Assembly: GCA_943788115.1 (NCBI GenBank)
Contig: CALSPA010000022.1
Coordinates: 1 to 56,553 of the forward strand
Direction of reading: 5' to 3'
Length of the DNA stretch: 56,553 nucleotides
Origin: an uncultured Flavobacteriales bacterium
GTDB taxonomy: Bacteria > Bacteroidota > Bacteroidia > Flavobacteriales_D > Parvicellaceae
Part shown: in pieces, positions 1 to 56,553 of the stretch
How positions within the stretch are numbered: position 1 is the stretch's first letter
Layout: each line of letters opens with the position of its first letter
Position numbers and translations under genes: made by a program
The notes under the pieces: model-generated
The model's input: the letters and a program-made list of their open reading frames with translations, nothing else
Told to the model about the DNA's origin: nothing
The model's database searches: none

Positions 1-619
1 ATAAATTACTAACTCCACCCAACCCTCATTTTCACAATAACATTATCAAAATATTCTACTTTGATTTTATTTTTATGAATAAACCTTAACATTAGCTCAT
101 AATCAGCAGCAGATTTTAAACTCGTATTGTACAAACCATATTTTTGATAACATGTTTTTTTTAACAAAAAAAGTTGGATGTGGAGGCATCCAACCATGCA
201 AAAATGATCCAAATTTATATTTACCAGATTTCCAATATCTTTTAATATGATTTAAATTATTCTGTTGTACATATACTAAATCTGCATAAACACCATCACT
301 GTCCTTTAATGTTTTAATCATATTACTTATAACAGAACTGTTTTCATACACATCATCTGAATTCAATATCCCAATTACGTCTCCTTTAGAAGCCTTAATT
401 CCCTTATTCATGGCATCATATATTCCATTGTCAGGTTCAGATAAAATATATTCGATATCTGATTTATATCTATTAACAATCTCCATTGTTTGATCAGAGG
501 AGTAACCGTCAATTAAGATGTATTCAACATCACTATAATCTTGATTTAAAAACCGATTTTATAGTATCCTCAATTGTTTTAGCACTATTGAAAGAAACAG
601 TAATAATGCTAATTTTCAT
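1..619 (-). pseudogene. GT2 glycosyltransferase, partial, three frameshifts
   Basis: This is a family 2 (GT-A) glycosyltransferase, expected to add a sugar in the cytoplasm during surface-glycan assembly. The start ATG is at 617-619. The N-terminus reads MKISIITVSFNSAKTIEDTI, followed by an NSDD nucleotide-sugar motif and the family segments MPPHPTFF and SAADYELMLRF. The frame is broken three times. There is one extra base in A5 at 548-552, where a stop (TAG) follows. There is one extra base in T8 at 155-162, and one extra C at 18-20. Removing one base at each site restores a continuous family-like protein that runs off the window. The start overlaps the end of the acetyltransferase gene by 11 bases. 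All three indels are in short homopolymers near the window edge, so sequencing error is more likely than decay. Confidence 0.8.
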
Positions 620-1157
620 TTTCGTAGATTCTTTTACGTATAAATTTTGCGGGGTTTCCTTGATATATTGAGAATGATTCTAAATCTTTTGTCGCAATAG
701 ACCCAACAGATAAAATAGCACTTTCATTACAAGTAACTCCTGGACAAACAATAGACTTTGCTCCAATCCAAACACCATCTTTAATGTTAATATTATCTAC
801 AATAAGGTCGAAAGAGTTTCTCTTGTAATTATGATTACCTGTGAACAGGTAAACTCCTTGTGAAATACAGACATTATTTCCAATTGTGATTTTTCCTAAA
901 CTATCCAACCATACTTCTTCGCCTATCCACACATAATTTCCTAATGAAACATTCCAGGGATATTTAATATTTACTTTGGGTTTAATAACTACATGTCTAC
1001 CCACTTTAGCTCCAAATAATTTAAGAATAACAACTTTAATAGAACTAAAAGGAAACCAGTATCTATTAAAAAAAATAAAATTAATGAAATACCATAGTAA
1101 TCTTTTAACAGGATTACCTGGTTTGTACCATTCATTATTAAAAGATTGTAATTTCAT
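609..1157 (-). CDS. WcaF-like colanic acid-type acetyltransferase
   Basis: A 182-residue hexapeptide-repeat (left-handed beta-helix) acyltransferase, resembling the WcaF/putative colanic-acid acetyltransferase group. It would transfer an acetyl group to a sugar of the surface glycan. The N-terminal stretch (KPGNPVKRLLWYFINFIFFN) and the later GVYLFTGNHNY and DGVWIGAKSIVCPGV segments are typical. The HNY histidine is the expected catalytic region. The gene starts directly after the stop of the upstream GT4 gene and overlaps the next GT2 start, so it is translationally coupled inside the minus-strand operon. The acceptor sugar cannot be read from the sequence. Confidence 0.85.
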   Translation of the reverse strand: MKLQSFNNEWYKPGNPVKRLLWYFINFIFFNRYWFPFSSIKVVILKLFGAKVGRHVVIKPKVNIKYPWNVSLGNYVWIGEEVWLDSLGKITIGNNVCISQGVYLFTGNHNYKRNSFDLIVDNINIKDGVWIGAKSIVCPGVTCNESAILSVGSIATKDLESFSIYQGNPAKFIRKRIYENEN

Positions 1158-2297
1158 TTAACTAAAAATTTCCCTGTAATTATCCTTAAAAGTATCTAAA
1201 TCTATTTTCTTTTTAAAATATTCAAAAGCTCCCATCCTATATTTTAAAAACATTTGGTTATTCATATCAATAAAAAATTGAATCTTTTCGATAAATGCAA
1301 CATCATTTAATTCAAGACTAAAACCTGCAAAAGAATCTTCTAATTGCCTCCATGGAGTATGCTCACTAACAATTACAGGACAACCAAAAGAAAGAGACTC
1401 AACAATACTATGACCATAATTTTCGTTAAATGAAGAGCTAATAAAACAATGATGGCTTTTAAAAAGCAAATGAATATCAGAAGGAGACATTTCTCCTAAA
1501 TGTTCAACGGCAACTTTGCCATTAAGCAAATTAATTTCATCTAAACATTTCTCCCAATATACTTCATCTTCAATAGGTCCAGCTATAGTTAATAAAACTT
1601 CTCCTTTAAGGCTATTAAGCAGACCTATTAAAAAATCTATGTTTTTGATAGGAGATATCCTACAAACATAAATAAGCTTTAGAATTCCTTTATTTTTCAT
1701 TAAGAAACTATCTGGAGAATTAAACTGCTTTATAGCCAAGTTTGGTACCACAAATAATTTCAAATTATTTCCAAAATTAGAAATCACTTGTTGCTTTTCA
1801 ATTTCATTAGAAGCAATCCAATTAATATTTTTATAAAAATTAATAGCATTAGCTAAGAAGAGAAACACCTTTTTCTTTAAAGGTTTTATTTCTAATGACT
1901 TTTCTCCTAACATTCCTCTGGGTGAAAGATAAATTATAGGATTAAAAGAACTTAAACACCTTATTGGCAATATAGCAAATGAATAAGAAAAAAGACTGTT
2001 TATATAAACAAAATCAGGATTGATTTCTGTATATAATTTTTTAAAATAAAATCCTTTTAAATTGATTTTAGAAAGGTAAATTATATGATATTTAGATTTT
2101 TCAATCCAATCATTAATAAGAACATTTTCATAAGGAACCTGATCCCCTAAGTCTCTATCACTAGTTACAATGTGAAAATCAAATTCATCAGCTAAATGAT
2201 CAATTAAATTTGAAATTGAACTTATTGGTCCCCCAGCCTTATATCCTGGTAAAAACCAATCAACAAAGATTAATATTTTCTTTTTTCTAAATCTCAA
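1158..2297 (-). CDS. GT4-type glycosyltransferase
   Basis: A 379-residue GT-B glycosyltransferase of the GT4/group 1 type. The N-terminal domain begins KKILIFVDWFLPGYKAGGP, a glycine-rich acceptor-side loop common in this family. The C-terminal domain has the donor-binding segment CRISPIKN and the E-x7-E-type region SSSFNENYGHSIVESLSFG. No ATG is available near the N-terminus. The frame opens with a TTG at 2295-2297, inside the 3' end of asnB (11-base overlap), so the start is probably TTG. It belongs to the same operon as its neighbours. Donor and acceptor are unknown. Confidence 0.83.
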   Translation of the reverse strand: MRFRKKKILIFVDWFLPGYKAGGPISSISNLIDHLADEFDFHIVTSDRDLGDQVPYENVLINDWIEKSKYHIIYLSKINLKGFYFKKLYTEINPDFVYINSLFSYSFAILPIRCLSSFNPIIYLSPRGMLGEKSLEIKPLKKKVFLFLANAINFYKNINWIASNEIEKQQVISNFGNNLKLFVVPNLAIKQFNSPDSFLMKNKGILKLIYVCRISPIKNIDFLIGLLNSLKGEVLLTIAGPIEDEVYWEKCLDEINLLNGKVAVEHLGEMSPSDIHLLFKSHHCFISSSFNENYGHSIVESLSFGCPVIVSEHTPWRQLEDSFAGFSLELNDVAFIEKIQFFIDMNNQMFLKYRMGAFEYFKKKIDLDTFKDNYREIFS

Positions 2298-4155
2298 TTT
2301 TATTTTGATTAAGCCAATTACTTAAAACAACCAAAGACCAAATTTTTGACCAGGATATTTTAGGACTATTACTTTGAAATTTATTATGGATTGAGTCTAT
2401 TTCCTTATTATTAAGGAGATTTATTTTTTTTAGATAATCTAGCTGAGAGATATTAAAATCTTTTAATTCGTTTCTCATCCAATTATTCCAAGGAAGAACA
2501 AATCCCATTTTTGGACGATTTACAACTTCATTAGGGAGCATATTACCAATTGAATTAACTAAAAGATTCTTAGGTGATTTCCCAAACTTATAAATGTCTT
2601 TAACACCATAAACATATTCAACTAATTGAGAGTCAAGCATTGGAACTCTTACTTCCAAAGAATGAGCCATACTCATCTGATCTGTATCTCTTAGTAATAC
2701 ATGCTGCATATAAGTATTCATTTCTAAATAAGAAACCTTACTTAAAAAAGGCATTTTTGAATTCACAAGGTTATCATTACCAAAACTAAAAGGATGTGTC
2801 TTATTTATCTTAGTAAAACCAACTAATCTTTTTAAATCTTTTTCAGTAAATAAATTTCTATAAATTGGATAGTAATATGTTAATTCTAAATATTTTTGAT
2901 TAATTATTTCTGCAATTTTATCAGAAGATATAGATGGCTTTACAGATTTTATAAGTAAACCAATGAATTTTCTAACTCCAGGAGGAAAAGAAAATAGCCA
3001 TTTTTTATCCAACAAATTAAATGCTCTATGAAATATATCATAACCAGCAAACAATTCATCTCCACCTAAACCAGAAAGAGCCATAGAAACTCCTGCAAAT
3101 TTTGCAGCTTTTGCTACAATATAAGAATTTGGACCATCAGCACTTGGATGATCCATTGAAGAGAGAGCATTAGGAATGCCATCTAAAAAGTCATTTGGAG
3201 ATAACTTTATAACCTGATGATCAGTAGAATATATATCTGCAACAATTTGAGCGTATCTAGACTCATCAAACTGTTTATCTTCAAATGAAACACAAAAAGT
3301 TTTAATCTGTTTAGTACTTGCATTTGCTGCTGCAGCAACAACAGCGCTAGAATCAATACCACCACTTAAAAAAGCACCAAATGAAACATCTGAAAACAAT
3401 CGTTTTTGAACAGCTTTATTAAATAAATCTTTAATCTCTATTTGAATTTCTTCTAATGATTGAGAGGAGGATTTAACGCTATATCTTGTTCTAATATCCC
3501 AAAATGAATTAATTGAAAAATCATGTTCATTAACTTGAAGATAACTACCAGATGGTAATAATTTAATGCCTTCTACTATGGTATTTGGACCATGCACTGT
3601 AGAATATTGTAAATAATCTTGGATTGAAGATGAATTCAATTTTCTGTCAACTAAATCACAATTCAACAGGCTTCTAATTTCAGAAGAAAAAATAATTGTA
3701 TTGTTTTTTTCATAATAATACAACGGTTTTATTCCCATTTTATCTCTTGCTAGCAGTAATTGCTTTTGAGACTTATCCCATAACGCAAAAGCAAACATAC
3801 CGTCAAGTTTATCTAAAAAATTTACACCCCATTTTAAATATGCAGCAACTACAACTTCAGTATCAGAATTTGTTATAAAATGATACTCGTTCAACTCCTT
3901 TTTAAGCTCTAAGAAATTATATATTTCTCCATTAAATGAAAGAATAATTCCTTTATTAGCACTTATAAAAGGTTGATGAGATCTAGAATCTAAATCAATT
4001 ATTGAAAGACGAACATGTCCTAAAATAATGTCATTATCACAATAAAGCCCTTGATTATCTGGTCCTCTATGTGCAGAGGATTGATTCATTTTTATAACCT
4101 GACTCTTAGAATCGTTAAGAATTAAATGATTATAAATGCCATTTATCCCGCACAT
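2287..4155 (-). CDS. asnB: asparagine synthase (glutamine-hydrolysing)-like amidotransferase
   Basis: A 622-residue AsnB-type enzyme with an N-terminal class II glutamine amidotransferase domain (Cys2 of MCGINGIYN is the nucleophile; SAHRGPDNQG and SFNGEIYNF follow). The ATP-pyrophosphatase synthetase domain has the SGGIDSSAV P-loop. Within a glycan operon such proteins often amidate uronic-acid sugars rather than make free asparagine. That role is inferred from context only. The start ATG lies 13 bases inside the epimerase gene, and its 3' end overlaps the GT4 gene. A housekeeping asparagine synthetase is the alternative. Confidence 0.87.
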   Translation of the reverse strand: MCGINGIYNHLILNDSKSQVIKMNQSSAHRGPDNQGLYCDNDIILGHVRLSIIDLDSRSHQPFISANKGIILSFNGEIYNFLELKKELNEYHFITNSDTEVVVAAYLKWGVNFLDKLDGMFAFALWDKSQKQLLLARDKMGIKPLYYYEKNNTIIFSSEIRSLLNCDLVDRKLNSSSIQDYLQYSTVHGPNTIVEGIKLLPSGSYLQVNEHDFSINSFWDIRTRYSVKSSSQSLEEIQIEIKDLFNKAVQKRLFSDVSFGAFLSGGIDSSAVVAAAANASTKQIKTFCVSFEDKQFDESRYAQIVADIYSTDHQVIKLSPNDFLDGIPNALSSMDHPSADGPNSYIVAKAAKFAGVSMALSGLGGDELFAGYDIFHRAFNLLDKKWLFSFPPGVRKFIGLLIKSVKPSISSDKIAEIINQKYLELTYYYPIYRNLFTEKDLKRLVGFTKINKTHPFSFGNDNLVNSKMPFLSKVSYLEMNTYMQHVLLRDTDQMSMAHSLEVRVPMLDSQLVEYVYGVKDIYKFGKSPKNLLVNSIGNMLPNEVVNRPKMGFVLPWNNWMRNELKDFNISQLDYLKKINLLNNKEIDSIHNKFQSNSPKISWSKIWSLVVLSNWLNQNKIEI

Positions 4156-5090
4156 TGATTAATGAAATCTTTATCGTTAAGCATTAAATCAATGCCTTCT
4201 TCGATGGTAATTAAATCTTTACCCAGAACAGCTTTCATTTTAGAGTTATCTGGCATTCTTCTTCTCATATCACCTTCTTTCAAGGCAGGTAAATGAACAA
4301 TTTGAGAAGACGAGTGAGTTTTTGCAATTACTAGTTTAGCTAATTCAAGAATAGTCATTTCCTGAGCTCCACCTATATTTATAACATCATTGAGTATTAA
4401 ATTTTCTTCAAAAATTTTAACACATGTACCAACATTATCAGAAACAAAGCAAAATGTTCTAGTTTGTAAACCATCTCCATATATGGTTATGTCTTCGTTT
4501 TTAAGTGCTTTTGTAATGAACCTAGAAACAACAAAATCTTGACTTTGATTTGGGCCATAAGTATTGAAAAATCTAAAAATAGTAAATGGTAATCCGAAAG
4601 ATTTAAAAAAAGATCTAAAATAGGACTCACCAACATTTTTAACTACTGCATATGGAACTCTAGAGTTCAAAGGAGTTGTTTCTTCGTGCTGAGGCAATTC
4701 AACTGGTTCTCCATATACTTCAGATGAAGAAGAGAAGAACACTCTTTTAACAGAGCTATTCTTTGAAAGCTGAAGAACATTTCTTATCCCTTCAATATCA
4801 TTTAAAACCATAATAGGATTGTCTTGAGTTCGTTTAACACCAACTACTGCAGCATAATGAAAAACAAAATCAAACTTATTGACCAACATGATTTCAGAAA
4901 TCTCTTTGTATTTATTCACATCACAATAAACAAATTCCCAATTTGAAAATTTATCTGAGGGGAGTTTTTCTTTTGATCCCGTAGATAAATCATCCACAAT
5001 TACTACATAATAGTTTTGATTCTCAACCAATTTTCGAGCTAAAGCTCCACCAACATTTCCAGCACCACCAGTAACAAGTATTTTAATCAT
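4143..5090 (-). CDS. NAD-dependent NDP-sugar epimerase/dehydratase
   Basis: A 315-residue extended short-chain dehydrogenase. The Rossmann motif TGGAGNVGG is at about residues 7-15. SSSSEVYGEP carries the catalytic serine region, and YAVVK (a variant YxxxK) the catalytic tyrosine and lysine. FRFFNTYGP and a sugar-binding C-terminal lobe follow. It probably epimerises or modifies a nucleotide sugar for the glycan made by this operon. UDP-glucose 4-epimerase, 4,6-dehydratase and UDP-xylose synthase-like activities cannot be separated by eye. It overlaps both neighbours by 8-13 bases, so co-translation is likely. Confidence 0.85.
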   Translation of the reverse strand: MIKILVTGGAGNVGGALARKLVENQNYYVVIVDDLSTGSKEKLPSDKFSNWEFVYCDVNKYKEISEIMLVNKFDFVFHYAAVVGVKRTQDNPIMVLNDIEGIRNVLQLSKNSSVKRVFFSSSSEVYGEPVELPQHEETTPLNSRVPYAVVKNVGESYFRSFFKSFGLPFTIFRFFNTYGPNQSQDFVVSRFITKALKNEDITIYGDGLQTRTFCFVSDNVGTCVKIFEENLILNDVINIGGAQEMTILELAKLVIAKTHSSSQIVHLPALKEGDMRRRMPDNSKMKAVLGKDLITIEEGIDLMLNDKDFINQCAG

Positions 5091-6138
5091 TTTTCAAAGC
5101 TTTTAATAGAATTTTATTTAAAGTAAAACTCCATGAATTTAAATCATATGATTTTGATAATTCATGACTTAACTTCCCAAATTCAATAAGTTTATTTTGA
5201 GGAGTTTCTGCAATTTTAATCATTTTATCTAGTAAATCATTAGAATTTTTAGCTTTAAAAATAAATCCATTTTCTCCATTTCTTAAAAATGAACAAGTTG
5301 CACCAACTTTATCGCTTAAAATTAGTGGGAAACCAGCAGCTGAAAACTCTTGAACAGCAACCCCCCAATGATCATAATGAGATGGCATAATAAAAACGCC
5401 CTTAAATTTCACAAAACAATCAAGTTCAGATTGTTGCAAAAACCCATGATGAAAAACTTTAGGGTGAATTATCTTTTTTTCAAATAAATCACCCGTACCA
5501 ATACAATGTAACTCCCATTCAGGATATTTTTCTGAAAACAATTCAAAAGCATCCCATAATTCTTCAACTCCTTTCAAACCTAAATATCTACCTACATATA
5601 AAAATCTTTTAGGAATTATTTTAGAAGGTTCATTTAGATGAAATTTACTGAAAAACCCTAAATCAGTAGCATAAAATCCTTTATAAATTGAATCTAATTT
5701 AAACCCCAATTTTAAACCATATTTTAGATGTATATTACCAGGAACCCAGCAAGAATTAAAATAATTAACATATCTTTTTCTAAAAAAAAAAGACCCAATT
5801 ATTTGTTTTAGAGTTCCTTCCCAATAGTTATCAAAAAGCAAAACTGTATTTAAGGTTTTATAATTCTTTTTTACCAACGAAAAATAATCTTTATCAAACC
5901 ACCCACTAATTAAAAGTAAATCTGGGTTTAGGTTTGTAATTAGATTTGTTAAATCAATATCATTTTTTATGTATGTTGAAATTTTTGAAGAATATTCAAA
6001 TTTAAAGGGAGCTTCTTTATTTACAGGCCAATGTACAACATGAATTTTTTTATCAGTATTATTTTCTGCAAAATGATTAAGGCATTTAATTGAATAATCA
6101 CTTAATTCTGAATACAAAAAAATTATTTCACTGTTCAT
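5083..6138 (-). CDS. GT4-type glycosyltransferase
   Basis: A 351-residue GT-B glycosyltransferase. The C-terminal half carries the recognisable donor-binding pattern: YVGRYLGLKGVEELWDAF, then HHGFLQQSEL, then PSHYDHWGVAVQEFSAAGFP (E-x7-E-like). The N-terminal half is divergent, as usual for the acceptor domain. The gene overlaps the Wzy-like gene upstream by 11 bases and the epimerase downstream by 8 bases. It is presumably cytoplasmic or membrane-associated. The sugar transferred is unknown. Confidence 0.82.
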   Translation of the reverse strand: MNSEIIFLYSELSDYSIKCLNHFAENNTDKKIHVVHWPVNKEAPFKFEYSSKISTYIKNDIDLTNLITNLNPDLLLISGWFDKDYFSLVKKNYKTLNTVLLFDNYWEGTLKQIIGSFFFRKRYVNYFNSCWVPGNIHLKYGLKLGFKLDSIYKGFYATDLGFFSKFHLNEPSKIIPKRFLYVGRYLGLKGVEELWDAFELFSEKYPEWELHCIGTGDLFEKKIIHPKVFHHGFLQQSELDCFVKFKGVFIMPSHYDHWGVAVQEFSAAGFPLILSDKVGATCSFLRNGENGFIFKAKNSNDLLDKMIKIAETPQNKLIEFGKLSHELSKSYDLNSWSFTLNKILLKALKND

Positions 6139-7417
6139 CTTCAGAATTGTTTAATGAAATCAACTTTCGATTGTAACTAACATAGTTATAATAATATAAA
6201 AGAAATAATAAAGGCAATCCATTTAACATATAATTACCCTGTCTAATCAAAGAAAGTATAATTAAAACAAAAATTCCCTGACTAATTATTTTATACTTAA
6301 CTAAATCTGAATAATCTGTTCTCCATATAAAACATTTAAAAGTGAAAAAAACAACAAAGAAAACTCCAAGGATACCCGTTTCAGTGCATAATCTAATTAA
6401 TAGCGAGTTGCCATCTTTCTTATTAAAGGCAAAATCATATTGTATTACTTTCCCTGTTAATGTATATTTATTAAACGCAGTTTCATGAGAACCTAAACCA
6501 GTACCAAATAAAGGGTGCTTTAATAAATTTTCTTTGGCAATGTGTAAATTATTGTATAATACAAAACTTGAATTATTAGTGTTTTTCAAACTAAAATCTT
6601 GATTAATCCACAAACCTATGGCCGAATCAAATCTAGATTTAAAGTCTCCAACATATTTATACGTAAGTGAGAAAGAGATATAGAAAATAAAAACTCCGAA
6701 AATCAAATATCGGAATCTAAAGCTTTGAGTATTTAACAAAACAGCAATCAACAACCCAAAAAAACCAATAGATGATGAGGTTAATATTGTTATTAAAATA
6801 ACTATTAATGACTGGTTTTTATTTAAGATAAAATTTTTCTTGTGTAATAAATTTCTAACTGAAACATAAACAGCTGGAGAAAGAACAATTGCTAATTGAG
6901 CTGGCTCAGAAAGAATAGAATTAACCCTAAACCCAATTAACCCACCTTCAACAAGCCCCCATTTGTTAAAAATCCATGAAAAATCATAACCCTGCTTAAA
7001 ACCAATTAAATACGAAATAATTTGAAGCACACCAACTACGGAAATCCAGTAAGAAAATTTTATATAAAGTGAAAATATTTTATTAACATCAAATTTATAT
7101 TCCATGAATATATAATAATAGAATAAAAAGGTTAAGACTAATCCACCTAGAACTTTTATAAAAGTGAATGAATCACACCCACCTAAAAGAACATGAAATA
7201 AACCAACAAATAAAGGCACCGAGAAAAGTTGAATAACAATTTTTGGAAATCCATATTTCAAAATAAAAAAAGGAACCAAACTGATTATAAATAGGTAATG
7301 GAAATAAAACTCAAATGGACTCTTAAAGAAAACATACGAAGAAGAAAATAAACAAATAAATAATATTGAATTAAAAGAATTAATTTCTCTAAAAATATTA
7401 TCATATAATCTCCTCAA
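6128..7417 (-). CDS. O-antigen polymerase/ligase-like membrane protein (Wzy/WaaL type)
   Basis: A 429-residue polytopic membrane protein with roughly ten or more hydrophobic helices. It has a large periplasmic-type loop near residues 250-320, containing HPLFGTGLGSHETAFNKY, and a following GNSLLIRLCTETGILG segment. This H-x-FGxG / E-x-G-xxG layout is the usual sign of O-antigen polymerases and ligases. It would polymerise or ligate lipid-linked repeat units at the outer face of the inner membrane, partnering the Wzx-type flippase at 15925-17343. No ATG lies near the N-terminus. TTG at 7415-7417 is the likely start, eleven bases after the preceding GT4 gene. Confidence 0.8.
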   Translation of the reverse strand: MRRLYDNIFREINSFNSILFICLFSSSYVFFKSPFEFYFHYLFIISLVPFFILKYGFPKIVIQLFSVPLFVGLFHVLLGGCDSFTFIKVLGGLVLTFLFYYYIFMEYKFDVNKIFSLYIKFSYWISVVGVLQIISYLIGFKQGYDFSWIFNKWGLVEGGLIGFRVNSILSEPAQLAIVLSPAVYVSVRNLLHKKNFILNKNQSLIVILITILTSSSIGFFGLLIAVLLNTQSFRFRYLIFGVFIFYISFSLTYKYVGDFKSRFDSAIGLWINQDFSLKNTNNSSFVLYNNLHIAKENLLKHPLFGTGLGSHETAFNKYTLTGKVIQYDFAFNKKDGNSLLIRLCTETGILGVFFVVFFTFKCFIWRTDYSDLVKYKIISQGIFVLIILSLIRQGNYMLNGLPLLFLLYYYNYVSYNRKLISLNNSEDEQ

Positions 7418-7428
7418 ATCTAAAATAT

Positions 7429-8589
7429 TTATTTATTTGAAACCTTATTACTAAGTTCTTTAACAAGATTTTCAATAATATTAGACCATAAAAAATTTCT
7501 TTTTATTGAAATTATAGACTTTTCTTTCATTTCTATTAATTCTATATCTCTCATTTCAATAAATTTAATTAATCCCTTTTTAATCGAATTTGCATCAACT
7601 TGATTCAATAAAATTCCATTTTCGTTATTAACCATTAAAGATACAGCACCAACATTAGTAGCTAAAATTGCTAATCCAAAAGCCATTGCCTCAAGAATGA
7701 CATTTGGCATACCTTCAGAGAAAGAGGGTAAAACAAGAACATCTGCATTAGATAAGTATTCTTTTAATAGTTCATCATTATTTACATATCCTTCGTAGGT
7801 GACATTGTTAGATTTTATTCTATTTTTTTCAGGGAAAGGACCAATAAAAGAAAAATGAAAACAATAATCCTTCAGTTCTGAAATTGCTTGATTTAGTTCT
7901 TTTATTCCTTTAACTAAATCATATCTACCAATAAAAACAAATCTAATTGGATTACTAACTGACTTAACCGAATCTTCTTTCAACCATTCTTCTTCAATAC
8001 CAGTGGGTATTTCAATGATTTTATTTTTATTTACACCAGTATTTTCAATTGTATTTGTAACAAAACCTCCATATGAAAATACAAAATCTGAATATTTCAT
8101 GTTGAAAACAACAGGCTTTCTAAAAAGGAATTGAGATAATCTTGATTTCCCCCCTTTAATAGGTAAAAACATATTCATACCATGAAAATTAATTCCAATT
8201 GGTGGTGTTTTTAAATTATTCTTTTTTTCTTGTAATAATTTCCAACCTGAAAATCCTTTAATATAAATAAAATCATAATCATTGATTTCAGATTTGATTT
8301 CATCATAAATTTCCTCAGAATATCTAAAGGAATCTCTTATATAATGTCCGGGTATTTTTTTTGATTCAGGAAATTGAAATCCTACAATTTTATGTAGGTT
8401 ATTAGATCCATTAAACAATACTTTATTCACATCATTCGATGAAGGAATTTCGCATCCATTATTAACACAATGATAAAGTGATACTTTACATCCATTAAGG
8501 GTTAAGTATTTTGCTAAAAATGTAGAATGCTTTTGCATTCCCCCAAGAACAAAAGGCATAATGCCATCAGTTAAAAGAGCTATTTTCAC
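7429..8589 (-). CDS. GT4-type glycosyltransferase
   Basis: A 386-residue GT-B enzyme of the GT4 family. The N-terminus MKIALLTDGIMPFVLGGMQK has the family GG loop. The donor domain includes FVFIGRYDLVKGIKEL and ADVLVLPSFSEGMPNVILEA, with both conserved glutamates. The start codon is GTG at 8587-8589 and overlaps the TGA of the preceding GT2 gene (GTGA), indicating translational coupling. Its specific sugar is unknown. Confidence 0.85.
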   Translation of the reverse strand: MKIALLTDGIMPFVLGGMQKHSTFLAKYLTLNGCKVSLYHCVNNGCEIPSSNDVNKVLFNGSNNLHKIVGFQFPESKKIPGHYIRDSFRYSEEIYDEIKSEINDYDFIYIKGFSGWKLLQEKKNNLKTPPIGINFHGMNMFLPIKGGKSRLSQFLFRKPVVFNMKYSDFVFSYGGFVTNTIENTGVNKNKIIEIPTGIEEEWLKEDSVKSVSNPIRFVFIGRYDLVKGIKELNQAISELKDYCFHFSFIGPFPEKNRIKSNNVTYEGYVNNDELLKEYLSNADVLVLPSFSEGMPNVILEAMAFGLAILATNVGAVSLMVNNENGILLNQVDANSIKKGLIKFIEMRDIELIEMKEKSIISIKRNFLWSNIIENLVKELSNKVSNK

Positions 8590-9560
8590 GATATAAACAA
8601 CATTTTGAATAAATAATTAATTCCCTTTATTCTTATTTTGAACTTATTTAAAAATAAATAAATTGTGACTAAAAGATTATCTTTTTTTGAATAAATTAAG
8701 TTTGATGATTTTTTTATAAAAATTTCAATTAAAACAAATTTCTGTTTCTTATCAATCTTTTTTAAAACAAATGCAAGACAAATTTGAGAAAGAATCACAA
8801 AAAAAGTTCCTTTTAAATATTTAGTCATTTGTTTCTGATTTAAATCTTGTAAAAGTTCCAAAAACTTATCAATGTAAATTATTGAGCCATCTATTTTCCT
8901 TTCTAAATAAGAATAATAATCTATTGAAAACCTTTTTTCATCTATCCTATAATGACAGTCTGGAGACAAAGTTGAATATATCTTGTATTTGAAATTAAAT
9001 AATAAAGCTCTGGTGTGTAATTCAACATCTTGCAATCTACAGAAATCTACATCAAAACCACTTAAATTAATCAACGAATCTTTTTCCCATAGAACCATCA
9101 TTGTTTGCCATGGTAAATCATGAGAAAGAAACCTAATGAGATGATTTCCTTCAAAATGATTCCATATATAATTAGAATCACCAATTTTATTATAAAAAGT
9201 AGCCATTGGATAAACGTAAAAATCTAAACCTTCTTTCACATCTATGGCATCTAACCTGTTTTTTAAGCAAAAGTTAGAAAGAACATCATCAGAATCTAAA
9301 AAAAGAACATATTTACCTTTAGCCTTTTCAAGACCTAAATTCCTACATACTGATCCGCCTTTCTGGTTTGTACAGTTTTTATAAGAAAAGATATTATCAA
9401 ATTTATCTACGTATGTCTGAATTACATCCCATGAATTATCAGTAGATAAATCATCAACAACAATTAACTCCCAATCTTTGAAAGATTGATTAATAACTGA
9501 ATCAATTGAATAAGAAACATAATTAGCATTATTATAATTCGGAATAATAACTGAAATCAT
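8586..9560 (-). CDS. GT2 glycosyltransferase
   Basis: A 324-residue family 2 glycosyltransferase. MISVIIPNYNNANYVSYSID opens the GT-A domain. VVDDLSTDNSWD binds the nucleotide, and LFLDSDDVLS holds the DxD metal-binding motif. About residues 1-220 form the catalytic domain. The C-terminal hundred residues are lysine-rich and may associate with the membrane. The start ATG is clear, and the gene follows a 293-base gap, the longest in the glycan region. It may therefore have its own promoter, although I found no convincing -7 box. Confidence 0.84.
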   Translation of the reverse strand: MISVIIPNYNNANYVSYSIDSVINQSFKDWELIVVDDLSTDNSWDVIQTYVDKFDNIFSYKNCTNQKGGSVCRNLGLEKAKGKYVLFLDSDDVLSNFCLKNRLDAIDVKEGLDFYVYPMATFYNKIGDSNYIWNHFEGNHLIRFLSHDLPWQTMMVLWEKDSLINLSGFDVDFCRLQDVELHTRALLFNFKYKIYSTLSPDCHYRIDEKRFSIDYYSYLERKIDGSIIYIDKFLELLQDLNQKQMTKYLKGTFFVILSQICLAFVLKKIDKKQKFVLIEIFIKKSSNLIYSKKDNLLVTIYLFLNKFKIRIKGINYLFKMLFIS

Positions 9561-9582
9561 ATTATTTAAAAAACTTTAACTA

Positions 9583-9857
9583 TTATTTAGAACTATTTCT
9601 AAGGTTAGAATCGACTTTATGGGGGAAAGCATAGTTGATATCATCATTTAAAAAAATAAACTTGCATGTGACTTTTCAATCTGAAAATTTAAATTTTCAG
9701 ATTGAAAAAAACCCATTAAAAACGAATAAATGGTCAAAATATTTCTCAAATTTTTCATATAGTTTGCCTGTAAAAATTAATCTATTTTTTAATCTTTAAT
9801 TAAAAATAAAATCTCAAAAAGAACAACAAAAAAAGATCTTAGAAAAATAAGAATCAT
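9583..9857 (-). pseudogene. possible small gene relic in the 9561-9853 gap
   Basis: The gap holds no intact gene. On the minus strand an ATG at 9855-9857 overlaps the TGA of the preceding gene (ATGA), the coupling style seen elsewhere in this operon. It opens a hydrophobic start (MILIFLRSFFVVLFEILFLI) that stops after 22 codons. After one frame change, protein-like sequence resumes (NRLIFTGKLYEKFEKYFDHL), is cut by two TGA codons inside the palindrome at 9673-9708, and continues in the same frame as NDDINYAFPHKVDSNLRNSS before a stop at 9583. This could be a decayed coding sequence of about 90 codons. AT-rich DNA also yields such strings by chance, so the call is tentative. Confidence 0.3.
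9673..9708. repeat. 36-bp perfect palindrome
   Basis: The two 18-base arms (9673-9690 and 9691-9708) are exact reverse complements with no spacer. The left arm is TTTTCAATCTGAAAATTT. It lies in the longest intergenic gap of the glycan operon, between the genes ending at 9854 and starting at 9560. Neither strand has a U-run directly after the hairpin, so it is not a textbook Rho-independent terminator. It could slow or end transcription, be an operator, or be a relic of an insertion. Confidence 0.8.
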
Positions 9858-11134
9858 TTTTTAAAAGTATAATTAATTTGTGTATTAAAAAATTCCTCAA
9901 ATTTCAAATCCATAGTCAAATGGATACGTTTTAAAAAAGTATCAAAATCATCAATCACAAAATAATTGAAATTGGATTTAGCTATTGGGAATTCATTTAT
10001 TTTATTATTAAATATAAGTGTTTTATATCCACATTGAATTCTTTCAAATAAAATTGAAGAAAAAGCTCCAAATCCCAAATCAAATTCTTTAAACGCCTCA
10101 AATGAATTTTTATTTGAATAATAAAATTCGACATTTTGACCAAAAATATCTTGATAGTACTTTTTAGCTCTTTCTAAAACTTCAAAAGATGCTTTTTCTT
10201 TTGGATGTAGACATATGTGAATCTTATTACTTTTAAAATATTTGGATTTACTTATTTTATCTAACAAATCAAGTTCTAATTCAACCTCATTAAACCATGG
10301 CAAATGATGATCTTCATCTTTCCTAATCCATGAAGCATGAGAATAATAACATAAATTCTTATTTATATGAACCCTTTCTAACTTGTTATAATATTGAGTT
10401 AACCCAAATGGTTGCCACCTAGTAATTTCAAAATCTTGATCTGGATAAAAAAGCTTAGCCTCTTCAAATTGATATTCAAGAGTAAGTATCAGTTCATCAG
10501 TTACCATACTCTTATTAAACATAAACAATGGATTTGAATTAGGTATTTTTACGACTCTGATATTTTCCCTCTTTAAAAAATGAGCCAATAAATTTGCTTC
10601 AGGTTCATGAGTAGAAAAGAAATAAATTTTTTCACAACCTACTTTAATTAATTGATTAATTAAAACTGAACATTCTATTAAAAGCTCGGGGAAAAGAGCA
10701 ATATTAATACGATTTTTTTTTCTGAAAAAAACTAATATTGAAATTAATGGATAAAAAATTAAAGCTGAAATTGAAAAAACAACTCTATTATGTAAAGGCA
10801 AGTCCAACAACAAATCATCTCTAACAAATAATCCAGAAAGTTCAGTGCCAGATTCTTTGAAAACATAATTCGCTTTTTCTTTAATATTGCCCGAACTTAT
10901 ATCATATAAATAACAACCTAAAAGATCATTTTCAAAATAATGATTTGAAGTTTTTTTTTTAGAAGACCACAACTTAAAGAAGAATCTTTTACACTGCCTT
11001 AAACCAATTAATCTATCATATTTAGCACTATTTGGAAGAGAAAATGAATGCTGATTAAAAAAATCATATTTGATTTTCTTATTTAACTCTGTTTTTTTTA
11101 AAAAAAGCTCTAGTAATAAATTAAAAAAAATCAT
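9854..11134 (-). CDS. GT-B-like protein, candidate nonulosonate/surface glycan transferase
   Basis: A 426-residue protein with no family I can name with certainty. A hydrophobic segment sits near residues 120-140 (SALIFYPLISILVFF). The C-terminal half has KIHICLHPKEKASFE (an HP motif) and DLGFGAFSSILFERIQCG (paired serines followed by a glutamate). HP plus S/SS motifs are the hallmark of bacterial sialyltransferases of the GT52/polysialyltransferase type and related CMP-sugar GT-B enzymes. Since the window encodes CMP-nonulosonate synthesis, this is a plausible CMP-nonulosonate transferase, by inference only. It starts two bases after the HAD phosphatase gene. Confidence 0.55.
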   Translation of the reverse strand: MIFFNLLLELFLKKTELNKKIKYDFFNQHSFSLPNSAKYDRLIGLRQCKRFFFKLWSSKKKTSNHYFENDLLGCYLYDISSGNIKEKANYVFKESGTELSGLFVRDDLLLDLPLHNRVVFSISALIFYPLISILVFFRKKNRINIALFPELLIECSVLINQLIKVGCEKIYFFSTHEPEANLLAHFLKRENIRVVKIPNSNPLFMFNKSMVTDELILTLEYQFEEAKLFYPDQDFEITRWQPFGLTQYYNKLERVHINKNLCYYSHASWIRKDEDHHLPWFNEVELELDLLDKISKSKYFKSNKIHICLHPKEKASFEVLERAKKYYQDIFGQNVEFYYSNKNSFEAFKEFDLGFGAFSSILFERIQCGYKTLIFNNKINEFPIAKSNFNYFVIDDFDTFLKRIHLTMDLKFEEFFNTQINYTFKK

Positions 11135-11136
11135 AG

Positions 11137-12779
<1,643 letters not shown>

Positions 12780-12873
12780 TTTAATCAAAATAGGATATAA
12801 TATGTAAACTTATATATTTACTTAAAAAATTGTTTAACTAATTTTACAAATTATTAAATTCAATTGTATTAAA

Positions 12874-13623
12874 ATGAAATTTAAACATCCATCTTTATTT
12901 TATATTTTTTTAAAAAGAATGATTTTTAAAATAAATAACACAATAATCTTATTAAATAAAGAAAATCACGTTATTGGTGAAAATACAAATTTCAAAAACG
13001 TACATCTATCAGGTAAATTAAACATTGGAAATAACGTAGTCATTAAAAACTCAACCATTCAGGGGGAAATAAAAATAAATGATAATGTGAAAATAATTGA
13101 AAATGTAAAGCTTTCCGGAAATATATTTATTGGAGAGCAAACAAGTATTAATGGTCCTGGAACAGATATTATTGGAAAGCTAAATCCTATTAAAATTGGC
13201 AAATATTGTTCTATTGCAAGAAATGTTGCAATCCAAGAATACAATCACAATTACAAAAGAATATCAAGTTATTTCATAGGACACCACCTGTTAAACGACA
13301 ACTTTAGTAATGATATTACCTCTAATGGAGAAATAACAATAGGTAATGATGTATGGATAGGCACACAATCTATAATTCTTTCTGGAAGTAAAATAGGTAA
13401 TGGCGTAGTAATAGCAGCTAATACTGTTGTAAATGGAGAGATTCCTGATTTTTCAATCGTAGCTGGTAGTCCTTGTAAAATAATTAAATACAGATTTTCA
13501 AATGAAATAATATTAAAATTAAATGAACTTCAATGGTGGAACTGGGATAATAAAAAAATAAAGGAAAATAAATTTCTTTTTGAAAAGGATTTAACAATAG
13601 ATATGTTAAATAAATTATACTGA
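12874..13623 (+). CDS. hexapeptide-repeat acyltransferase
   Basis: A 249-residue left-handed beta-helix acyltransferase. Many I-G-x-N-V/I-x turns are visible from about residue 30 (VIGENTNFKNV) to residue 190. The active-site region is AIQEYNHNYKRISSY, with the HNY histidine. GNDVWIGTQSIILSG, IAANTVVNGEIPDFSI and AGSPCKII are standard for the xenobiotic/galactoside acetyltransferase clade. The C-terminal tail (LQWWNWDNKKI) is also typical. It would acylate a sugar of the glycan. It pairs with the GT2 gene three bases downstream on the plus strand. Confidence 0.88.
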   Translation: MKFKHPSLFYIFLKRMIFKINNTIILLNKENHVIGENTNFKNVHLSGKLNIGNNVVIKNSTIQGEIKINDNVKIIENVKLSGNIFIGEQTSINGPGTDIIGKLNPIKIGKYCSIARNVAIQEYNHNYKRISSYFIGHHLLNDNFSNDITSNGEITIGNDVWIGTQSIILSGSKIGNGVVIAANTVVNGEIPDFSIVAGSPCKIIKYRFSNEIILKLNELQWWNWDNKKIKENKFLFEKDLTIDMLNKLY

Positions 13624-13626
13624 TTT

Positions 13627-14508
13627 ATGCCGTTGATTTCTGTAATAATCCCTGTACATAATAGAAGAATTGAATTAAAAAGAGCTTTAGATTCTATTCT
13701 TCAACAAACATTCTTAGATATTGAAATAATCATTATTGATGATTTTTCGTCAGATTCATACAATGATATATTAATAAATATCAAAACTATACCTATTAAA
13801 TACTATAAGCTAAAAACAAAAGGAAATGCTAATATTGCAAGAAATAAAGGAATAAAATTAGCAGAAGGTGATTTTGTTTCATTTTTAGATTCTGATGATG
13901 AATGGAAAAAAAATCACTTGCAAGAAAGTGTGAATTTTATTAAAAAAAACAAACTTGATGGTTGTTATGGTGGAATTGACATTTATAGGTCACAAAAAGT
14001 TAATACAATAATCCCCAGAAATATAAAGCCAAAAGAAAAGTTCATTGATTATTTATTTGATGGAGGAATATGTTCTAGCCCAACAATTACCGTTAAAACA
14101 AATTCTGCAATAAATACATTATTTGATGAAAATCTAAAAAGACACCAAGATTGGGATTTTGGCATACGATTTTACAAAAAATATAATTTTCAACCGATGC
14201 AAAAATCAACGGTAAAAGTCAATTGGGAACTCAACAACAAAAGAATTATCGATTTTAATTCATCAAAAATATTCATCAATAAAAACCTTGATGATTTATC
14301 TAAAAAAAATTATCATTTGTATCACAGAAACATGTATCATCATTGCTTAAAGAATCAAATATCAAATGAAATAAAAAAGTATTATGAGAATAATGCAATG
14401 AAATTTAAACGCGAATTAAGCAAAAAAGATTATATGAGTATTTACAATCCAAAAACATTAATAGATAAAATATTTTATTCATTAACATTCATTATCAAAA
14501 AAATTTAA
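13627..14508 (+). CDS. GT2 glycosyltransferase
   Basis: A 293-residue GT2 enzyme. MPLISVIIPVHNRRIELKRA opens the GT-A domain. IIIDDFSSDSY is the nucleotide-binding loop, NIARNKGIKLAEG the conserved middle motif, and VSFLDSDDEW the DxD motif. HQDWDFGIRFY corresponds to the catalytic ED/DW region. Its last 27 bases overlap the 3' end of the convergent gene at 14482-15924, leaving no room for a separate terminator. Product linkage unknown. Confidence 0.87.
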   Translation: MPLISVIIPVHNRRIELKRALDSILQQTFLDIEIIIIDDFSSDSYNDILINIKTIPIKYYKLKTKGNANIARNKGIKLAEGDFVSFLDSDDEWKKNHLQESVNFIKKNKLDGCYGGIDIYRSQKVNTIIPRNIKPKEKFIDYLFDGGICSSPTITVKTNSAINTLFDENLKRHQDWDFGIRFYKKYNFQPMQKSTVKVNWELNNKRIIDFNSSKIFINKNLDDLSKKNYHLYHRNMYHHCLKNQISNEIKKYYENNAMKFKRELSKKDYMSIYNPKTLIDKIFYSLTFIIKKI

Positions 14509-15924
14509 ATAATTACTTTTTTCAACTTCTTTTTGAACTTTATCACTGTTATTAGAATATTTCCTAATTAAATCGGCAGTTATTTCATTAGAATTTAAAT
14601 ATATAGCTTGCTTTAAATTAATTAGATTTTTAAAATTATATTTACCAATTTCATTAATAATTATAGAAAATTTACCTAGTAATTGAGCTTCTATTATAGC
14701 TCCACTATAATTAGATATGTGTAATAAACAATTTTTCATTAAAGTTGGCAATGGCAGTTTAGATGCTAAATCGATCTCAACAAATTTGGTTAAGCCATTA
14801 TCATTTAAAAAAGAAATTATATCTTGAAGTTGATTAAACTGTCTTGGGTGTAACCTAATAAACCATTTAATATTAGAATTTCTAATTGATTCTATTAAAT
14901 TATCAGTAAATAAAACATGAATTGCTAGTGGCTGTAACGTATACAATATAAAATCATCTTTAGTAATTTCTTCCGATTTATCTTCTAAATAATCAATCCA
15001 TGGATTACCAAATTTAATGGCTTTGTGATTATTCAATTTATGATTCCATTTACTTAAAATTGATACACTATTATCATCCCAGCACCAAAATATATTTGGA
15101 AGCATTGCATAACCTGATAAAGGTAAATTAGTCCAGTGGGAATAAGCAGCATGAGAAATGGGTTGAGGGCCATGTTGAACCTCTATAGATTTAACTTTAT
15201 TAAGAGAACAAGCTATATTAAGAGCAAAAACGACATCTGAATAATAACATAAAGTAAAAACATATTTTGGCTTTGTTTTAGCTAATAAAAGTTGGAAAAA
15301 ATCAATTTTATAGCTCAATTCATTTAAATAAAACTTCAAGAAATCTAGATCTATACCTAATCTAAAATCTGATGTGAAATCGGATTCTAAAAAAAAATCA
15401 GATAACTTAAAATACTCTTCTAAATTAAAATTGGGGGTTCTTTTTGTTAATTTACTTTTAAAGCGAATAAAACTAAAAAAGGAATTAAAAAACTTGTTAT
15501 AATTTAAAAAAACATCGCTATTAAAAATAGGACCAGTGCCTAAACTATCATAATCCATTATCAAAGATTTCGATTTTATATTCATTTTATTAATAATAGA
15601 ATCAAAAAACCTATTAAACATAAACCCTTTGTATTCTACTCTATGACTATAGGATCCAATAAAAAGAAAGGTTCTTTTTTTAAAAGAGTTAATTTTCCAC
15701 AAACAAAAAGGCCATTTAAAAAGTTCAAATAAAAAATTAGATTTAATTTCATTTCTTTTTTTTTCAAAAAACAATGACTCTTTCTCAATTTTATAAATTA
15801 AATGAAAAAATAATTTCACTCGAATTAATGGCCAAAAATGAATATTATTAAACTTAAGTGAATTAACATTAAACTCATCTTCAATACGCAAAATAAAATC
15901 AATTATATCTCTTCTACTTTTCAT
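14482..15924 (-). CDS. GT-B-like capsule/surface polysaccharide transferase candidate
   Basis: A 480-residue protein that I do not recognise by name. The C-terminal half has a GT-B look: EVQHGPQPISHAAY, a KFGNPWIDYL segment, KWFIRLHPRQFNQL (an RLHP motif), and HISNYSGAIIEAQLLGK (S-G-x-x-x-E-A-x-x-x-G). These are the landmarks of capsule-polysaccharide, CDP-glycerol and CMP-sugar-using transferases. The N-terminal 200 residues are rich in Phe and Lys and divergent. It starts immediately after the flippase stop, at the far end of the nonulosonate operon, so transfer of a nonulosonate residue is a reasonable hypothesis. Confidence 0.6.
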   Translation of the reverse strand: MKSRRDIIDFILRIEDEFNVNSLKFNNIHFWPLIRVKLFFHLIYKIEKESLFFEKKRNEIKSNFLFELFKWPFCLWKINSFKKRTFLFIGSYSHRVEYKGFMFNRFFDSIINKMNIKSKSLIMDYDSLGTGPIFNSDVFLNYNKFFNSFFSFIRFKSKLTKRTPNFNLEEYFKLSDFFLESDFTSDFRLGIDLDFLKFYLNELSYKIDFFQLLLAKTKPKYVFTLCYYSDVVFALNIACSLNKVKSIEVQHGPQPISHAAYSHWTNLPLSGYAMLPNIFWCWDDNSVSILSKWNHKLNNHKAIKFGNPWIDYLEDKSEEITKDDFILYTLQPLAIHVLFTDNLIESIRNSNIKWFIRLHPRQFNQLQDIISFLNDNGLTKFVEIDLASKLPLPTLMKNCLLHISNYSGAIIEAQLLGKFSIIINEIGKYNFKNLINLKQAIYLNSNEITADLIRKYSNNSDKVQKEVEKSNYLNFFDNEC

Positions 15925-17343
15925 TTAAGTATTTTTAACCAGAAAAAGACTTCTTCTAATATAAATCCAAAGGGAAAAAGGGACAAAAATAAATATAGTT
16001 GACAGCAATTTTAAAAATAAGCCTTCATCTTTTAAACAGAATACTATAATAGTCAAACCAATATGAGTTAAAAACCAGTACAAAGGATAAAATTTAATTC
16101 CATCCTTTAAACTCCTGTATGTTGATAGAAAAAAACCTGAATATCCCATATATAATAAAGCAACAAAAGTAGTTGCTGCAGCAATTTGAAAGCCATATAT
16201 AGGAATCAAAAATATATTTAGAACTAAATTGATTAATCCTGCTATTAATGATATTCTCCATAATTTTTTTGTTCTCTCAAAATAAACCAATCTAATACTT
16301 ACCGCTAAATATTGAGGTCTATAGTTATAAGACATAATTATAATTATTGCTAATGGATATAAACTTGATAGAATATCATTATTAACTAAAAGTTGAAATA
16401 TTTCTTTACACCACAAGGAAACACTAAATGAAATAGCAAAAAACATTAATTGAACAGCAAAAATAACGTCTCTATAATGAAATAATTTATTTTCTTTTAA
16501 TTTCTGATTTAACATAGGACCAATTGCTAAACCAATCGCCATTGAAAACATACTAAAATAATTACCAAAACCGTAAGCAAAGTTATATTTACCAATTTCT
16601 TCTGTAGAAGTATTTAACTGATCCATAACAAGACGATCAGATGCATCTAATAAATAAACAGAATATTGATGTGGCACAACAGGAAGTGACACTTTTAAGT
16701 ATTTAAAAATCAACTTGGGTTTGTATGAAAATATTGGTTTTAATTTTAGTCTAAACCTAAGATGTGTCCAATAAAGAAATCCTCCAATTAATGAGGCAAA
16801 AAAAGAGGACCATATCCAACCCATATAACCCATTTTCAATTCTACAATGGTATAATATGTTATAAAAACTGTAATTAAACCAACAAGAATAGTTCTTGAT
16901 GTTACCATCAAAGGTTTTTGTTTTAATTGATAATATGTTGAGAATATCATACCAACAGGTCCAAATAAAATGCTTGGGATAATCGTAAGTAAAATTATCT
17001 CCCAAACATTGCCCATAGCTTCTTCAGGGATTATTATATATAAAAAAACACCTTGTAACAAATTAAAAAAGATTAACCAGAATCGAAGTATACCATAGAC
17101 ATACCTCCATCTATAGATAAAATGGTTTTTATGATGGTAGAAAGAATTAACTAAAATCAACCTAAGTCCAAGAGTATTAAAAATTATTAACACACCTAAA
17201 TAAGAAGCTATGACACCACTAACACCATAGTCTAATTCAGTTAAATTTGCAGTTATTAATGGATAAATGAATAATGTAATAACCTTTGGAAGATGAGGAG
17301 CAAAACCATATATCAATGTATGTGAAAATATTTTCCTTAGCAT
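15925..17343 (-). CDS. Wzx-type oligosaccharide flippase
   Basis: A 472-residue polytopic membrane protein with about 12-14 predicted helices of the MATE/MVF/polysaccharide-transport (Wzx) fold. The N-terminus KIFSHTLIYGFAPHLPKVIT and the central ASDRLVMDQLNTSTEEIGKY are characteristic of flippases in this group. It would move the undecaprenyl-linked repeat unit to the periplasmic face for the Wzy-like protein at 6128-7417. The ATG start is clear, 14 bases after the nucleotidyltransferase gene. Confidence 0.88.
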   Translation of the reverse strand: MLRKIFSHTLIYGFAPHLPKVITLFIYPLITANLTELDYGVSGVIASYLGVLIIFNTLGLRLILVNSFYHHKNHFIYRWRYVYGILRFWLIFFNLLQGVFLYIIIPEEAMGNVWEIILLTIIPSILFGPVGMIFSTYYQLKQKPLMVTSRTILVGLITVFITYYTIVELKMGYMGWIWSSFFASLIGGFLYWTHLRFRLKLKPIFSYKPKLIFKYLKVSLPVVPHQYSVYLLDASDRLVMDQLNTSTEEIGKYNFAYGFGNYFSMFSMAIGLAIGPMLNQKLKENKLFHYRDVIFAVQLMFFAISFSVSLWCKEIFQLLVNNDILSSLYPLAIIIIMSYNYRPQYLAVSIRLVYFERTKKLWRISLIAGLINLVLNIFLIPIYGFQIAAATTFVALLYMGYSGFFLSTYRSLKDGIKFYPLYWFLTHIGLTIIVFCLKDEGLFLKLLSTIFIFVPFSLWIYIRRSLFLVKNT

Positions 17344-17357
17344 TCAACTATAAAATA

Positions 17358-18380
17358 TTAATTAGTCAATCTATAAAACTCATCTTTAGTTCCAATATCA
17401 AACCAATTATCTTTAATAGCGTAAACTTTAACAGTCTTATTATTTAATTTTGCTTTGAGAAATAAATCTGGCATATCAAAGGGATTATTCTTAGGTAAAA
17501 GAGCTTTTATTACATTATTAATGATGTATATTCCTGAATTAAAATAAAAAGTAGTTACCGGTTTTTCTTCAAGAGAAACTAAATTATTTTCTTCATCAAA
17601 ATTAACGACAGCATAAGGATTTTTATAGTTATTTTGTTTTACACACATTAAAGCATCTGCTGTTGAAGAGTTATAAGATTCTAGTATATCGCTGTAATTA
17701 ACCATACTAAGAACATCTCCATTTACAACAAAAAAAGGTTCTTTAACATGAGAATCATCTATTAAGCTAATAGCGCCTGCTGTTCCCAATTTATTTTGTT
17801 CAAAGACATAATTTATTTCAACACCAAATGCACTTCCATCGCCAAAATAATTTTGAATTATTTCGTACTTATAGTTAACACAAAAAATAAACTTATAAAA
17901 ACCTTCTTCTATGAAAGATTGAAGAATATATTCCAAAATTGGCTTACCCATGATTTTCAACATAGGTTTAGGAGTGTTTTTTGTTAAATCTCCTAATCTT
18001 TTTCCAAGACCACCAACCATTATTACCACTTTATTTTCTTTTGTTTTTAAATGGTCACTGTTCTGTATAAAAACATCCATTAGAATGTGATTTTCATCTA
18101 CTAAAGGGACATGTATAATTCTATTTTGAATAGAAAAATCAAAAACTTCTTTATTAGAGAATTCATAGTTAACAAAAAAAGGCTTAAAGTTAATTAATGA
18201 CTCTATTGTGTTAGTTTGATTTAATATTGCTCTTCTTACATCACTATCTGTAACAACTCCTATTAACTTATTTTTCGAATCAACTAATGCTAAAAATCCA
18301 TCATTAGCTAATTTTAATGCATCAACAATATTGGAAAATGTCAATTTTTTATGAAATATTATTTTGTGACTATCTTTCAT
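17358..18380 (-). CDS. CBS-domain sugar nucleotidyltransferase (PtmE-like)
   Basis: A 340-residue fusion. Residues about 10-110 are a pair of CBS motifs (ALVDSKNKLIGVVTDSDVRR). Residues about 117-340 are a sugar-phosphate nucleotidyltransferase with GGLGKRLGDLTKNTPKPML, the metal motif FVVNGDVL, EEKP and WFDIGTKDEF. This architecture matches PtmE of the Campylobacter legionaminic acid pathway, which makes a GDP-amino-sugar as the LegB substrate. Its place in the same operon as LegB/LegC-like genes fits that role. The CBS pair may sense nucleotides. Nucleotide specificity is inferred, not seen. Confidence 0.85.
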   Translation of the reverse strand: MKDSHKIIFHKKLTFSNIVDALKLANDGFLALVDSKNKLIGVVTDSDVRRAILNQTNTIESLINFKPFFVNYEFSNKEVFDFSIQNRIIHVPLVDENHILMDVFIQNSDHLKTKENKVVIMVGGLGKRLGDLTKNTPKPMLKIMGKPILEYILQSFIEEGFYKFIFCVNYKYEIIQNYFGDGSAFGVEINYVFEQNKLGTAGAISLIDDSHVKEPFFVVNGDVLSMVNYSDILESYNSSTADALMCVKQNNYKNPYAVVNFDEENNLVSLEEKPVTTFYFNSGIYIINNVIKALLPKNNPFDMPDLFLKAKLNNKTVKVYAIKDNWFDIGTKDEFYRLTN

Positions 18381-18383
18381 TAA

Positions 18384-19373
18384 CTACCTAATATTTTTTT
18401 CTAAAATAACCTCATCATAATTTAAATCTACAGTAGATTTTTTATTTCTAAGAAGTGAAAAATCATTTAAGTCTGATAGTATATCTGACATTTTAAATGC
18501 TACATTTTCTAAACTAAAAAAATCACCTTTATTGATTTTCTTTGAAGCTACTGCTATCTTTTGTCGCCTTCTATAAGATAACTCATATTCATTTAAAATA
18601 GAAAAATCGTAGCTATTATTTAAAATCTGAAGATCTAAAAAGTTAAGCCTCTCAATAATCAATTTTAATTTATCTGCCCCAACGGAAGATTCATAATCTA
18701 TTCTTTTAACACCCTCTTCTAATGTTATATGCTTTTCAAAAACCCGAGCTCCCAATAAATAAGCATATTCATTTGAAGTAACAGAAAAATTGTCATCAAA
18801 TGATGAATGATCTGCATAACCAATTTTTAAAAAAGGGAATTTAGAAGCTAAAAAGAATATTTTATCTAAACGGACATTTTCAATTTTACTAGGAAAAGAT
18901 TGAAATCCATGCATCAACACTTCAACTTGTGAACCGAAGTACAACAACAGTGAATTTATTTCTTTTAATGTCCTACCACCAGCTCCAAGAATCAAAGGGA
19001 TATTTGATTCTTTTATCATTTTTTTCAGACTAGTGTCATTAAAACTAACGGAGTGTAATTCTAAATATTTAATGTTTTTTTTATACTCTAATAACATTTC
19101 AAATACAGAGCAATCCAATGGCATTGCAATAATATCTAAACCATTCTCAATTGATATATCAAAGATTTCCTTCCATTTATTGGGTTCAATAACTAAACTA
19201 GAAAGGGCTGAATAGTTACCGTGAGAGCTAGTTGTCAAAGAGTTTAATTCAAAAAGAATCTGAAATTTAATCCCATGTGCTCCAACTTCTTTTGACATAT
19301 GAACTAATTTTTTCAAATAATCATAATCTCCTTCATGATGAAATGCTGTTTCAGTATAAAAATAAATAGACAT
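18384..19373 (-). CDS. divergent NeuB-family synthase
   Basis: A 330-residue NeuB-like TIM-barrel plus SAF protein. The ATG at 19371-19373 is chosen because the longer reading begins at a TTG and overlaps the CMP-synthetase gene; the N-terminus then aligns with NeuB. It keeps IKFQ, GYADHS and FEKHITLEEG, and a C-terminal SAF-like region (RRRQKIAVASKKINKGDFFS). It departs from active NeuB enzymes: the usual AEIGxNHNG is TETAFHHEGD, and the catalytic EISADP-like stretch is ESSVGADK. It may make a different nonulosonate, or have lost condensation activity. It lies between the CMP-synthetase and PtmE-like genes. Confidence 0.75.
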   Translation of the reverse strand: MSIYFYTETAFHHEGDYDYLKKLVHMSKEVGAHGIKFQILFELNSLTTSSHGNYSALSSLVIEPNKWKEIFDISIENGLDIIAMPLDCSVFEMLLEYKKNIKYLELHSVSFNDTSLKKMIKESNIPLILGAGGRTLKEINSLLLYFGSQVEVLMHGFQSFPSKIENVRLDKIFFLASKFPFLKIGYADHSSFDDNFSVTSNEYAYLLGARVFEKHITLEEGVKRIDYESSVGADKLKLIIERLNFLDLQILNNSYDFSILNEYELSYRRRQKIAVASKKINKGDFFSLENVAFKMSDILSDLNDFSLLRNKKSTVDLNYDEVILEKNIR

Positions 19374-19374
19374 T

Positions 19375-20178
19375 TTATAGAAAGAATTTAAATGAGTTAT
19401 CAATCCTATTTTTCATATCTAATTTATATTCTTCAAAAGAAATAACTTTTCCATATGGATATTTAACTTCCCCTTTGGCATCATAAATCAAATGCCTAAT
19501 GTTATTTTTTTTTGCGGTCATTAAAAGTTGTTTTAATTCTATATTTAATTTGTCTAATACATTTGATTTATCAATAATCTCTAAAGTTCTATTGTAATCA
19601 TTTTGTGTATCGACAGTTAAAGTATAGTTAGAATAATCCTCATTAAAAGGCACAACAAGTCCACATTTATATCTTTGTGGATTAAACATATACAACATTA
19701 AATATTCACTAATTGATGGGTCCATATTTTCATAACAGTCTAACAAAGCACTAAAGCTAATTATTTCTGCAGATGTTCCTATAGGAACATTATGTAACCT
19801 AACGTAATCAAGTTTATTATTTTCAATAATTTCTAGTTGAGTATCTATATATTCATAAGAAGTAAAAACATTATCTCCTGTAACTCTGATAAGATAATCT
19901 GCATAATAATTTTGACCTACCTTAATCATTCTTTCAATAACCTTAGATTTAGAACCTCTATAAATAGAAACATCATTCTTTATAGCTGTTAATTCAAGTT
20001 CATCATCCGAACTGTCAGATGAAGTACATAAAACAATTTCATCTATTTTGGAACAATTTTTCAATCTATTTATTATGTAATCAAGCATGTTATGTTGTTC
20101 ATAGACTTCCTTAAACACTTTTTTTGGCAATCGTTTAGAAACCGTTCTTGCTATTACACATGCAACTACCTTTGTCAT
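19375..20178 (-). CDS. CMP-nonulosonate synthetase (NeuA/LegF-like)
   Basis: A 267-residue cytidylyltransferase when started at the ATG at 20176-20178, one base after the NeuB stop; an upstream TTG would add three residues. VVACVIARTVSKRLPKK is the CTP-binding loop. IDEIVLCTSSDSSDDELEL and IYRGSKSKVIERM follow the SpsF/NeuA-like pattern, with LIRVTGDNVFTSYEY carrying the metal-binding aspartate region. It would activate the nonulosonic acid made by the neighbouring NeuB-like enzyme as a CMP-sugar. C-terminally it has TLTVDTQNDYNRTLEI, as in SpsF-type enzymes. The sugar identity is unknown. Confidence 0.83.
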   Translation of the reverse strand: MTKVVACVIARTVSKRLPKKVFKEVYEQHNMLDYIINRLKNCSKIDEIVLCTSSDSSDDELELTAIKNDVSIYRGSKSKVIERMIKVGQNYYADYLIRVTGDNVFTSYEYIDTQLEIIENNKLDYVRLHNVPIGTSAEIISFSALLDCYENMDPSISEYLMLYMFNPQRYKCGLVVPFNEDYSNYTLTVDTQNDYNRTLEIIDKSNVLDKLNIELKQLLMTAKKNNIRHLIYDAKGEVKYPYGKVISFEEYKLDMKNRIDNSFKFFL

Positions 20179-20179
20179 C

Positions 20180-21235
20180 TTATTCAAAATTGTCTATTGA
20201 AAACAACACATCTTTATTAATATCTCTATTTAGTTTTCTACCTATAATTAAGAACTCTAAATCAGGGCTCAAACCACTACCTGGTCTTTTATACAAAATA
20301 TCATTTTTATCAATAATTTTACCTTTTTTTAAATTTCTTGATGCGACAGCACTTCTTCGAAACTTTATTTTTTTCTCTTCTTCTTGAATTGAGACTGTTC
20401 TAGTTTTCTCACCCAAAGCTTTAGAAATATTCACCCCTTCACTGCAAATTACTCTCATTTCATTCGAGTCAGCAGATATTTCATGATCCCAACCTGGAAG
20501 ATTTTTATCAATTGTGAAATGCTTTTCTACTATACAAGCTCCCTTAGCAATAGCAGCTAAAGGAATTGAAAATCCTATTGTATGATCAGAAAAACCTACT
20601 GGATAACCGAAAGTCTCATTTAACATATGTATGTTATTTAAATGAATATCCTCATATTTTGGAGGATAAATTGAGATACAGTGTAATAAAACAATATTAA
20701 AATTGCCTGCAGACTCAACAACTTTAATGGCTTTATCAATTTCAGAAATAGTAGACATACCGGTAGATAAAACAATAGGCTTTTGAAATTCAGCCAAATA
20801 CTTTAAAAGTCTATAATTATTAATATCCATCGAAGCTACTTTAAAGAAAGGAATATCAATTTCATTTAATAAATCAGCTTCTTTTTCCGAAAAAGGCGTA
20901 GATAAGAAATCAATACCAATAGTATCGCAATGTTTTTTTAATTCAAAATGCTGTTCAGGTCTTAAATAATATTTATTCACCATTTCTCTTAATGATCCAA
21001 AATGCTTTTTTGGAGAATCGTTATAAACTTGATTATTTTCATACTCTTGCTCAGAAACAAGTGAATCAGGTGTCCAAGATTGAAACTTCACAGCATGACA
21101 ACCAGCAGCGTAAGCAGCATTAATCATATTTATGGCTAAATCAATGTCACCATTATGATTAGCACCAATTTCAGCAATAATATAAGGTGCGCAGTAATTA
21201 AAAATTTTTTTATTTGGAGTTATTTGTACTTTCAT
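20180..21235 (-). CDS. nonulosonic acid synthase (NeuB/LegI-like)
   Basis: A 351-residue synthase that condenses phosphoenolpyruvate with a six-carbon amino sugar. The landmarks look intact: IIAEIGANHNGDIDLAINM, AVKFQSW, FLSTPFSE, KVASMDI, LSTGMST, GFSDHTIGF, VEKHFTID, and DHEISADSNEM. The C-terminal SAF domain reads FRRSAVASRNLKKGKIIDK. The best starts are the ATGs at 21235 or 21247; the 21250 reading begins with TTG. All overlap the GT2 stop. LegI, NeuB and PseI cannot be told apart by eye; the LegB/LegC/PtmE context favours a legionaminic-like product. Confidence 0.9.
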   Translation of the reverse strand: MKVQITPNKKIFNYCAPYIIAEIGANHNGDIDLAINMINAAYAAGCHAVKFQSWTPDSLVSEQEYENNQVYNDSPKKHFGSLREMVNKYYLRPEQHFELKKHCDTIGIDFLSTPFSEKEADLLNEIDIPFFKVASMDINNYRLLKYLAEFQKPIVLSTGMSTISEIDKAIKVVESAGNFNIVLLHCISIYPPKYEDIHLNNIHMLNETFGYPVGFSDHTIGFSIPLAAIAKGACIVEKHFTIDKNLPGWDHEISADSNEMRVICSEGVNISKALGEKTRTVSIQEEEKKIKFRRSAVASRNLKKGKIIDKNDILYKRPGSGLSPDLEFLIIGRKLNRDINKDVLFSIDNFE

Positions 21236-22103
21236 AATTAAATTCATCAAATGGTTTCACTTCTTCCCACCAAAAAAAGCATGGACTTTCTATTTCATTA
21301 AGCTTATCTAGATATTCATTGCAATTTTCATTATTCAATAAATAGGTCTTTAATTTTGAGTATGTGTTTAATTTATCTTTAAATATTTTTCCGAAATTAG
21401 ATAAGGATTTAAAATGTTCTATTTTAACATTCACAATAAATTTAACCTTTTCTAGATTTAATTTATCAAGACCAATCATGTTACCATCGTACTGCCTATA
21501 GTATATTGCAGTATTATTAGTAAATATAGTTTTTGATTTATACACTAACAAAAGTCTTGAAAACACTTGCCAATCAACAGCCAATATATTTGAGTTAACT
21601 AATAACCTTTTAGTCAAAATACTTGTTCTAATAGCAGTATTACCTAAACCTAAAATATTTTTGTCCAAAATGGTATTAAAATCAATTAGTGATCCATTTT
21701 CTAATCTATTTGAGAAATAATTTTTTTGGATCAAATCACCTTTTTGATTGACTAAATGAACATCATTTACTACAATATCAGAAATATCAAGAAGCGAAAT
21801 ATTTTCTTTAATTCTATTTTTTGGAAAAAAATCATCAGCATCCCCAAAAATACAATGTTCAAAATCTGATCTAATTAGAAATAGAATCATTTCATTTCTA
21901 ATCTCATTAGGAGAACCTTTAACATCGATAATTTCAACATTTAAACCGACACTAAGTTTTATAAGAACATTCTCATCAAGAGCATCATTAAATAAAATAA
22001 GTTCAAAGGATTTAAATGATTGTTCTCTCAAAGAATTAAAAAAATCAACTAAATAAAGCTCAATCTTTCGATGAACAACAGTAACAAAACATATCTTTTT
22101 CAC
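21210..22103 (-). CDS. GT2 glycosyltransferase
   Basis: A 297-residue family 2 glycosyltransferase. KKICFVTVVHRKIELYLVDF opens the GT-A domain. LILFNDALDEN is the nucleotide loop, and HCIFGDADDFFPKNR holds the DxD motif. Its start is GTG at 22101-22103, overlapping the TGA of the NeuD-like gene (GTGA). It sits between NeuD-like and NeuB-like genes, where a NeuC/LegG epimerase is often found in legionaminic clusters. It is probably used in building the same glycan. Specificity unknown. Confidence 0.82.
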   Translation of the reverse strand: MKKICFVTVVHRKIELYLVDFFNSLREQSFKSFELILFNDALDENVLIKLSVGLNVEIIDVKGSPNEIRNEMILFLIRSDFEHCIFGDADDFFPKNRIKENISLLDISDIVVNDVHLVNQKGDLIQKNYFSNRLENGSLIDFNTILDKNILGLGNTAIRTSILTKRLLVNSNILAVDWQVFSRLLLVYKSKTIFTNNTAIYYRQYDGNMIGLDKLNLEKVKFIVNVKIEHFKSLSNFGKIFKDKLNTYSKLKTYLLNNENCNEYLDKLNEIESPCFFWWEEVKPFDEFNYESTNNSK

Positions 22104-22741
22104 TTTATTTTTCTTATTGGATTCCCAACATATGTGCCACTTTGTTCTATATCGTTAACAACGACACCACCCATTCCAACAATTGTATTATCACATATTT
22201 TTAATCCTTGTTTAATAATAGCAGATGTTCCAAAATAAACTTGATTTAAAATAGTACAGTTGCCACTTACATTCACTCCAGGTGAACAAGTGAAAAAATC
22301 ACCTATTTTGCAATCATGTCCAATGGATGAATTTAAATTTATGTGAGCATGATCCCCTATTTCAATATCACAAGTAAGTACTGATCCTGGGCATACAATT
22401 GTTCCAACTCCAAAAGAAATATATTCAGAAATAATAGCATGTTGACTAATAATATTTGGATATATAGTAGCCTTTGGAAATTTACTGTTTAATTTCTTTC
22501 TTAGAAGGGGGGCTGCTACCGAAAGAACCAGCTCATATATTTCTGGATCAAATTTCGACTCAGGTAAAGTCTCTATACCATATATAATCTGATTAGAAAA
22601 CTCATCATCCTTAACTAAAAAAAAGCAGGTGCCAAAAGGATCAATATTTTTTATTTCTAAATTTTGTTTTATTATTTGAAAAACTTCCCTAGCAAAACCA
22701 CCAGAGCCAACTATACATATTTTATTTCGTTTTGTTAACAT
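22100..22741 (-). CDS. NeuD/LegH-like sugar N-acyltransferase
   Basis: A 213-residue protein of the NeuD family: an N-terminal Rossmann-like PglD domain (KICIVGSGGFAREVFQII) followed by a left-handed beta-helix with SSIGHDCKIGDFFTCSPGVN and a closing VGNPIRKIK. The GHD histidine is the expected base. In legionaminic-type pathways this enzyme N-acylates the 4-amino sugar made by LegC; in sialic-acid loci NeuD homologues O-acetylate. Next to the LegC-like gene the N-acylation role is favoured. It overlaps the aminotransferase gene by seven bases. Confidence 0.87.
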   Translation of the reverse strand: MLTKRNKICIVGSGGFAREVFQIIKQNLEIKNIDPFGTCFFLVKDDEFSNQIIYGIETLPESKFDPEIYELVLSVAAPLLRKKLNSKFPKATIYPNIISQHAIISEYISFGVGTIVCPGSVLTCDIEIGDHAHINLNSSIGHDCKIGDFFTCSPGVNVSGNCTILNQVYFGTSAIIKQGLKICDNTIVGMGGVVVNDIEQSGTYVGNPIRKIK

Positions 22742-23877
22742 ACACTACTAGGAATATTTACAAGTCTTTTTTCTAGCCAAATTGAATTGCTCAAATCACT
22801 TTTTGGACATTTTTCATACATATTTAAAGTATTAATTAAATTCCAAACAGGTCTAGTCATAATATTAAACTTATTTAAACTATTTAAAAACACATCTCTT
22901 TCATTTTGATCTTTAATTAACAATGTATTTAACCAATAATTTGATCTTGACTCGTCAATTTCTCGAATTAAAATAACACCTTCATAATCTTTAAAAAAAT
23001 GATGATATGAATCTGACAGACCTCTCTTTTTTTGAACAAAAAACTCCAAACATTCAATCTGAGCACATAAAAGTGCTGCGTTTATATTAGGCATCCTATA
23101 ATTAAATCCAATAAAATCATGTGAGTATTCCCATTTGTGAGGAACTTTAGCTTGAGTACTCAAATATTTTGCTTTTTTAGCAATTTCTTTGTCATTAGTA
23201 ATTATAACACCCCCACCACCTGAAGTAACTATTTTATTTCCATTAAAACTAAAAACACCTAACAAACCAAAAGTTCCTGTATGTTTGTTCTTATAAAATG
23301 ACCCAAGAGATTCAGCTGCATCTTCAACAACACTTATGTTATAATGATTACATATATTAACGATTTCGTCTATGTACATTGGCAAACCAAAAGTATGCAT
23401 AGGAACACAAGCTGAAATTTTATTACCCGTTATTTTATTATAGCAAACCCCCTCTTTTATCTTAGCAATTTGCTTCAAATAATTTTTTAACAAGGAAGGC
23501 GACAAACCCAAAGTTTCTTTATCAACATCGACAAAATGAGGAATTGCTTTACAATATGAAATAGCATTTGCAGTAGCGACAAAGCTTAAAGGCTGAGTAA
23601 TAACTTCGTCACCTTCTCCTACACCTGCCAACAATAAAGATAGATGAAGAGCATTTGTTCCATTGACTATAGCAACAGCATGATTTGAACCAGTATAATT
23701 ACAAATTTCGTCTTCAAATTTATCAACATATGCCCCCACAGAAGAAACAAAAGTAGAGTCTATAGCATCTATTACATATTTTTTTTCATTTCCATTAAAA
23801 ACAGGTGAGTGAAGTGGAATAAAACCTGATTCTTGATTATAATGTTCTCTTATAAATTTAGAAAGATTATTATACAT
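22735..23877 (-). CDS. LegC-like sugar aminotransferase (PLP)
   Basis: A 380-residue DegT/DnrJ/EryC1-family aminotransferase. NGTNALHLSLLLAGVGEGDE and TQPLSFVATANAI form the cofactor pocket. VVEDAAESLGSFY contains the PLP-ring aspartate (about Asp186), and FSFNGNKIVTSGGGGVI the Schiff-base lysine (about Lys215). It is LegC-like because of its length, the N-terminal HSPVFNGNEKKY and its partner LegB. It would convert a 4-keto-6-deoxy amino sugar to the 4-amino form. It overlaps legB by eight bases and neuD by seven. Confidence 0.9.
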   Translation of the reverse strand: MYNNLSKFIREHYNQESGFIPLHSPVFNGNEKKYVIDAIDSTFVSSVGAYVDKFEDEICNYTGSNHAVAIVNGTNALHLSLLLAGVGEGDEVITQPLSFVATANAISYCKAIPHFVDVDKETLGLSPSLLKNYLKQIAKIKEGVCYNKITGNKISACVPMHTFGLPMYIDEIVNICNHYNISVVEDAAESLGSFYKNKHTGTFGLLGVFSFNGNKIVTSGGGGVIITNDKEIAKKAKYLSTQAKVPHKWEYSHDFIGFNYRMPNINAALLCAQIECLEFFVQKKRGLSDSYHHFFKDYEGVILIREIDESRSNYWLNTLLIKDQNERDVFLNSLNKFNIMTRPVWNLINTLNMYEKCPKSDLSNSIWLEKRLVNIPSSVC

Positions 23878-24862
23878 TGTAAATACCAGATTTATAATGC
23901 TTCAAATTATTAGAATCTGAAAACCAATCAATAGTTTTCTTAAGTCCACTTATTAAATCATTTTCAACTTTCCAATTAGTATTTTCTAATATTTTAGTGT
24001 TATCTCCATACAACCTAAAAACTTCAGATTTCTCAGGACGAATTCTATCTAGATCTGTAATAATTATAGCATCTGTATTTATCAATTCAATCAAAGTATC
24101 AGCAACATTTTGCATGGAGACTTCAGAATTTGTTGCAATATTACATTCATGACCTATTAAATCTTTACAATTGTAAATCTCAATAAAAGCTTTAACTGTA
24201 TCTTTTACAAATAGTAAATCTCTAGTTGGTGTTAAATCTCCTAATTTTATTTCTTTATTTCCATTTAATAATTGGGAAATAATTGTAGGAATAATAGCCC
24301 TTGCAGATTGTCTTGGTCCATAAGTATTAAAAGGCCTAACGATAGTGATTGGCAAGTCAAAAGATCTATAAAAAGAATCAGCAATACTATCTGCACCAAT
24401 TTTAGATGCCGAATAAGGAGATTGAGGCTGCTTTGGATGTTTTTCATCAATTGGAACATACTGAGCTGTTCCATATACTTCAGAAGTTGATGTAACTAAA
24501 GTTCGTTTTAGATTTAAATCTTTTGCAGCTTGAACAACATTTAATGTTCCTTTAATATTTGTATCTACATAACTCTCAGGAGAAAAGAAGGAATATGGAA
24601 TTGCTATTAATGCAGCTAAATGTATTACAGAATCACACCCTGTCATTAAAGTTTTTAAGCTATTAAAATCACGTATATCTCCACTAACAATTTCAATTTC
24701 ATTTTTTTGATTTTGAGAGAATGAATCTAACCAACCCCAAGAATTAAATGAATTATATTGGCATAAAGCTTTAACCTGAAATCCTTGAATCAACAATTCT
24801 TCAACAAGATGACTTCCAATAAAACCATCAGAACCAGTTACAAAAATTTTATCCTTAGACAT
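23870..24862 (-). CDS. LegB-like NAD-dependent 4,6-dehydratase
   Basis: A 330-residue extended SDR. VTGSDGFIGSHL (residues 8-19) binds NAD. STSEVYGTAQYVP and YSASK (Tyr150, Lys154) are catalytic, and RPFNTYGPRQSARAIIPTII is the LegB-type substrate segment. It would form the 4-keto-6-deoxy intermediate from UDP- or GDP-N-acetylglucosamine, the first committed step of a legionaminic-type pathway. The ATG lies only three bases after the stop of the large T9SS cargo gene, so the two are probably on one transcript. Confidence 0.9.
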   Translation of the reverse strand: MSKDKIFVTGSDGFIGSHLVEELLIQGFQVKALCQYNSFNSWGWLDSFSQNQKNEIEIVSGDIRDFNSLKTLMTGCDSVIHLAALIAIPYSFFSPESYVDTNIKGTLNVVQAAKDLNLKRTLVTSTSEVYGTAQYVPIDEKHPKQPQSPYSASKIGADSIADSFYRSFDLPITIVRPFNTYGPRQSARAIIPTIISQLLNGNKEIKLGDLTPTRDLLFVKDTVKAFIEIYNCKDLIGHECNIATNSEVSMQNVADTLIELINTDAIIITDLDRIRPEKSEVFRLYGDNTKILENTNWKVENDLISGLKKTIDWFSDSNNLKHYKSGIYNV

Positions 24863-24865
24863 AGA

Positions 24866-27800
24866 TTAAAACAGTTTGAATGATTTAGAATTGTCACCAG
24901 AATTTATAACTAAAAAATAAATTTGATTTTTAGTTAAAAGACCGGGGATATTAATTGAGTTATTTCCAGAAATCAAAAATTCTTTACTAAATACAATCTG
25001 CCCTAAAGAATTATAAAGAACAAGATTTATTTTTATTGGTTTTTCAACATCATAATCAACTATGATATTATCGTTGAAACAATAGGCAGAAATATCATTT
25101 ATTTCATCGAATTTTGGCAACAATAAAGATGTTGAATCCATTACAACAATATCTTTGTTCAATTCAGAATAACACAATGGATACATATTATTTTCAGCTA
25201 AAAGAGTTAAATTATATGTTCCATTTGAAGAATAAAAGTGAATAGGGTGAGTTTGGTTTGAAAAGTTTCCATCGTCAAAATTCCATGTATAATTATCAGC
25301 CCCAATACTTGTATTAGTTACAGCTAATTGTGCCTGTCCTTGATCAAAATAAATAGTATCAGTATTGGTTATAAAATTTGCTTCAATTTGTATAGGTTGT
25401 AAAACTTCAATTGAATATTGATTATTCAAGCAATTTTCAATAAGATCAGAAGAAATATTATAAAAACCAGCATGTATATTATTTAGCCACAACGAATCTC
25501 CCGAAACAATTCCTGATGAAACAACTGATCCAGATGGGTCTAAAAGAGAAAAATTAGACGCTGAAATGGAATTACCAGAAATTAGAACAGAACCATCATT
25601 TTCATCAAAACATGATGCATCTTGAGAAAACACATTATAATCATTAAAAAAATGAATATTAAACCTTGGAATAGTAGTCGTATCGCTAGATAAAAAAGAA
25701 TAGCTTGAATCGGATCTTAAATCAGTTATTATTCCAGTATGTAAATCTTCTAATTCGATACAACCATAATGCATAAACCCTTCAGGTATACTAAAATTAA
25801 GTGTGTAGGTACCTTGGGTATTTAACCCTGCTATAGCTGAGATTTTTAATTCTGATGAAACAAGATCATTTACTGCAGCAACACATAAATTTATAGAATC
25901 TTCACACAATACAGACAAACTTGGAGATTCATCAGGTAATTCTGTAAATAATTTAGGAAATTCCAATCCCTGATCATAAGATTCAGAAGCGTTAGGTAGC
26001 CTTCTAACAATTAACTCATCTTTATAATCATTTATATTACCTGTAAGGTAAACATGCATGTCATCTGAAGGATTGTATGTTTTAACAAATGCTTTATCTG
26101 TTCGTACTTTATCATCTTCATTTATTGTTATTGAACCTGTTGAAGATATCGCTTTAACCCAAAATGCTTGTGAGTGAGCAATTTCATTAGTTACACCATT
26201 AGAAGATCCGCCACTCCAATGTAAACCATATTGCCCATCTGTAGCATTCCAAATCCAAACGGCATCCTCAATGCCAGACTTAGTAACCAAATCCCAATCA
26301 ATTGTGCATGGATAGGGATTTCCTAACAAATTCCAGCCATTCTGATCATCACCACTTCCAGCTCCACCAGTTTGAGTTACAGGAATAACTTGAGAATTTT
26401 TATAAGGATTACCAGTTACTGAAAGTGTATAATCTACGGCATCCATATATACTCTATGCCCAGCTAATGGACCTGTATCATCAGTAAAAGCATCTTGAGC
26501 ATTAAACCATCCTTGATTTTTATTTCCTAAAGCATTTGGTTCAACGTATGTAAAAGCATTCACATAACTAAACCCTGGAACAGTTGAATTAGAAAAACCA
26601 CTAAATATAACCCCATTATTCTGCCAGTCAATAATATGAGTGTTCTCAACAGGTGATGTAATCTCCCTTAAACCTTGATTAGACATAGAAATAAACCTTT
26701 CTACAGTTAAATTTCCAGAAATATCTCCAGACTCTAAATCATCCATTTGAGCAGTAGCTAAAGCATTGGACTTTAAGGTGACAGCTCCACTGGTAGTAAA
26801 CGTACCAGAAACAATGTTTAATACTCCGTAAATATCTTGAGTTCCTGAACTAACAGAAACACCAGAACTATTATCAATTGTTAGAATATTCCAATCTGTA
26901 GTACCTGAAATAGTACTTAACGAAGATCCATCAAATGTCAATGAATCACCAGAAAAATAAGTATAACTACCTAAAGAGTTATCCCAGTTACCTCCAACAA
27001 AAATAAATGAGCCAGAAGAATTTGTTGTTCCTGAATTAGTTAAGTTTCCTTCAACGTCCAAAACACCATTTAAGCTATTAATAGAACCTGTTTGAAGATC
27101 TAAATTTCTAGCAACATTTAATGTCCCTCCAGAAAGGTCTAAGCCTGCTGTACTAACAACATTTAAATCTAGCGCATTTGAACTAGCAGATACACTTACA
27201 GTGTGACCAGCATCAATAGTTACAGTACTGCTAGAACTTGGAATACAAGAACAATTCCAAGTAGTGTTATCATTCCAAGTTTGACCATCAACAATACTTA
27301 TAATATTTGTAGAAGGGTTTCCAAGGGTGAAATAATAGTCGTCTTCAAGCTCGGCAGCAAGAACATTAAAAGTTACAATGCCTGAAGAATACACTCCTGA
27401 AATAACATTAGCTCCAGAAGAAAAATCACCATCAGTATCAATTAATAATTCATAATCAGGAGTTAATCCAAATCCATTTGAAGAAACATCGAAGGTTATT
27501 GTAAGATCCCCAACTTCATTTGTCTCAGTAACCCTCCAAGTTCTTTCATATATTTCACCGGCAGGAGAAGCAGTTGTATAAGCTAAGGGTGTACCTGTTG
27601 TTGTTGAATTTAAAGGATTTCCATCATGACCAAAAAGTAAATAATCATTATTATCAAGAGATGTAGCGGTGATTCTAACAATACCTTCTCCTTGTGCGTC
27701 TAAATGTTCATTTGAAGCATCTTCTCTACCAATGCCAGCTAATTCATTTCCATAAAGTGCATCATTGGTTGCAGAGTACTTATCATTTGAAGAAAGAGCT

Positions 27801-28567
27801 ATTGAATATTTAGTACTAAGATAATTTTGAATGATAATTCTTTGAGCCGAATTAATTGCTGTTGAATAAATAAAATACTCAGAAATATCTCCTGTATAAG
27901 GATATTGATTAATTTGATTGGCTGAATTTGCTCCTAAGGTAATATAATTATGCCCTGATGGATTAGCAGAACCATTAAAATTTTGATTTATAATACCTTC
28001 ATCAATATAGCTTTCAAATAAAGTTGTACCATCCCATATATTTGCCCAAATGTGTGTTCCAGACTGATAACTAGCATCAACAGGACTAATAGTAGAATTA
28101 GACTCCCTAGTATGGGCTCTAAACAAAGATGATGATGTATAGTTCCCCCATAAAGCATTTGATCCAAAAGAAGCCCCAGAAGAATAATTTGAACGAGTAA
28201 CTACTTGCAGAGATGTATTAGAAGTATTTAAAACTAAAAACCAAGATAGTTGATTATTTTCAAGATTAGATATTGAGGAAGAATTTAAATGTTGACTGTT
28301 AAATGAGACAGCAGGCCCAGAATTTATTGAACTATTATCAGAAAATGTAGGTTGGTAAGTAGGGTTTGATTGCGTAAAGTCATTGCTATTACCCGAAACA
28401 TCGCCCCATGATGATAAAAAATCTCCATTTGAAGCTGAAATTTTCGTAGCATCTAACCAAATTTGAAGTTCATTTATGGTTCCTACTCCACCAGGACCAT
28501 TGGGTGTTTGTGAGAACACATTAATTGTAAGTAAAAGAATGTATATTGTGTAAAAAAAATTTCTCAT
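24866..28567 (-). CDS. large secreted T9SS cargo protein (LamG-like, PKD, type A sorting domain)
   Basis: A 1,233-residue secreted protein. A signal peptide (MRNFFYTIYILLLTINVFSQ) is followed by a LamG/jellyroll-like region (about 30-260, LQIWLDATKIS and WGDVSGNSNDF) and by IGREDASNEHLDAQGEGI, a region common in flavobacterial surface proteins. A G8-like segment with CSC (about 430-470) leads into Ser/Gly/Thr-rich beta repeats. A PKD domain is near 1110-1150 (NYTWNFDDGNFSNQT), and the last 75 residues form a type A sorting domain (YNSLGQIVFSKEF, ending SFKLF). It should cross the outer membrane by T9SS and be surface-anchored or released. It is the first gene of the nonulosonate operon. Function unknown; possibly adhesive. 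Confidence 0.88.
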   Translation of the reverse strand: MRNFFYTIYILLLTINVFSQTPNGPGGVGTINELQIWLDATKISASNGDFLSSWGDVSGNSNDFTQSNPTYQPTFSDNSSINSGPAVSFNSQHLNSSSISNLENNQLSWFLVLNTSNTSLQVVTRSNYSSGASFGSNALWGNYTSSSLFRAHTRESNSTISPVDASYQSGTHIWANIWDGTTLFESYIDEGIINQNFNGSANPSGHNYITLGANSANQINQYPYTGDISEYFIYSTAINSAQRIIIQNYLSTKYSIALSSNDKYSATNDALYGNELAGIGREDASNEHLDAQGEGIVRITATSLDNNDYLLFGHDGNPLNSTTTGTPLAYTTASPAGEIYERTWRVTETNEVGDLTITFDVSSNGFGLTPDYELLIDTDGDFSSGANVISGVYSSGIVTFNVLAAELEDDYYFTLGNPSTNIISIVDGQTWNDNTTWNCSCIPSSSSTVTIDAGHTVSVSASSNALDLNVVSTAGLDLSGGTLNVARNLDLQTGSINSLNGVLDVEGNLTNSGTTNSSGSFIFVGGNWDNSLGSYTYFSGDSLTFDGSSLSTISGTTDWNILTIDNSSGVSVSSGTQDIYGVLNIVSGTFTTSGAVTLKSNALATAQMDDLESGDISGNLTVERFISMSNQGLREITSPVENTHIIDWQNNGVIFSGFSNSTVPGFSYVNAFTYVEPNALGNKNQGWFNAQDAFTDDTGPLAGHRVYMDAVDYTLSVTGNPYKNSQVIPVTQTGGAGSGDDQNGWNLLGNPYPCTIDWDLVTKSGIEDAVWIWNATDGQYGLHWSGGSSNGVTNEIAHSQAFWVKAISSTGSITINEDDKVRTDKAFVKTYNPSDDMHVYLTGNINDYKDELIVRRLPNASESYDQGLEFPKLFTELPDESPSLSVLCEDSINLCVAAVNDLVSSELKISAIAGLNTQGTYTLNFSIPEGFMHYGCIELEDLHTGIITDLRSDSSYSFLSSDTTTIPRFNIHFFNDYNVFSQDASCFDENDGSVLISGNSISASNFSLLDPSGSVVSSGIVSGDSLWLNNIHAGFYNISSDLIENCLNNQYSIEVLQPIQIEANFITNTDTIYFDQGQAQLAVTNTSIGADNYTWNFDDGNFSNQTHPIHFYSSNGTYNLTLLAENNMYPLCYSELNKDIVVMDSTSLLLPKFDEINDISAYCFNDNIIVDYDVEKPIKINLVLYNSLGQIVFSKEFLISGNNSINIPGLLTKNQIYFLVINSGDNSKSFKLF

Positions 28568-28581
28568 TATTAAGGGATAAT

Positions 28582-28601
28582 TTAAATTTGAACAAATTTA
28601 A
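28582..28601. promoter_or_regulatory. palindromic divergent -7 boxes
   Basis: The spacer between the T9SS cargo gene (minus) and the SpsF-like gene (plus) contains TAAATTTG at 28583-28590 on the plus strand and the same octamer on the minus strand at 28600-28593. They are separated by AA, in a perfect inverted repeat with nine-base arms. TAnnTTTG is the Bacteroidota housekeeping -7 element. The minus box is 25 bases before the ATG at 28567 and the plus box 64 bases before the ATG at 28655, so the two promoters would face each other. No well-spaced TTG (-33) element is visible for either. Confidence 0.55.
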
Positions 28602-28654
28602 CTAAATATGTTAAATGTTGAAAATCAAAATTTCCTAAAGCCTATTTTACATAA

Positions 28655-29401
28655 ATGTCTGAAACAGGAATAATAATACAAGCAAGAACAGGATCAACCA
28701 GACTCCCTAATAAAATCATCCTTCCTTTTTACAAAGAAAAAGGAATCCTTGAACTTATTGTTGAACGTATTAAAAAATCTATTGACATTCCAATTGTAGT
28801 TGCTACAACAAAAAACTCAAAAGATGATGCTATTGTGAAAATTGCTTCAAAAAATGGAGTTGGATGTTACCGTGGAAGTGAAAATAATGTATTAAGCAGA
28901 TTTATTGAAACAGCAAAAAAAAATAACTTCAAAAATATTATAAGAATATGTGCTGACAATCCATTTTTAGACATTGAGGACCTTGTTTTACTAACTAAAC
29001 AAAACAATTCTTATGATTATTCTTGTTTTAAAATAAACCATAACCCTTCTATTATATCACATTGGGGTTTATGGGCTGAAAAAACAAATCTAAATGCATT
29101 GGTTAAAATAAGCAGAAGCACAAATGAAAAATTATATTTAGAACATGTAACAAATTACATATATAAAAACTCAGATAAATTCAAAATAAATTACATCTCA
29201 AATTCTAAACTTTTTGATACAAGGAAAATAAGGCTAACATTAGATACCATTGACGATTTTAAGATTCAAAAAGAAATTTTTACTCTGCTTGTTAACAACA
29301 AGAACATGTTTTTTAATAAACATGATATTTTAGAAATTTTAGAAAAAAATCCAATTTATTTTGACAAAATGATTAAAAATATAAAACAAAATGAAAAATA
29401 A
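28655..29401 (+). CDS. SpsF-like cytidylyltransferase
   Basis: A 248-residue nucleotidyltransferase of the SpsF/CMP-sugar synthetase type. GIIIQARTGSTRLPNKIILP is the nucleotide loop. VVATTKNSKDDAI, CYRGSENNVLSRFI and IIRICADNPFLDIED (metal-binding aspartates) follow, and RLTLDTIDDFKIQKEI is the family's closing motif. It probably activates the product of the adjacent SpsE-like synthase as a CMP-sugar. The next gene starts 11 bases before its stop. It is the second cytidylyltransferase of the window, after the one at 19375-20178, and only distantly similar to it. Confidence 0.85.
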   Translation: MSETGIIIQARTGSTRLPNKIILPFYKEKGILELIVERIKKSIDIPIVVATTKNSKDDAIVKIASKNGVGCYRGSENNVLSRFIETAKKNNFKNIIRICADNPFLDIEDLVLLTKQNNSYDYSCFKINHNPSIISHWGLWAEKTNLNALVKISRSTNEKLYLEHVTNYIYKNSDKFKINYISNSKLFDTRKIRLTLDTIDDFKIQKEIFTLLVNNKNMFFNKHDILEILEKNPIYFDKMIKNIKQNEK

Positions 29402-30437
29402 TTCAACCTACATAATAGGTGAAATTGGACAAAACCACAACGGTTCATTAGAACTTGCTAAACAATTAATTGACATGGGAAGTATGTCAATTAAAGAACC
29501 AGTATTTAACACGAATATTAACAAAATAAATGCAGTCAAATTAACTAAAAGAGATTTAAGCGAAGAGTTATCTGACTCTCTAATGAGGAAAATTTACAAT
29601 TCTCCTCATTCATTTGGAAAAACTTATGGAGAACACCGGGAATTTCTTGAATTATCAAATAATGAACATTATGAGTGCTTTAAATATGCCAAAGAAAAAA
29701 ATCTTGACTTTATTGAGACATTATGTTCAATAAAATGTCTTTCGATTTTAAAATTATTTACACCAAATTTTTTAAAAGTTGCCAGCAGAGATTTAACAAA
29801 CCTTCCTCTTTTAAATGCATTATCAGAAACTAAAATACCAATCATATTATCTACTGGGATGGCTGGTAAAAAAGAATTAGATGATGCACTAAATATCATT
29901 ACTAAGTATCATAACAAAATCTCTATTTTACATTGTGTTTCTGAATATCCTACACAACCTCAAAATGTTAATTTAAATAGCATTAATTATTTAAAAAAGA
30001 ATTTCCCTAATTATAAAATTGGTTTTTCAGATCATACTATTGGAATAGCTGCACCCATTGCCGCTGTAGCAATGGGCGCAGAAATCATTGAAAAACACAT
30101 TACACTTGACAGAAAAATGAAAGGAACAGATCAAGCAGGATCACTTGGTCCCGATGGTTTAAAAAGAATGGTTCGAGACATTAGAGTTCTCGAGAAATCA
30201 TTTGGCAAAGAAGATTTATTTATTGAGCCTTCAGTAAAATCTGCAAAAATAAAATTAGAACGATCTATTGCAAGTAATAAAGATTTAAAAAAAGGAGACA
30301 TAATTTCTATTAATGACCTTCATTTACTTTCTCCTGGTGATGGGTATAAATGGTCTGAAAAAGAAAATATAATTGGGAGAAAATTAAATGCAGATCATTC
30401 TAAAGATGAAATAATATATAAAAAAAACATAAAATGA
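29391..30437 (+). CDS. SpsE/NeuB-family synthase
   Basis: A 348-residue NeuB-family protein, the third in this window. IIGEIGQNHNGSLELAKQLI opens the barrel. It continues with LSTGMAGKKELDDAL, ILHCVSEYPT, GFSDHTIGIA, IEKHITLDRKMKGTDQ and a SAF domain (LERSIASNKDLKKGDIISI). Residues about 38-85 (KEPVFNTNINKINAVKLTKR and beyond) differ from the KFQ-type loop of the 20180 enzyme and resemble SpsE of spore-coat type clusters. It would condense PEP with an unknown sugar. It overlaps both neighbours (11 and 4 bases), so the three plus-strand genes are coupled. Confidence 0.87.
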   Translation: MKNNSTYIIGEIGQNHNGSLELAKQLIDMGSMSIKEPVFNTNINKINAVKLTKRDLSEELSDSLMRKIYNSPHSFGKTYGEHREFLELSNNEHYECFKYAKEKNLDFIETLCSIKCLSILKLFTPNFLKVASRDLTNLPLLNALSETKIPIILSTGMAGKKELDDALNIITKYHNKISILHCVSEYPTQPQNVNLNSINYLKKNFPNYKIGFSDHTIGIAAPIAAVAMGAEIIEKHITLDRKMKGTDQAGSLGPDGLKRMVRDIRVLEKSFGKEDLFIEPSVKSAKIKLERSIASNKDLKKGDIISINDLHLLSPGDGYKWSEKENIIGRKLNADHSKDEIIYKKNIK

Positions 30438-31183
30438 GCACGGTAATTAAATCAATTGCATCAGAAAATGAAAAAAATAATCGACAAGAATTAACAGATT
30501 TATTTAATTCTAATCCAATTTTCAATGATGAAAAAATAAATAATATTGGTTTATTTTTAAAAAGGCAAGAATTGTCAAAAATCTTATTTCTAAATGAAAT
30601 CTATTCTCAAATACAAAGTGTGCATGGTGTTATTTTTGAGTTTGGTGTTAGGTGGGGGCAAAACTTAACAACACTAAATAATTTAAGGGGAATATATGAG
30701 CCATTCAATCATAGTAGAAAAATTGTAGGTTTTGATACTTTCACAGGATTTAAAGGAGTTAGTGAAAAAGATGGAGCATATGAATATAATTTAAAAGGTG
30801 CCTTTAATGTGTCTGAAAACTATCAAGAATATTTAGAAAATGTATTGAAATGCCACGAAAATGAATGTCCCTTAAATCATATCAAAAAAAATTCAACAGT
30901 TAAAGGAGATGCTGTACATACACTAAAAGCATATTTAGACCTACATAAAGAAACTATTATTGCTTTTGCTTATTTTGATTTTGACATATACCATCCTACT
31001 GTTGAATGCTTAAAAGTGATTAAACCTTACTTAACAAAAGGAAGTATTATTGGTTTTGATGAACTTTGTGACCCTGGTTTTCCAGGTGAAACTGAAGCTT
31101 TACGTGAAGTTTTTGGAACTTCTAATTTCGAAATTAAGCGAAATAGATTTTCAGGGATCCAATCTTATTTAATTTTCAAATAA
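30434..31183 (+). CDS. TylF/MycF-like SAM-dependent methyltransferase
   Basis: A 249-residue class I methyltransferase. GVIFEFGVRWGQNLTTLNNL is the SAM-binding Rossmann motif. KIVGFDTFTGFKGVSEKDG and the late FAYFDFDIYHPTVECLKVI / GSIIGFDELCDPGFPGET are landmarks of the TylF/macrocin O-methyltransferase family, including metal-ligand aspartates. It likely methylates a hydroxyl on the sugar or glycan made by the preceding SpsE/SpsF pair. Its ATG overlaps the TGA of the synthase gene. It ends 35 bases before the 3' end of the convergent wzc-like gene. Confidence 0.82.
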   Translation: MSTVIKSIASENEKNNRQELTDLFNSNPIFNDEKINNIGLFLKRQELSKILFLNEIYSQIQSVHGVIFEFGVRWGQNLTTLNNLRGIYEPFNHSRKIVGFDTFTGFKGVSEKDGAYEYNLKGAFNVSENYQEYLENVLKCHENECPLNHIKKNSTVKGDAVHTLKAYLDLHKETIIAFAYFDFDIYHPTVECLKVIKPYLTKGSIIGFDELCDPGFPGETEALREVFGTSNFEIKRNRFSGIQSYLIFK

Positions 31184-31218
31184 TAAAATGGATTAATTTA
31201 TTTAAAACATTATTTAGC

Positions 31219-33555
31219 TTACGATTCCTCACTATCCCCATAGCCATAGCCGTAGCCGTAACCGTAGCCGTAGCCGTAGCCATAATAAGCATTCCACTTT
31301 TTATGTTTAACTCCATTTAAAATAATACCAAAACTTTTAATATTAGACTTTTCAACAATTTGATCAAAAAAGGAAATTCCTTTTTTATTAGCTTTATTCA
31401 CATTCATAACAAAAATACTTGAATTTACTTTTGAAGAAAGATACAAACCATCACTAACGTAACCAATTGGAGGTGTATCTAAAAATAAATAATCAAAATT
31501 CATCTCAGCATATTTTATTATTTCATCTACTCTATCAGAAAGAACAAGTTCAGACGGATTTGGTGGAATTAAACCACTTGTTAAAATATATAAATCATTA
31601 TCAATCTTCTGAATGTATTTATCTAAGGAATCATCTCCAGATATAAAAGTTGAATTACCTATTTTATTATCCAAGTTTAAAACTTTATGAATCTTAGGTT
31701 TGTGCATGTCAAAATCTACAAGTAAAACTTTTTTACCAGTTCTACTAATCATCCTAGAAAGGTTTACGCTGATAAAAGTTTTACCTTCACCAGGATGTAT
31801 TGAAGAGATTAAAAATGATTTCAATTTCTTCTCTTTATCAACATTAAAAAAGTTTAATGATGTTCTAATACTCCTAAGGGATTCTGCGAAATTAGATTTT
31901 GATATAATTTCAGGCATCAAAACACTTTCTTCAATTTCAATAAACGGAACCGAACCTAATACAGGGAACTCAGTAGCAGCATTTAAATCTTTTAAATTTT
32001 CAATTCTATCAAAAAATATCAACTTTAAAATAGAAAAAATAAATGCAGTGCAAATCCCAACAAATAAAAACATATAAACAAAAGAATCAGAATCAGAATC
32101 TACCCTACCAAGCAGACGAGCTTTCTCAATAACTTTAGTCTGTGGCACTATACCGGATCTTGCAATATAAGTATTTGCTCTTTTTTCAAGTAAAAATGTA
32201 TACAACTTCTGATTTACTTGAAGTTTTCTGTTTATTGCCTCTAAATCTCTAGCTGATTTAGGTACATTTCTCACTAATTTTCTAAAAAAAGCTATTTCTG
32301 AGTCTTCATCTTTAATCTTTTCAAAAAGAGCTTTAATTGAATTATCAATGTATATCAATAAATCTCTTCTTTGATTTGCAATAGACTGATTGAGTTTTAA
32401 TAAATCTTGATGCTCTTTTTTAACCCCATATTTTAAATCAACTTTTTTTAGTTGTGCTTGATAAAACTTAGAGATAGATTGTTCTAAATAAACATCATCA
32501 TCTAAAATAAATAAAGCTGGAGGAAGAATATTTTCATCTTGAACAGCTGTTATGTAACCCTTTAAGTTCTCTAAAGATTTTATTCTAAGCTGAATTTTTC
32601 TTTTTGCAGATTCATGAGACATTAAATCTCTAAAATATTCTGTAGCTTCCTTATCAATGTCTAATATTCCTTTTTTATCTCTTACATTCTGAAGATCGTA
32701 TTCGATAGAGTCCATAATATCAACAACTTCATTTAATTGAACATTAATATATCTCAACGTATTTTCATTAATCTGAAACTGATTTTGTAATGTATAATCA
32801 ATATATGTCTGAGCCAATGAATCAAGAAAAATTTTAGACCTTATTGGCACCTCATCATTAAGTTCTATTGTAAGAATTGAAGTGTAATCTAAATTATCAA
32901 CCTTGATGTTTCTTAGAATTCTATTCACCCAATAGTTCATTGAATGAACTACTATTTTATAATTAACTTCAGAACTATTTTTAAAGTCAAAGGATTTAGT
33001 AAGATTAGTATTTATTGAATAATCAACAGAAAACTCAGTAGAGTCAAATTTATGGGTTCTGCTGATATTTACGCCTTCTAGCTCATATGAAATAGAATAA
33101 TTATTTGCATCAATAATTTTAAAATCCACAGGTAATTCATAAAGTTTTCTATTTAATACATCAATGTCAATAGTAAACGGCATGCCAGAAAAAAACTCTT
33201 TCGTGTTTAATCTACCAACAATAAAATATGATTTAGAGAAATCAAGTTTAGAAAGTGTTTTTTCAATTAAATCATAAGAAGTAATAATTCTAATTTGGTT
33301 AGTGACATCTCCATAATAATTATAAAAACCAACATTTGAATATAATTTCTCTTGATAATCGTATACATCATTTGACTTTAAAAGAATTTCGATTTTTGAA
33401 GCGTAGTTTGGGACAATCTTATATTTATAGTAATAACCAACAACTAAAAATATTAGAGGAAAAATAACAAATACATACCAGCTTTTAAGAATAGCTTTTA
33501 ATAGCCATTGTAAATCTTTTATAGAAATTATTTTATTTGATAAATCGTTTTTCAA
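31219..33555 (-). CDS. Wzc-like polysaccharide co-polymerase/tyrosine autokinase
   Basis: A 778-residue inner-membrane protein with a Wzz chain-length domain and two transmembrane helices (about 28-48 and 500-520) flanking a long periplasmic coiled-coil region. A cytoplasmic BY-kinase follows: Walker A SIHPGEGKTFISVNL (about 585-595), Walker A' VLLVDFDMHKP, and Walker B YLFLDTPPIG. The C-terminal tail holds nine tyrosines in a Y(YG)8 run before DSEES, the expected autophosphorylation cluster. It would control export and length of the polysaccharide. The start appears to be TTG at 33553-33555, with no nearby ATG in frame. A TATATTTG box lies 26 bases upstream. Confidence 0.9.
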   Translation of the reverse strand: MKNDLSNKIISIKDLQWLLKAILKSWYVFVIFPLIFLVVGYYYKYKIVPNYASKIEILLKSNDVYDYQEKLYSNVGFYNYYGDVTNQIRIITSYDLIEKTLSKLDFSKSYFIVGRLNTKEFFSGMPFTIDIDVLNRKLYELPVDFKIIDANNYSISYELEGVNISRTHKFDSTEFSVDYSINTNLTKSFDFKNSSEVNYKIVVHSMNYWVNRILRNIKVDNLDYTSILTIELNDEVPIRSKIFLDSLAQTYIDYTLQNQFQINENTLRYINVQLNEVVDIMDSIEYDLQNVRDKKGILDIDKEATEYFRDLMSHESAKRKIQLRIKSLENLKGYITAVQDENILPPALFILDDDVYLEQSISKFYQAQLKKVDLKYGVKKEHQDLLKLNQSIANQRRDLLIYIDNSIKALFEKIKDEDSEIAFFRKLVRNVPKSARDLEAINRKLQVNQKLYTFLLEKRANTYIARSGIVPQTKVIEKARLLGRVDSDSDSFVYMFLFVGICTAFIFSILKLIFFDRIENLKDLNAATEFPVLGSVPFIEIEESVLMPEIISKSNFAESLRSIRTSLNFFNVDKEKKLKSFLISSIHPGEGKTFISVNLSRMISRTGKKVLLVDFDMHKPKIHKVLNLDNKIGNSTFISGDDSLDKYIQKIDNDLYILTSGLIPPNPSELVLSDRVDEIIKYAEMNFDYLFLDTPPIGYVSDGLYLSSKVNSSIFVMNVNKANKKGISFFDQIVEKSNIKSFGIILNGVKHKKWNAYYGYGYGYGYGYGYGYGDSEES
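31237..31284. repeat. hexanucleotide tandem repeat encoding (YG)8
   Basis: Eight consecutive six-base units at the 3' end of the wzc-like gene encode alternating Tyr and Gly. The core unit on the plus strand is CCGTAG, with a few synonymous changes (CCATAG at the edge, AACCGT in the middle). Because the unit is a multiple of three, changes in repeat number would alter the number of tyrosines without shifting the frame. Confidence 0.9.
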
Positions 33556-33581
33556 ATTAATTATGTAATAAATATTTTAAT

Positions 33582-33589
33582 CAAATATA
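33582..33589 (-). promoter_or_regulatory. -7 box upstream of the wzc-like gene
   Basis: TATATTTG on the minus strand matches TAnnTTTG. It ends 26 bases before the presumed TTG start at 33555. No TTG element at the usual spacing was found, so it rests on the -7 match and position alone. Confidence 0.45.
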
Positions 33590-33652
33590 AGTGATAGTTC
33601 AAAAATTAAACATTTTTTGACTATAATTATATTCTTAATTAAAGAAGAAAAT

Positions 33653-33660
33653 TATCTTTG
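33653..33660 (+). promoter_or_regulatory. -7 box upstream of the PID-CTERM gene
   Basis: TATCTTTG matches TAnnTTTG and lies 10 bases before the ATG at 33671. A longer reading from 33617 would place this box inside the coding region, so the box supports the shorter start and a very short leader. Confidence 0.5.
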
Positions 33661-33670
33661 CATAATTCTA

Positions 33671-33889
33671 ATGAAAAGAAAATTAACATTATCCCTACTT
33701 ATTCTATTTGTTTTTTCAAGTTCATATTTACTTGGACAGATAGGAGGTGGTGGACCTCCAGGTTCCAGCGGACCTCCTTGTTGGCCCCCACCTTGTGTTC
33801 CAGTTGATGGTGGTATAAGTATTTTAGTAGCTATCGGAGCATTTTTTGGCGGGAAATCATTCTACGATTTTTTGAAAACTAAACACTAA
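33671..33889 (+). CDS. small PID-CTERM exosortase substrate
   Basis: A 72-residue protein. The ATG at 33671 gives a normal signal peptide (MKRKLTLSLLILFVFSSSYL, then LGQ), which the upstream reading from 33617 would not. A Gly/Pro-rich stretch with two Trp-free Cys positions and PCWPPPC follows. Then comes VPVDGG, the sorting signature, one transmembrane helix (ISILVAIGAFFGG), and a basic tail (KSFYDFLKTKH). This tripartite C-terminus is what exosortases recognise in Bacteroidota. After removal of signal and sorting region only about 25-30 residues would remain. It lies six bases before the exosortase gene, so it is probably the dedicated substrate. Function unknown. Confidence 0.8.
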   Translation: MKRKLTLSLLILFVFSSSYLLGQIGGGGPPGSSGPPCWPPPCVPVDGGISILVAIGAFFGGKSFYDFLKTKH

Positions 33890-33895
33890 TCTTTT

Positions 33896-34474
33896 TTGAA
33901 TTCATTAGATCTAAGAGAATTATATAGAAATAAATCGTTTAGATTTGTACTCGTATTCTTTGCAGGTATTGTTATTTGGTTTAGCTTTTATCATTTCATT
34001 TATGAGTTTGACGAATTAATTTCTTCAAATTCACGTCAAATAGATATAAAAAAAAGTATTTCTATTTTACTTGCCAAGCAATCTAATTATTTCCTTTCTA
34101 TTTTAGGTTACCAGCCGAAAATTGAAATTTATTCAGACATGGTTGTTACACTAATTCAAGGCACTAAATATAATCACGGTGTTTGGATTGGAGAACCTTG
34201 CAATGGACTTAAACTTTTTGGAGTTTTCTCAATTTTCATAATTGCATTTCCCGGAAATTTAAAAACAAAACTTTGGTACATTCCGTTAGGAATAATAATT
34301 CTGCATTTTATAAATGTTATTAGGATTGCTATTCTCACAATTATACAAGCTTACAATCCATTACTCTTAAATTTCAATCATAATGTCACTTTTCAAGTAA
34401 TTATTTATTCGTTTATTTTTCTTTTATGGTATCTATGGACAAAAAAATTTAGCTCTTTATCTAAAAAAAAATGA
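33896..34474 (+). CDS. exosortase/archaeosortase-family transpeptidase (XrtX-like)
   Basis: A 192-residue membrane protein with several helices. It has the three catalytic features of exosortases: Cys102 in GVWIGEPCNGLKLFGVF, Arg143 in INVIRIAIL, and His162 in NFNHNVTFQVIIYS. It would cleave the PID-CTERM signal at the inner membrane and pass the protein to an unknown acceptor. The HGVWIG-PCNG form resembles the XrtX group rather than XrtF; that subtype call is from memory. No ATG precedes residue 82, and TTG at 33896-33898 is the only sensible start. It follows its presumed substrate gene by six bases. Confidence 0.83.
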   Translation: MNSLDLRELYRNKSFRFVLVFFAGIVIWFSFYHFIYEFDELISSNSRQIDIKKSISILLAKQSNYFLSILGYQPKIEIYSDMVVTLIQGTKYNHGVWIGEPCNGLKLFGVFSIFIIAFPGNLKTKLWYIPLGIIILHFINVIRIAILTIIQAYNPLLLNFNHNVTFQVIIYSFIFLLWYLWTKKFSSLSKKK

Positions 34475-34974
34475 GTAAAAAATTAATACTAATATTCACT
34501 TTAATTATTTCCAGTTTATTTTTTGATTTTTTCAGAGATTATGTTTTTCAGAATATAAATTTTCAAATACATTATTTATCTCATTTTAGAAACGGAATCT
34601 CCACAACTTTCAATATGACTGATAGTAGAATGTTATCTTGTATCAATCATTTATCTATACCAGAATTAGAAAAAATGAAATGGGTTTTTAGCCTGCTATT
34701 CATTTGCACTTTTCAGCTCATAACTATTTTTTTATCAGAAAATATTTTTCAAAAAAAAGGTCTCATTTTTTTCTTTCCAATAACATTTATTCTCAGTTGT
34801 TTTTCATTACTAGCATATTATTTTAGCACTATATCAGACTCATTAAATCACAGCTATTCTTTTTACTACATTTCAATTGAAATAAGTCATTTTTTACAAT
34901 CTTCACTTATCGTTATTTCTATGCTAATGATTTTTAAAGTTTATCTACTATTAAACACATCATCTAACAAGTAA
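34471..34974 (+). CDS. exosortase-associated membrane protein
   Basis: A 167-residue protein with an N-terminal helix (LILIFTLIISSLFFDF) and three further membrane segments (FSLLFICTFQLITIFL; LIFFFPITFILSCFSLLAYY; HFLQSSLIVISMLMIF). The late IEISHFLQSS motif resembles the HFLQSP segment of XrtX-associated membrane proteins, as I recall them. Its ATG overlaps the TGA of the exosortase gene (ATGA). It probably assists the exosortase; nothing in the sequence shows a catalytic site. Confidence 0.68.
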   Translation: MSKKLILIFTLIISSLFFDFFRDYVFQNINFQIHYLSHFRNGISTTFNMTDSRMLSCINHLSIPELEKMKWVFSLLFICTFQLITIFLSENIFQKKGLIFFFPITFILSCFSLLAYYFSTISDSLNHSYSFYYISIEISHFLQSSLIVISMLMIFKVYLLLNTSSNK

Positions 34975-34979
34975 ATTTA

Positions 34980-34987
34980 TAAATTTG
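34980..34987 (+). promoter_or_regulatory. -7 box upstream of glyA
   Basis: TAAATTTG, followed by CA, lies 16 bases before the glyA ATG at 35004. It matches TAnnTTTG and begins just after the stop of the exosortase-associated gene. It probably drives glyA-fahA-RSH. Confidence 0.55.
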
Positions 34988-35003
34988 CAACAAAGATTAA
35001 GAG

Positions 35004-36278
35004 ATGAAAAATGACAATCAGATTTTTGAATTAATTGATGCTGAAAAACATCGTCAGACAAATGGCATAGAACTTATCGCTTCAGAAAACTTTGTGAGTA
35101 ATCAGGTTATGCAAGCAATGGGGTCAGTCTTAACTAACAAATATGCAGAAGGGTTGCCTTTCAAAAGGTATTATGGTGGTTGTGAAATTGTAGATCAAGT
35201 AGAAACAATTGCTATAGAAAGAATTAAAGCTCTTTTTGGAGCATCTTGGGCAAATGTACAACCCCATTCAGGATCTCAAGCAAATTCGGCTGTTATGCTA
35301 GCTTGTCTAAATCCAGGAGATAAAATCTTAGGTTTTGATCTTTCACATGGCGGTCATTTAACACACGGTTCATCTGTAAACTTTTCTGGTAAATTATATC
35401 AACCTAACTTTTATGGTGTTGAAAAGCAAACAGGGTTAATTAATTATAACAAGCTAGAAGATCAAGCAATAAATGTTAAACCTAAAATGATAATTTGTGG
35501 TGCTTCAGCTTATTCAAGAGATTGGGATTACAAAGCATTAAGATTAATTGCAGATAAAGTTGGAGCTATTTTACTTGGTGACATTTCTCATCCATCGGGC
35601 CTTATAGCTGCTGGTCTTTTAAATGATCCGCTTCCTTTTTGTCACATTGTTACAACAACCACTCACAAAACATTAAGAGGCCCAAGAGGAGGTGTAATTA
35701 TGGTTGGCGAAAATTTCGACAACCCTTGGGGCTTAAAATTAAAATCTGGCAAAACTAGAACAATAACTTCATTATTAGATTCAGCTGTTTTCCCTGGATC
35801 TCAGGGTGGACCGTTAGAGCATGTAATTGCAGCAAAAGCAATTGCTTTCGGAGAAGCACAATCTAATGAGTTTAAATCTTACTGCAAGTCTGTCATTCAA
35901 AATGCCTCGGTAATGGCTAATGAAATGACAAAGAAAGGATATGAAATTATATCAGGTGGAACAGAGAACCACTCAATGCTTTTAGATTTAAGATCTAAAA
36001 ACATCAATGGCAAAGAAGCTGAAATTGCTCTTGGAAAAACAGAAATAACTGTTAACAAAAACATGGTTCCTTTTGATTCTCAATCTCCCTTTATAACTAG
36101 TGGAATAAGATTAGGGACAGCTGCAATAACAACAAGAGGGGTTAACACAGACGAAATAATTGAAATTGTAGATTTAATAGATCAAACAATTATAAATTTC
36201 GATAACGATTCTAAACTTTTAGAGATTAAGAATATGGTAAACGAATTAATGGCTAAAAAACCATTATTTAAATGGTAA
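35004..36278 (+). CDS. glyA: serine hydroxymethyltransferase
   Basis: A 424-residue PLP enzyme that interconverts serine and glycine with tetrahydrofolate, feeding one-carbon metabolism. [20 protein letters not shown] and [18 protein letters not shown] are diagnostic. The PLP lysine is in [17 protein letters not shown], and [18 protein letters not shown] closes the family pattern. Length is normal. The gene follows its own -7 box and is followed after 11 bases by fahA. Confidence 0.97.
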
Positions 36279-36289
36279 AAAATTAAACT

Positions 36290-37564
36290 ATGACAATTAA
36301 AGCAAATAACCCTGAAATAAGTTCTTGGATAAACGTAAATCAAGAATCTGACTTTCCTATTCAAAATTTACCTTTTGGCGTTTTTTCAATTAAAAATTCA
36401 TCAGCAAGGATAGGAGTTGCTATTGGAAATGAAATTTTAGATTTAAAAGAACTTTTTGAATTAGGATACTTAGCTGATTTAGGATTTCAACTTTCAGATT
36501 TTGACAATTGCTATTTAAACGACATGATGATCCATGGGAAATTAGCAACAAGAAAATTAAGGAATAGAATTTCTGACCTTTTAAATTCCGAATCTGCTGA
36601 ACTTAAAAACAACATTAAAGATGTTAATCGAGTAATTGTCTCTCAAAAAGACGCTATAATGCAGCTTCCTGTTAAAATTGGTGATTATACTGATTTTTAC
36701 TCTAGTGAGCAACACGCATACAATGTAGGATGTATGTTTAGAGATCCAAACAATGCACTTCTTCCAAATTGGAAACACATTCCTGTAGGCTATCACGGAA
36801 GATCTTCGTCAATTATAATTTCTGACACACCAGTTCATCGCCCAAAAGGTCAACAAAAACCTGATGACAACTCACCACCTGTCTTTGGCCCTTGCAAATT
36901 ATTTGATTTTGAACTTGAAATGGGGTTTATCACCTATCAAGGTAAAGAACTTGGAGAGAATATAACCACTAATGAAGCTGATCATTATATTTTTGGAATG
37001 TGTTTATTTAATGACTTATCAGCAAGAGACATTCAAAAATGGGAATATGTTCCATTAGGTCCTTTTTTAGCTAAAAATTTTGCAAGCTCAATGTCTGCAT
37101 GGATTGTAACTTTAGATGCATTAGAACCATTTAGAATTCCTGGCCCTGTACAAGAACCAAAAGTTCTTCCCTACCTGAATTATGAAGGAAATAAACATTT
37201 GGACATTAAGCTTGAAGTTTCTTTGATGCCTGAAAATGGACAGGCAAAAATAATTAGCAACAGTAATTACAAATACATGTATTGGAACATGAACCAGCAA
37301 CTGGCTCATCATTCAGTGAATGGATGTAATATTAACTGTGGAGATTTACTAGCATCAGGAACTATTTCGGGTCCAGATGAGGGGTCTTATGGATCAATGT
37401 TAGAAATATCCTGGAAAGGTACAAAACCTGTAGATATGCCTGATGGCAGTCAAAGAAAATTCATTAACGACAACGACACTATTATTATGAAAGGTTATAG
37501 TGAAAAAAATGGTCTAAGAATAGGTTTTGGTAAAGTAGCTACTAAAATTTTACCTAGTAAATAA
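36290..37564 (+). CDS. fahA: fumarylacetoacetase
   Basis: A 424-residue fumarylacetoacetate hydrolase, the last step of tyrosine degradation to fumarate and acetoacetate. An N-terminal SH3-like domain (QNLPFGVFSI, IGVAIGNEILDL) leads into the catalytic domain with DYTDFYSSEQHAYNVG, HIPVGYHGRSSSI, DFELEMGFI (metal-ligand acids) and LSARDIQKWEYVPLGPF. HHSVNGCNINCGDLLASGTI and EGSYGSMLE complete the family signature. It lies between glyA and the RelA/SpoT gene, with gaps of 11 and 3 bases. No other tyrosine-catabolism gene is in the window. Confidence 0.96.
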   Translation: MTIKANNPEISSWINVNQESDFPIQNLPFGVFSIKNSSARIGVAIGNEILDLKELFELGYLADLGFQLSDFDNCYLNDMMIHGKLATRKLRNRISDLLNSESAELKNNIKDVNRVIVSQKDAIMQLPVKIGDYTDFYSSEQHAYNVGCMFRDPNNALLPNWKHIPVGYHGRSSSIIISDTPVHRPKGQQKPDDNSPPVFGPCKLFDFELEMGFITYQGKELGENITTNEADHYIFGMCLFNDLSARDIQKWEYVPLGPFLAKNFASSMSAWIVTLDALEPFRIPGPVQEPKVLPYLNYEGNKHLDIKLEVSLMPENGQAKIISNSNYKYMYWNMNQQLAHHSVNGCNINCGDLLASGTISGPDEGSYGSMLEISWKGTKPVDMPDGSQRKFINDNDTIIMKGYSEKNGLRIGFGKVATKILPSK

Positions 37565-37567
37565 TTT

Positions 37568-39781
37568 ATGGGGATCAACGAAGAAAAAGAAAACAAACAA
37601 ATCTTAAATGCCTATAGAGGCATTCTTCGTTCTATGAAGAGCAATCGCTCAAAGGAAGAAACTAAAGACATTAGAAAAGCTTTTGATGTTGCTGTTGATG
37701 CTCATAAAAACATGAGAAGAAAATCTGGAGAACCCTACATTTTACACCCAATAGCTGTAGCTAGAATTTGTTCAGATGAAATTGGCCTTGGCCCAACTTC
37801 AGTAATTTGTGCATTACTTCACGATACAGTCGAAGACACAGAGTTAAGTTTAGATGATATAAATAAGCTTTTTAATTCCAATGTTAGAAATATAATTGAT
37901 GGTCTAACTAAACTTTCTGGGGTGTTTGACCTTACAACATCTGCTCAAGCAGAAAATTTCAGGAAAATGCTTCTTACTATCCCAGAAGATATTAGAGTAA
38001 TACTAATCAAACTTGCAGACCGACTTCATAACATGAGAACACTTGGTTCTATGAGAGATGATAAAAGATTAAAAATTGCATCTGAAACATCTTTCTTATA
38101 TGCTCCTATTGCTCATCGATTAGGATTAAATAATATAAAAACAGAATTGGAAGATTTATCTTTCAAATACATGAACCAAGAAAGCTACAATGAAATTGAA
38201 AAGAAATTAGAAAAAACAAAACCTGTTAGAGAAAGATTCATCCAAAAGTTCTGTTCTCCTATTAAAAAATCTTTAGATGAACAAAGCATAAATTACACTA
38301 TTAAAGCTAGGACAAAAGCAATTAATTCTATTAACAGAAAAATAAATGAAAAAGGTGTTGATTTTGAAGAGATTTTTGATGTTTTCGCCATTAGAATTAT
38401 AATTGATTCAAAGCCAAATGAAGAAAAAACAGAATGCTGGAAAGCATATTCACTAGTAACAGATCATTACATTCCAAACCCAGAAAGACTAAGAGATTGG
38501 ATTTCACACCCTAAACAAAACGGTTACGAATCTTTACACACTACTGTAATGAGTCCAACTGGAAAATGGGTTGAGGTGCAAATACGTTCCAAGAGAATGG
38601 ATGAAATTGCTGAGAAAGGACTTGCTGCACATTGGAAATACAAGGAAAAAAGCACTACAAATAGTGGCTTTGAACAATGGATAAACCAAGTTAGAGACCT
38701 TATTGAAAACAAATCTTCAGATGCATTAGATTTCATAAATGAATTTAAAACCAACAATTTATATTCTGATGAAATATTTGTTTTTACTCCAAAGGGAGAA
38801 TTACATACTTTACCTCAAAATGCTACACCATTAGATTTTGCATTTGGAATTCATACAGAAATTGGAGCAAAATGTATTGGAGCAAAAGTAAACTCTAAGC
38901 TAGTCCCCTTAAGTTACACTCTTAAAAGTGGAGACCAAGTAGAGATATTGACTTCAAAAAATCAAAAACCTAAAGAGGGTTGGTTAGATTTTATAGTTAC
39001 ATCTAAAGCAAGAAACAAAATACGACAATCTTTAAAAGATGAGAAAAAAGTAATAGCAGAAGATGGAAAAGAGATATTAATAAGAAAACTATCTGGGTTA
39101 AAAGTTGATTTTGATGAAAAGAATTTAAAAGAATTGTTACTTCTCTATAAATTAGATGAGCATACAGAAATGTATTTCCAAATAGCAAAAGGAAAACTTG
39201 ATTTAAAGAAAATAAAAGAAATTGTAATTAAAGGAGGTCGACTAAAGTTTGGCTCAATAACTAAAACCATAAAAAATTCTTTTGAAGCTTTAATCAGTAA
39301 AGTTTCTAAAAGCACAGAAGAAATATTAATTGGTGAAGGGTCTGATGCCAAGTTAGATTATAAATTATCTCCATGTTGCAACCCTCTACCTGGTGACAAT
39401 GTATTTGGGTTTGTCACCATTAGCGATGGCATAAAAATACATCGATTTAATTGCCCTAATGCAAAACAATTAAGAGCTAATTATTCTTATAGAATTATCC
39501 CTGCAAAATGGAAGGCTGATAAACTTGAATATTTCATGGCTGGAATTAAATTCATTGGAATTGATGATGTTGGATTACTTAATGAACTCACATCCATTAT
39601 TTCTGAACAAGAAAAAGTAAACATGAAATCTCTTAATTTTAATTCTGATGATGGTATTTTTGAAGGAGAAATAATGCTGTATGTTTATGACAAACACCAT
39701 TTAGAAAACCTAATTCAAAAGCTACTAAATATTGAAAGCATTAGCCAGGTAGAAAGAATGGAGCAAAGTGATATTTCATAA
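37568..39781 (+). CDS. bifunctional (p)ppGpp synthetase/hydrolase (RelA/SpoT family)
   Basis: A 737-residue long RSH protein. The HD hydrolase domain (about 40-200) keeps GEPYILHPIAVA, LLHDTVEDTEL and KLADRLHNMRTL, so hydrolase activity is expected. The synthetase domain (about 240-390) has ARTKAINSINRKI, VFAIRIIIDS, NGYESLHTTV and EVQIRSKRMDEIAEKG. A TGS domain (EIFVFTPKGELHTLPQNATP) and C-terminal zinc-finger-like (CCNPLPGD) and ACT (IKFIGIDDVGLLNELT) domains follow. It sets the stringent-response alarmone level. It begins three bases after fahA, giving the unit glyA-fahA-RSH. Confidence 0.95.
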   Translation: MGINEEKENKQILNAYRGILRSMKSNRSKEETKDIRKAFDVAVDAHKNMRRKSGEPYILHPIAVARICSDEIGLGPTSVICALLHDTVEDTELSLDDINKLFNSNVRNIIDGLTKLSGVFDLTTSAQAENFRKMLLTIPEDIRVILIKLADRLHNMRTLGSMRDDKRLKIASETSFLYAPIAHRLGLNNIKTELEDLSFKYMNQESYNEIEKKLEKTKPVRERFIQKFCSPIKKSLDEQSINYTIKARTKAINSINRKINEKGVDFEEIFDVFAIRIIIDSKPNEEKTECWKAYSLVTDHYIPNPERLRDWISHPKQNGYESLHTTVMSPTGKWVEVQIRSKRMDEIAEKGLAAHWKYKEKSTTNSGFEQWINQVRDLIENKSSDALDFINEFKTNNLYSDEIFVFTPKGELHTLPQNATPLDFAFGIHTEIGAKCIGAKVNSKLVPLSYTLKSGDQVEILTSKNQKPKEGWLDFIVTSKARNKIRQSLKDEKKVIAEDGKEILIRKLSGLKVDFDEKNLKELLLLYKLDEHTEMYFQIAKGKLDLKKIKEIVIKGGRLKFGSITKTIKNSFEALISKVSKSTEEILIGEGSDAKLDYKLSPCCNPLPGDNVFGFVTISDGIKIHRFNCPNAKQLRANYSYRIIPAKWKADKLEYFMAGIKFIGIDDVGLLNELTSIISEQEKVNMKSLNFNSDDGIFEGEIMLYVYDKHHLENLIQKLLNIESISQVERMEQSDIS

Positions 39782-39829
39782 CAATTTCATCATTTATAAA
39801 CAAATAGTATTTTTCGATTGCATTAATTA

Positions 39830-39837
39830 TAAATTTG
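39830..39837 (+). promoter_or_regulatory. -7 box upstream of the fur-family gene
   Basis: TAAATTTG followed by CA, matching TAnnTTTG, lies 19 bases before the ATG at 39857, in the 75-base gap after the RSH gene. It probably starts the fur-STAS-purA transcript. Confidence 0.5.
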
Positions 39838-39856
39838 CATGAATTATTGATTTTTC

Positions 39857-40300
39857 ATGACTATGGAAATAGAGAAAAGTAATCAAACAAAAGTAAGAGA
39901 TATTTTTTCGGAATATCTTGCTGAAAAAAGGCACAGGAAAACGCCCGAAAGATTTGCTATACTTTCAGAAATCTATGATATCGAAGGCCATTTTGATATT
40001 GAAAGTCTGTATAAAAACATGAAAAATAAAAATTACAGAGTTAGTAGAGCAACGTTATACAACACAATTGAATTATTGCTAGACTGTAAATTAATTAGAA
40101 GGCACCAATTTGGACAAAATATATCTTTTTTTGAAAAATCATTTGAATTTAAACAACACGATCATATCATTTTAGACCAAGGTGAAGTCATAGAATTTTG
40201 TGACCCAAGAATTCAGCACATAAGAAAAACTCTTGAAGATATATTCGATTTAGAAATTAATGACCACTCACTTTATTTTTACGGAAAACGAAAATCTTAA
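39857..40300 (+). CDS. Fur-family transcriptional regulator
   Basis: A 147-residue metal-responsive repressor. The winged-helix domain includes RKTPERFAILSEIYDIEGHFDIESL and VSRATLYNTIELLLDCKLI. The dimerisation half has FKQHDHIILDQGEVIEFCDPRIQHI. Candidate metal ligands are His in GHFD, the HDH pair and the IQHI histidine. Only single cysteines are present, so the CxxC structural zinc site of many Fur proteins is missing. ATGs at 39857 and 39863 are both possible. It is followed after two bases by the STAS gene and then purA. Which metal it senses cannot be read. Confidence 0.88.
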   Translation: MTMEIEKSNQTKVRDIFSEYLAEKRHRKTPERFAILSEIYDIEGHFDIESLYKNMKNKNYRVSRATLYNTIELLLDCKLIRRHQFGQNISFFEKSFEFKQHDHIILDQGEVIEFCDPRIQHIRKTLEDIFDLEINDHSLYFYGKRKS

Positions 40301-40302
40301 CT

Positions 40303-40659
40303 ATGTTTAAATTCACAATAACTGATAAAAATAATTTTCTTCTTGTGGTGCTAGAAGGCAGATTAATGATTCATGAAGATGCTCAAAAACTTCACCAAGA
40401 TGTAACAAAACAGATTAACAAAGAAAACAATCATGTAATTGTTAATTTCGAAAAATTAGAATATTTAAATAGTAGTGGCCTAGGTGCTTTAATAACAATT
40501 CTCACAAAATCTCGAAACATGGGTGGAGATACAATAATCACAAAAGTCCCTAAAACTATAAATGAACTTTTATTAGTCTCAAAATTAAATACCGTTTTTA
40601 AAATTGAACTAGACACTAATGAAGCTATTAATTCACTTGAAAAAATAAAAAACAACTAA
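40303..40659 (+). CDS. STAS-domain anti-anti-sigma-factor-like protein
   Basis: A 118-residue single STAS domain. VIVNFEKLEYLNSSGLGALI carries the SSGLG motif whose serine (Ser58) is the phosphorylation site in SpoIIAA-type antagonists; the residue before the serine pair is Asn instead of Asp. No partner kinase, phosphatase or sigma factor is nearby. It sits between the Fur-family gene and purA with gaps of one or two bases. It may control an RsbW-like kinase encoded elsewhere. Confidence 0.85.
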   Translation: MFKFTITDKNNFLLVVLEGRLMIHEDAQKLHQDVTKQINKENNHVIVNFEKLEYLNSSGLGALITILTKSRNMGGDTIITKVPKTINELLLVSKLNTVFKIELDTNEAINSLEKIKNN

Positions 40660-40660
40660 T

Positions 40661-41932
40661 ATGGGAGCTGATGTTCTTTTAGGTCTCCAATGGGGAGATG
40701 AAGGTAAAGGTAAAATTGTGGATGTTCTTACACCAGAATATGATATAATTGCAAGATTTCAGGGAGGTCCTAATGCTGGCCACACTCTTGAATTTGATGG
40801 CATTAAACATGTATTACACACTATTCCATCTGGAATTTTCAGAAAAGGAGTTAAAAATGTCATTGGAAATGGAGTTGTAATCGATCCTATTATTTTAAAA
40901 CAAGAAATTGACAAACTTATTCCACTAGGAGTTAATATTAAAGAGCAATTACTTATTTCAAAAAAAGCTCACATTATTTTACCTACACACAAATTACTTG
41001 ACAAAGCATCTGAAATTGCTAAAGGCGAAAAAAAAATAGGCTCTACTCTGAAGGGAATAGGACCAACTTACATGGATAAAACTGGAAGAAATGGTATCCG
41101 TGTAGGTGATTTATTTGAAGATAATTTCCCAGAAAAATATAAAAATTTAGTGGCTAAACACTCTACACTACTTAATTTCTACTCTATGGAAATAAATTTA
41201 GATGAATTAGAAAAAGATTTTTTTGAAGGTATTGAGCTCATTAAATCGCTCAATGCAATTGATAGTGAACATTACTTAAACAATGCCATAAAAGCTGGAA
41301 AAAAAGTTTTAGCTGAAGGTGCTCAGGGTACTTTATTAGACATTGATTTTGGAACTTACCCATTTGTAACATCAAGTAATACAATAACAGCTGGAACTTG
41401 TACAGGTCTTGGTATTGCTCCAAATAAAATTAAACGTATTATTGGGATTTTCAAAGCATATTGTACTAGAGTGGGTAGTGGTCCTTTCCCTACAGAAGAA
41501 GACAATGAAACTGGAGAAAAAATTAGACAACTAGGACATGAATTTGGCGCAACAACTGGAAGAGAGAGACGTTGTGGGTGGATTGATTTACCTGCATTAA
41601 AGTATGCTATAATGATAAATGGAGTGACTGAACTGTCAATGATGAAAGCAGATGTCCTTGACCAGTTTGACAAAATTAAAGTTTGTACCCATTATATAAA
41701 TAAAGGAGATAAAATTGATTATTTCCCTTATAATATAGACAACAATGTTAAGCCTGTTTACATAGATTTCGATGGATGGAATACAGATTTAACAGAATTA
41801 ACTGAGGCAGACACACTTCCTACTGAACTTAAGAATTACATTAATTTTCTTGAAAAAGAATTGGAAACTCCCATCTCAATTGTTTCTGTTGGACCAGATA
41901 GAAAGCAGACGATAGACAATTCAAAGTCTTAA
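40661..41932 (+). CDS. purA: adenylosuccinate synthase
   Basis: A 423-residue enzyme joining IMP and aspartate with GTP, the first committed step to AMP. The N-terminal LLGLQWGDEGKGKIVDVLT (GTP-binding P-loop) and FQGGPNAGHTLEF are diagnostic, as are GTLKGIGPTYMDK, EGAQGTLLDIDFGTYPFVTSSN, VGSGPFPTE and TGRERRCGWIDLPALKYA. Length and ends are normal. It is the third gene of fur-STAS-purA. Confidence 0.97.
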   Translation: MGADVLLGLQWGDEGKGKIVDVLTPEYDIIARFQGGPNAGHTLEFDGIKHVLHTIPSGIFRKGVKNVIGNGVVIDPIILKQEIDKLIPLGVNIKEQLLISKKAHIILPTHKLLDKASEIAKGEKKIGSTLKGIGPTYMDKTGRNGIRVGDLFEDNFPEKYKNLVAKHSTLLNFYSMEINLDELEKDFFEGIELIKSLNAIDSEHYLNNAIKAGKKVLAEGAQGTLLDIDFGTYPFVTSSNTITAGTCTGLGIAPNKIKRIIGIFKAYCTRVGSGPFPTEEDNETGEKIRQLGHEFGATTGRERRCGWIDLPALKYAIMINGVTELSMMKADVLDQFDKIKVCTHYINKGDKIDYFPYNIDNNVKPVYIDFDGWNTDLTELTEADTLPTELKNYINFLEKELETPISIVSVGPDRKQTIDNSKS

Positions 41933-41986
41933 ATAGATTAGAGATATTCATACTTTATTTTGTTTTTCCTCGTTCATTAATTGCAA

Positions 41987-43501
41987 ATGAAAAATCAATT
42001 TTCGATATCATTTTTACTATGGCTATTGCCATTCTACATTTGCTCTCAAGAGAATAAGATTAACATACTAAATGCAGACATTTTAGAGTATAAAAAAGAA
42101 ATAAAAGATGCTCAGATTTTAAAAGGAAATGTGATTTTGGAACACGATGGTGCTATCATGTCATGTGACAGTGCCTATGTATATACTAAAACAAATTCCT
42201 TTGAAGCTTTTAACAACATCAAAATTGTTCAAAATGACTCGTTAGAAATGAGAGGAGACACTCTTTTTTATAATGGAAATAATAAAAAGGCAGAAATAAC
42301 TGGAAAAGTCACTTTTAAAGAGAAAGATTTAAGTCTTTCTACTAGAAGATTAATGTATGATTTAAAAGCTAAACGAGCCTATTATAACAATCGAGCACAT
42401 ATTAATAGTACAAAGTCTCAAAACAAGTTAACAAGTAAAAAAGGGGTGTACCACAGTGAATCAAAGACTCTTTTTTTTAAAGACAGTGTCGAATTAACAC
42501 ATCCTAAATACAAGATGATTTCTGACACATTAATTTACCATACAGCATCAGAAATAGCTGATTTCAAAGGACCTACGACAATTACTTCTAAACAGAACAC
42601 TATTTTTTGTAATAAAGGATGGTATGATACTAAAAATGATCAATCTTCCTTTTGGAATAATGCAATGATAATTTCTGAAGAACAATTTCTTTCTGGAGAC
42701 AGCATATTTTACGACAGTAATTTAGGTGTTGGAAAAGTATATGGGAACGTTATTTTAAATGACACATCTAAAAAACAATTAATTCACGGTGATTATGCAT
42801 TTCATGATGAAAATAAAGATTCCTCTTTAGTAAAGGGTAATGCGCTTCTTTCTCATCATTACCAGCAAGACACTTTACATATTTTAGCAGATCAATTCAT
42901 CAGCACAAATGATTCAAATAATTTAAATTTCCTGAGAGGTTTCAACAATGTAAAATTCTTTAAAAATGATATTCAAGGAATCTGTGATTCAATTTCCTAT
43001 AAACAGGGAGACTCAATAATGGAGTTATTTAAACAACCTTTCTTATGGTCAAATGAAAATCAAATTTCTGGAGATTTTATTCAATTAAAACTTTGGAATG
43101 GAACTATCAACAAGATGAACATCTATGAAAATAGTCTGATTTTGTCTTTAGCTGACTCCATTCACTTCAATCAGATTAAAGGAAATAATATGGAAAGTAT
43201 TTTTTCAGAAAATGCAATTAAAAGCATCTATGTTAAAGGAAATGGAGAAACTTTATATTATATAGAAAAAGAAAATCAAGAACCATTAGCTGATTACAAT
43301 AAAACGCAATGTTCTGAGTTAACTATCATATTAGATAGCAATCAAATAAAAACTTTGAATTTTAGCAATCAACCAACTGCAAAAATGAATGCTATCACTT
43401 CAACAGAAAATCAGAAACTTGAAGGATTTATTTGGAATATTTCAGAAAGACCACTTAAAATTCAATTCATAAGGAATGAGAAATTGGACATTAGAGAATA
43501 A
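41987..43501 (+). CDS. OstA/LptA-like periplasmic LPS transport protein
   Basis: A 504-residue secreted protein. The ATG at 41987 is preferred; a TTG six bases earlier is the only extension. A signal peptide (MKNQFSISFLLWLLPFYICS) is followed by repeated OstA/LptA beta-strands, for example LKGNVILEHDGAIMSCDSAYVY and MRGDTLFYNG, with many D-S-x-Y/F-Y repeats. Such proteins bridge LPS across the periplasm towards LptD (a homologue is at 50046-52604). It is longer than E. coli LptA, as usual in Bacteroidota. The next gene overlaps its end by 26 bases. Confidence 0.85.
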   Translation: MKNQFSISFLLWLLPFYICSQENKINILNADILEYKKEIKDAQILKGNVILEHDGAIMSCDSAYVYTKTNSFEAFNNIKIVQNDSLEMRGDTLFYNGNNKKAEITGKVTFKEKDLSLSTRRLMYDLKAKRAYYNNRAHINSTKSQNKLTSKKGVYHSESKTLFFKDSVELTHPKYKMISDTLIYHTASEIADFKGPTTITSKQNTIFCNKGWYDTKNDQSSFWNNAMIISEEQFLSGDSIFYDSNLGVGKVYGNVILNDTSKKQLIHGDYAFHDENKDSSLVKGNALLSHHYQQDTLHILADQFISTNDSNNLNFLRGFNNVKFFKNDIQGICDSISYKQGDSIMELFKQPFLWSNENQISGDFIQLKLWNGTINKMNIYENSLILSLADSIHFNQIKGNNMESIFSENAIKSIYVKGNGETLYYIEKENQEPLADYNKTQCSELTIILDSNQIKTLNFSNQPTAKMNAITSTENQKLEGFIWNISERPLKIQFIRNEKLDIRE

Positions 43502-45152
43502 ACTATTAGGAATATTTTCCCTCTCTATTATCTTCATCTATATCTATGGATTAAGTCTTCCACTTTTAGGGTTAGATTCCTCACAATACGCTGAATTATC
43601 TAGACAAATGTTAGAAACAGGAAGTTTTCTTGAAATAAAACTTGATGGCTTAGATTATTTAGATAAACCCCCATTACTATTTTGGTTCAGTAGTTTTAGT
43701 TTTTCAATCTTTGGAGTTAATGAGTTTGCTTTTAGGCTTCCATCATTTCTATTCACACTTATTGCTACATATGGAACTTATTTAATAGGAAAAGAGCTAT
43801 ATAACAATAGAGTTGGAAAATACAGCAGCTTAATGCTTCTTTCCTCTGTTGCTTTTTTCATGATAAACATAGATGTAAGAACAGATACAATACTTATTGG
43901 AGCAATAACATATTCAACTGCAAAGCTTATTCAGTATTATAAATATTCTAAATGGACAGATCTTATACTAGGCTTTTTCTTTATTGGACTTGCGATGTGT
44001 TCTAAAGGTCCACTTGGCTTACTTATTCCAGTAATAGCAATTGGAACTCACTTATTATTGAAAAAAGATTTGAAAGCAATTTTAGATTGGAAATTATTAA
44101 TTGGCCTATTAATAACCCTGTTAACAATATCTCCTCTTTTGTATTCCTTATATACACAATGGAATTTACATCCAGAAAAAATGTTGTATGGAGTAAATAA
44201 CATTAGTGGAGTTAAATTCTTTTTATGGGATCAAAGTTTTGGAAGATTAACAGGAACTAATCCGTTTATAAATAACATGAAAGAGGTTCAGAGTAATGAT
44301 CCATTCTACTTTGGACACACGATTCTTTGGGCGTTTTTACCTTGGACAATTCTTGGAATCACTCAACTTTTCAAGAATATATTTTCAATATTTAAAAAAG
44401 ACAAGGTAAATGAATTTTTCACTTTAGGAGCAATAGTTATTCCAATAATAATTTTAAGCTTTTCAGCTTATAAACTTCCACATTATATATTTATCTGTTT
44501 ACCTTTTTTAAGTGTGCTGTCTGCTGATTTTTTATTAGCGAAAACTCATAAAAGCTGGCTTAAATACATACACCTTGTCCCTGTATTAATTTTAATATTA
44601 TTTACGTTTTTAATTTTATCATTTTCTTTTGCAACAACTAATTTTTTACAATGGACTATATTATTTTTCATGGTAATCTGTTTAGTTTTTTTTATTGTAA
44701 AAAAACTAAACCAGCTCTATTTCTTGCTATTAATTGGAAGTATTTCTATTTTATTCCACCTTTCACTTTATACGCACTTCTACCCAAATCTACTTCAATT
44801 TGACAGTGCAATAAGTGCTGGAAAAAAAATTAAAGCATCAAACCAAAAAAGCACAATTTCTTATGACTCTAATCGATTAGATCAAGATTGGAAAACGTTA
44901 TCATATAGCTTAGAATTTTATAGCGAAAATATAAATCAAATTTGTTTTAGTATTGATGAGCTTAGTAAATACCGCAACAAAAATCTATGGATTTACACTT
45001 CTGAAATAGAATTATTAGAATTAGAAAACAAGAAATGGATAAAAGAAAAGATTGCATATGAGCATTTCCCAACATCAAAAATCAATATTTCTTTTTTCAT
45101 CCCTAGTAAAAGAAAATTAATTACTTCTAAAAAATTCTTAGTTAAAATTTAA
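43476..45152 (+). CDS. ArnT/PMT-like membrane glycosyltransferase
   Basis: A 558-residue integral membrane protein of the GT39/GT83 dolichyl/undecaprenyl-phosphate sugar transferase type. LPLLGLDSSQYAELSRQMLE holds the acidic catalytic loop after the first helix. DYLDKPPLLFWFSSFSFSIFG and EFAFRLPSFLF are the typical second loop, and CSKGPLGLLIPV the later conserved motif. About 11-12 helices follow. It would transfer a sugar from a lipid carrier at the periplasmic face to lipid A, a glycan or protein. Coupling to the LptA-like gene favours lipid A/LPS. Its stop overlaps that of the convergent gene. Confidence 0.84.
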   Translation: MRNWTLENKLLGIFSLSIIFIYIYGLSLPLLGLDSSQYAELSRQMLETGSFLEIKLDGLDYLDKPPLLFWFSSFSFSIFGVNEFAFRLPSFLFTLIATYGTYLIGKELYNNRVGKYSSLMLLSSVAFFMINIDVRTDTILIGAITYSTAKLIQYYKYSKWTDLILGFFFIGLAMCSKGPLGLLIPVIAIGTHLLLKKDLKAILDWKLLIGLLITLLTISPLLYSLYTQWNLHPEKMLYGVNNISGVKFFLWDQSFGRLTGTNPFINNMKEVQSNDPFYFGHTILWAFLPWTILGITQLFKNIFSIFKKDKVNEFFTLGAIVIPIIILSFSAYKLPHYIFICLPFLSVLSADFLLAKTHKSWLKYIHLVPVLILILFTFLILSFSFATTNFLQWTILFFMVICLVFFIVKKLNQLYFLLLIGSISILFHLSLYTHFYPNLLQFDSAISAGKKIKASNQKSTISYDSNRLDQDWKTLSYSLEFYSENINQICFSIDELSKYRNKNLWIYTSEIELLELENKKWIKEKIAYEHFPTSKINISFFIPSKRKLITSKKFLVKI

Positions 45153-45622
45153 GCTATCCAGCTAGTTTCATAGGGTTCTTCAAAAGAATTAATAAATTCT
45201 CTTTTAGTTGACACTAATGGATTAAAAATAGATTTGAATTCTAAACTATTTTGTTCTTTTATTTGTGATTTTACATTTGTAAACGAAGAGACATTTACTT
45301 CTTCATTTTTAGTTCGGTATGCAACTGTCATTCTATCTAACAAAATAAGCCCTGTTTTATTTTCTAAATCTTTAACAAAACGCACATTAGCATCTACAGC
45401 TCTCCCGCACATGGATTCATTAGTAACTTCAGCACTAATTAATAAAAAACAATCCTCAATCACATTAATCAACCCATTAACCTGTTCACCATGAGAAATC
45501 CAATTTTGTAAGAACGGCTTTGACAATTCTTTAATCAGCATTTTTTGGTCAGCATTAATTTTAGTTTTAGACACATAAACCCAGACCTTAGCATCGTTAG
45601 ATAATTGATCGAATGTCATCAT
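45149..45622 (-). CDS. conserved Bacteroidota protein often labelled 'ABC transporter ATPase'
   Basis: A 157-residue soluble protein. It resembles a small family in Bacteroidota databases often called ABC transporter ATPase, but no Walker A, Walker B or ABC signature is visible, so that name is not supported. Landmarks are LSNDAKVWVYVSKTKINADQ, LQNWISHGEQVNG and AEVTNESMCGRAVDANVRFV, with a single Cys in the latter. Its ATG overlaps the TGA of the CCG Fe-S gene (ATGA), suggesting a functional link with the Fe-S pair. Function unknown. Confidence 0.75.
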   Translation of the reverse strand: MMTFDQLSNDAKVWVYVSKTKINADQKMLIKELSKPFLQNWISHGEQVNGLINVIEDCFLLISAEVTNESMCGRAVDANVRFVKDLENKTGLILLDRMTVAYRTKNEEVNVSSFTNVKSQIKEQNSLEFKSIFNPLVSTKREFINSFEEPYETSWIA

Positions 45623-46410
45623 AGCTCAGCCGCATTTGCAATTAATTCAGCTACATCTAAAACAGCTGTCTGACTTTCTTTTTCAAAATGTTTAACCCCA
45701 TCAGTCATCATGGTATTACAAAAAGGACAACCAGTAGCAATGTAATTAGGAGCTTTTTCCAAAGCTTCTTCAGTTCTCTCAATATTAATTTCTTTTCTAC
45801 CCTTTTCCGCTTCTTTAAACATTTGTGCACCCCCAGCACCACAGCATAACCCTTTTGTTTTACACCTTTTCATTTCAACTAATTCAGAATCTAGCTTATT
45901 AAGAATCTCCCTAGGAGCTTCATATTCATTATTTGCTCTTCCCAAGTAACAAGGGTCGTGAAAGGTGATTTTCTTGCCTTTAAATGAACCGCCTTCTATT
46001 TTAAGTCTTCCTTCTCTCATTAAAGAATTAATCAATTGGGTATGATGAATTACATCATAATTTCCTCCAAGCTCTGGATACTCATTTTTAAGTGTATTAA
46101 AACAATGAGGACAAGCAGTTACTATTTTTTTTATTTCATAGCCATTCAAAAGCTGAATGTTTTGCATGGCTTGCATCATAAACGAAAACTCATTACCAGC
46201 TCTTTTTGCAGGATCTCCAGTACAACTCTCTTCTTGACCTAAAACAGCAAATTTAACTTTGCAATTATTTAAAATCTTAACTATTGCTTTTGTTATTTTT
46301 TTTGCGCGATCATCAAAACTTCCTGCGCAACCAACCCAAAATAAAATTTCTGGCGATTCTCCTTTTGCAACCATATCTGCAACCGTAGGTACTGAAATAG
46401 AATTACTCAT
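45619..46410 (-). CDS. CCG-domain Fe-S protein (HdrB/LutA-like)
   Basis: A 263-residue cytoplasmic protein with two CCG domains. The first has FWVGCAGSFDDRA and VTACPHCFNTLKNEYP. The second has HDPCYLGRANNEYEAPREIL, KGLCCGAGGAQMF and IATGCPFCNTMMTDG. These cysteine clusters bind the non-cubane Fe-S centre in HdrB and are shared with LutA and GlpC-type subunits. It pairs with the membrane ferredoxin-like protein encoded just upstream (nine-base gap) as an electron-transfer module. The electron donor and acceptor are unknown. Confidence 0.88.
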   Translation of the reverse strand: MSNSISVPTVADMVAKGESPEILFWVGCAGSFDDRAKKITKAIVKILNNCKVKFAVLGQEESCTGDPAKRAGNEFSFMMQAMQNIQLLNGYEIKKIVTACPHCFNTLKNEYPELGGNYDVIHHTQLINSLMREGRLKIEGGSFKGKKITFHDPCYLGRANNEYEAPREILNKLDSELVEMKRCKTKGLCCGAGGAQMFKEAEKGRKEINIERTEEALEKAPNYIATGCPFCNTMMTDGVKHFEKESQTAVLDVAELIANAAEL

Positions 46411-46419
46411 ATTTTTAAT

Positions 46420-47754
46420 TTATTCTTCATTAATCCAATTAGCGCGATCAGAAGGTGAAAATTGCCATGGAGCACCATTATTTTCAATATTTGTAAGCAT
46501 GGTAGCAAGCTCACCAGGAACTTTAGACTCCTCCATTACCAAATACCTTCTTAAATCAATTATTATTGAAAGTGGATCGATATTAACAGGGCATTCTTGA
46601 ACACAAGCATTACATGATGTGCAAGCCCAAATTTCTTCTTGAGTTATGAAATCTCCTAAAAGTGACTTACCATCATCATAATCATCTCCATGCTTTCTTC
46701 TATTGTTACCCACCTCAACCAAACGATCTCTTGTATCCATCATTATTTTCCTAGGACTTAATTTTTTACCTGTTTGATTTGCAGGACAAGCAGATGAGCA
46801 TCTACCACATTCAGTACAAGTATAAGCATCCATTAGGTTTTTCCATGTAAGATCTTGAACATCTTTAGCTCCAAATTTTTCTGGATCAACAACTTCACCT
46901 TCAGCAGGAGCTGCATAAGGATCAAAGTTTGGATCAAACATATTCTCCACCTCTTTTTTTACATTACTTAAATTAGAGAGTTGACCCTTTTCATTAAGGT
47001 TACTGTAATAGGTGTTAGGGAAAGCTAGTAAAATGTGAAAATGTTTTGAGTATGGAAGATAATTTAAAAAACTAAATACCATAACAATATGACCCCACCA
47101 TCCAATTCGTTCAAAAATCTCAAGTGTTTGAACATCAAAACCTCCAAAAATAAGTGGTCCTAAATAGCTGGTTACTGCAAAACCGAAAGTAGCACCTTCT
47201 ACATCTGCATGAGACGATCCCTTGTTCAAAAGAACCTCATCTGCACCATTCATAGTAAAGATGCAAACAATAAGTAATATTTCTAGATAAAGAATTATGT
47301 TACCATCGAGCTTTGGCCAACCAGTCATTTCATCCATATGAAACCTTGGAATTTTAAGTAAATTTCTTCTGGCTAAAAACACTAAAGTTGCTATAAATGC
47401 TAGCACAGAAAGAATTTCAATTGTGCTTACAATAAAAACATAAACCCCACCTAATGTATGAGCGAAATAACGATGACTTCCAAATAACCCATCAACAACA
47501 ATTTCCAACAACTCAACAGATGTTATAACAAATGCAGCATAAATGAAAAAATGAAAAACAGCTGGAAGTATATTTTGAAACATCTTCTTTTGACCAAAAG
47601 CCACAAGAAGCATTGTTTTAATTCTTTTAGCTTTATTATCTGATCGATTTAAATCTTTACCTAATAATATATTCTTTCTAACTTTTAAAACATTCCAACC
47701 AAAAAAAATGATCGTAAATAAAAATAAAATTGTGAAAACAATTATTGATACCAT
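46420..47754 (-). CDS. membrane 4Fe-4S dicluster protein (HdrC/NarI-like fusion)
   Basis: A 444-residue protein. The N-terminal half has about five to six helices (first MVSIIVFTILFLFTIIFFGW) resembling the cytochrome-b-type NarI/HdrE domain. The C-terminal half has two 4Fe-4S motifs, CTECGRCSSACP at about 310-321 and CTSCNACVQECPVNIDP at about 380-396. Together with the CCG protein it looks like a two-subunit membrane oxidoreductase, possibly quinone-linked. This pair is commonly found beside mlaD/amidase/lptD genes in Bacteroidota. Substrate not evident. Confidence 0.87.
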   Translation of the reverse strand: MVSIIVFTILFLFTIIFFGWNVLKVRKNILLGKDLNRSDNKAKRIKTMLLVAFGQKKMFQNILPAVFHFFIYAAFVITSVELLEIVVDGLFGSHRYFAHTLGGVYVFIVSTIEILSVLAFIATLVFLARRNLLKIPRFHMDEMTGWPKLDGNIILYLEILLIVCIFTMNGADEVLLNKGSSHADVEGATFGFAVTSYLGPLIFGGFDVQTLEIFERIGWWGHIVMVFSFLNYLPYSKHFHILLAFPNTYYSNLNEKGQLSNLSNVKKEVENMFDPNFDPYAAPAEGEVVDPEKFGAKDVQDLTWKNLMDAYTCTECGRCSSACPANQTGKKLSPRKIMMDTRDRLVEVGNNRRKHGDDYDDGKSLLGDFITQEEIWACTSCNACVQECPVNIDPLSIIIDLRRYLVMEESKVPGELATMLTNIENNGAPWQFSPSDRANWINEE

Positions 47755-47793
47755 GTTTTAAATATTTTTTCTAACTATTAATATTTTTAATGT

Positions 47794-48822
47794 TTAGTTA
47801 TTCCTCAAAGAATCTTTAATAAATTTCTTTAATACTTTTTCATCTCTAGCATCTAATCTAGATTTCTCTTTACCTCCAAAAACACTAAACTGTAAATACC
47901 TATTAGGGTGAACTTTAATGTTTTCAACTAAGCGAGTTGCTTCATCTAACATTAAATTAAAGTTATTATACATAAGAGTATCTTGAATTAAATGCGAGAT
48001 AGTTCCATCACCATGATGAACATCATCAATCAATAAATTTACCTGTTCAATGGTTGTTTTTACATTATTTATTGTGCCAACAAAATCTACCATTGCAAGT
48101 GAATCTGTAATTTGCGAAATGTTTGTTACTGTATTTTCAATTGCTTCGTTATTTTTCTTTAAGTTTTTGGTAATACTTTCAACATTAACAAGAACACTAG
48201 AAATTCTACTCTTTTCAGATTTAATTAACGTATCTATTCTTAATGAAACACTCTCAAAGTTCAATATGGCTCGCCTAATACCTTCAAATGATTCATCTAA
48301 GTTATCTGTGTTTCGGCTAAAAATAGCTTCAATAGTTTGAATTGCAGAATCTGCAGTACTAATTAATTCATTTGTCTTTTTTTCTAAAGGAATTAATCTT
48401 TCGTTAATTTGATCTTCAATATCTTTTGAAACTTCAGACCATAAAGTATCACCCGACTGATAGAAAACATTAGTATCATTCCACTGTAACTCAACATATG
48501 GGCCTGCTAACAAATCTGAATTTAGTTTTGCCATTGTTCCTATCGGAATTTTAAGAACACTTGGATCACTTATTTCCATTGCCACTATTACACTAGATAA
48601 ATTTTTAGGATTAAAAGAAACATCAACAATTGAACCCACCTTTAAACCATTTAGAGTAATTGGTCTTCCATTAGTAATACCACCAGAATTATCGTAAACA
48701 GCATAATAACTTGTTCTATCTTTCCATAGTTCAAGACCTTTTAGATAGAAAAAACCAAGTACAAGACCACAAATACCAATTGTGGCAATTATTCCAACAA
48801 TAAATTCTTTTCTCAGTTTCAT
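47794..48822 (-). CDS. MlaD-like MCE-domain protein
   Basis: A 342-residue protein with one N-terminal transmembrane helix (FIVGIIATIGICGLVLGFFY). A single MCE domain (about 38-115) follows, with VYDNSGGITNGRPITLNGLK and KLNSDLLAGPYVEL. A long, helical, coiled-coil-like tail extends to about residue 310. MlaD-type proteins form inner-membrane hexamers that carry phospholipid between membranes. No MlaE/MlaF partners are in the window. It lies 16 bases downstream of the amidase gene on the same strand. Confidence 0.88.
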   Translation of the reverse strand: MKLRKEFIVGIIATIGICGLVLGFFYLKGLELWKDRTSYYAVYDNSGGITNGRPITLNGLKVGSIVDVSFNPKNLSSVIVAMEISDPSVLKIPIGTMAKLNSDLLAGPYVELQWNDTNVFYQSGDTLWSEVSKDIEDQINERLIPLEKKTNELISTADSAIQTIEAIFSRNTDNLDESFEGIRRAILNFESVSLRIDTLIKSEKSRISSVLVNVESITKNLKKNNEAIENTVTNISQITDSLAMVDFVGTINNVKTTIEQVNLLIDDVHHGDGTISHLIQDTLMYNNFNLMLDEATRLVENIKVHPNRYLQFSVFGGKEKSRLDARDEKVLKKFIKDSLRNN

Positions 48823-48838
48823 AATTTAAAATTGATAT

Positions 48839-49981
48839 CTAATCTGTTTTATTAATTGCTTCTTGAAGGTTAATTCTTTCACCATTTTCAAAAGCAGTAA
48901 TAAATGCTGTAGAATAACCAAGCTCTTTCAATTCGTTTAAAATACCTTTAGCATCTTTAAAATTCTTACAATTTCCGTAAGTATATTTGTAGAATTTCCC
49001 ACTAAGATAAACATCTACGCCATTTAAACCCTTAAAGTTACTAGGAGTTGTTTCAATTTTTGAAGATGATGTTGAAATTTGAACTTTAAACAAAATACCA
49101 GATTGATCTATTTCTTCCGTTTTAATAAGCTCATTTTCCTGTTTAACATTATTTTCGGACACCCCTTTAGTTATTGATTCATCAACAGCATCATAATGTA
49201 ATTTATAGTCTTTAAAACTATCAAACAAATGCTTTGCTAATTTCAACTGCCCTTCTTTTGAGGCTAGCATTTTCTCTTCTGTTGGATGAGATAAGAATCC
49301 TAGCTCAACTAATACTGCAGGCATTGTGGCTCTGTAAAGAACCATGAATCCGGCTTGTTTAACTCCCCTATTTTTAATTCCCAATTTTTTTGTGCACTCT
49401 TTTTGAAGCAGGTCAGCAAAAACTAAACTTTGATCTAAAAAAGCATTTTGTCTCATTGAAAGAGCTATGTATGCATCAGGATCTTCAGGATTAAACTCCT
49501 GATAAGTTTGATCATGATCATCTTCCATCAAAATAGCTGAATTTTCTTTTTTAGCTACTTCTAGAGCAGCTTTTGTTCTATGAAGACCAAGCACCCAACT
49601 TTCAAAACCTGAAGCAGAAGGTCCATCGACAGCATTGGCATGAATAGAAAGAAAAAAATCAGCCCCAGCCTTGTTAGCTATTTTCGCTCTAGATGCTAAC
49701 CCAATAAATTCATCATTATCTCTAGTGTAAATAACTTCTATTTCCGGAAAATTTTTTTTTATCATATCACCCAGTAGAAGACTAACATTTAAAACGACTG
49801 TTTTCTCCATAGTCTTCAACTTTTTACCAATAGCTCCTGGATCTTTCCCCCCATGTCCTGGATCAATTACTATTGTTTTCAAACCTAATCCTGTCTGAGC
49901 TTGTAATTGAAAACTCAACATAAAGACAAGAAAAAAGAAAAAATTGCGTTTATTCGCACGTATCTTTGTCTTTTTAGTCAT
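48839..49981 (-). CDS. N-acetylmuramoyl-L-alanine amidase with SPOR-like tail
   Basis: A 380-residue exported enzyme from the ATG at 49979-49981. That start gives a normal signal peptide (RNFFFFLVFMLSFQLQAQ); a longer reading from 50023 begins at GTG. The Amidase_3 domain (about 30-270) has zinc ligands in IDPGHGGKDPGA, MEKTVVLNV and LSIHANAVDG, and the catalytic glutamate in VLVELGFLSHPTE. It cleaves the MurNAc-L-Ala bond of peptidoglycan, probably in cell separation. The last 75 residues (FYKYTYGNCKNFKDAKGILN) look like a SPOR domain. The gene is divergent from lptD-like. Confidence 0.9.
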   Translation of the reverse strand: MTKKTKIRANKRNFFFFLVFMLSFQLQAQTGLGLKTIVIDPGHGGKDPGAIGKKLKTMEKTVVLNVSLLLGDMIKKNFPEIEVIYTRDNDEFIGLASRAKIANKAGADFFLSIHANAVDGPSASGFESWVLGLHRTKAALEVAKKENSAILMEDDHDQTYQEFNPEDPDAYIALSMRQNAFLDQSLVFADLLQKECTKKLGIKNRGVKQAGFMVLYRATMPAVLVELGFLSHPTEEKMLASKEGQLKLAKHLFDSFKDYKLHYDAVDESITKGVSENNVKQENELIKTEEIDQSGILFKVQISTSSSKIETTPSNFKGLNGVDVYLSGKFYKYTYGNCKNFKDAKGILNELKELGYSTAFITAFENGERINLQEAINKTD

Positions 49982-50029
49982 AAATGAATTTCTTTTGATA
50001 AGAGATTGTAACATATATTTCACTCACTT

Positions 50030-50037
50030 CAAAAATA
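50030..50037 (-). promoter_or_regulatory. possible -7 box upstream of the amidase gene
   Basis: TATTTTTG on the minus strand matches TAnnTTTG and lies 48 bases before the chosen amidase ATG at 49981. Its position between the divergent amidase and lptD-like starts supports the shorter amidase start, but no -33 element is seen. Confidence 0.35.
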
Positions 50038-50045
50038 ACATTACT

Positions 50046-52604
50046 ATGTGTTATAATCATATAGTTATCTTATTTTTTATTCTCTTATTGTTGTTAATAA
50101 TACCCGTTAATTTATTAGCTCAAGAAAAAAGTGACACAATACAAATTCCCCAAAGTAATCTTGAAAGCCCTGTTAACTACAATGCACTTGATTCTATTGT
50201 AATGGATTTAGAATATCAAAAAGCATACCTTTATGAGAATGCTCATGTAGATTATGGTGAAATTATACTGGATGCCTGTTATATAGAATTTAATTTTCAA
50301 ACAAAGGAAGTCTTCGCAAAGCTATGTTACGACTCATTAGGGAAAAAAAAAGGAGTTCCAAAGTTAACGGACGGATCTACAGAAACAGTTTCCGACTCGC
50401 TTAAATTCAATTTTGAGACTAAAAGAGGAATAACTTATCAAGTGAAATTAAAAGAAGGTGAAAGCTTTATTCATGGGGACAAAGTTAAAAGACAAGAGAA
50501 TGGAGATATTCATATTAATAAAGCATTGTACACTACTTGCGACTTAGATCATCCTCATTATTACTTTAAACTAAGAAAGGCCATTATTATTCCTGATGAC
50601 AAAATTGTTTCCGGACCTATAAATTTATTTATTGCTGATGTGCCAACTCCACTTGGTTTACCATTTGCTTTTATTCCAAATAAAAAAGATGAAAATGCAA
50701 ATGGAATTGTAATTCCAATATATGGAGAATCACAAACATTAGGGTTTTACCTTCTTGGAGGTGGATATTATCATAAGTTTAAAAACAACAAGTTAAGCAC
50801 ATCTTTTTTAGGAGACATTTACAGCAGAGGTTCTTGGGGATTGAGTAATAGCACAAATTATAAAGTGAAATACAAGTACGCTGGTAATTTCCAATTGAAC
50901 TATAGACAGATTAAACAAGGAGAAAAAGATTTTGAGGATTTTGAAAAATCAACGGACTTTTTTATTCGTTGGACACATAATCAAGATTCAAAAGCAAAAC
51001 CAGGCACAACATTTAGAGCAAGCATAAATGCAGGAACTACAACCAACTTTCAAAACGATTTCAACAATGTCTCTGTAAATAATTATCTAGCAAATACATT
51101 TAACTCAAACATAGCATGGAGCAAACAATTTAAGAACAAAATAAGCTCTAACTTAAACGTAAACTTAAGACACAATCAAAACAGTAATACAGACCTTATT
51201 ACGTTTACACTTCCAGAGGCTACCTACAATGTAAATCGTTTTTATCCATTTAAAATGTTAAGAAAGAAAACTAGGAATAAAAACTTTATTGATGAGTTTA
51301 TTAATCAAACAAATGTAAATTACTCTTTGAACTTTAAAAATGAGACTACAGATTCCATTAAAAATATATCGTTCAATAATCTTAATAATTTAATGAACAA
51401 TACAAGATATGGAATGAGACATAACATTAATGCATCTTCATCAATTAAATTTCTTAAAAAAGCCATCACTATTAATCCTGCATACCAATACTCTTCTATT
51501 TGGTACATGGAGAAAATTCAAAAACAATGGAACCAGAGCAATGAAGAAATTTTTACCGACACCATTAATGAATTTACTACAGCGGGAAATCATAACCTAA
51601 GCGCATCTGCAACAACAAAAATTTATGGTTTCTATCAATTTTCTAAATTTCTCAGGGGTAAAGGAAATGCTAAATTTAGACATACCTTAACTCCAAATAT
51701 TAATTTCTCTTACCGACCTGATAATGGATTACAAAATTCATATCAATCAGACACTTTAGGAACAATTTCTTATTACTCACCATTAACAAATGGCATTTAC
51801 GGATCTCCTTCTTCTTCAGAATCTGGAAGGTTAGGTTTCAATCTCATAAATGCTATTGAAATGAAAAAAAATAACACTAATGATACAACAGGAAAAACTC
51901 CTTTTATAAAAACAAAAATCCTTGAAAACTTTACTATATCTTCAGGTTATGATTTCATTAGAGACTCATTCAAATTAGATAATTTCAATCTAAGTGGAAG
52001 AACAAGTTTTGGTAAAAATTTAAGCCTTCGTTTTGGGGGAACATTAGACCCTTATTACTACGACAGTGAAGGTCTTAGAAAGGAAACATATCAATATAAA
52101 ATAAACAAGAAATTAGGAACTCTCAAAAACGCCAATTTAGCATTGAGTTTAAACTTAAGGTCTAAAAAGAAAGCAAAAAAAGATTATGAATCCAATGCAG
52201 GAACAGAAGAAGAACTTGAAATTATCAATGTAAATCAGGATGCATACTTAGACTTCAATGTTCCATGGACATTTAATTTAGATTATAAAATAGATTACAG
52301 AAGAGTAATATCATCTTTATTAGATACAATATATTTGACTCAAAGTATTGGAGTTAGAGGAGATATAAGCTTAACTAAAAATTGGAAAATTGCTTATATT
52401 ACTAACTATGACTTCACAAGAAAAGAATTTAGCTTTACATCATTCGAAATAGCTAGAGATCTGCATTGCTGGGAGATTGGTTTTAACTGGATTCCTTTTG
52501 GATACATGAAAAGCTATAATATTCACATAAATGTTAAATCATCATTACTTCAAGATTTACGCCTTCAAAGAAGAAGAACATGGTATGACAACGGAATAAG
52601 ATAA
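50046..52604 (+). CDS. LptD-like outer-membrane LPS assembly protein
   Basis: An 852-residue protein from the ATG at 50046, which gives a clean signal peptide (HIVILFFILLLLLIIPVNLL, then AQ). The reading upstream to 49944 would run into the divergent amidase gene and lacks a signal. An N-terminal OstA-type domain (about 40-170) is followed by DHPHYYFKLRKAIIIPDDKI, GPINLFIADVPTPLGLPFAF and a long beta-barrel with alternating aromatic strands ending near the C-terminus. This is the Bacteroidota LptD type, inserting LPS in the outer leaflet. ridA follows after two bases. Confidence 0.86.
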   Translation: MCYNHIVILFFILLLLLIIPVNLLAQEKSDTIQIPQSNLESPVNYNALDSIVMDLEYQKAYLYENAHVDYGEIILDACYIEFNFQTKEVFAKLCYDSLGKKKGVPKLTDGSTETVSDSLKFNFETKRGITYQVKLKEGESFIHGDKVKRQENGDIHINKALYTTCDLDHPHYYFKLRKAIIIPDDKIVSGPINLFIADVPTPLGLPFAFIPNKKDENANGIVIPIYGESQTLGFYLLGGGYYHKFKNNKLSTSFLGDIYSRGSWGLSNSTNYKVKYKYAGNFQLNYRQIKQGEKDFEDFEKSTDFFIRWTHNQDSKAKPGTTFRASINAGTTTNFQNDFNNVSVNNYLANTFNSNIAWSKQFKNKISSNLNVNLRHNQNSNTDLITFTLPEATYNVNRFYPFKMLRKKTRNKNFIDEFINQTNVNYSLNFKNETTDSIKNISFNNLNNLMNNTRYGMRHNINASSSIKFLKKAITINPAYQYSSIWYMEKIQKQWNQSNEEIFTDTINEFTTAGNHNLSASATTKIYGFYQFSKFLRGKGNAKFRHTLTPNINFSYRPDNGLQNSYQSDTLGTISYYSPLTNGIYGSPSSSESGRLGFNLINAIEMKKNNTNDTTGKTPFIKTKILENFTISSGYDFIRDSFKLDNFNLSGRTSFGKNLSLRFGGTLDPYYYDSEGLRKETYQYKINKKLGTLKNANLALSLNLRSKKKAKKDYESNAGTEEELEIINVNQDAYLDFNVPWTFNLDYKIDYRRVISSLLDTIYLTQSIGVRGDISLTKNWKIAYITNYDFTRKEFSFTSFEIARDLHCWEIGFNWIPFGYMKSYNIHINVKSSLLQDLRLQRRRTWYDNGIR

Positions 52605-52606
52605 CT

Positions 52607-52987
52607 ATGAAAAAAATAATAACAATTAAAAACGCCCCAGCTCCAGTTGGTCCTTATAGCCAAGCCATTTTACATGGAAAAACTTTATATTCTAGTGGTC
52701 AAATAGCTATTGACCCCAAAACAAACAAATTGGTTTTAGACACAATTGAAGAAGAAACTCATCAAGTAATGAAAAACATTAGTGCAATTCTTGATGCGGC
52801 TCAAATGGATTGGAATCATGTTATTAAATGCTCTATTTTCTTAAGTGATATGAATAATTTCACAATAATAAATGACATTTATGCCAGCTATTTTACTAAC
52901 GATTTTCCTGCTAGAGAAACTGTGGAAGTAGCTTGCTTACCAAAAAATGTAAATGTAGAAATTAGCTTTACAGCTATTCAAGATTAA
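52607..52987 (+). CDS. ridA: RidA-family enamine/imine deaminase
   Basis: A 126-residue RidA/YjgF/UK114 protein. NAPAPVGPYSQAILHGKTLY and SSGQIAIDPKTNKLV form the binding cleft. FPARETVEVACLPKNVNVEI contains the conserved Arg that holds the substrate carboxylate. It hydrolyses reactive 2-aminoacrylate made by PLP enzymes. It is two bases after the lptD-like gene and ends two bases before the convergent pseudouridine synthase gene. Confidence 0.95.
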   Translation: MKKIITIKNAPAPVGPYSQAILHGKTLYSSGQIAIDPKTNKLVLDTIEEETHQVMKNISAILDAAQMDWNHVIKCSIFLSDMNNFTIINDIYASYFTNDFPARETVEVACLPKNVNVEISFTAIQD

Positions 52988-52989
52988 GC

Positions 52990-53670
52990 TTACGCCAAGG
53001 TTGCAAACTCATCCCATAATGAATCTTTCGGAGGTTTTGCTTTTATAATTATTTTCTCTTTTTTAACAGGGTGTATGAAAGAAATTTTTCTAGCAAACAA
53101 ATGAATTGAACCATCTCTATTGGTTCTGTTAGCACCATACTTTACATCTCCTTTAATTTTACAACCGATATGACTTAGCTGAACTCTAATTTGATGATGC
53201 CTCCCTGTTTTGGGTGTAATTTCTAGATAATAATAATTTTTACTTCTTCCTTTAAGCAAGTAATCTAATTCACATTCTTTACTTCCCTTAACAAGTTTGT
53301 TGTAAGCTCTTGATTTATTTTGCTCTTGATTTTTCTTCAACCAATTCAAAAGATTACCTTCTTCTAAAGGTGGTTTTTGCTCGACAACAGCCCAATATGT
53401 TTTAGCAACTTGTTTTTCTAAGAACAATTTATTCATTCTTTCCAAAGCTTTGCTTGTTCTAGCAAAGATTACCACACCTCCAACTGGCCTATCAATCCTG
53501 TGAATAACACCAAGGAAAACATCATTAGGTTTGTTGTACTTTTTTTTAATGTATTCCTTAACAGCATCAGTAAGTGTAGGGTCACCTGTTTTATCTGCTT
53601 GAACTATATCTCCAGCAACTTTTCTAACTGCAATCAAATGATTGTCTTCGTATAACACATGTAAATTCAT
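52990..53670 (-). CDS. RluA-family pseudouridine synthase
   Basis: A 226-residue enzyme. LHVLYEDNHLIAVRKVAGDI opens the catalytic domain. FLGVIHRIDRPVGGVVIFAR carries the catalytic aspartate (HRID), KTGRHHQIRVQLSHIG is the RluA-class RxHQIR motif, and IHLFARKISFIHPV the last conserved strand. There is no N-terminal S4 domain, so it is a short RluA/TruC/RluE-like form. It isomerises uridines in rRNA or tRNA; the target is not evident. A TAATTTTG -7 box lies a few bases upstream. Confidence 0.93.
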   Translation of the reverse strand: MNLHVLYEDNHLIAVRKVAGDIVQADKTGDPTLTDAVKEYIKKKYNKPNDVFLGVIHRIDRPVGGVVIFARTSKALERMNKLFLEKQVAKTYWAVVEQKPPLEEGNLLNWLKKNQEQNKSRAYNKLVKGSKECELDYLLKGRSKNYYYLEITPKTGRHHQIRVQLSHIGCKIKGDVKYGANRTNRDGSIHLFARKISFIHPVKKEKIIIKAKPPKDSLWDEFATLA

Positions 53671-53677
53671 AAGTCTG

Positions 53678-53685
53678 CAAAATTA
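53678..53685 (-). promoter_or_regulatory. -7 box upstream of the RluA-family gene
   Basis: TAATTTTG on the minus strand matches TAnnTTTG and lies seven bases before the ATG at 53670, implying an extremely short or absent 5' leader. It directly follows the terminator of the TRL genes. Confidence 0.5.
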
Positions 53686-53686
53686 A

Positions 53687-53717
53687 ACAAAAAAAAGGGT
53701 GTCATAAGACACCCTTT
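53687..53717 (-). terminator. Rho-independent terminator of the TRL-like genes
   Basis: A ten-base stem with AAAGGGTGTC at 53694-53703 pairs with GACACCCTTT at 53708-53717 around an ATAA loop. On the minus strand it is followed by a run of T (A8 on the plus strand, 53689-53696). It lies 22 bases after the last TRL-like stop at 53740 and is the clearest terminator in the window. Confidence 0.88.
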
Positions 53718-53739
53718 AGAAACAATTGTAAAACTCTAA

Positions 53740-54021
53740 TTATTCACCAGTTACAATAGTATGGTAAGATCTATTTTGGATATCATATTTAAAATCTACA
53801 GTAGCAATTTTTGTAATACCACCAGCTTTAGCTGCTGTAGCTATACCACGATTTGCATCTTTAGTAGATGGTAAACCTAACAGATTCAATCTGTATGAAG
53901 CTTCACCTACTTTAGAACCTACTGGATTATCAGTAACAATTACTGGGCTAACTAGAATTGGATTACATGACATCATTGATAATACAAATGAAGCCATAAT
54001 TATATTTTTAATTTTTTTCAT
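53740..54021 (-). CDS. TRL-like lipoprotein (copy 1)
   Basis: A 93-residue protein. A lipoprotein signal peptide ends SFVLSMMSC (Cys19). PILVSPVIVTDNPVGSKVGE and IATAAKAGGITKIATVDFKY match the small TRL-like family, named for genes near a tRNA locus in other bacteria. TVD plus a beta-strand pattern gives a compact fold. It is the last of three tandem paralogues and is followed by the terminator. It is presumably anchored to a membrane by lipid. Function unknown. Confidence 0.8.
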   Translation of the reverse strand: MKKIKNIIMASFVLSMMSCNPILVSPVIVTDNPVGSKVGEASYRLNLLGLPSTKDANRGIATAAKAGGITKIATVDFKYDIQNRSYHTIVTGE

Positions 54022-54035
54022 AATATATATTTATT

Positions 54036-54284
54036 TTATTCACCTGAAACGATGTATGAGTATTTACCAAAAATGTTGAAAATGTAGACTTTTTTATCTA
54101 CTGTAGCTATAGAAGAAACTCCTCCATTTTTAGCTGCATCAGCAACAGTTGCTGGCTTGAACATATTTCCTTCAGAAACACCTACTTTGTCTCCTAATGT
54201 ATTATTAGTTGCTGATACTGGAACTGTGACTGCACAAGAACAAACCATAGCACTAATAAATAATATTGATAATATTTTTTTCAT
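54036..54284 (-). CDS. TRL-like lipoprotein (copy 2)
   Basis: An 82-residue paralogue of its neighbours. The signal peptide MKKILSILFISAMVCSC gives a lipobox Cys at residue 17. VTVPVSATNNTLGDKVGVSE and AAKNGGVSSIATVDKKVYIF are the TRL-like core. It lies 14 bases upstream of copy 1 and 20 bases after copy 3, so the three share a transcript. Function unknown. Confidence 0.8.
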   Translation of the reverse strand: MKKILSILFISAMVCSCAVTVPVSATNNTLGDKVGVSEGNMFKPATVADAAKNGGVSSIATVDKKVYIFNIFGKYSYIVSGE

Positions 54285-54304
54285 CTTAGTTTAAAATTAG
54301 TTAA

Positions 54305-54583
54305 TTAATCTCCGTAAACAGTTGTTATTTTTTTCATAACAAAACCATTTGTCCAAACAGTTTGTTCAGTAAGGCCAACTTTGGTAACACCTCCTGCTTT
54401 ACAAGCCGCTGCATAACCAGCATCTTGCAATTCACCACCCATTGGAATAGAACCAAAAAGAAATTTCTGTTCCGAAGTTCCTGTTTTAGAACCAATAGGG
54501 TTGTTGGTTGTAGTAAAGTTATACATTACTGTACAGCTTGACATAAAGCCCACACATAATGACAACATAATTATTTTTTTCAT
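54305..54583 (-). CDS. TRL-like lipoprotein (copy 3)
   Basis: A 92-residue paralogue and the first gene of the tandem set. The signal peptide MKKIIMLSLCVGFMSSC has its lipobox Cys at 17. YNFTTTNNPIGSKTGTSEQK and AACKAGGVTKVGLTEQ are the family core, with an extra Cys in AACKAGG. It is the most divergent copy at the C-terminus (VMKKITTVYGD). No clear -7 box was found in the 99-base gap between it and panB. Function unknown. Confidence 0.78.
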   Translation of the reverse strand: MKKIIMLSLCVGFMSSCTVMYNFTTTNNPIGSKTGTSEQKFLFGSIPMGGELQDAGYAAACKAGGVTKVGLTEQTVWTNGFVMKKITTVYGD

Positions 54584-54682
54584 AATTAGTAGTTTTTAGA
54601 TTTAAAATAATATAGTGAAAATTTATTCAGAGATACACAATCCCTTTAGAAAATAAATACTAAAGAATTGATTTTTGTTTAA

Positions 54683-55498
54683 CTAATATTGTTCAGAATT
54701 ATTTGGGAAATCTTTGCTTTTCACATCTTTTATATAATTTTCAAAAGCTCCTTTCATAGATTCGAAAAGATTTAAATATCTTCTTAAAAACCTTGGGGAA
54801 AATTCTTGAGTTATTCCAAGCATATCATGTAAAACCAATACCTGTCCATCGACTCCACCCCCTGCTCCAATTCCTATAACTGGGATAACTAATTCTTCAG
54901 CAACTTTTTTTGCTAGTTCAGCAGGGACTTTTTCTAAAATAATTGCAAAGCACCCTGCATTTTGTAATAACAAAGCATCTTTAATTAATATTTTAGCTTC
55001 CTCCTGCTCTTTTGCTCGAACAGTATAAGTACCAAACTTATAAATGGATTGTGGAGTTAATCCCAAATGCCCCATTACGGGTATTCCTGCTTTTAAAATT
55101 CTTTCAACACAATCAATTACTTCAGCTCCCCCCCTCCAACTTAACAGCATGAGCTTCGGCTTCTTTCATAATTCTCACTGCAGATTTAAGCGCACCCTTA
55201 GAATTTCCTTGATAAGAACCAAAAGGTAAATCAACAACAACTAAAGACCTGTTAACGGCCCTAATAACTGAGGCTGCATGATAAATCATCTGATCTAAAG
55301 TAATTGGAAGAGTAGTCTCATGACCAGCCATTACATTAGAGGCAGAATCACCAACTAAAATAACATCCATACCAGCCTGATCCACAATTGAAGCCATGGA
55401 AAAATCATATGCCGTAACATAGATATTTTCTCTCCTCTATCTTTCATTTCTTGAAGAACGTGAGTTGTTATTCTTTTAATTTCTTTGTGTTGTGACAT
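54683..55498 (-). pseudogene. panB: 3-methyl-2-oxobutanoate hydroxymethyltransferase, two frameshifts
   Basis: PanB adds a hydroxymethyl group from methylene-tetrahydrofolate to ketoisovalerate in pantothenate and CoA synthesis. The ATG at 55496-55498 begins MSQHKEIKRITTHVLQEMKD. Later parts read [45 protein letters not shown] and VIGIGAGGGVDGQVLVLHDM, with metal-ligand aspartates kept. The frame breaks at about 55415 (one base missing; adding it restores [15 protein letters not shown]) and at C7, 55128-55134 (one extra base; removing it restores KLEGGAEVI). Total length then fits the usual 270 residues or so. Sequencing error near the window edge is likely, so the gene is probably intact in the cell. 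Confidence 0.88.
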
Positions 55499-55518
55499 TG
55501 TCTTTTAAAATTTTAAAA

Positions 55519-55526
55519 CAAAGTTA
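55519..55526 (-). promoter_or_regulatory. -7 box upstream of panB
   Basis: TAACTTTG on the minus strand matches TAnnTTTG, 20 bases before the panB ATG at 55498. Confidence 0.5.
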
Positions 55527-55608
55527 AATTTTTAATTGAAAAATAATTAAATCTTATAACCGACACTTTATTTATACTGAATACAATAAATCCTAAAAAA
55601 TATCTTTA

Positions 55609-55616
55609 TAATTTTG
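55609..55616 (+). promoter_or_regulatory. -7 box upstream of the DUF5686 gene
   Basis: TAATTTTG matches TAnnTTTG and lies 20 bases before the ATG at 55637. It forms the plus-strand half of the divergent spacer shared with panB. Confidence 0.45.
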
Positions 55617-55636
55617 AGCAACTCTATTTGCGTTAA

Positions 55637-56553
55637 ATGAAATTTAAAATTTTATTCATTATATTTCTTTGTCTGTCTCTTGTAGATGTTTCTTATGCCA
55701 GCTACATTAAGGGTAAAGTCACTGATGAAAATGGTGAAGCATCTACCGTTTGCAACGGTTTATATTCACAACACTACTTATGGCGTAACAACAAACAGTA
55801 TAGGCAACTATTTTATAGAATTAAAACCTGGCTACTATTCCATCACCTATAGCTTTATAGGCTACCAGTCAATTATTCATAATGTATCCTTGACAAACGA
55901 GCCACTAACAATTGATGTAATCTTAAGTGCTCAAACAACACAATTAGTAGAGTTTGAAGTTTATTCCAACACTAAAAACAAAGCCAAAGAGGTAATGTCA
56001 AATGTGCGGAAGAACAGGAAGAAACACCTTGATGCCGTTTCATCTTACTGCTTGCAACACCTACATGAAAAATTCTTTGATTAAAGAATTAATTAATAAA
56101 AAATGACCAACCAGAAACTACTTTTGAGCAGAAGAAAAAAAAGAAAAGAAAAAAAAGAAATAAAAAAATCAATAAGCAAAGACACAATATCTAAATCAAT
56201 TAAAAAAGACTCCATAGAAGAAGAAATTTTGAATTTAATAGAAAGTTATAGTACAACAAACTTTAAAAAACCAAATAAATATAAAGAAGAATTTATAGGC
56301 TTTCATGATTTTGCAGATACAAAAAAAGAAAATGGATTAGATATAAGTGCTGAATTTGGATATGGAGAATATACAATAGTTCCAGATGATCAAGAACAAG
56401 AAGACCCATATCTTTTATATACTGAAGTATCATCCGGAGATTTCAATTTATATAAAAATTCAATTGCCATTAAAGCTGTTGTCGATAAACCAATAATGTC
56501 TCCCTTAAGTTTAAACGGTTCTTTATACTACAAATACGACTTCGAAGGATCTT
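55637..56553 (+). pseudogene. DUF5686/carboxypeptidase-regulatory-like outer membrane protein, partial, frameshifted
   Basis: The gene begins with a signal peptide (MKFKILFIIFLCLSLVDVSY). A CarboxypepD-regulatory-like beta domain follows (IKGKVTDENGEA, then after a frame change FATVYIHNTTYGVTTNSIGN and ITYSFIGYQS). The rest resembles the DUF5686 family: NLIESYSTTNFKKPNKYKEE, FIGFHDFAD and YLLYTEVSSGDFNLYKN. It runs off the window. Frame breaks are seen at 55741-55742 (one extra base), at about 56050 (one extra G; removal gives SSYSCNTYMK), and in A6 at 56098-56103 (one A missing). The family is an outer-membrane beta-barrel type of unknown function. Contig-end sequence error is the likely cause of the breaks. 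Confidence 0.72.

Follow-up and report, generated by a model that had tools for sequence, protein, structure and literature searches.

PID-CTERM mini-substrates of XrtX-type exosortases are often paired with GNPYP-domain T9SS proteins and may serve as their small surface partners

PID-CTERM genes, which encode very small predicted exosortase substrates, are often paired with genes for large T9SS-type proteins that share an unnamed domain, which spans some 390 residues and which we call GNPYP for its motif, and this pairing makes the GNPYP protein the likely partner of the processed peptide. The sequences suggest that the partner is likely a GNPYP T9SS protein rather than a glycan alone; the more specific proposal, i.e., that the processed mini-peptide acts as a small surface partner of GNPYP adhesins, is one to which we give about an even chance. 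The PID-CTERM/GNPYP pairing is new here, and the exosortase trio is of a kind already known to NCBIfam. No link of PID-CTERM or XrtX to T9SS cargo is stated in the searched literature, which mostly excluded subscription papers, and no description of a PID-CTERM or XrtX unit was found in the papers searched, those containing the term "XrtX" being unrelated by title. The pairing connects exosortases of the XrtX type with one class among the surface proteins of the T9SS, including relatives of a gliding adhesin, and speaks to the question which substrates the exosortases of Bacteroidota have; a Flavobacterium johnsoniae study reporting xrtF phenotypes leaves, in the parts of it drawn on here, the XrtF substrates to future work (PMC10936215). 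Moreover, the analysis points to the unnamed domain itself and to Flavobacterium mini-proteins that are missed by the PID-CTERM model.

The window, i.e., the whole stretch of 56,553 nucleotides that was analyzed, stems from the genome of an uncultured Flavobacteriales bacterium (2.68 Mb, 28 contigs, 89.5% complete). A preliminary description had reported three adjacent genes encoding a 72-residue Gly/Pro-rich substrate with the sequence PCWPPPC, an exosortase with Cys102, Arg143 and His162 and a four-helix membrane partner, and all of these elements are present (Table 1). The substrate consists of a signal peptide, recognized by eye, followed by the Gly/Pro-rich stretch with PCWPPPC, the PVD motif, a hydrophobic helix and a basic tail, and its residues 43–66 match NF046080 (PID_CTERM) with 32.6 bits (cut-off 26), which makes it a member of this family. 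The earlier estimate of 25–30 residues left after processing agrees with the 30 residues obtained by the crude rule of our survey and is slightly too high if the signal peptide ends before Q23, since the predicted mature peptide then comprises 24 residues (Q23–D46, our own reading of the sequence). The source genome was checked for other PID-CTERM proteins, and the assembly, in which about 10% of the sequence is missing, yielded a single PID-CTERM gene and a single XrtX-like gene, so that the suggested dedicated substrate-exosortase pair fits. Promoters and terminators were considered as clues and dropped, since a search restricted to sigma-70-type promoter motifs gave eight matches compared to 11.6 in shuffled sequences, and a search for terminators found none.

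Table 1. Positions of the trio and of related genes and elements in the window.
Feature	Position	Strand	Evidence
PID-CTERM mini-substrate gene, 72 aa + stop	33671..33889	+	NF046080 match and translation
Predicted mature peptide, residues 23-46, QIGGGGPPGSSGPPCWPPPCVPVD	33737..33808	+	predicted cuts before Q23 and after D46
CWPPPC motif, residues 37-42	33779..33796	+	CWPxxC in 55/121 PID substrates
PVD (residues 44-46), PID-type sorting motif	33800..33808	+	PID_CTERM match
GG, then hydrophobic helix and basic tail, after PVD	33809-33886	+	PID_CTERM match
XrtX-type exosortase, 192 aa, TTG start	33896..34474	+	NF046081, PF09721, leave-one-out profile, tree
Exosortase catalytic codons C102, R143, H162	34199-34201, 34322-34324, 34379-34381	+	
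XrtX-associated membrane protein homologue, 167 aa	34471..34974	+	NF046082 below cut-off, leave-one-out profile, gene neighborhood
Wzc-type polysaccharide tyrosine autokinase, divergent from trio	31219..33555	-	TIGR01007, 147.7 bits (cut-off 108)
GNPYP protein, 1233 aa, PKD match and T9SS type A tail	24866..28567	-	groups by BLAST with large proteins encoded upstream of PID genes at other loci
GNPYP domain (1233-aa protein, residues 611-1007 approximately)	25547..26737	-	first row of domain alignment
Sorting tail of T9SS type A (1233-aa protein)	24872..25069	-	TIGR04183

Judged by its sequences, the trio appears to be a divergent member of the XrtX/PID-CTERM exosortase units, for which NCBIfam already has a name. 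With the XrtX/PID-CTERM/XrtX-associated protein system (NF046081, NF046080, NF046082) it shares the gene order, a PID-CTERM protein over the cut-off and the catalytic residues, and the tree neighbors of its enzyme pass the XrtX cut-off; however, the exosortase (143.6 bits on NF046081, cut-off 170) and the partner (16.2 bits on NF046082, cut-off 75) stay below the curated thresholds. XrtX is the nearest model for the exosortase, which exceeds the cut-offs of the general exosortase family (PF09721: 28.2 bits, cut-off 25.7; TIGR04178: 51.3 bits, cut-off 23). The XrtF system with its exosortase F system-associated protein (TIGR04128, TIGR04127) likewise has a short exosortase beside a small membrane protein, and PID-like mini-proteins are present in Flavobacterium records as well; the window enzyme differs in its TIGR04128 score (84.4 bits, below the cut-off of 90) and probably in its tree position, where it joins two proteins of the same order that are over the XrtX cut-off, away from XrtF (support 92/86, long branch), although some sources name close relatives of the window exosortase XrtF. 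The three catalytic residues proposed earlier are conserved: in an alignment of 74 exosortases including that of the window, C102 and R143 are present in all sequences and H162 in 68, and in the window exosortase plus 120 database relatives (121 rows) the Cys, Arg and His are found in 121, 120 and 120 rows, the missing cells being gaps.

The homology of exosortase and partner is secure and not due to chance, since profiles built with the window left out score the window proteins with 163.7 and 68.2 bits, respectively. For the partner, this is further supported by NF046082 matches at E 0.01 in 48 of the 52 aligned partner sequences, window included, and by the adjacency of exosortase and partner on one strand in 61 of the 63 loci where both occur; 13 loci have an exosortase but no partner. 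The AlphaFold2 model of the partner (mean pLDDT 88) contains four long helices and one shorter helix, in line with the four helices described before, and the model of the exosortase is confident as well. Foldseek searches with both models against the PDB returned nothing at E ≤ 0.001 and the exosortase profile had no match among the PDB sequences at E 1, and structure was dropped as a clue.

The small size of the substrate is shared by its family. Among 395 genomes of the class, PID-CTERM was found at E ≤ 0.001 in 170, and 101 genomes have an XrtX over the cut-off, 91 of them together with PID-CTERM. The window and 120 fetched loci form a set of 121 from 120 of the 170 PID-positive genomes, the matches of the remaining 50 genomes not being among those taken; genes in this set were called by a simple choice of ORFs, and contig edges truncate some of the loci. 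The substrate frames in this set have 59–170 aa in 120 cases, with 115 of the 121 not exceeding 120 aa. The stretch from the estimated signal-peptide cut to the PID motif has a median length of 26 residues, with 29% Pro and 17% Gly (115 substrates, crude rule), so that predicted peptides with a length of a few tens of residues are the norm for the PID-CTERM system. Moreover, CWPxxC occurs in 55 of the substrates and a Cys pair ahead of the PID motif in 71. That small size and CWPPPC are peculiar to the source genome was considered and dropped, both being family features. The sole long substrate of the set (locus L152, G188:C1:2167132-2167203) is a 973-aa open frame that ends with the PID-CTERM match. 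In 76 of the 121 loci, a homologue of the exosortase is encoded no more than about 10 kb from the PID gene, in 59 of them directly downstream.

The link to GNPYP was first seen by clustering all neighbor genes of the PID loci, in which a large protein is encoded directly upstream. With a profile seeded from the 1233-aa protein of the window, GNPYP is found on the same-strand gene directly upstream of PID-CTERM in 55 of the 121 loci, distributed over 22 of 36 families and with a median gap of 26 bases, compared to 17 of 1626 genes at other offsets, the profile being trained partly on upstream genes. A T9SS type A tail is present in 53 of 56 upstream proteins of at least 400 aa and in 6 of 56 other large neighbors chosen at random out of 513, a control in which some GNPYP genes and some genes truncated by the end of a contig may be present. 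Of 25 GNPYP domains, none matched Pfam, and one had a weak match to an unrelated model in NCBIfam. The 1233-aa protein itself carries both the GNPYP domain (281.6 bits with a leave-one-out profile) and the T9SS type A tail (TIGR04183: 29.6 bits when the genome was searched and 23 bits, equal to the cut-off of 23, when the protein was scanned), and its secretion and surface attachment are predicted. It is the sole GNPYP match found in the source genome (full-length search; profile on the best four of five candidates), in which 114 of 116 T9SS tails among the matches listed pass the cut-off. Its gene lies in the same cluster as the trio, at a distance of 5 kb and on the opposite strand.

The pairing recurs where PID-CTERM genes are present in several copies. 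More than 22 extra PID copies exist; among the 22 that were fetched, from 12 multi-copy genomes, 20 lie directly behind a GNPYP gene of their own, and of the other two, one sits close to the start of a contig and one has a different neighbor. Cargo and mini-gene therefore look like a module that duplicates, with the exosortase staying mostly single. The mini-peptides of sister copies are nearly alike, which counts against cargo-specific recognition and suggests that the mini-peptide would be a docking tag shared by the cargo proteins and not a key specific to each of them. Different mini-genes are found behind the GNPYP genes of three loci of family f56 (L223, L227 and L244, genomes G272 and G134), encoding one N-terminal hydrophobic stretch and then about ten residues, e.g., SPEPPGGGF, without a C-terminal helix.

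On the level of genomes, GNPYP is present in 165 of the 170 PID-positive genomes as against 66 of the 225 others, and in 207 of the 222 genomes with an XrtX-like match as against 24 of the 173 without; here, XrtX-like includes matches below the cut-off (101 genomes are over it), and thus XrtF-like enzymes. At most the four best candidates per genome were scored for GNPYP, and copy numbers are lower bounds. The association of GNPYP with XrtX-like enzymes is kept when stratified by family (16 informative families, p = 1e-16), and among 79 families 47 have both, 24 neither, three XrtX-like alone and five GNPYP alone. T9SS tails were found in 390 of the 395 genomes, with up to 14 best candidates scored per genome, so that the co-occurrence is more than plain T9SS presence, which was dropped as its cause. 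Among the 24 genomes with GNPYP and without an XrtX-like match are three from the order to which the window belongs (G218, G269 and G372), which have no PID match either.

Parallels exist in F. johnsoniae. The GNPYP profile matches RemA (8gl6 chain D, residues 1034–1350, E 3.7e-27) and RemZ (8gl8, E 5.4e-25), T9SS type A proteins that combine the GNPYP domain with a type A tail like the 1233-aa protein of the window but differ from it in their N-terminal parts. According to the portion of a deletion study drawn on here, deletions of xrtF, its partner, porU, porZ, Fjoh_0334 and Fjoh_0651 share one phenotype row, with sand colonization less, biofilm much less and zorbs abolished; PorU and PorZ are components of the attachment complex of the T9SS, and for the hypothetical gene Fjoh_0651 a fragment of 434 bp including the promoter sufficed for complementation (PMC10936215), which shows that this gene is small. 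The F. johnsoniae records contain mini-proteins of 71–84 aa that are PID-like by eye, and a mini-protein query found a relative in three of nine Flavobacterium genomes. Such Flavobacterium mini-proteins, of about 71–88 aa, by eye start with a signal peptide, which is followed by a P-I-D/N motif, a helix and then a basic tail, and Fjoh_0651 might encode one of them. The PID-CTERM model had no match over the cut-off in three of three Flavobacterium genomes (noise-level E 2.8–5.1), and a mini-gene follows none of the 13 GNPYP loci checked in three genomes of Flavobacterium, the mini-proteins sitting elsewhere.

From these data we infer a possible route for the peptide. The mini-protein would be exported via its signal peptide, and XrtX would cut after PVD, leaving a Gly/Pro-rich peptide of about 24 residues, and pass the new C-terminus to an acceptor in the envelope, probably a glycan or glycolipid of the neighboring cluster. 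The trimmed peptide might then reach the surface and dock or anchor the GNPYP domain of the adhesin, which would leave the cell separately through the T9SS, and the peptide would likely help to hold the adhesin in the sugar coat of the cell. A more far-reaching version, which we regard as improbable, is that two sortases build one anchor: XrtX would load the mini-peptide on a surface glycolipid from the neighboring polysaccharide cluster, and the T9SS attachment complex would deliver RemA-type GNPYP adhesins to the tagged glycolipid as their docking site. If this were true, the Bacteroidota exosortases would be the missing inner-membrane half of T9SS adhesin surface attachment.

A role connected to the polysaccharide has to be weighed against the adhesin-partner proposal. 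The distance of 115 bases between the substrate and the tyrosine autokinase of the polysaccharide cluster, reported in the preliminary description, was confirmed for the Wzc-type kinase ORF, and the cluster, judged from its ORFs, is a polysaccharide locus. A Wzc homologue is near 52 of the 121 PID loci, and in 48 of the 52 it lies upstream in divergent orientation, as in the window; it is near 49 of the 76 loci that have an exosortase in the vicinity compared to 3 of the 45 that have none (38 of 50 compared to 2 of 28 if only loci with full flanks are counted, Fisher p = 2e-9), and ABC-type polysaccharide export genes are near 30 of the 76. The answer to the question whether the trio always lies beside wzc is therefore no, and the link to the glycan, formerly drawn from location at one locus, holds as a frequent but not universal pattern of exosortase-bearing loci. 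PEP-CTERM/EpsH (XrtA) systems also combine an exosortase, a C-terminal sorting signal and a polysaccharide locus, and for them joining to the exported glycan was proposed (as cited in the part of PMC7468200 drawn on here); the window system differs by its other motif, its much smaller substrate and the one substrate found in the genome. The counts, the locus and this precedent would fit a peptide that serves the polysaccharide alone, being joined by XrtX to the exported glycan, with the GNPYP proteins as other proteins of the coat. We consider this rather unlikely, since in the loci without exosortase Wzc is rare yet GNPYP lies directly upstream in 25 of the 45, and extra PID copies follow GNPYP genes. 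That the mini-protein is instead an inner-membrane helper, e.g., one that works as chaperone or subunit either with XrtX or in cargo export, with no sorted product, would fit the about 10–15 residues between signal peptide and PID motif in several substrates (by eye; the minimum by the crude rule is 13) and the fact that processing of the mini-protein is a prediction, but it is built like the usual substrates of exosortases, from the signal peptide through motif and helix to the basic tail, and PID-CTERM accompanies most XrtX enzymes over the cut-off, making a helper quite unlikely.

The least probable of the readings considered, which we hold to be highly unlikely, is that the cut peptide or the membrane stub is a signal reporting the state of envelope or cargo; the product is very small and in some genomes a single exosortase has several substrates, but no receptor or regulator recurs among the neighbor clusters inspected, which are partly annotated. 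It also seems very unlikely that the GNPYP gene of the window is an unrelated neighbor and the association a result of common descent of surface loci rich in genes: 5 kb and a change of strand separate the two genes, the genomes are related to each other, and the occurrence of XrtX-like, PID and GNPYP genes follows the families, but the pairing is found in 22 families and again in extra copies, and the co-occurrence persists within the informative families. The adhesin-partner proposal is favored by the upstream pairing, the extra copies, the co-occurrence also within families, the GNPYP gene in the same cluster of the window, the domain in RemA and RemZ and the F. johnsoniae deletion row. Against it speak the distance and strand of the window GNPYP gene, the 66 of 121 loci with a gene other than GNPYP directly upstream, the 24 genomes with GNPYP and without XrtX-like enzyme, family f56, in which the mini-gene follows just 5 of 30 GNPYP loci, the 0 of 13 in Flavobacterium, the exosortase and partner scores under the XrtX cut-offs, the near-identity of sister mini-peptides and the 18 of 78 full-flank loci with neither GNPYP nor Wzc near.

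The neighborhood of the trio has further features. The C-terminal end of the Wzc-type kinase contains in its translation a run of Gly-Tyr repeats (YGYGYGYG...), and the same polysaccharide cluster holds three nonulosonate (NeuB-type) synthase-like genes, named by eye (window 18384-19403, 20180-21250 and 29391-30437). Directly 3' of the trio lies a serine hydroxymethyltransferase gene (35004-36278; name from matches of control members), a homologue of which is near 38 of the 121 PID loci, a conserved neighborhood for which there is no obvious reason.
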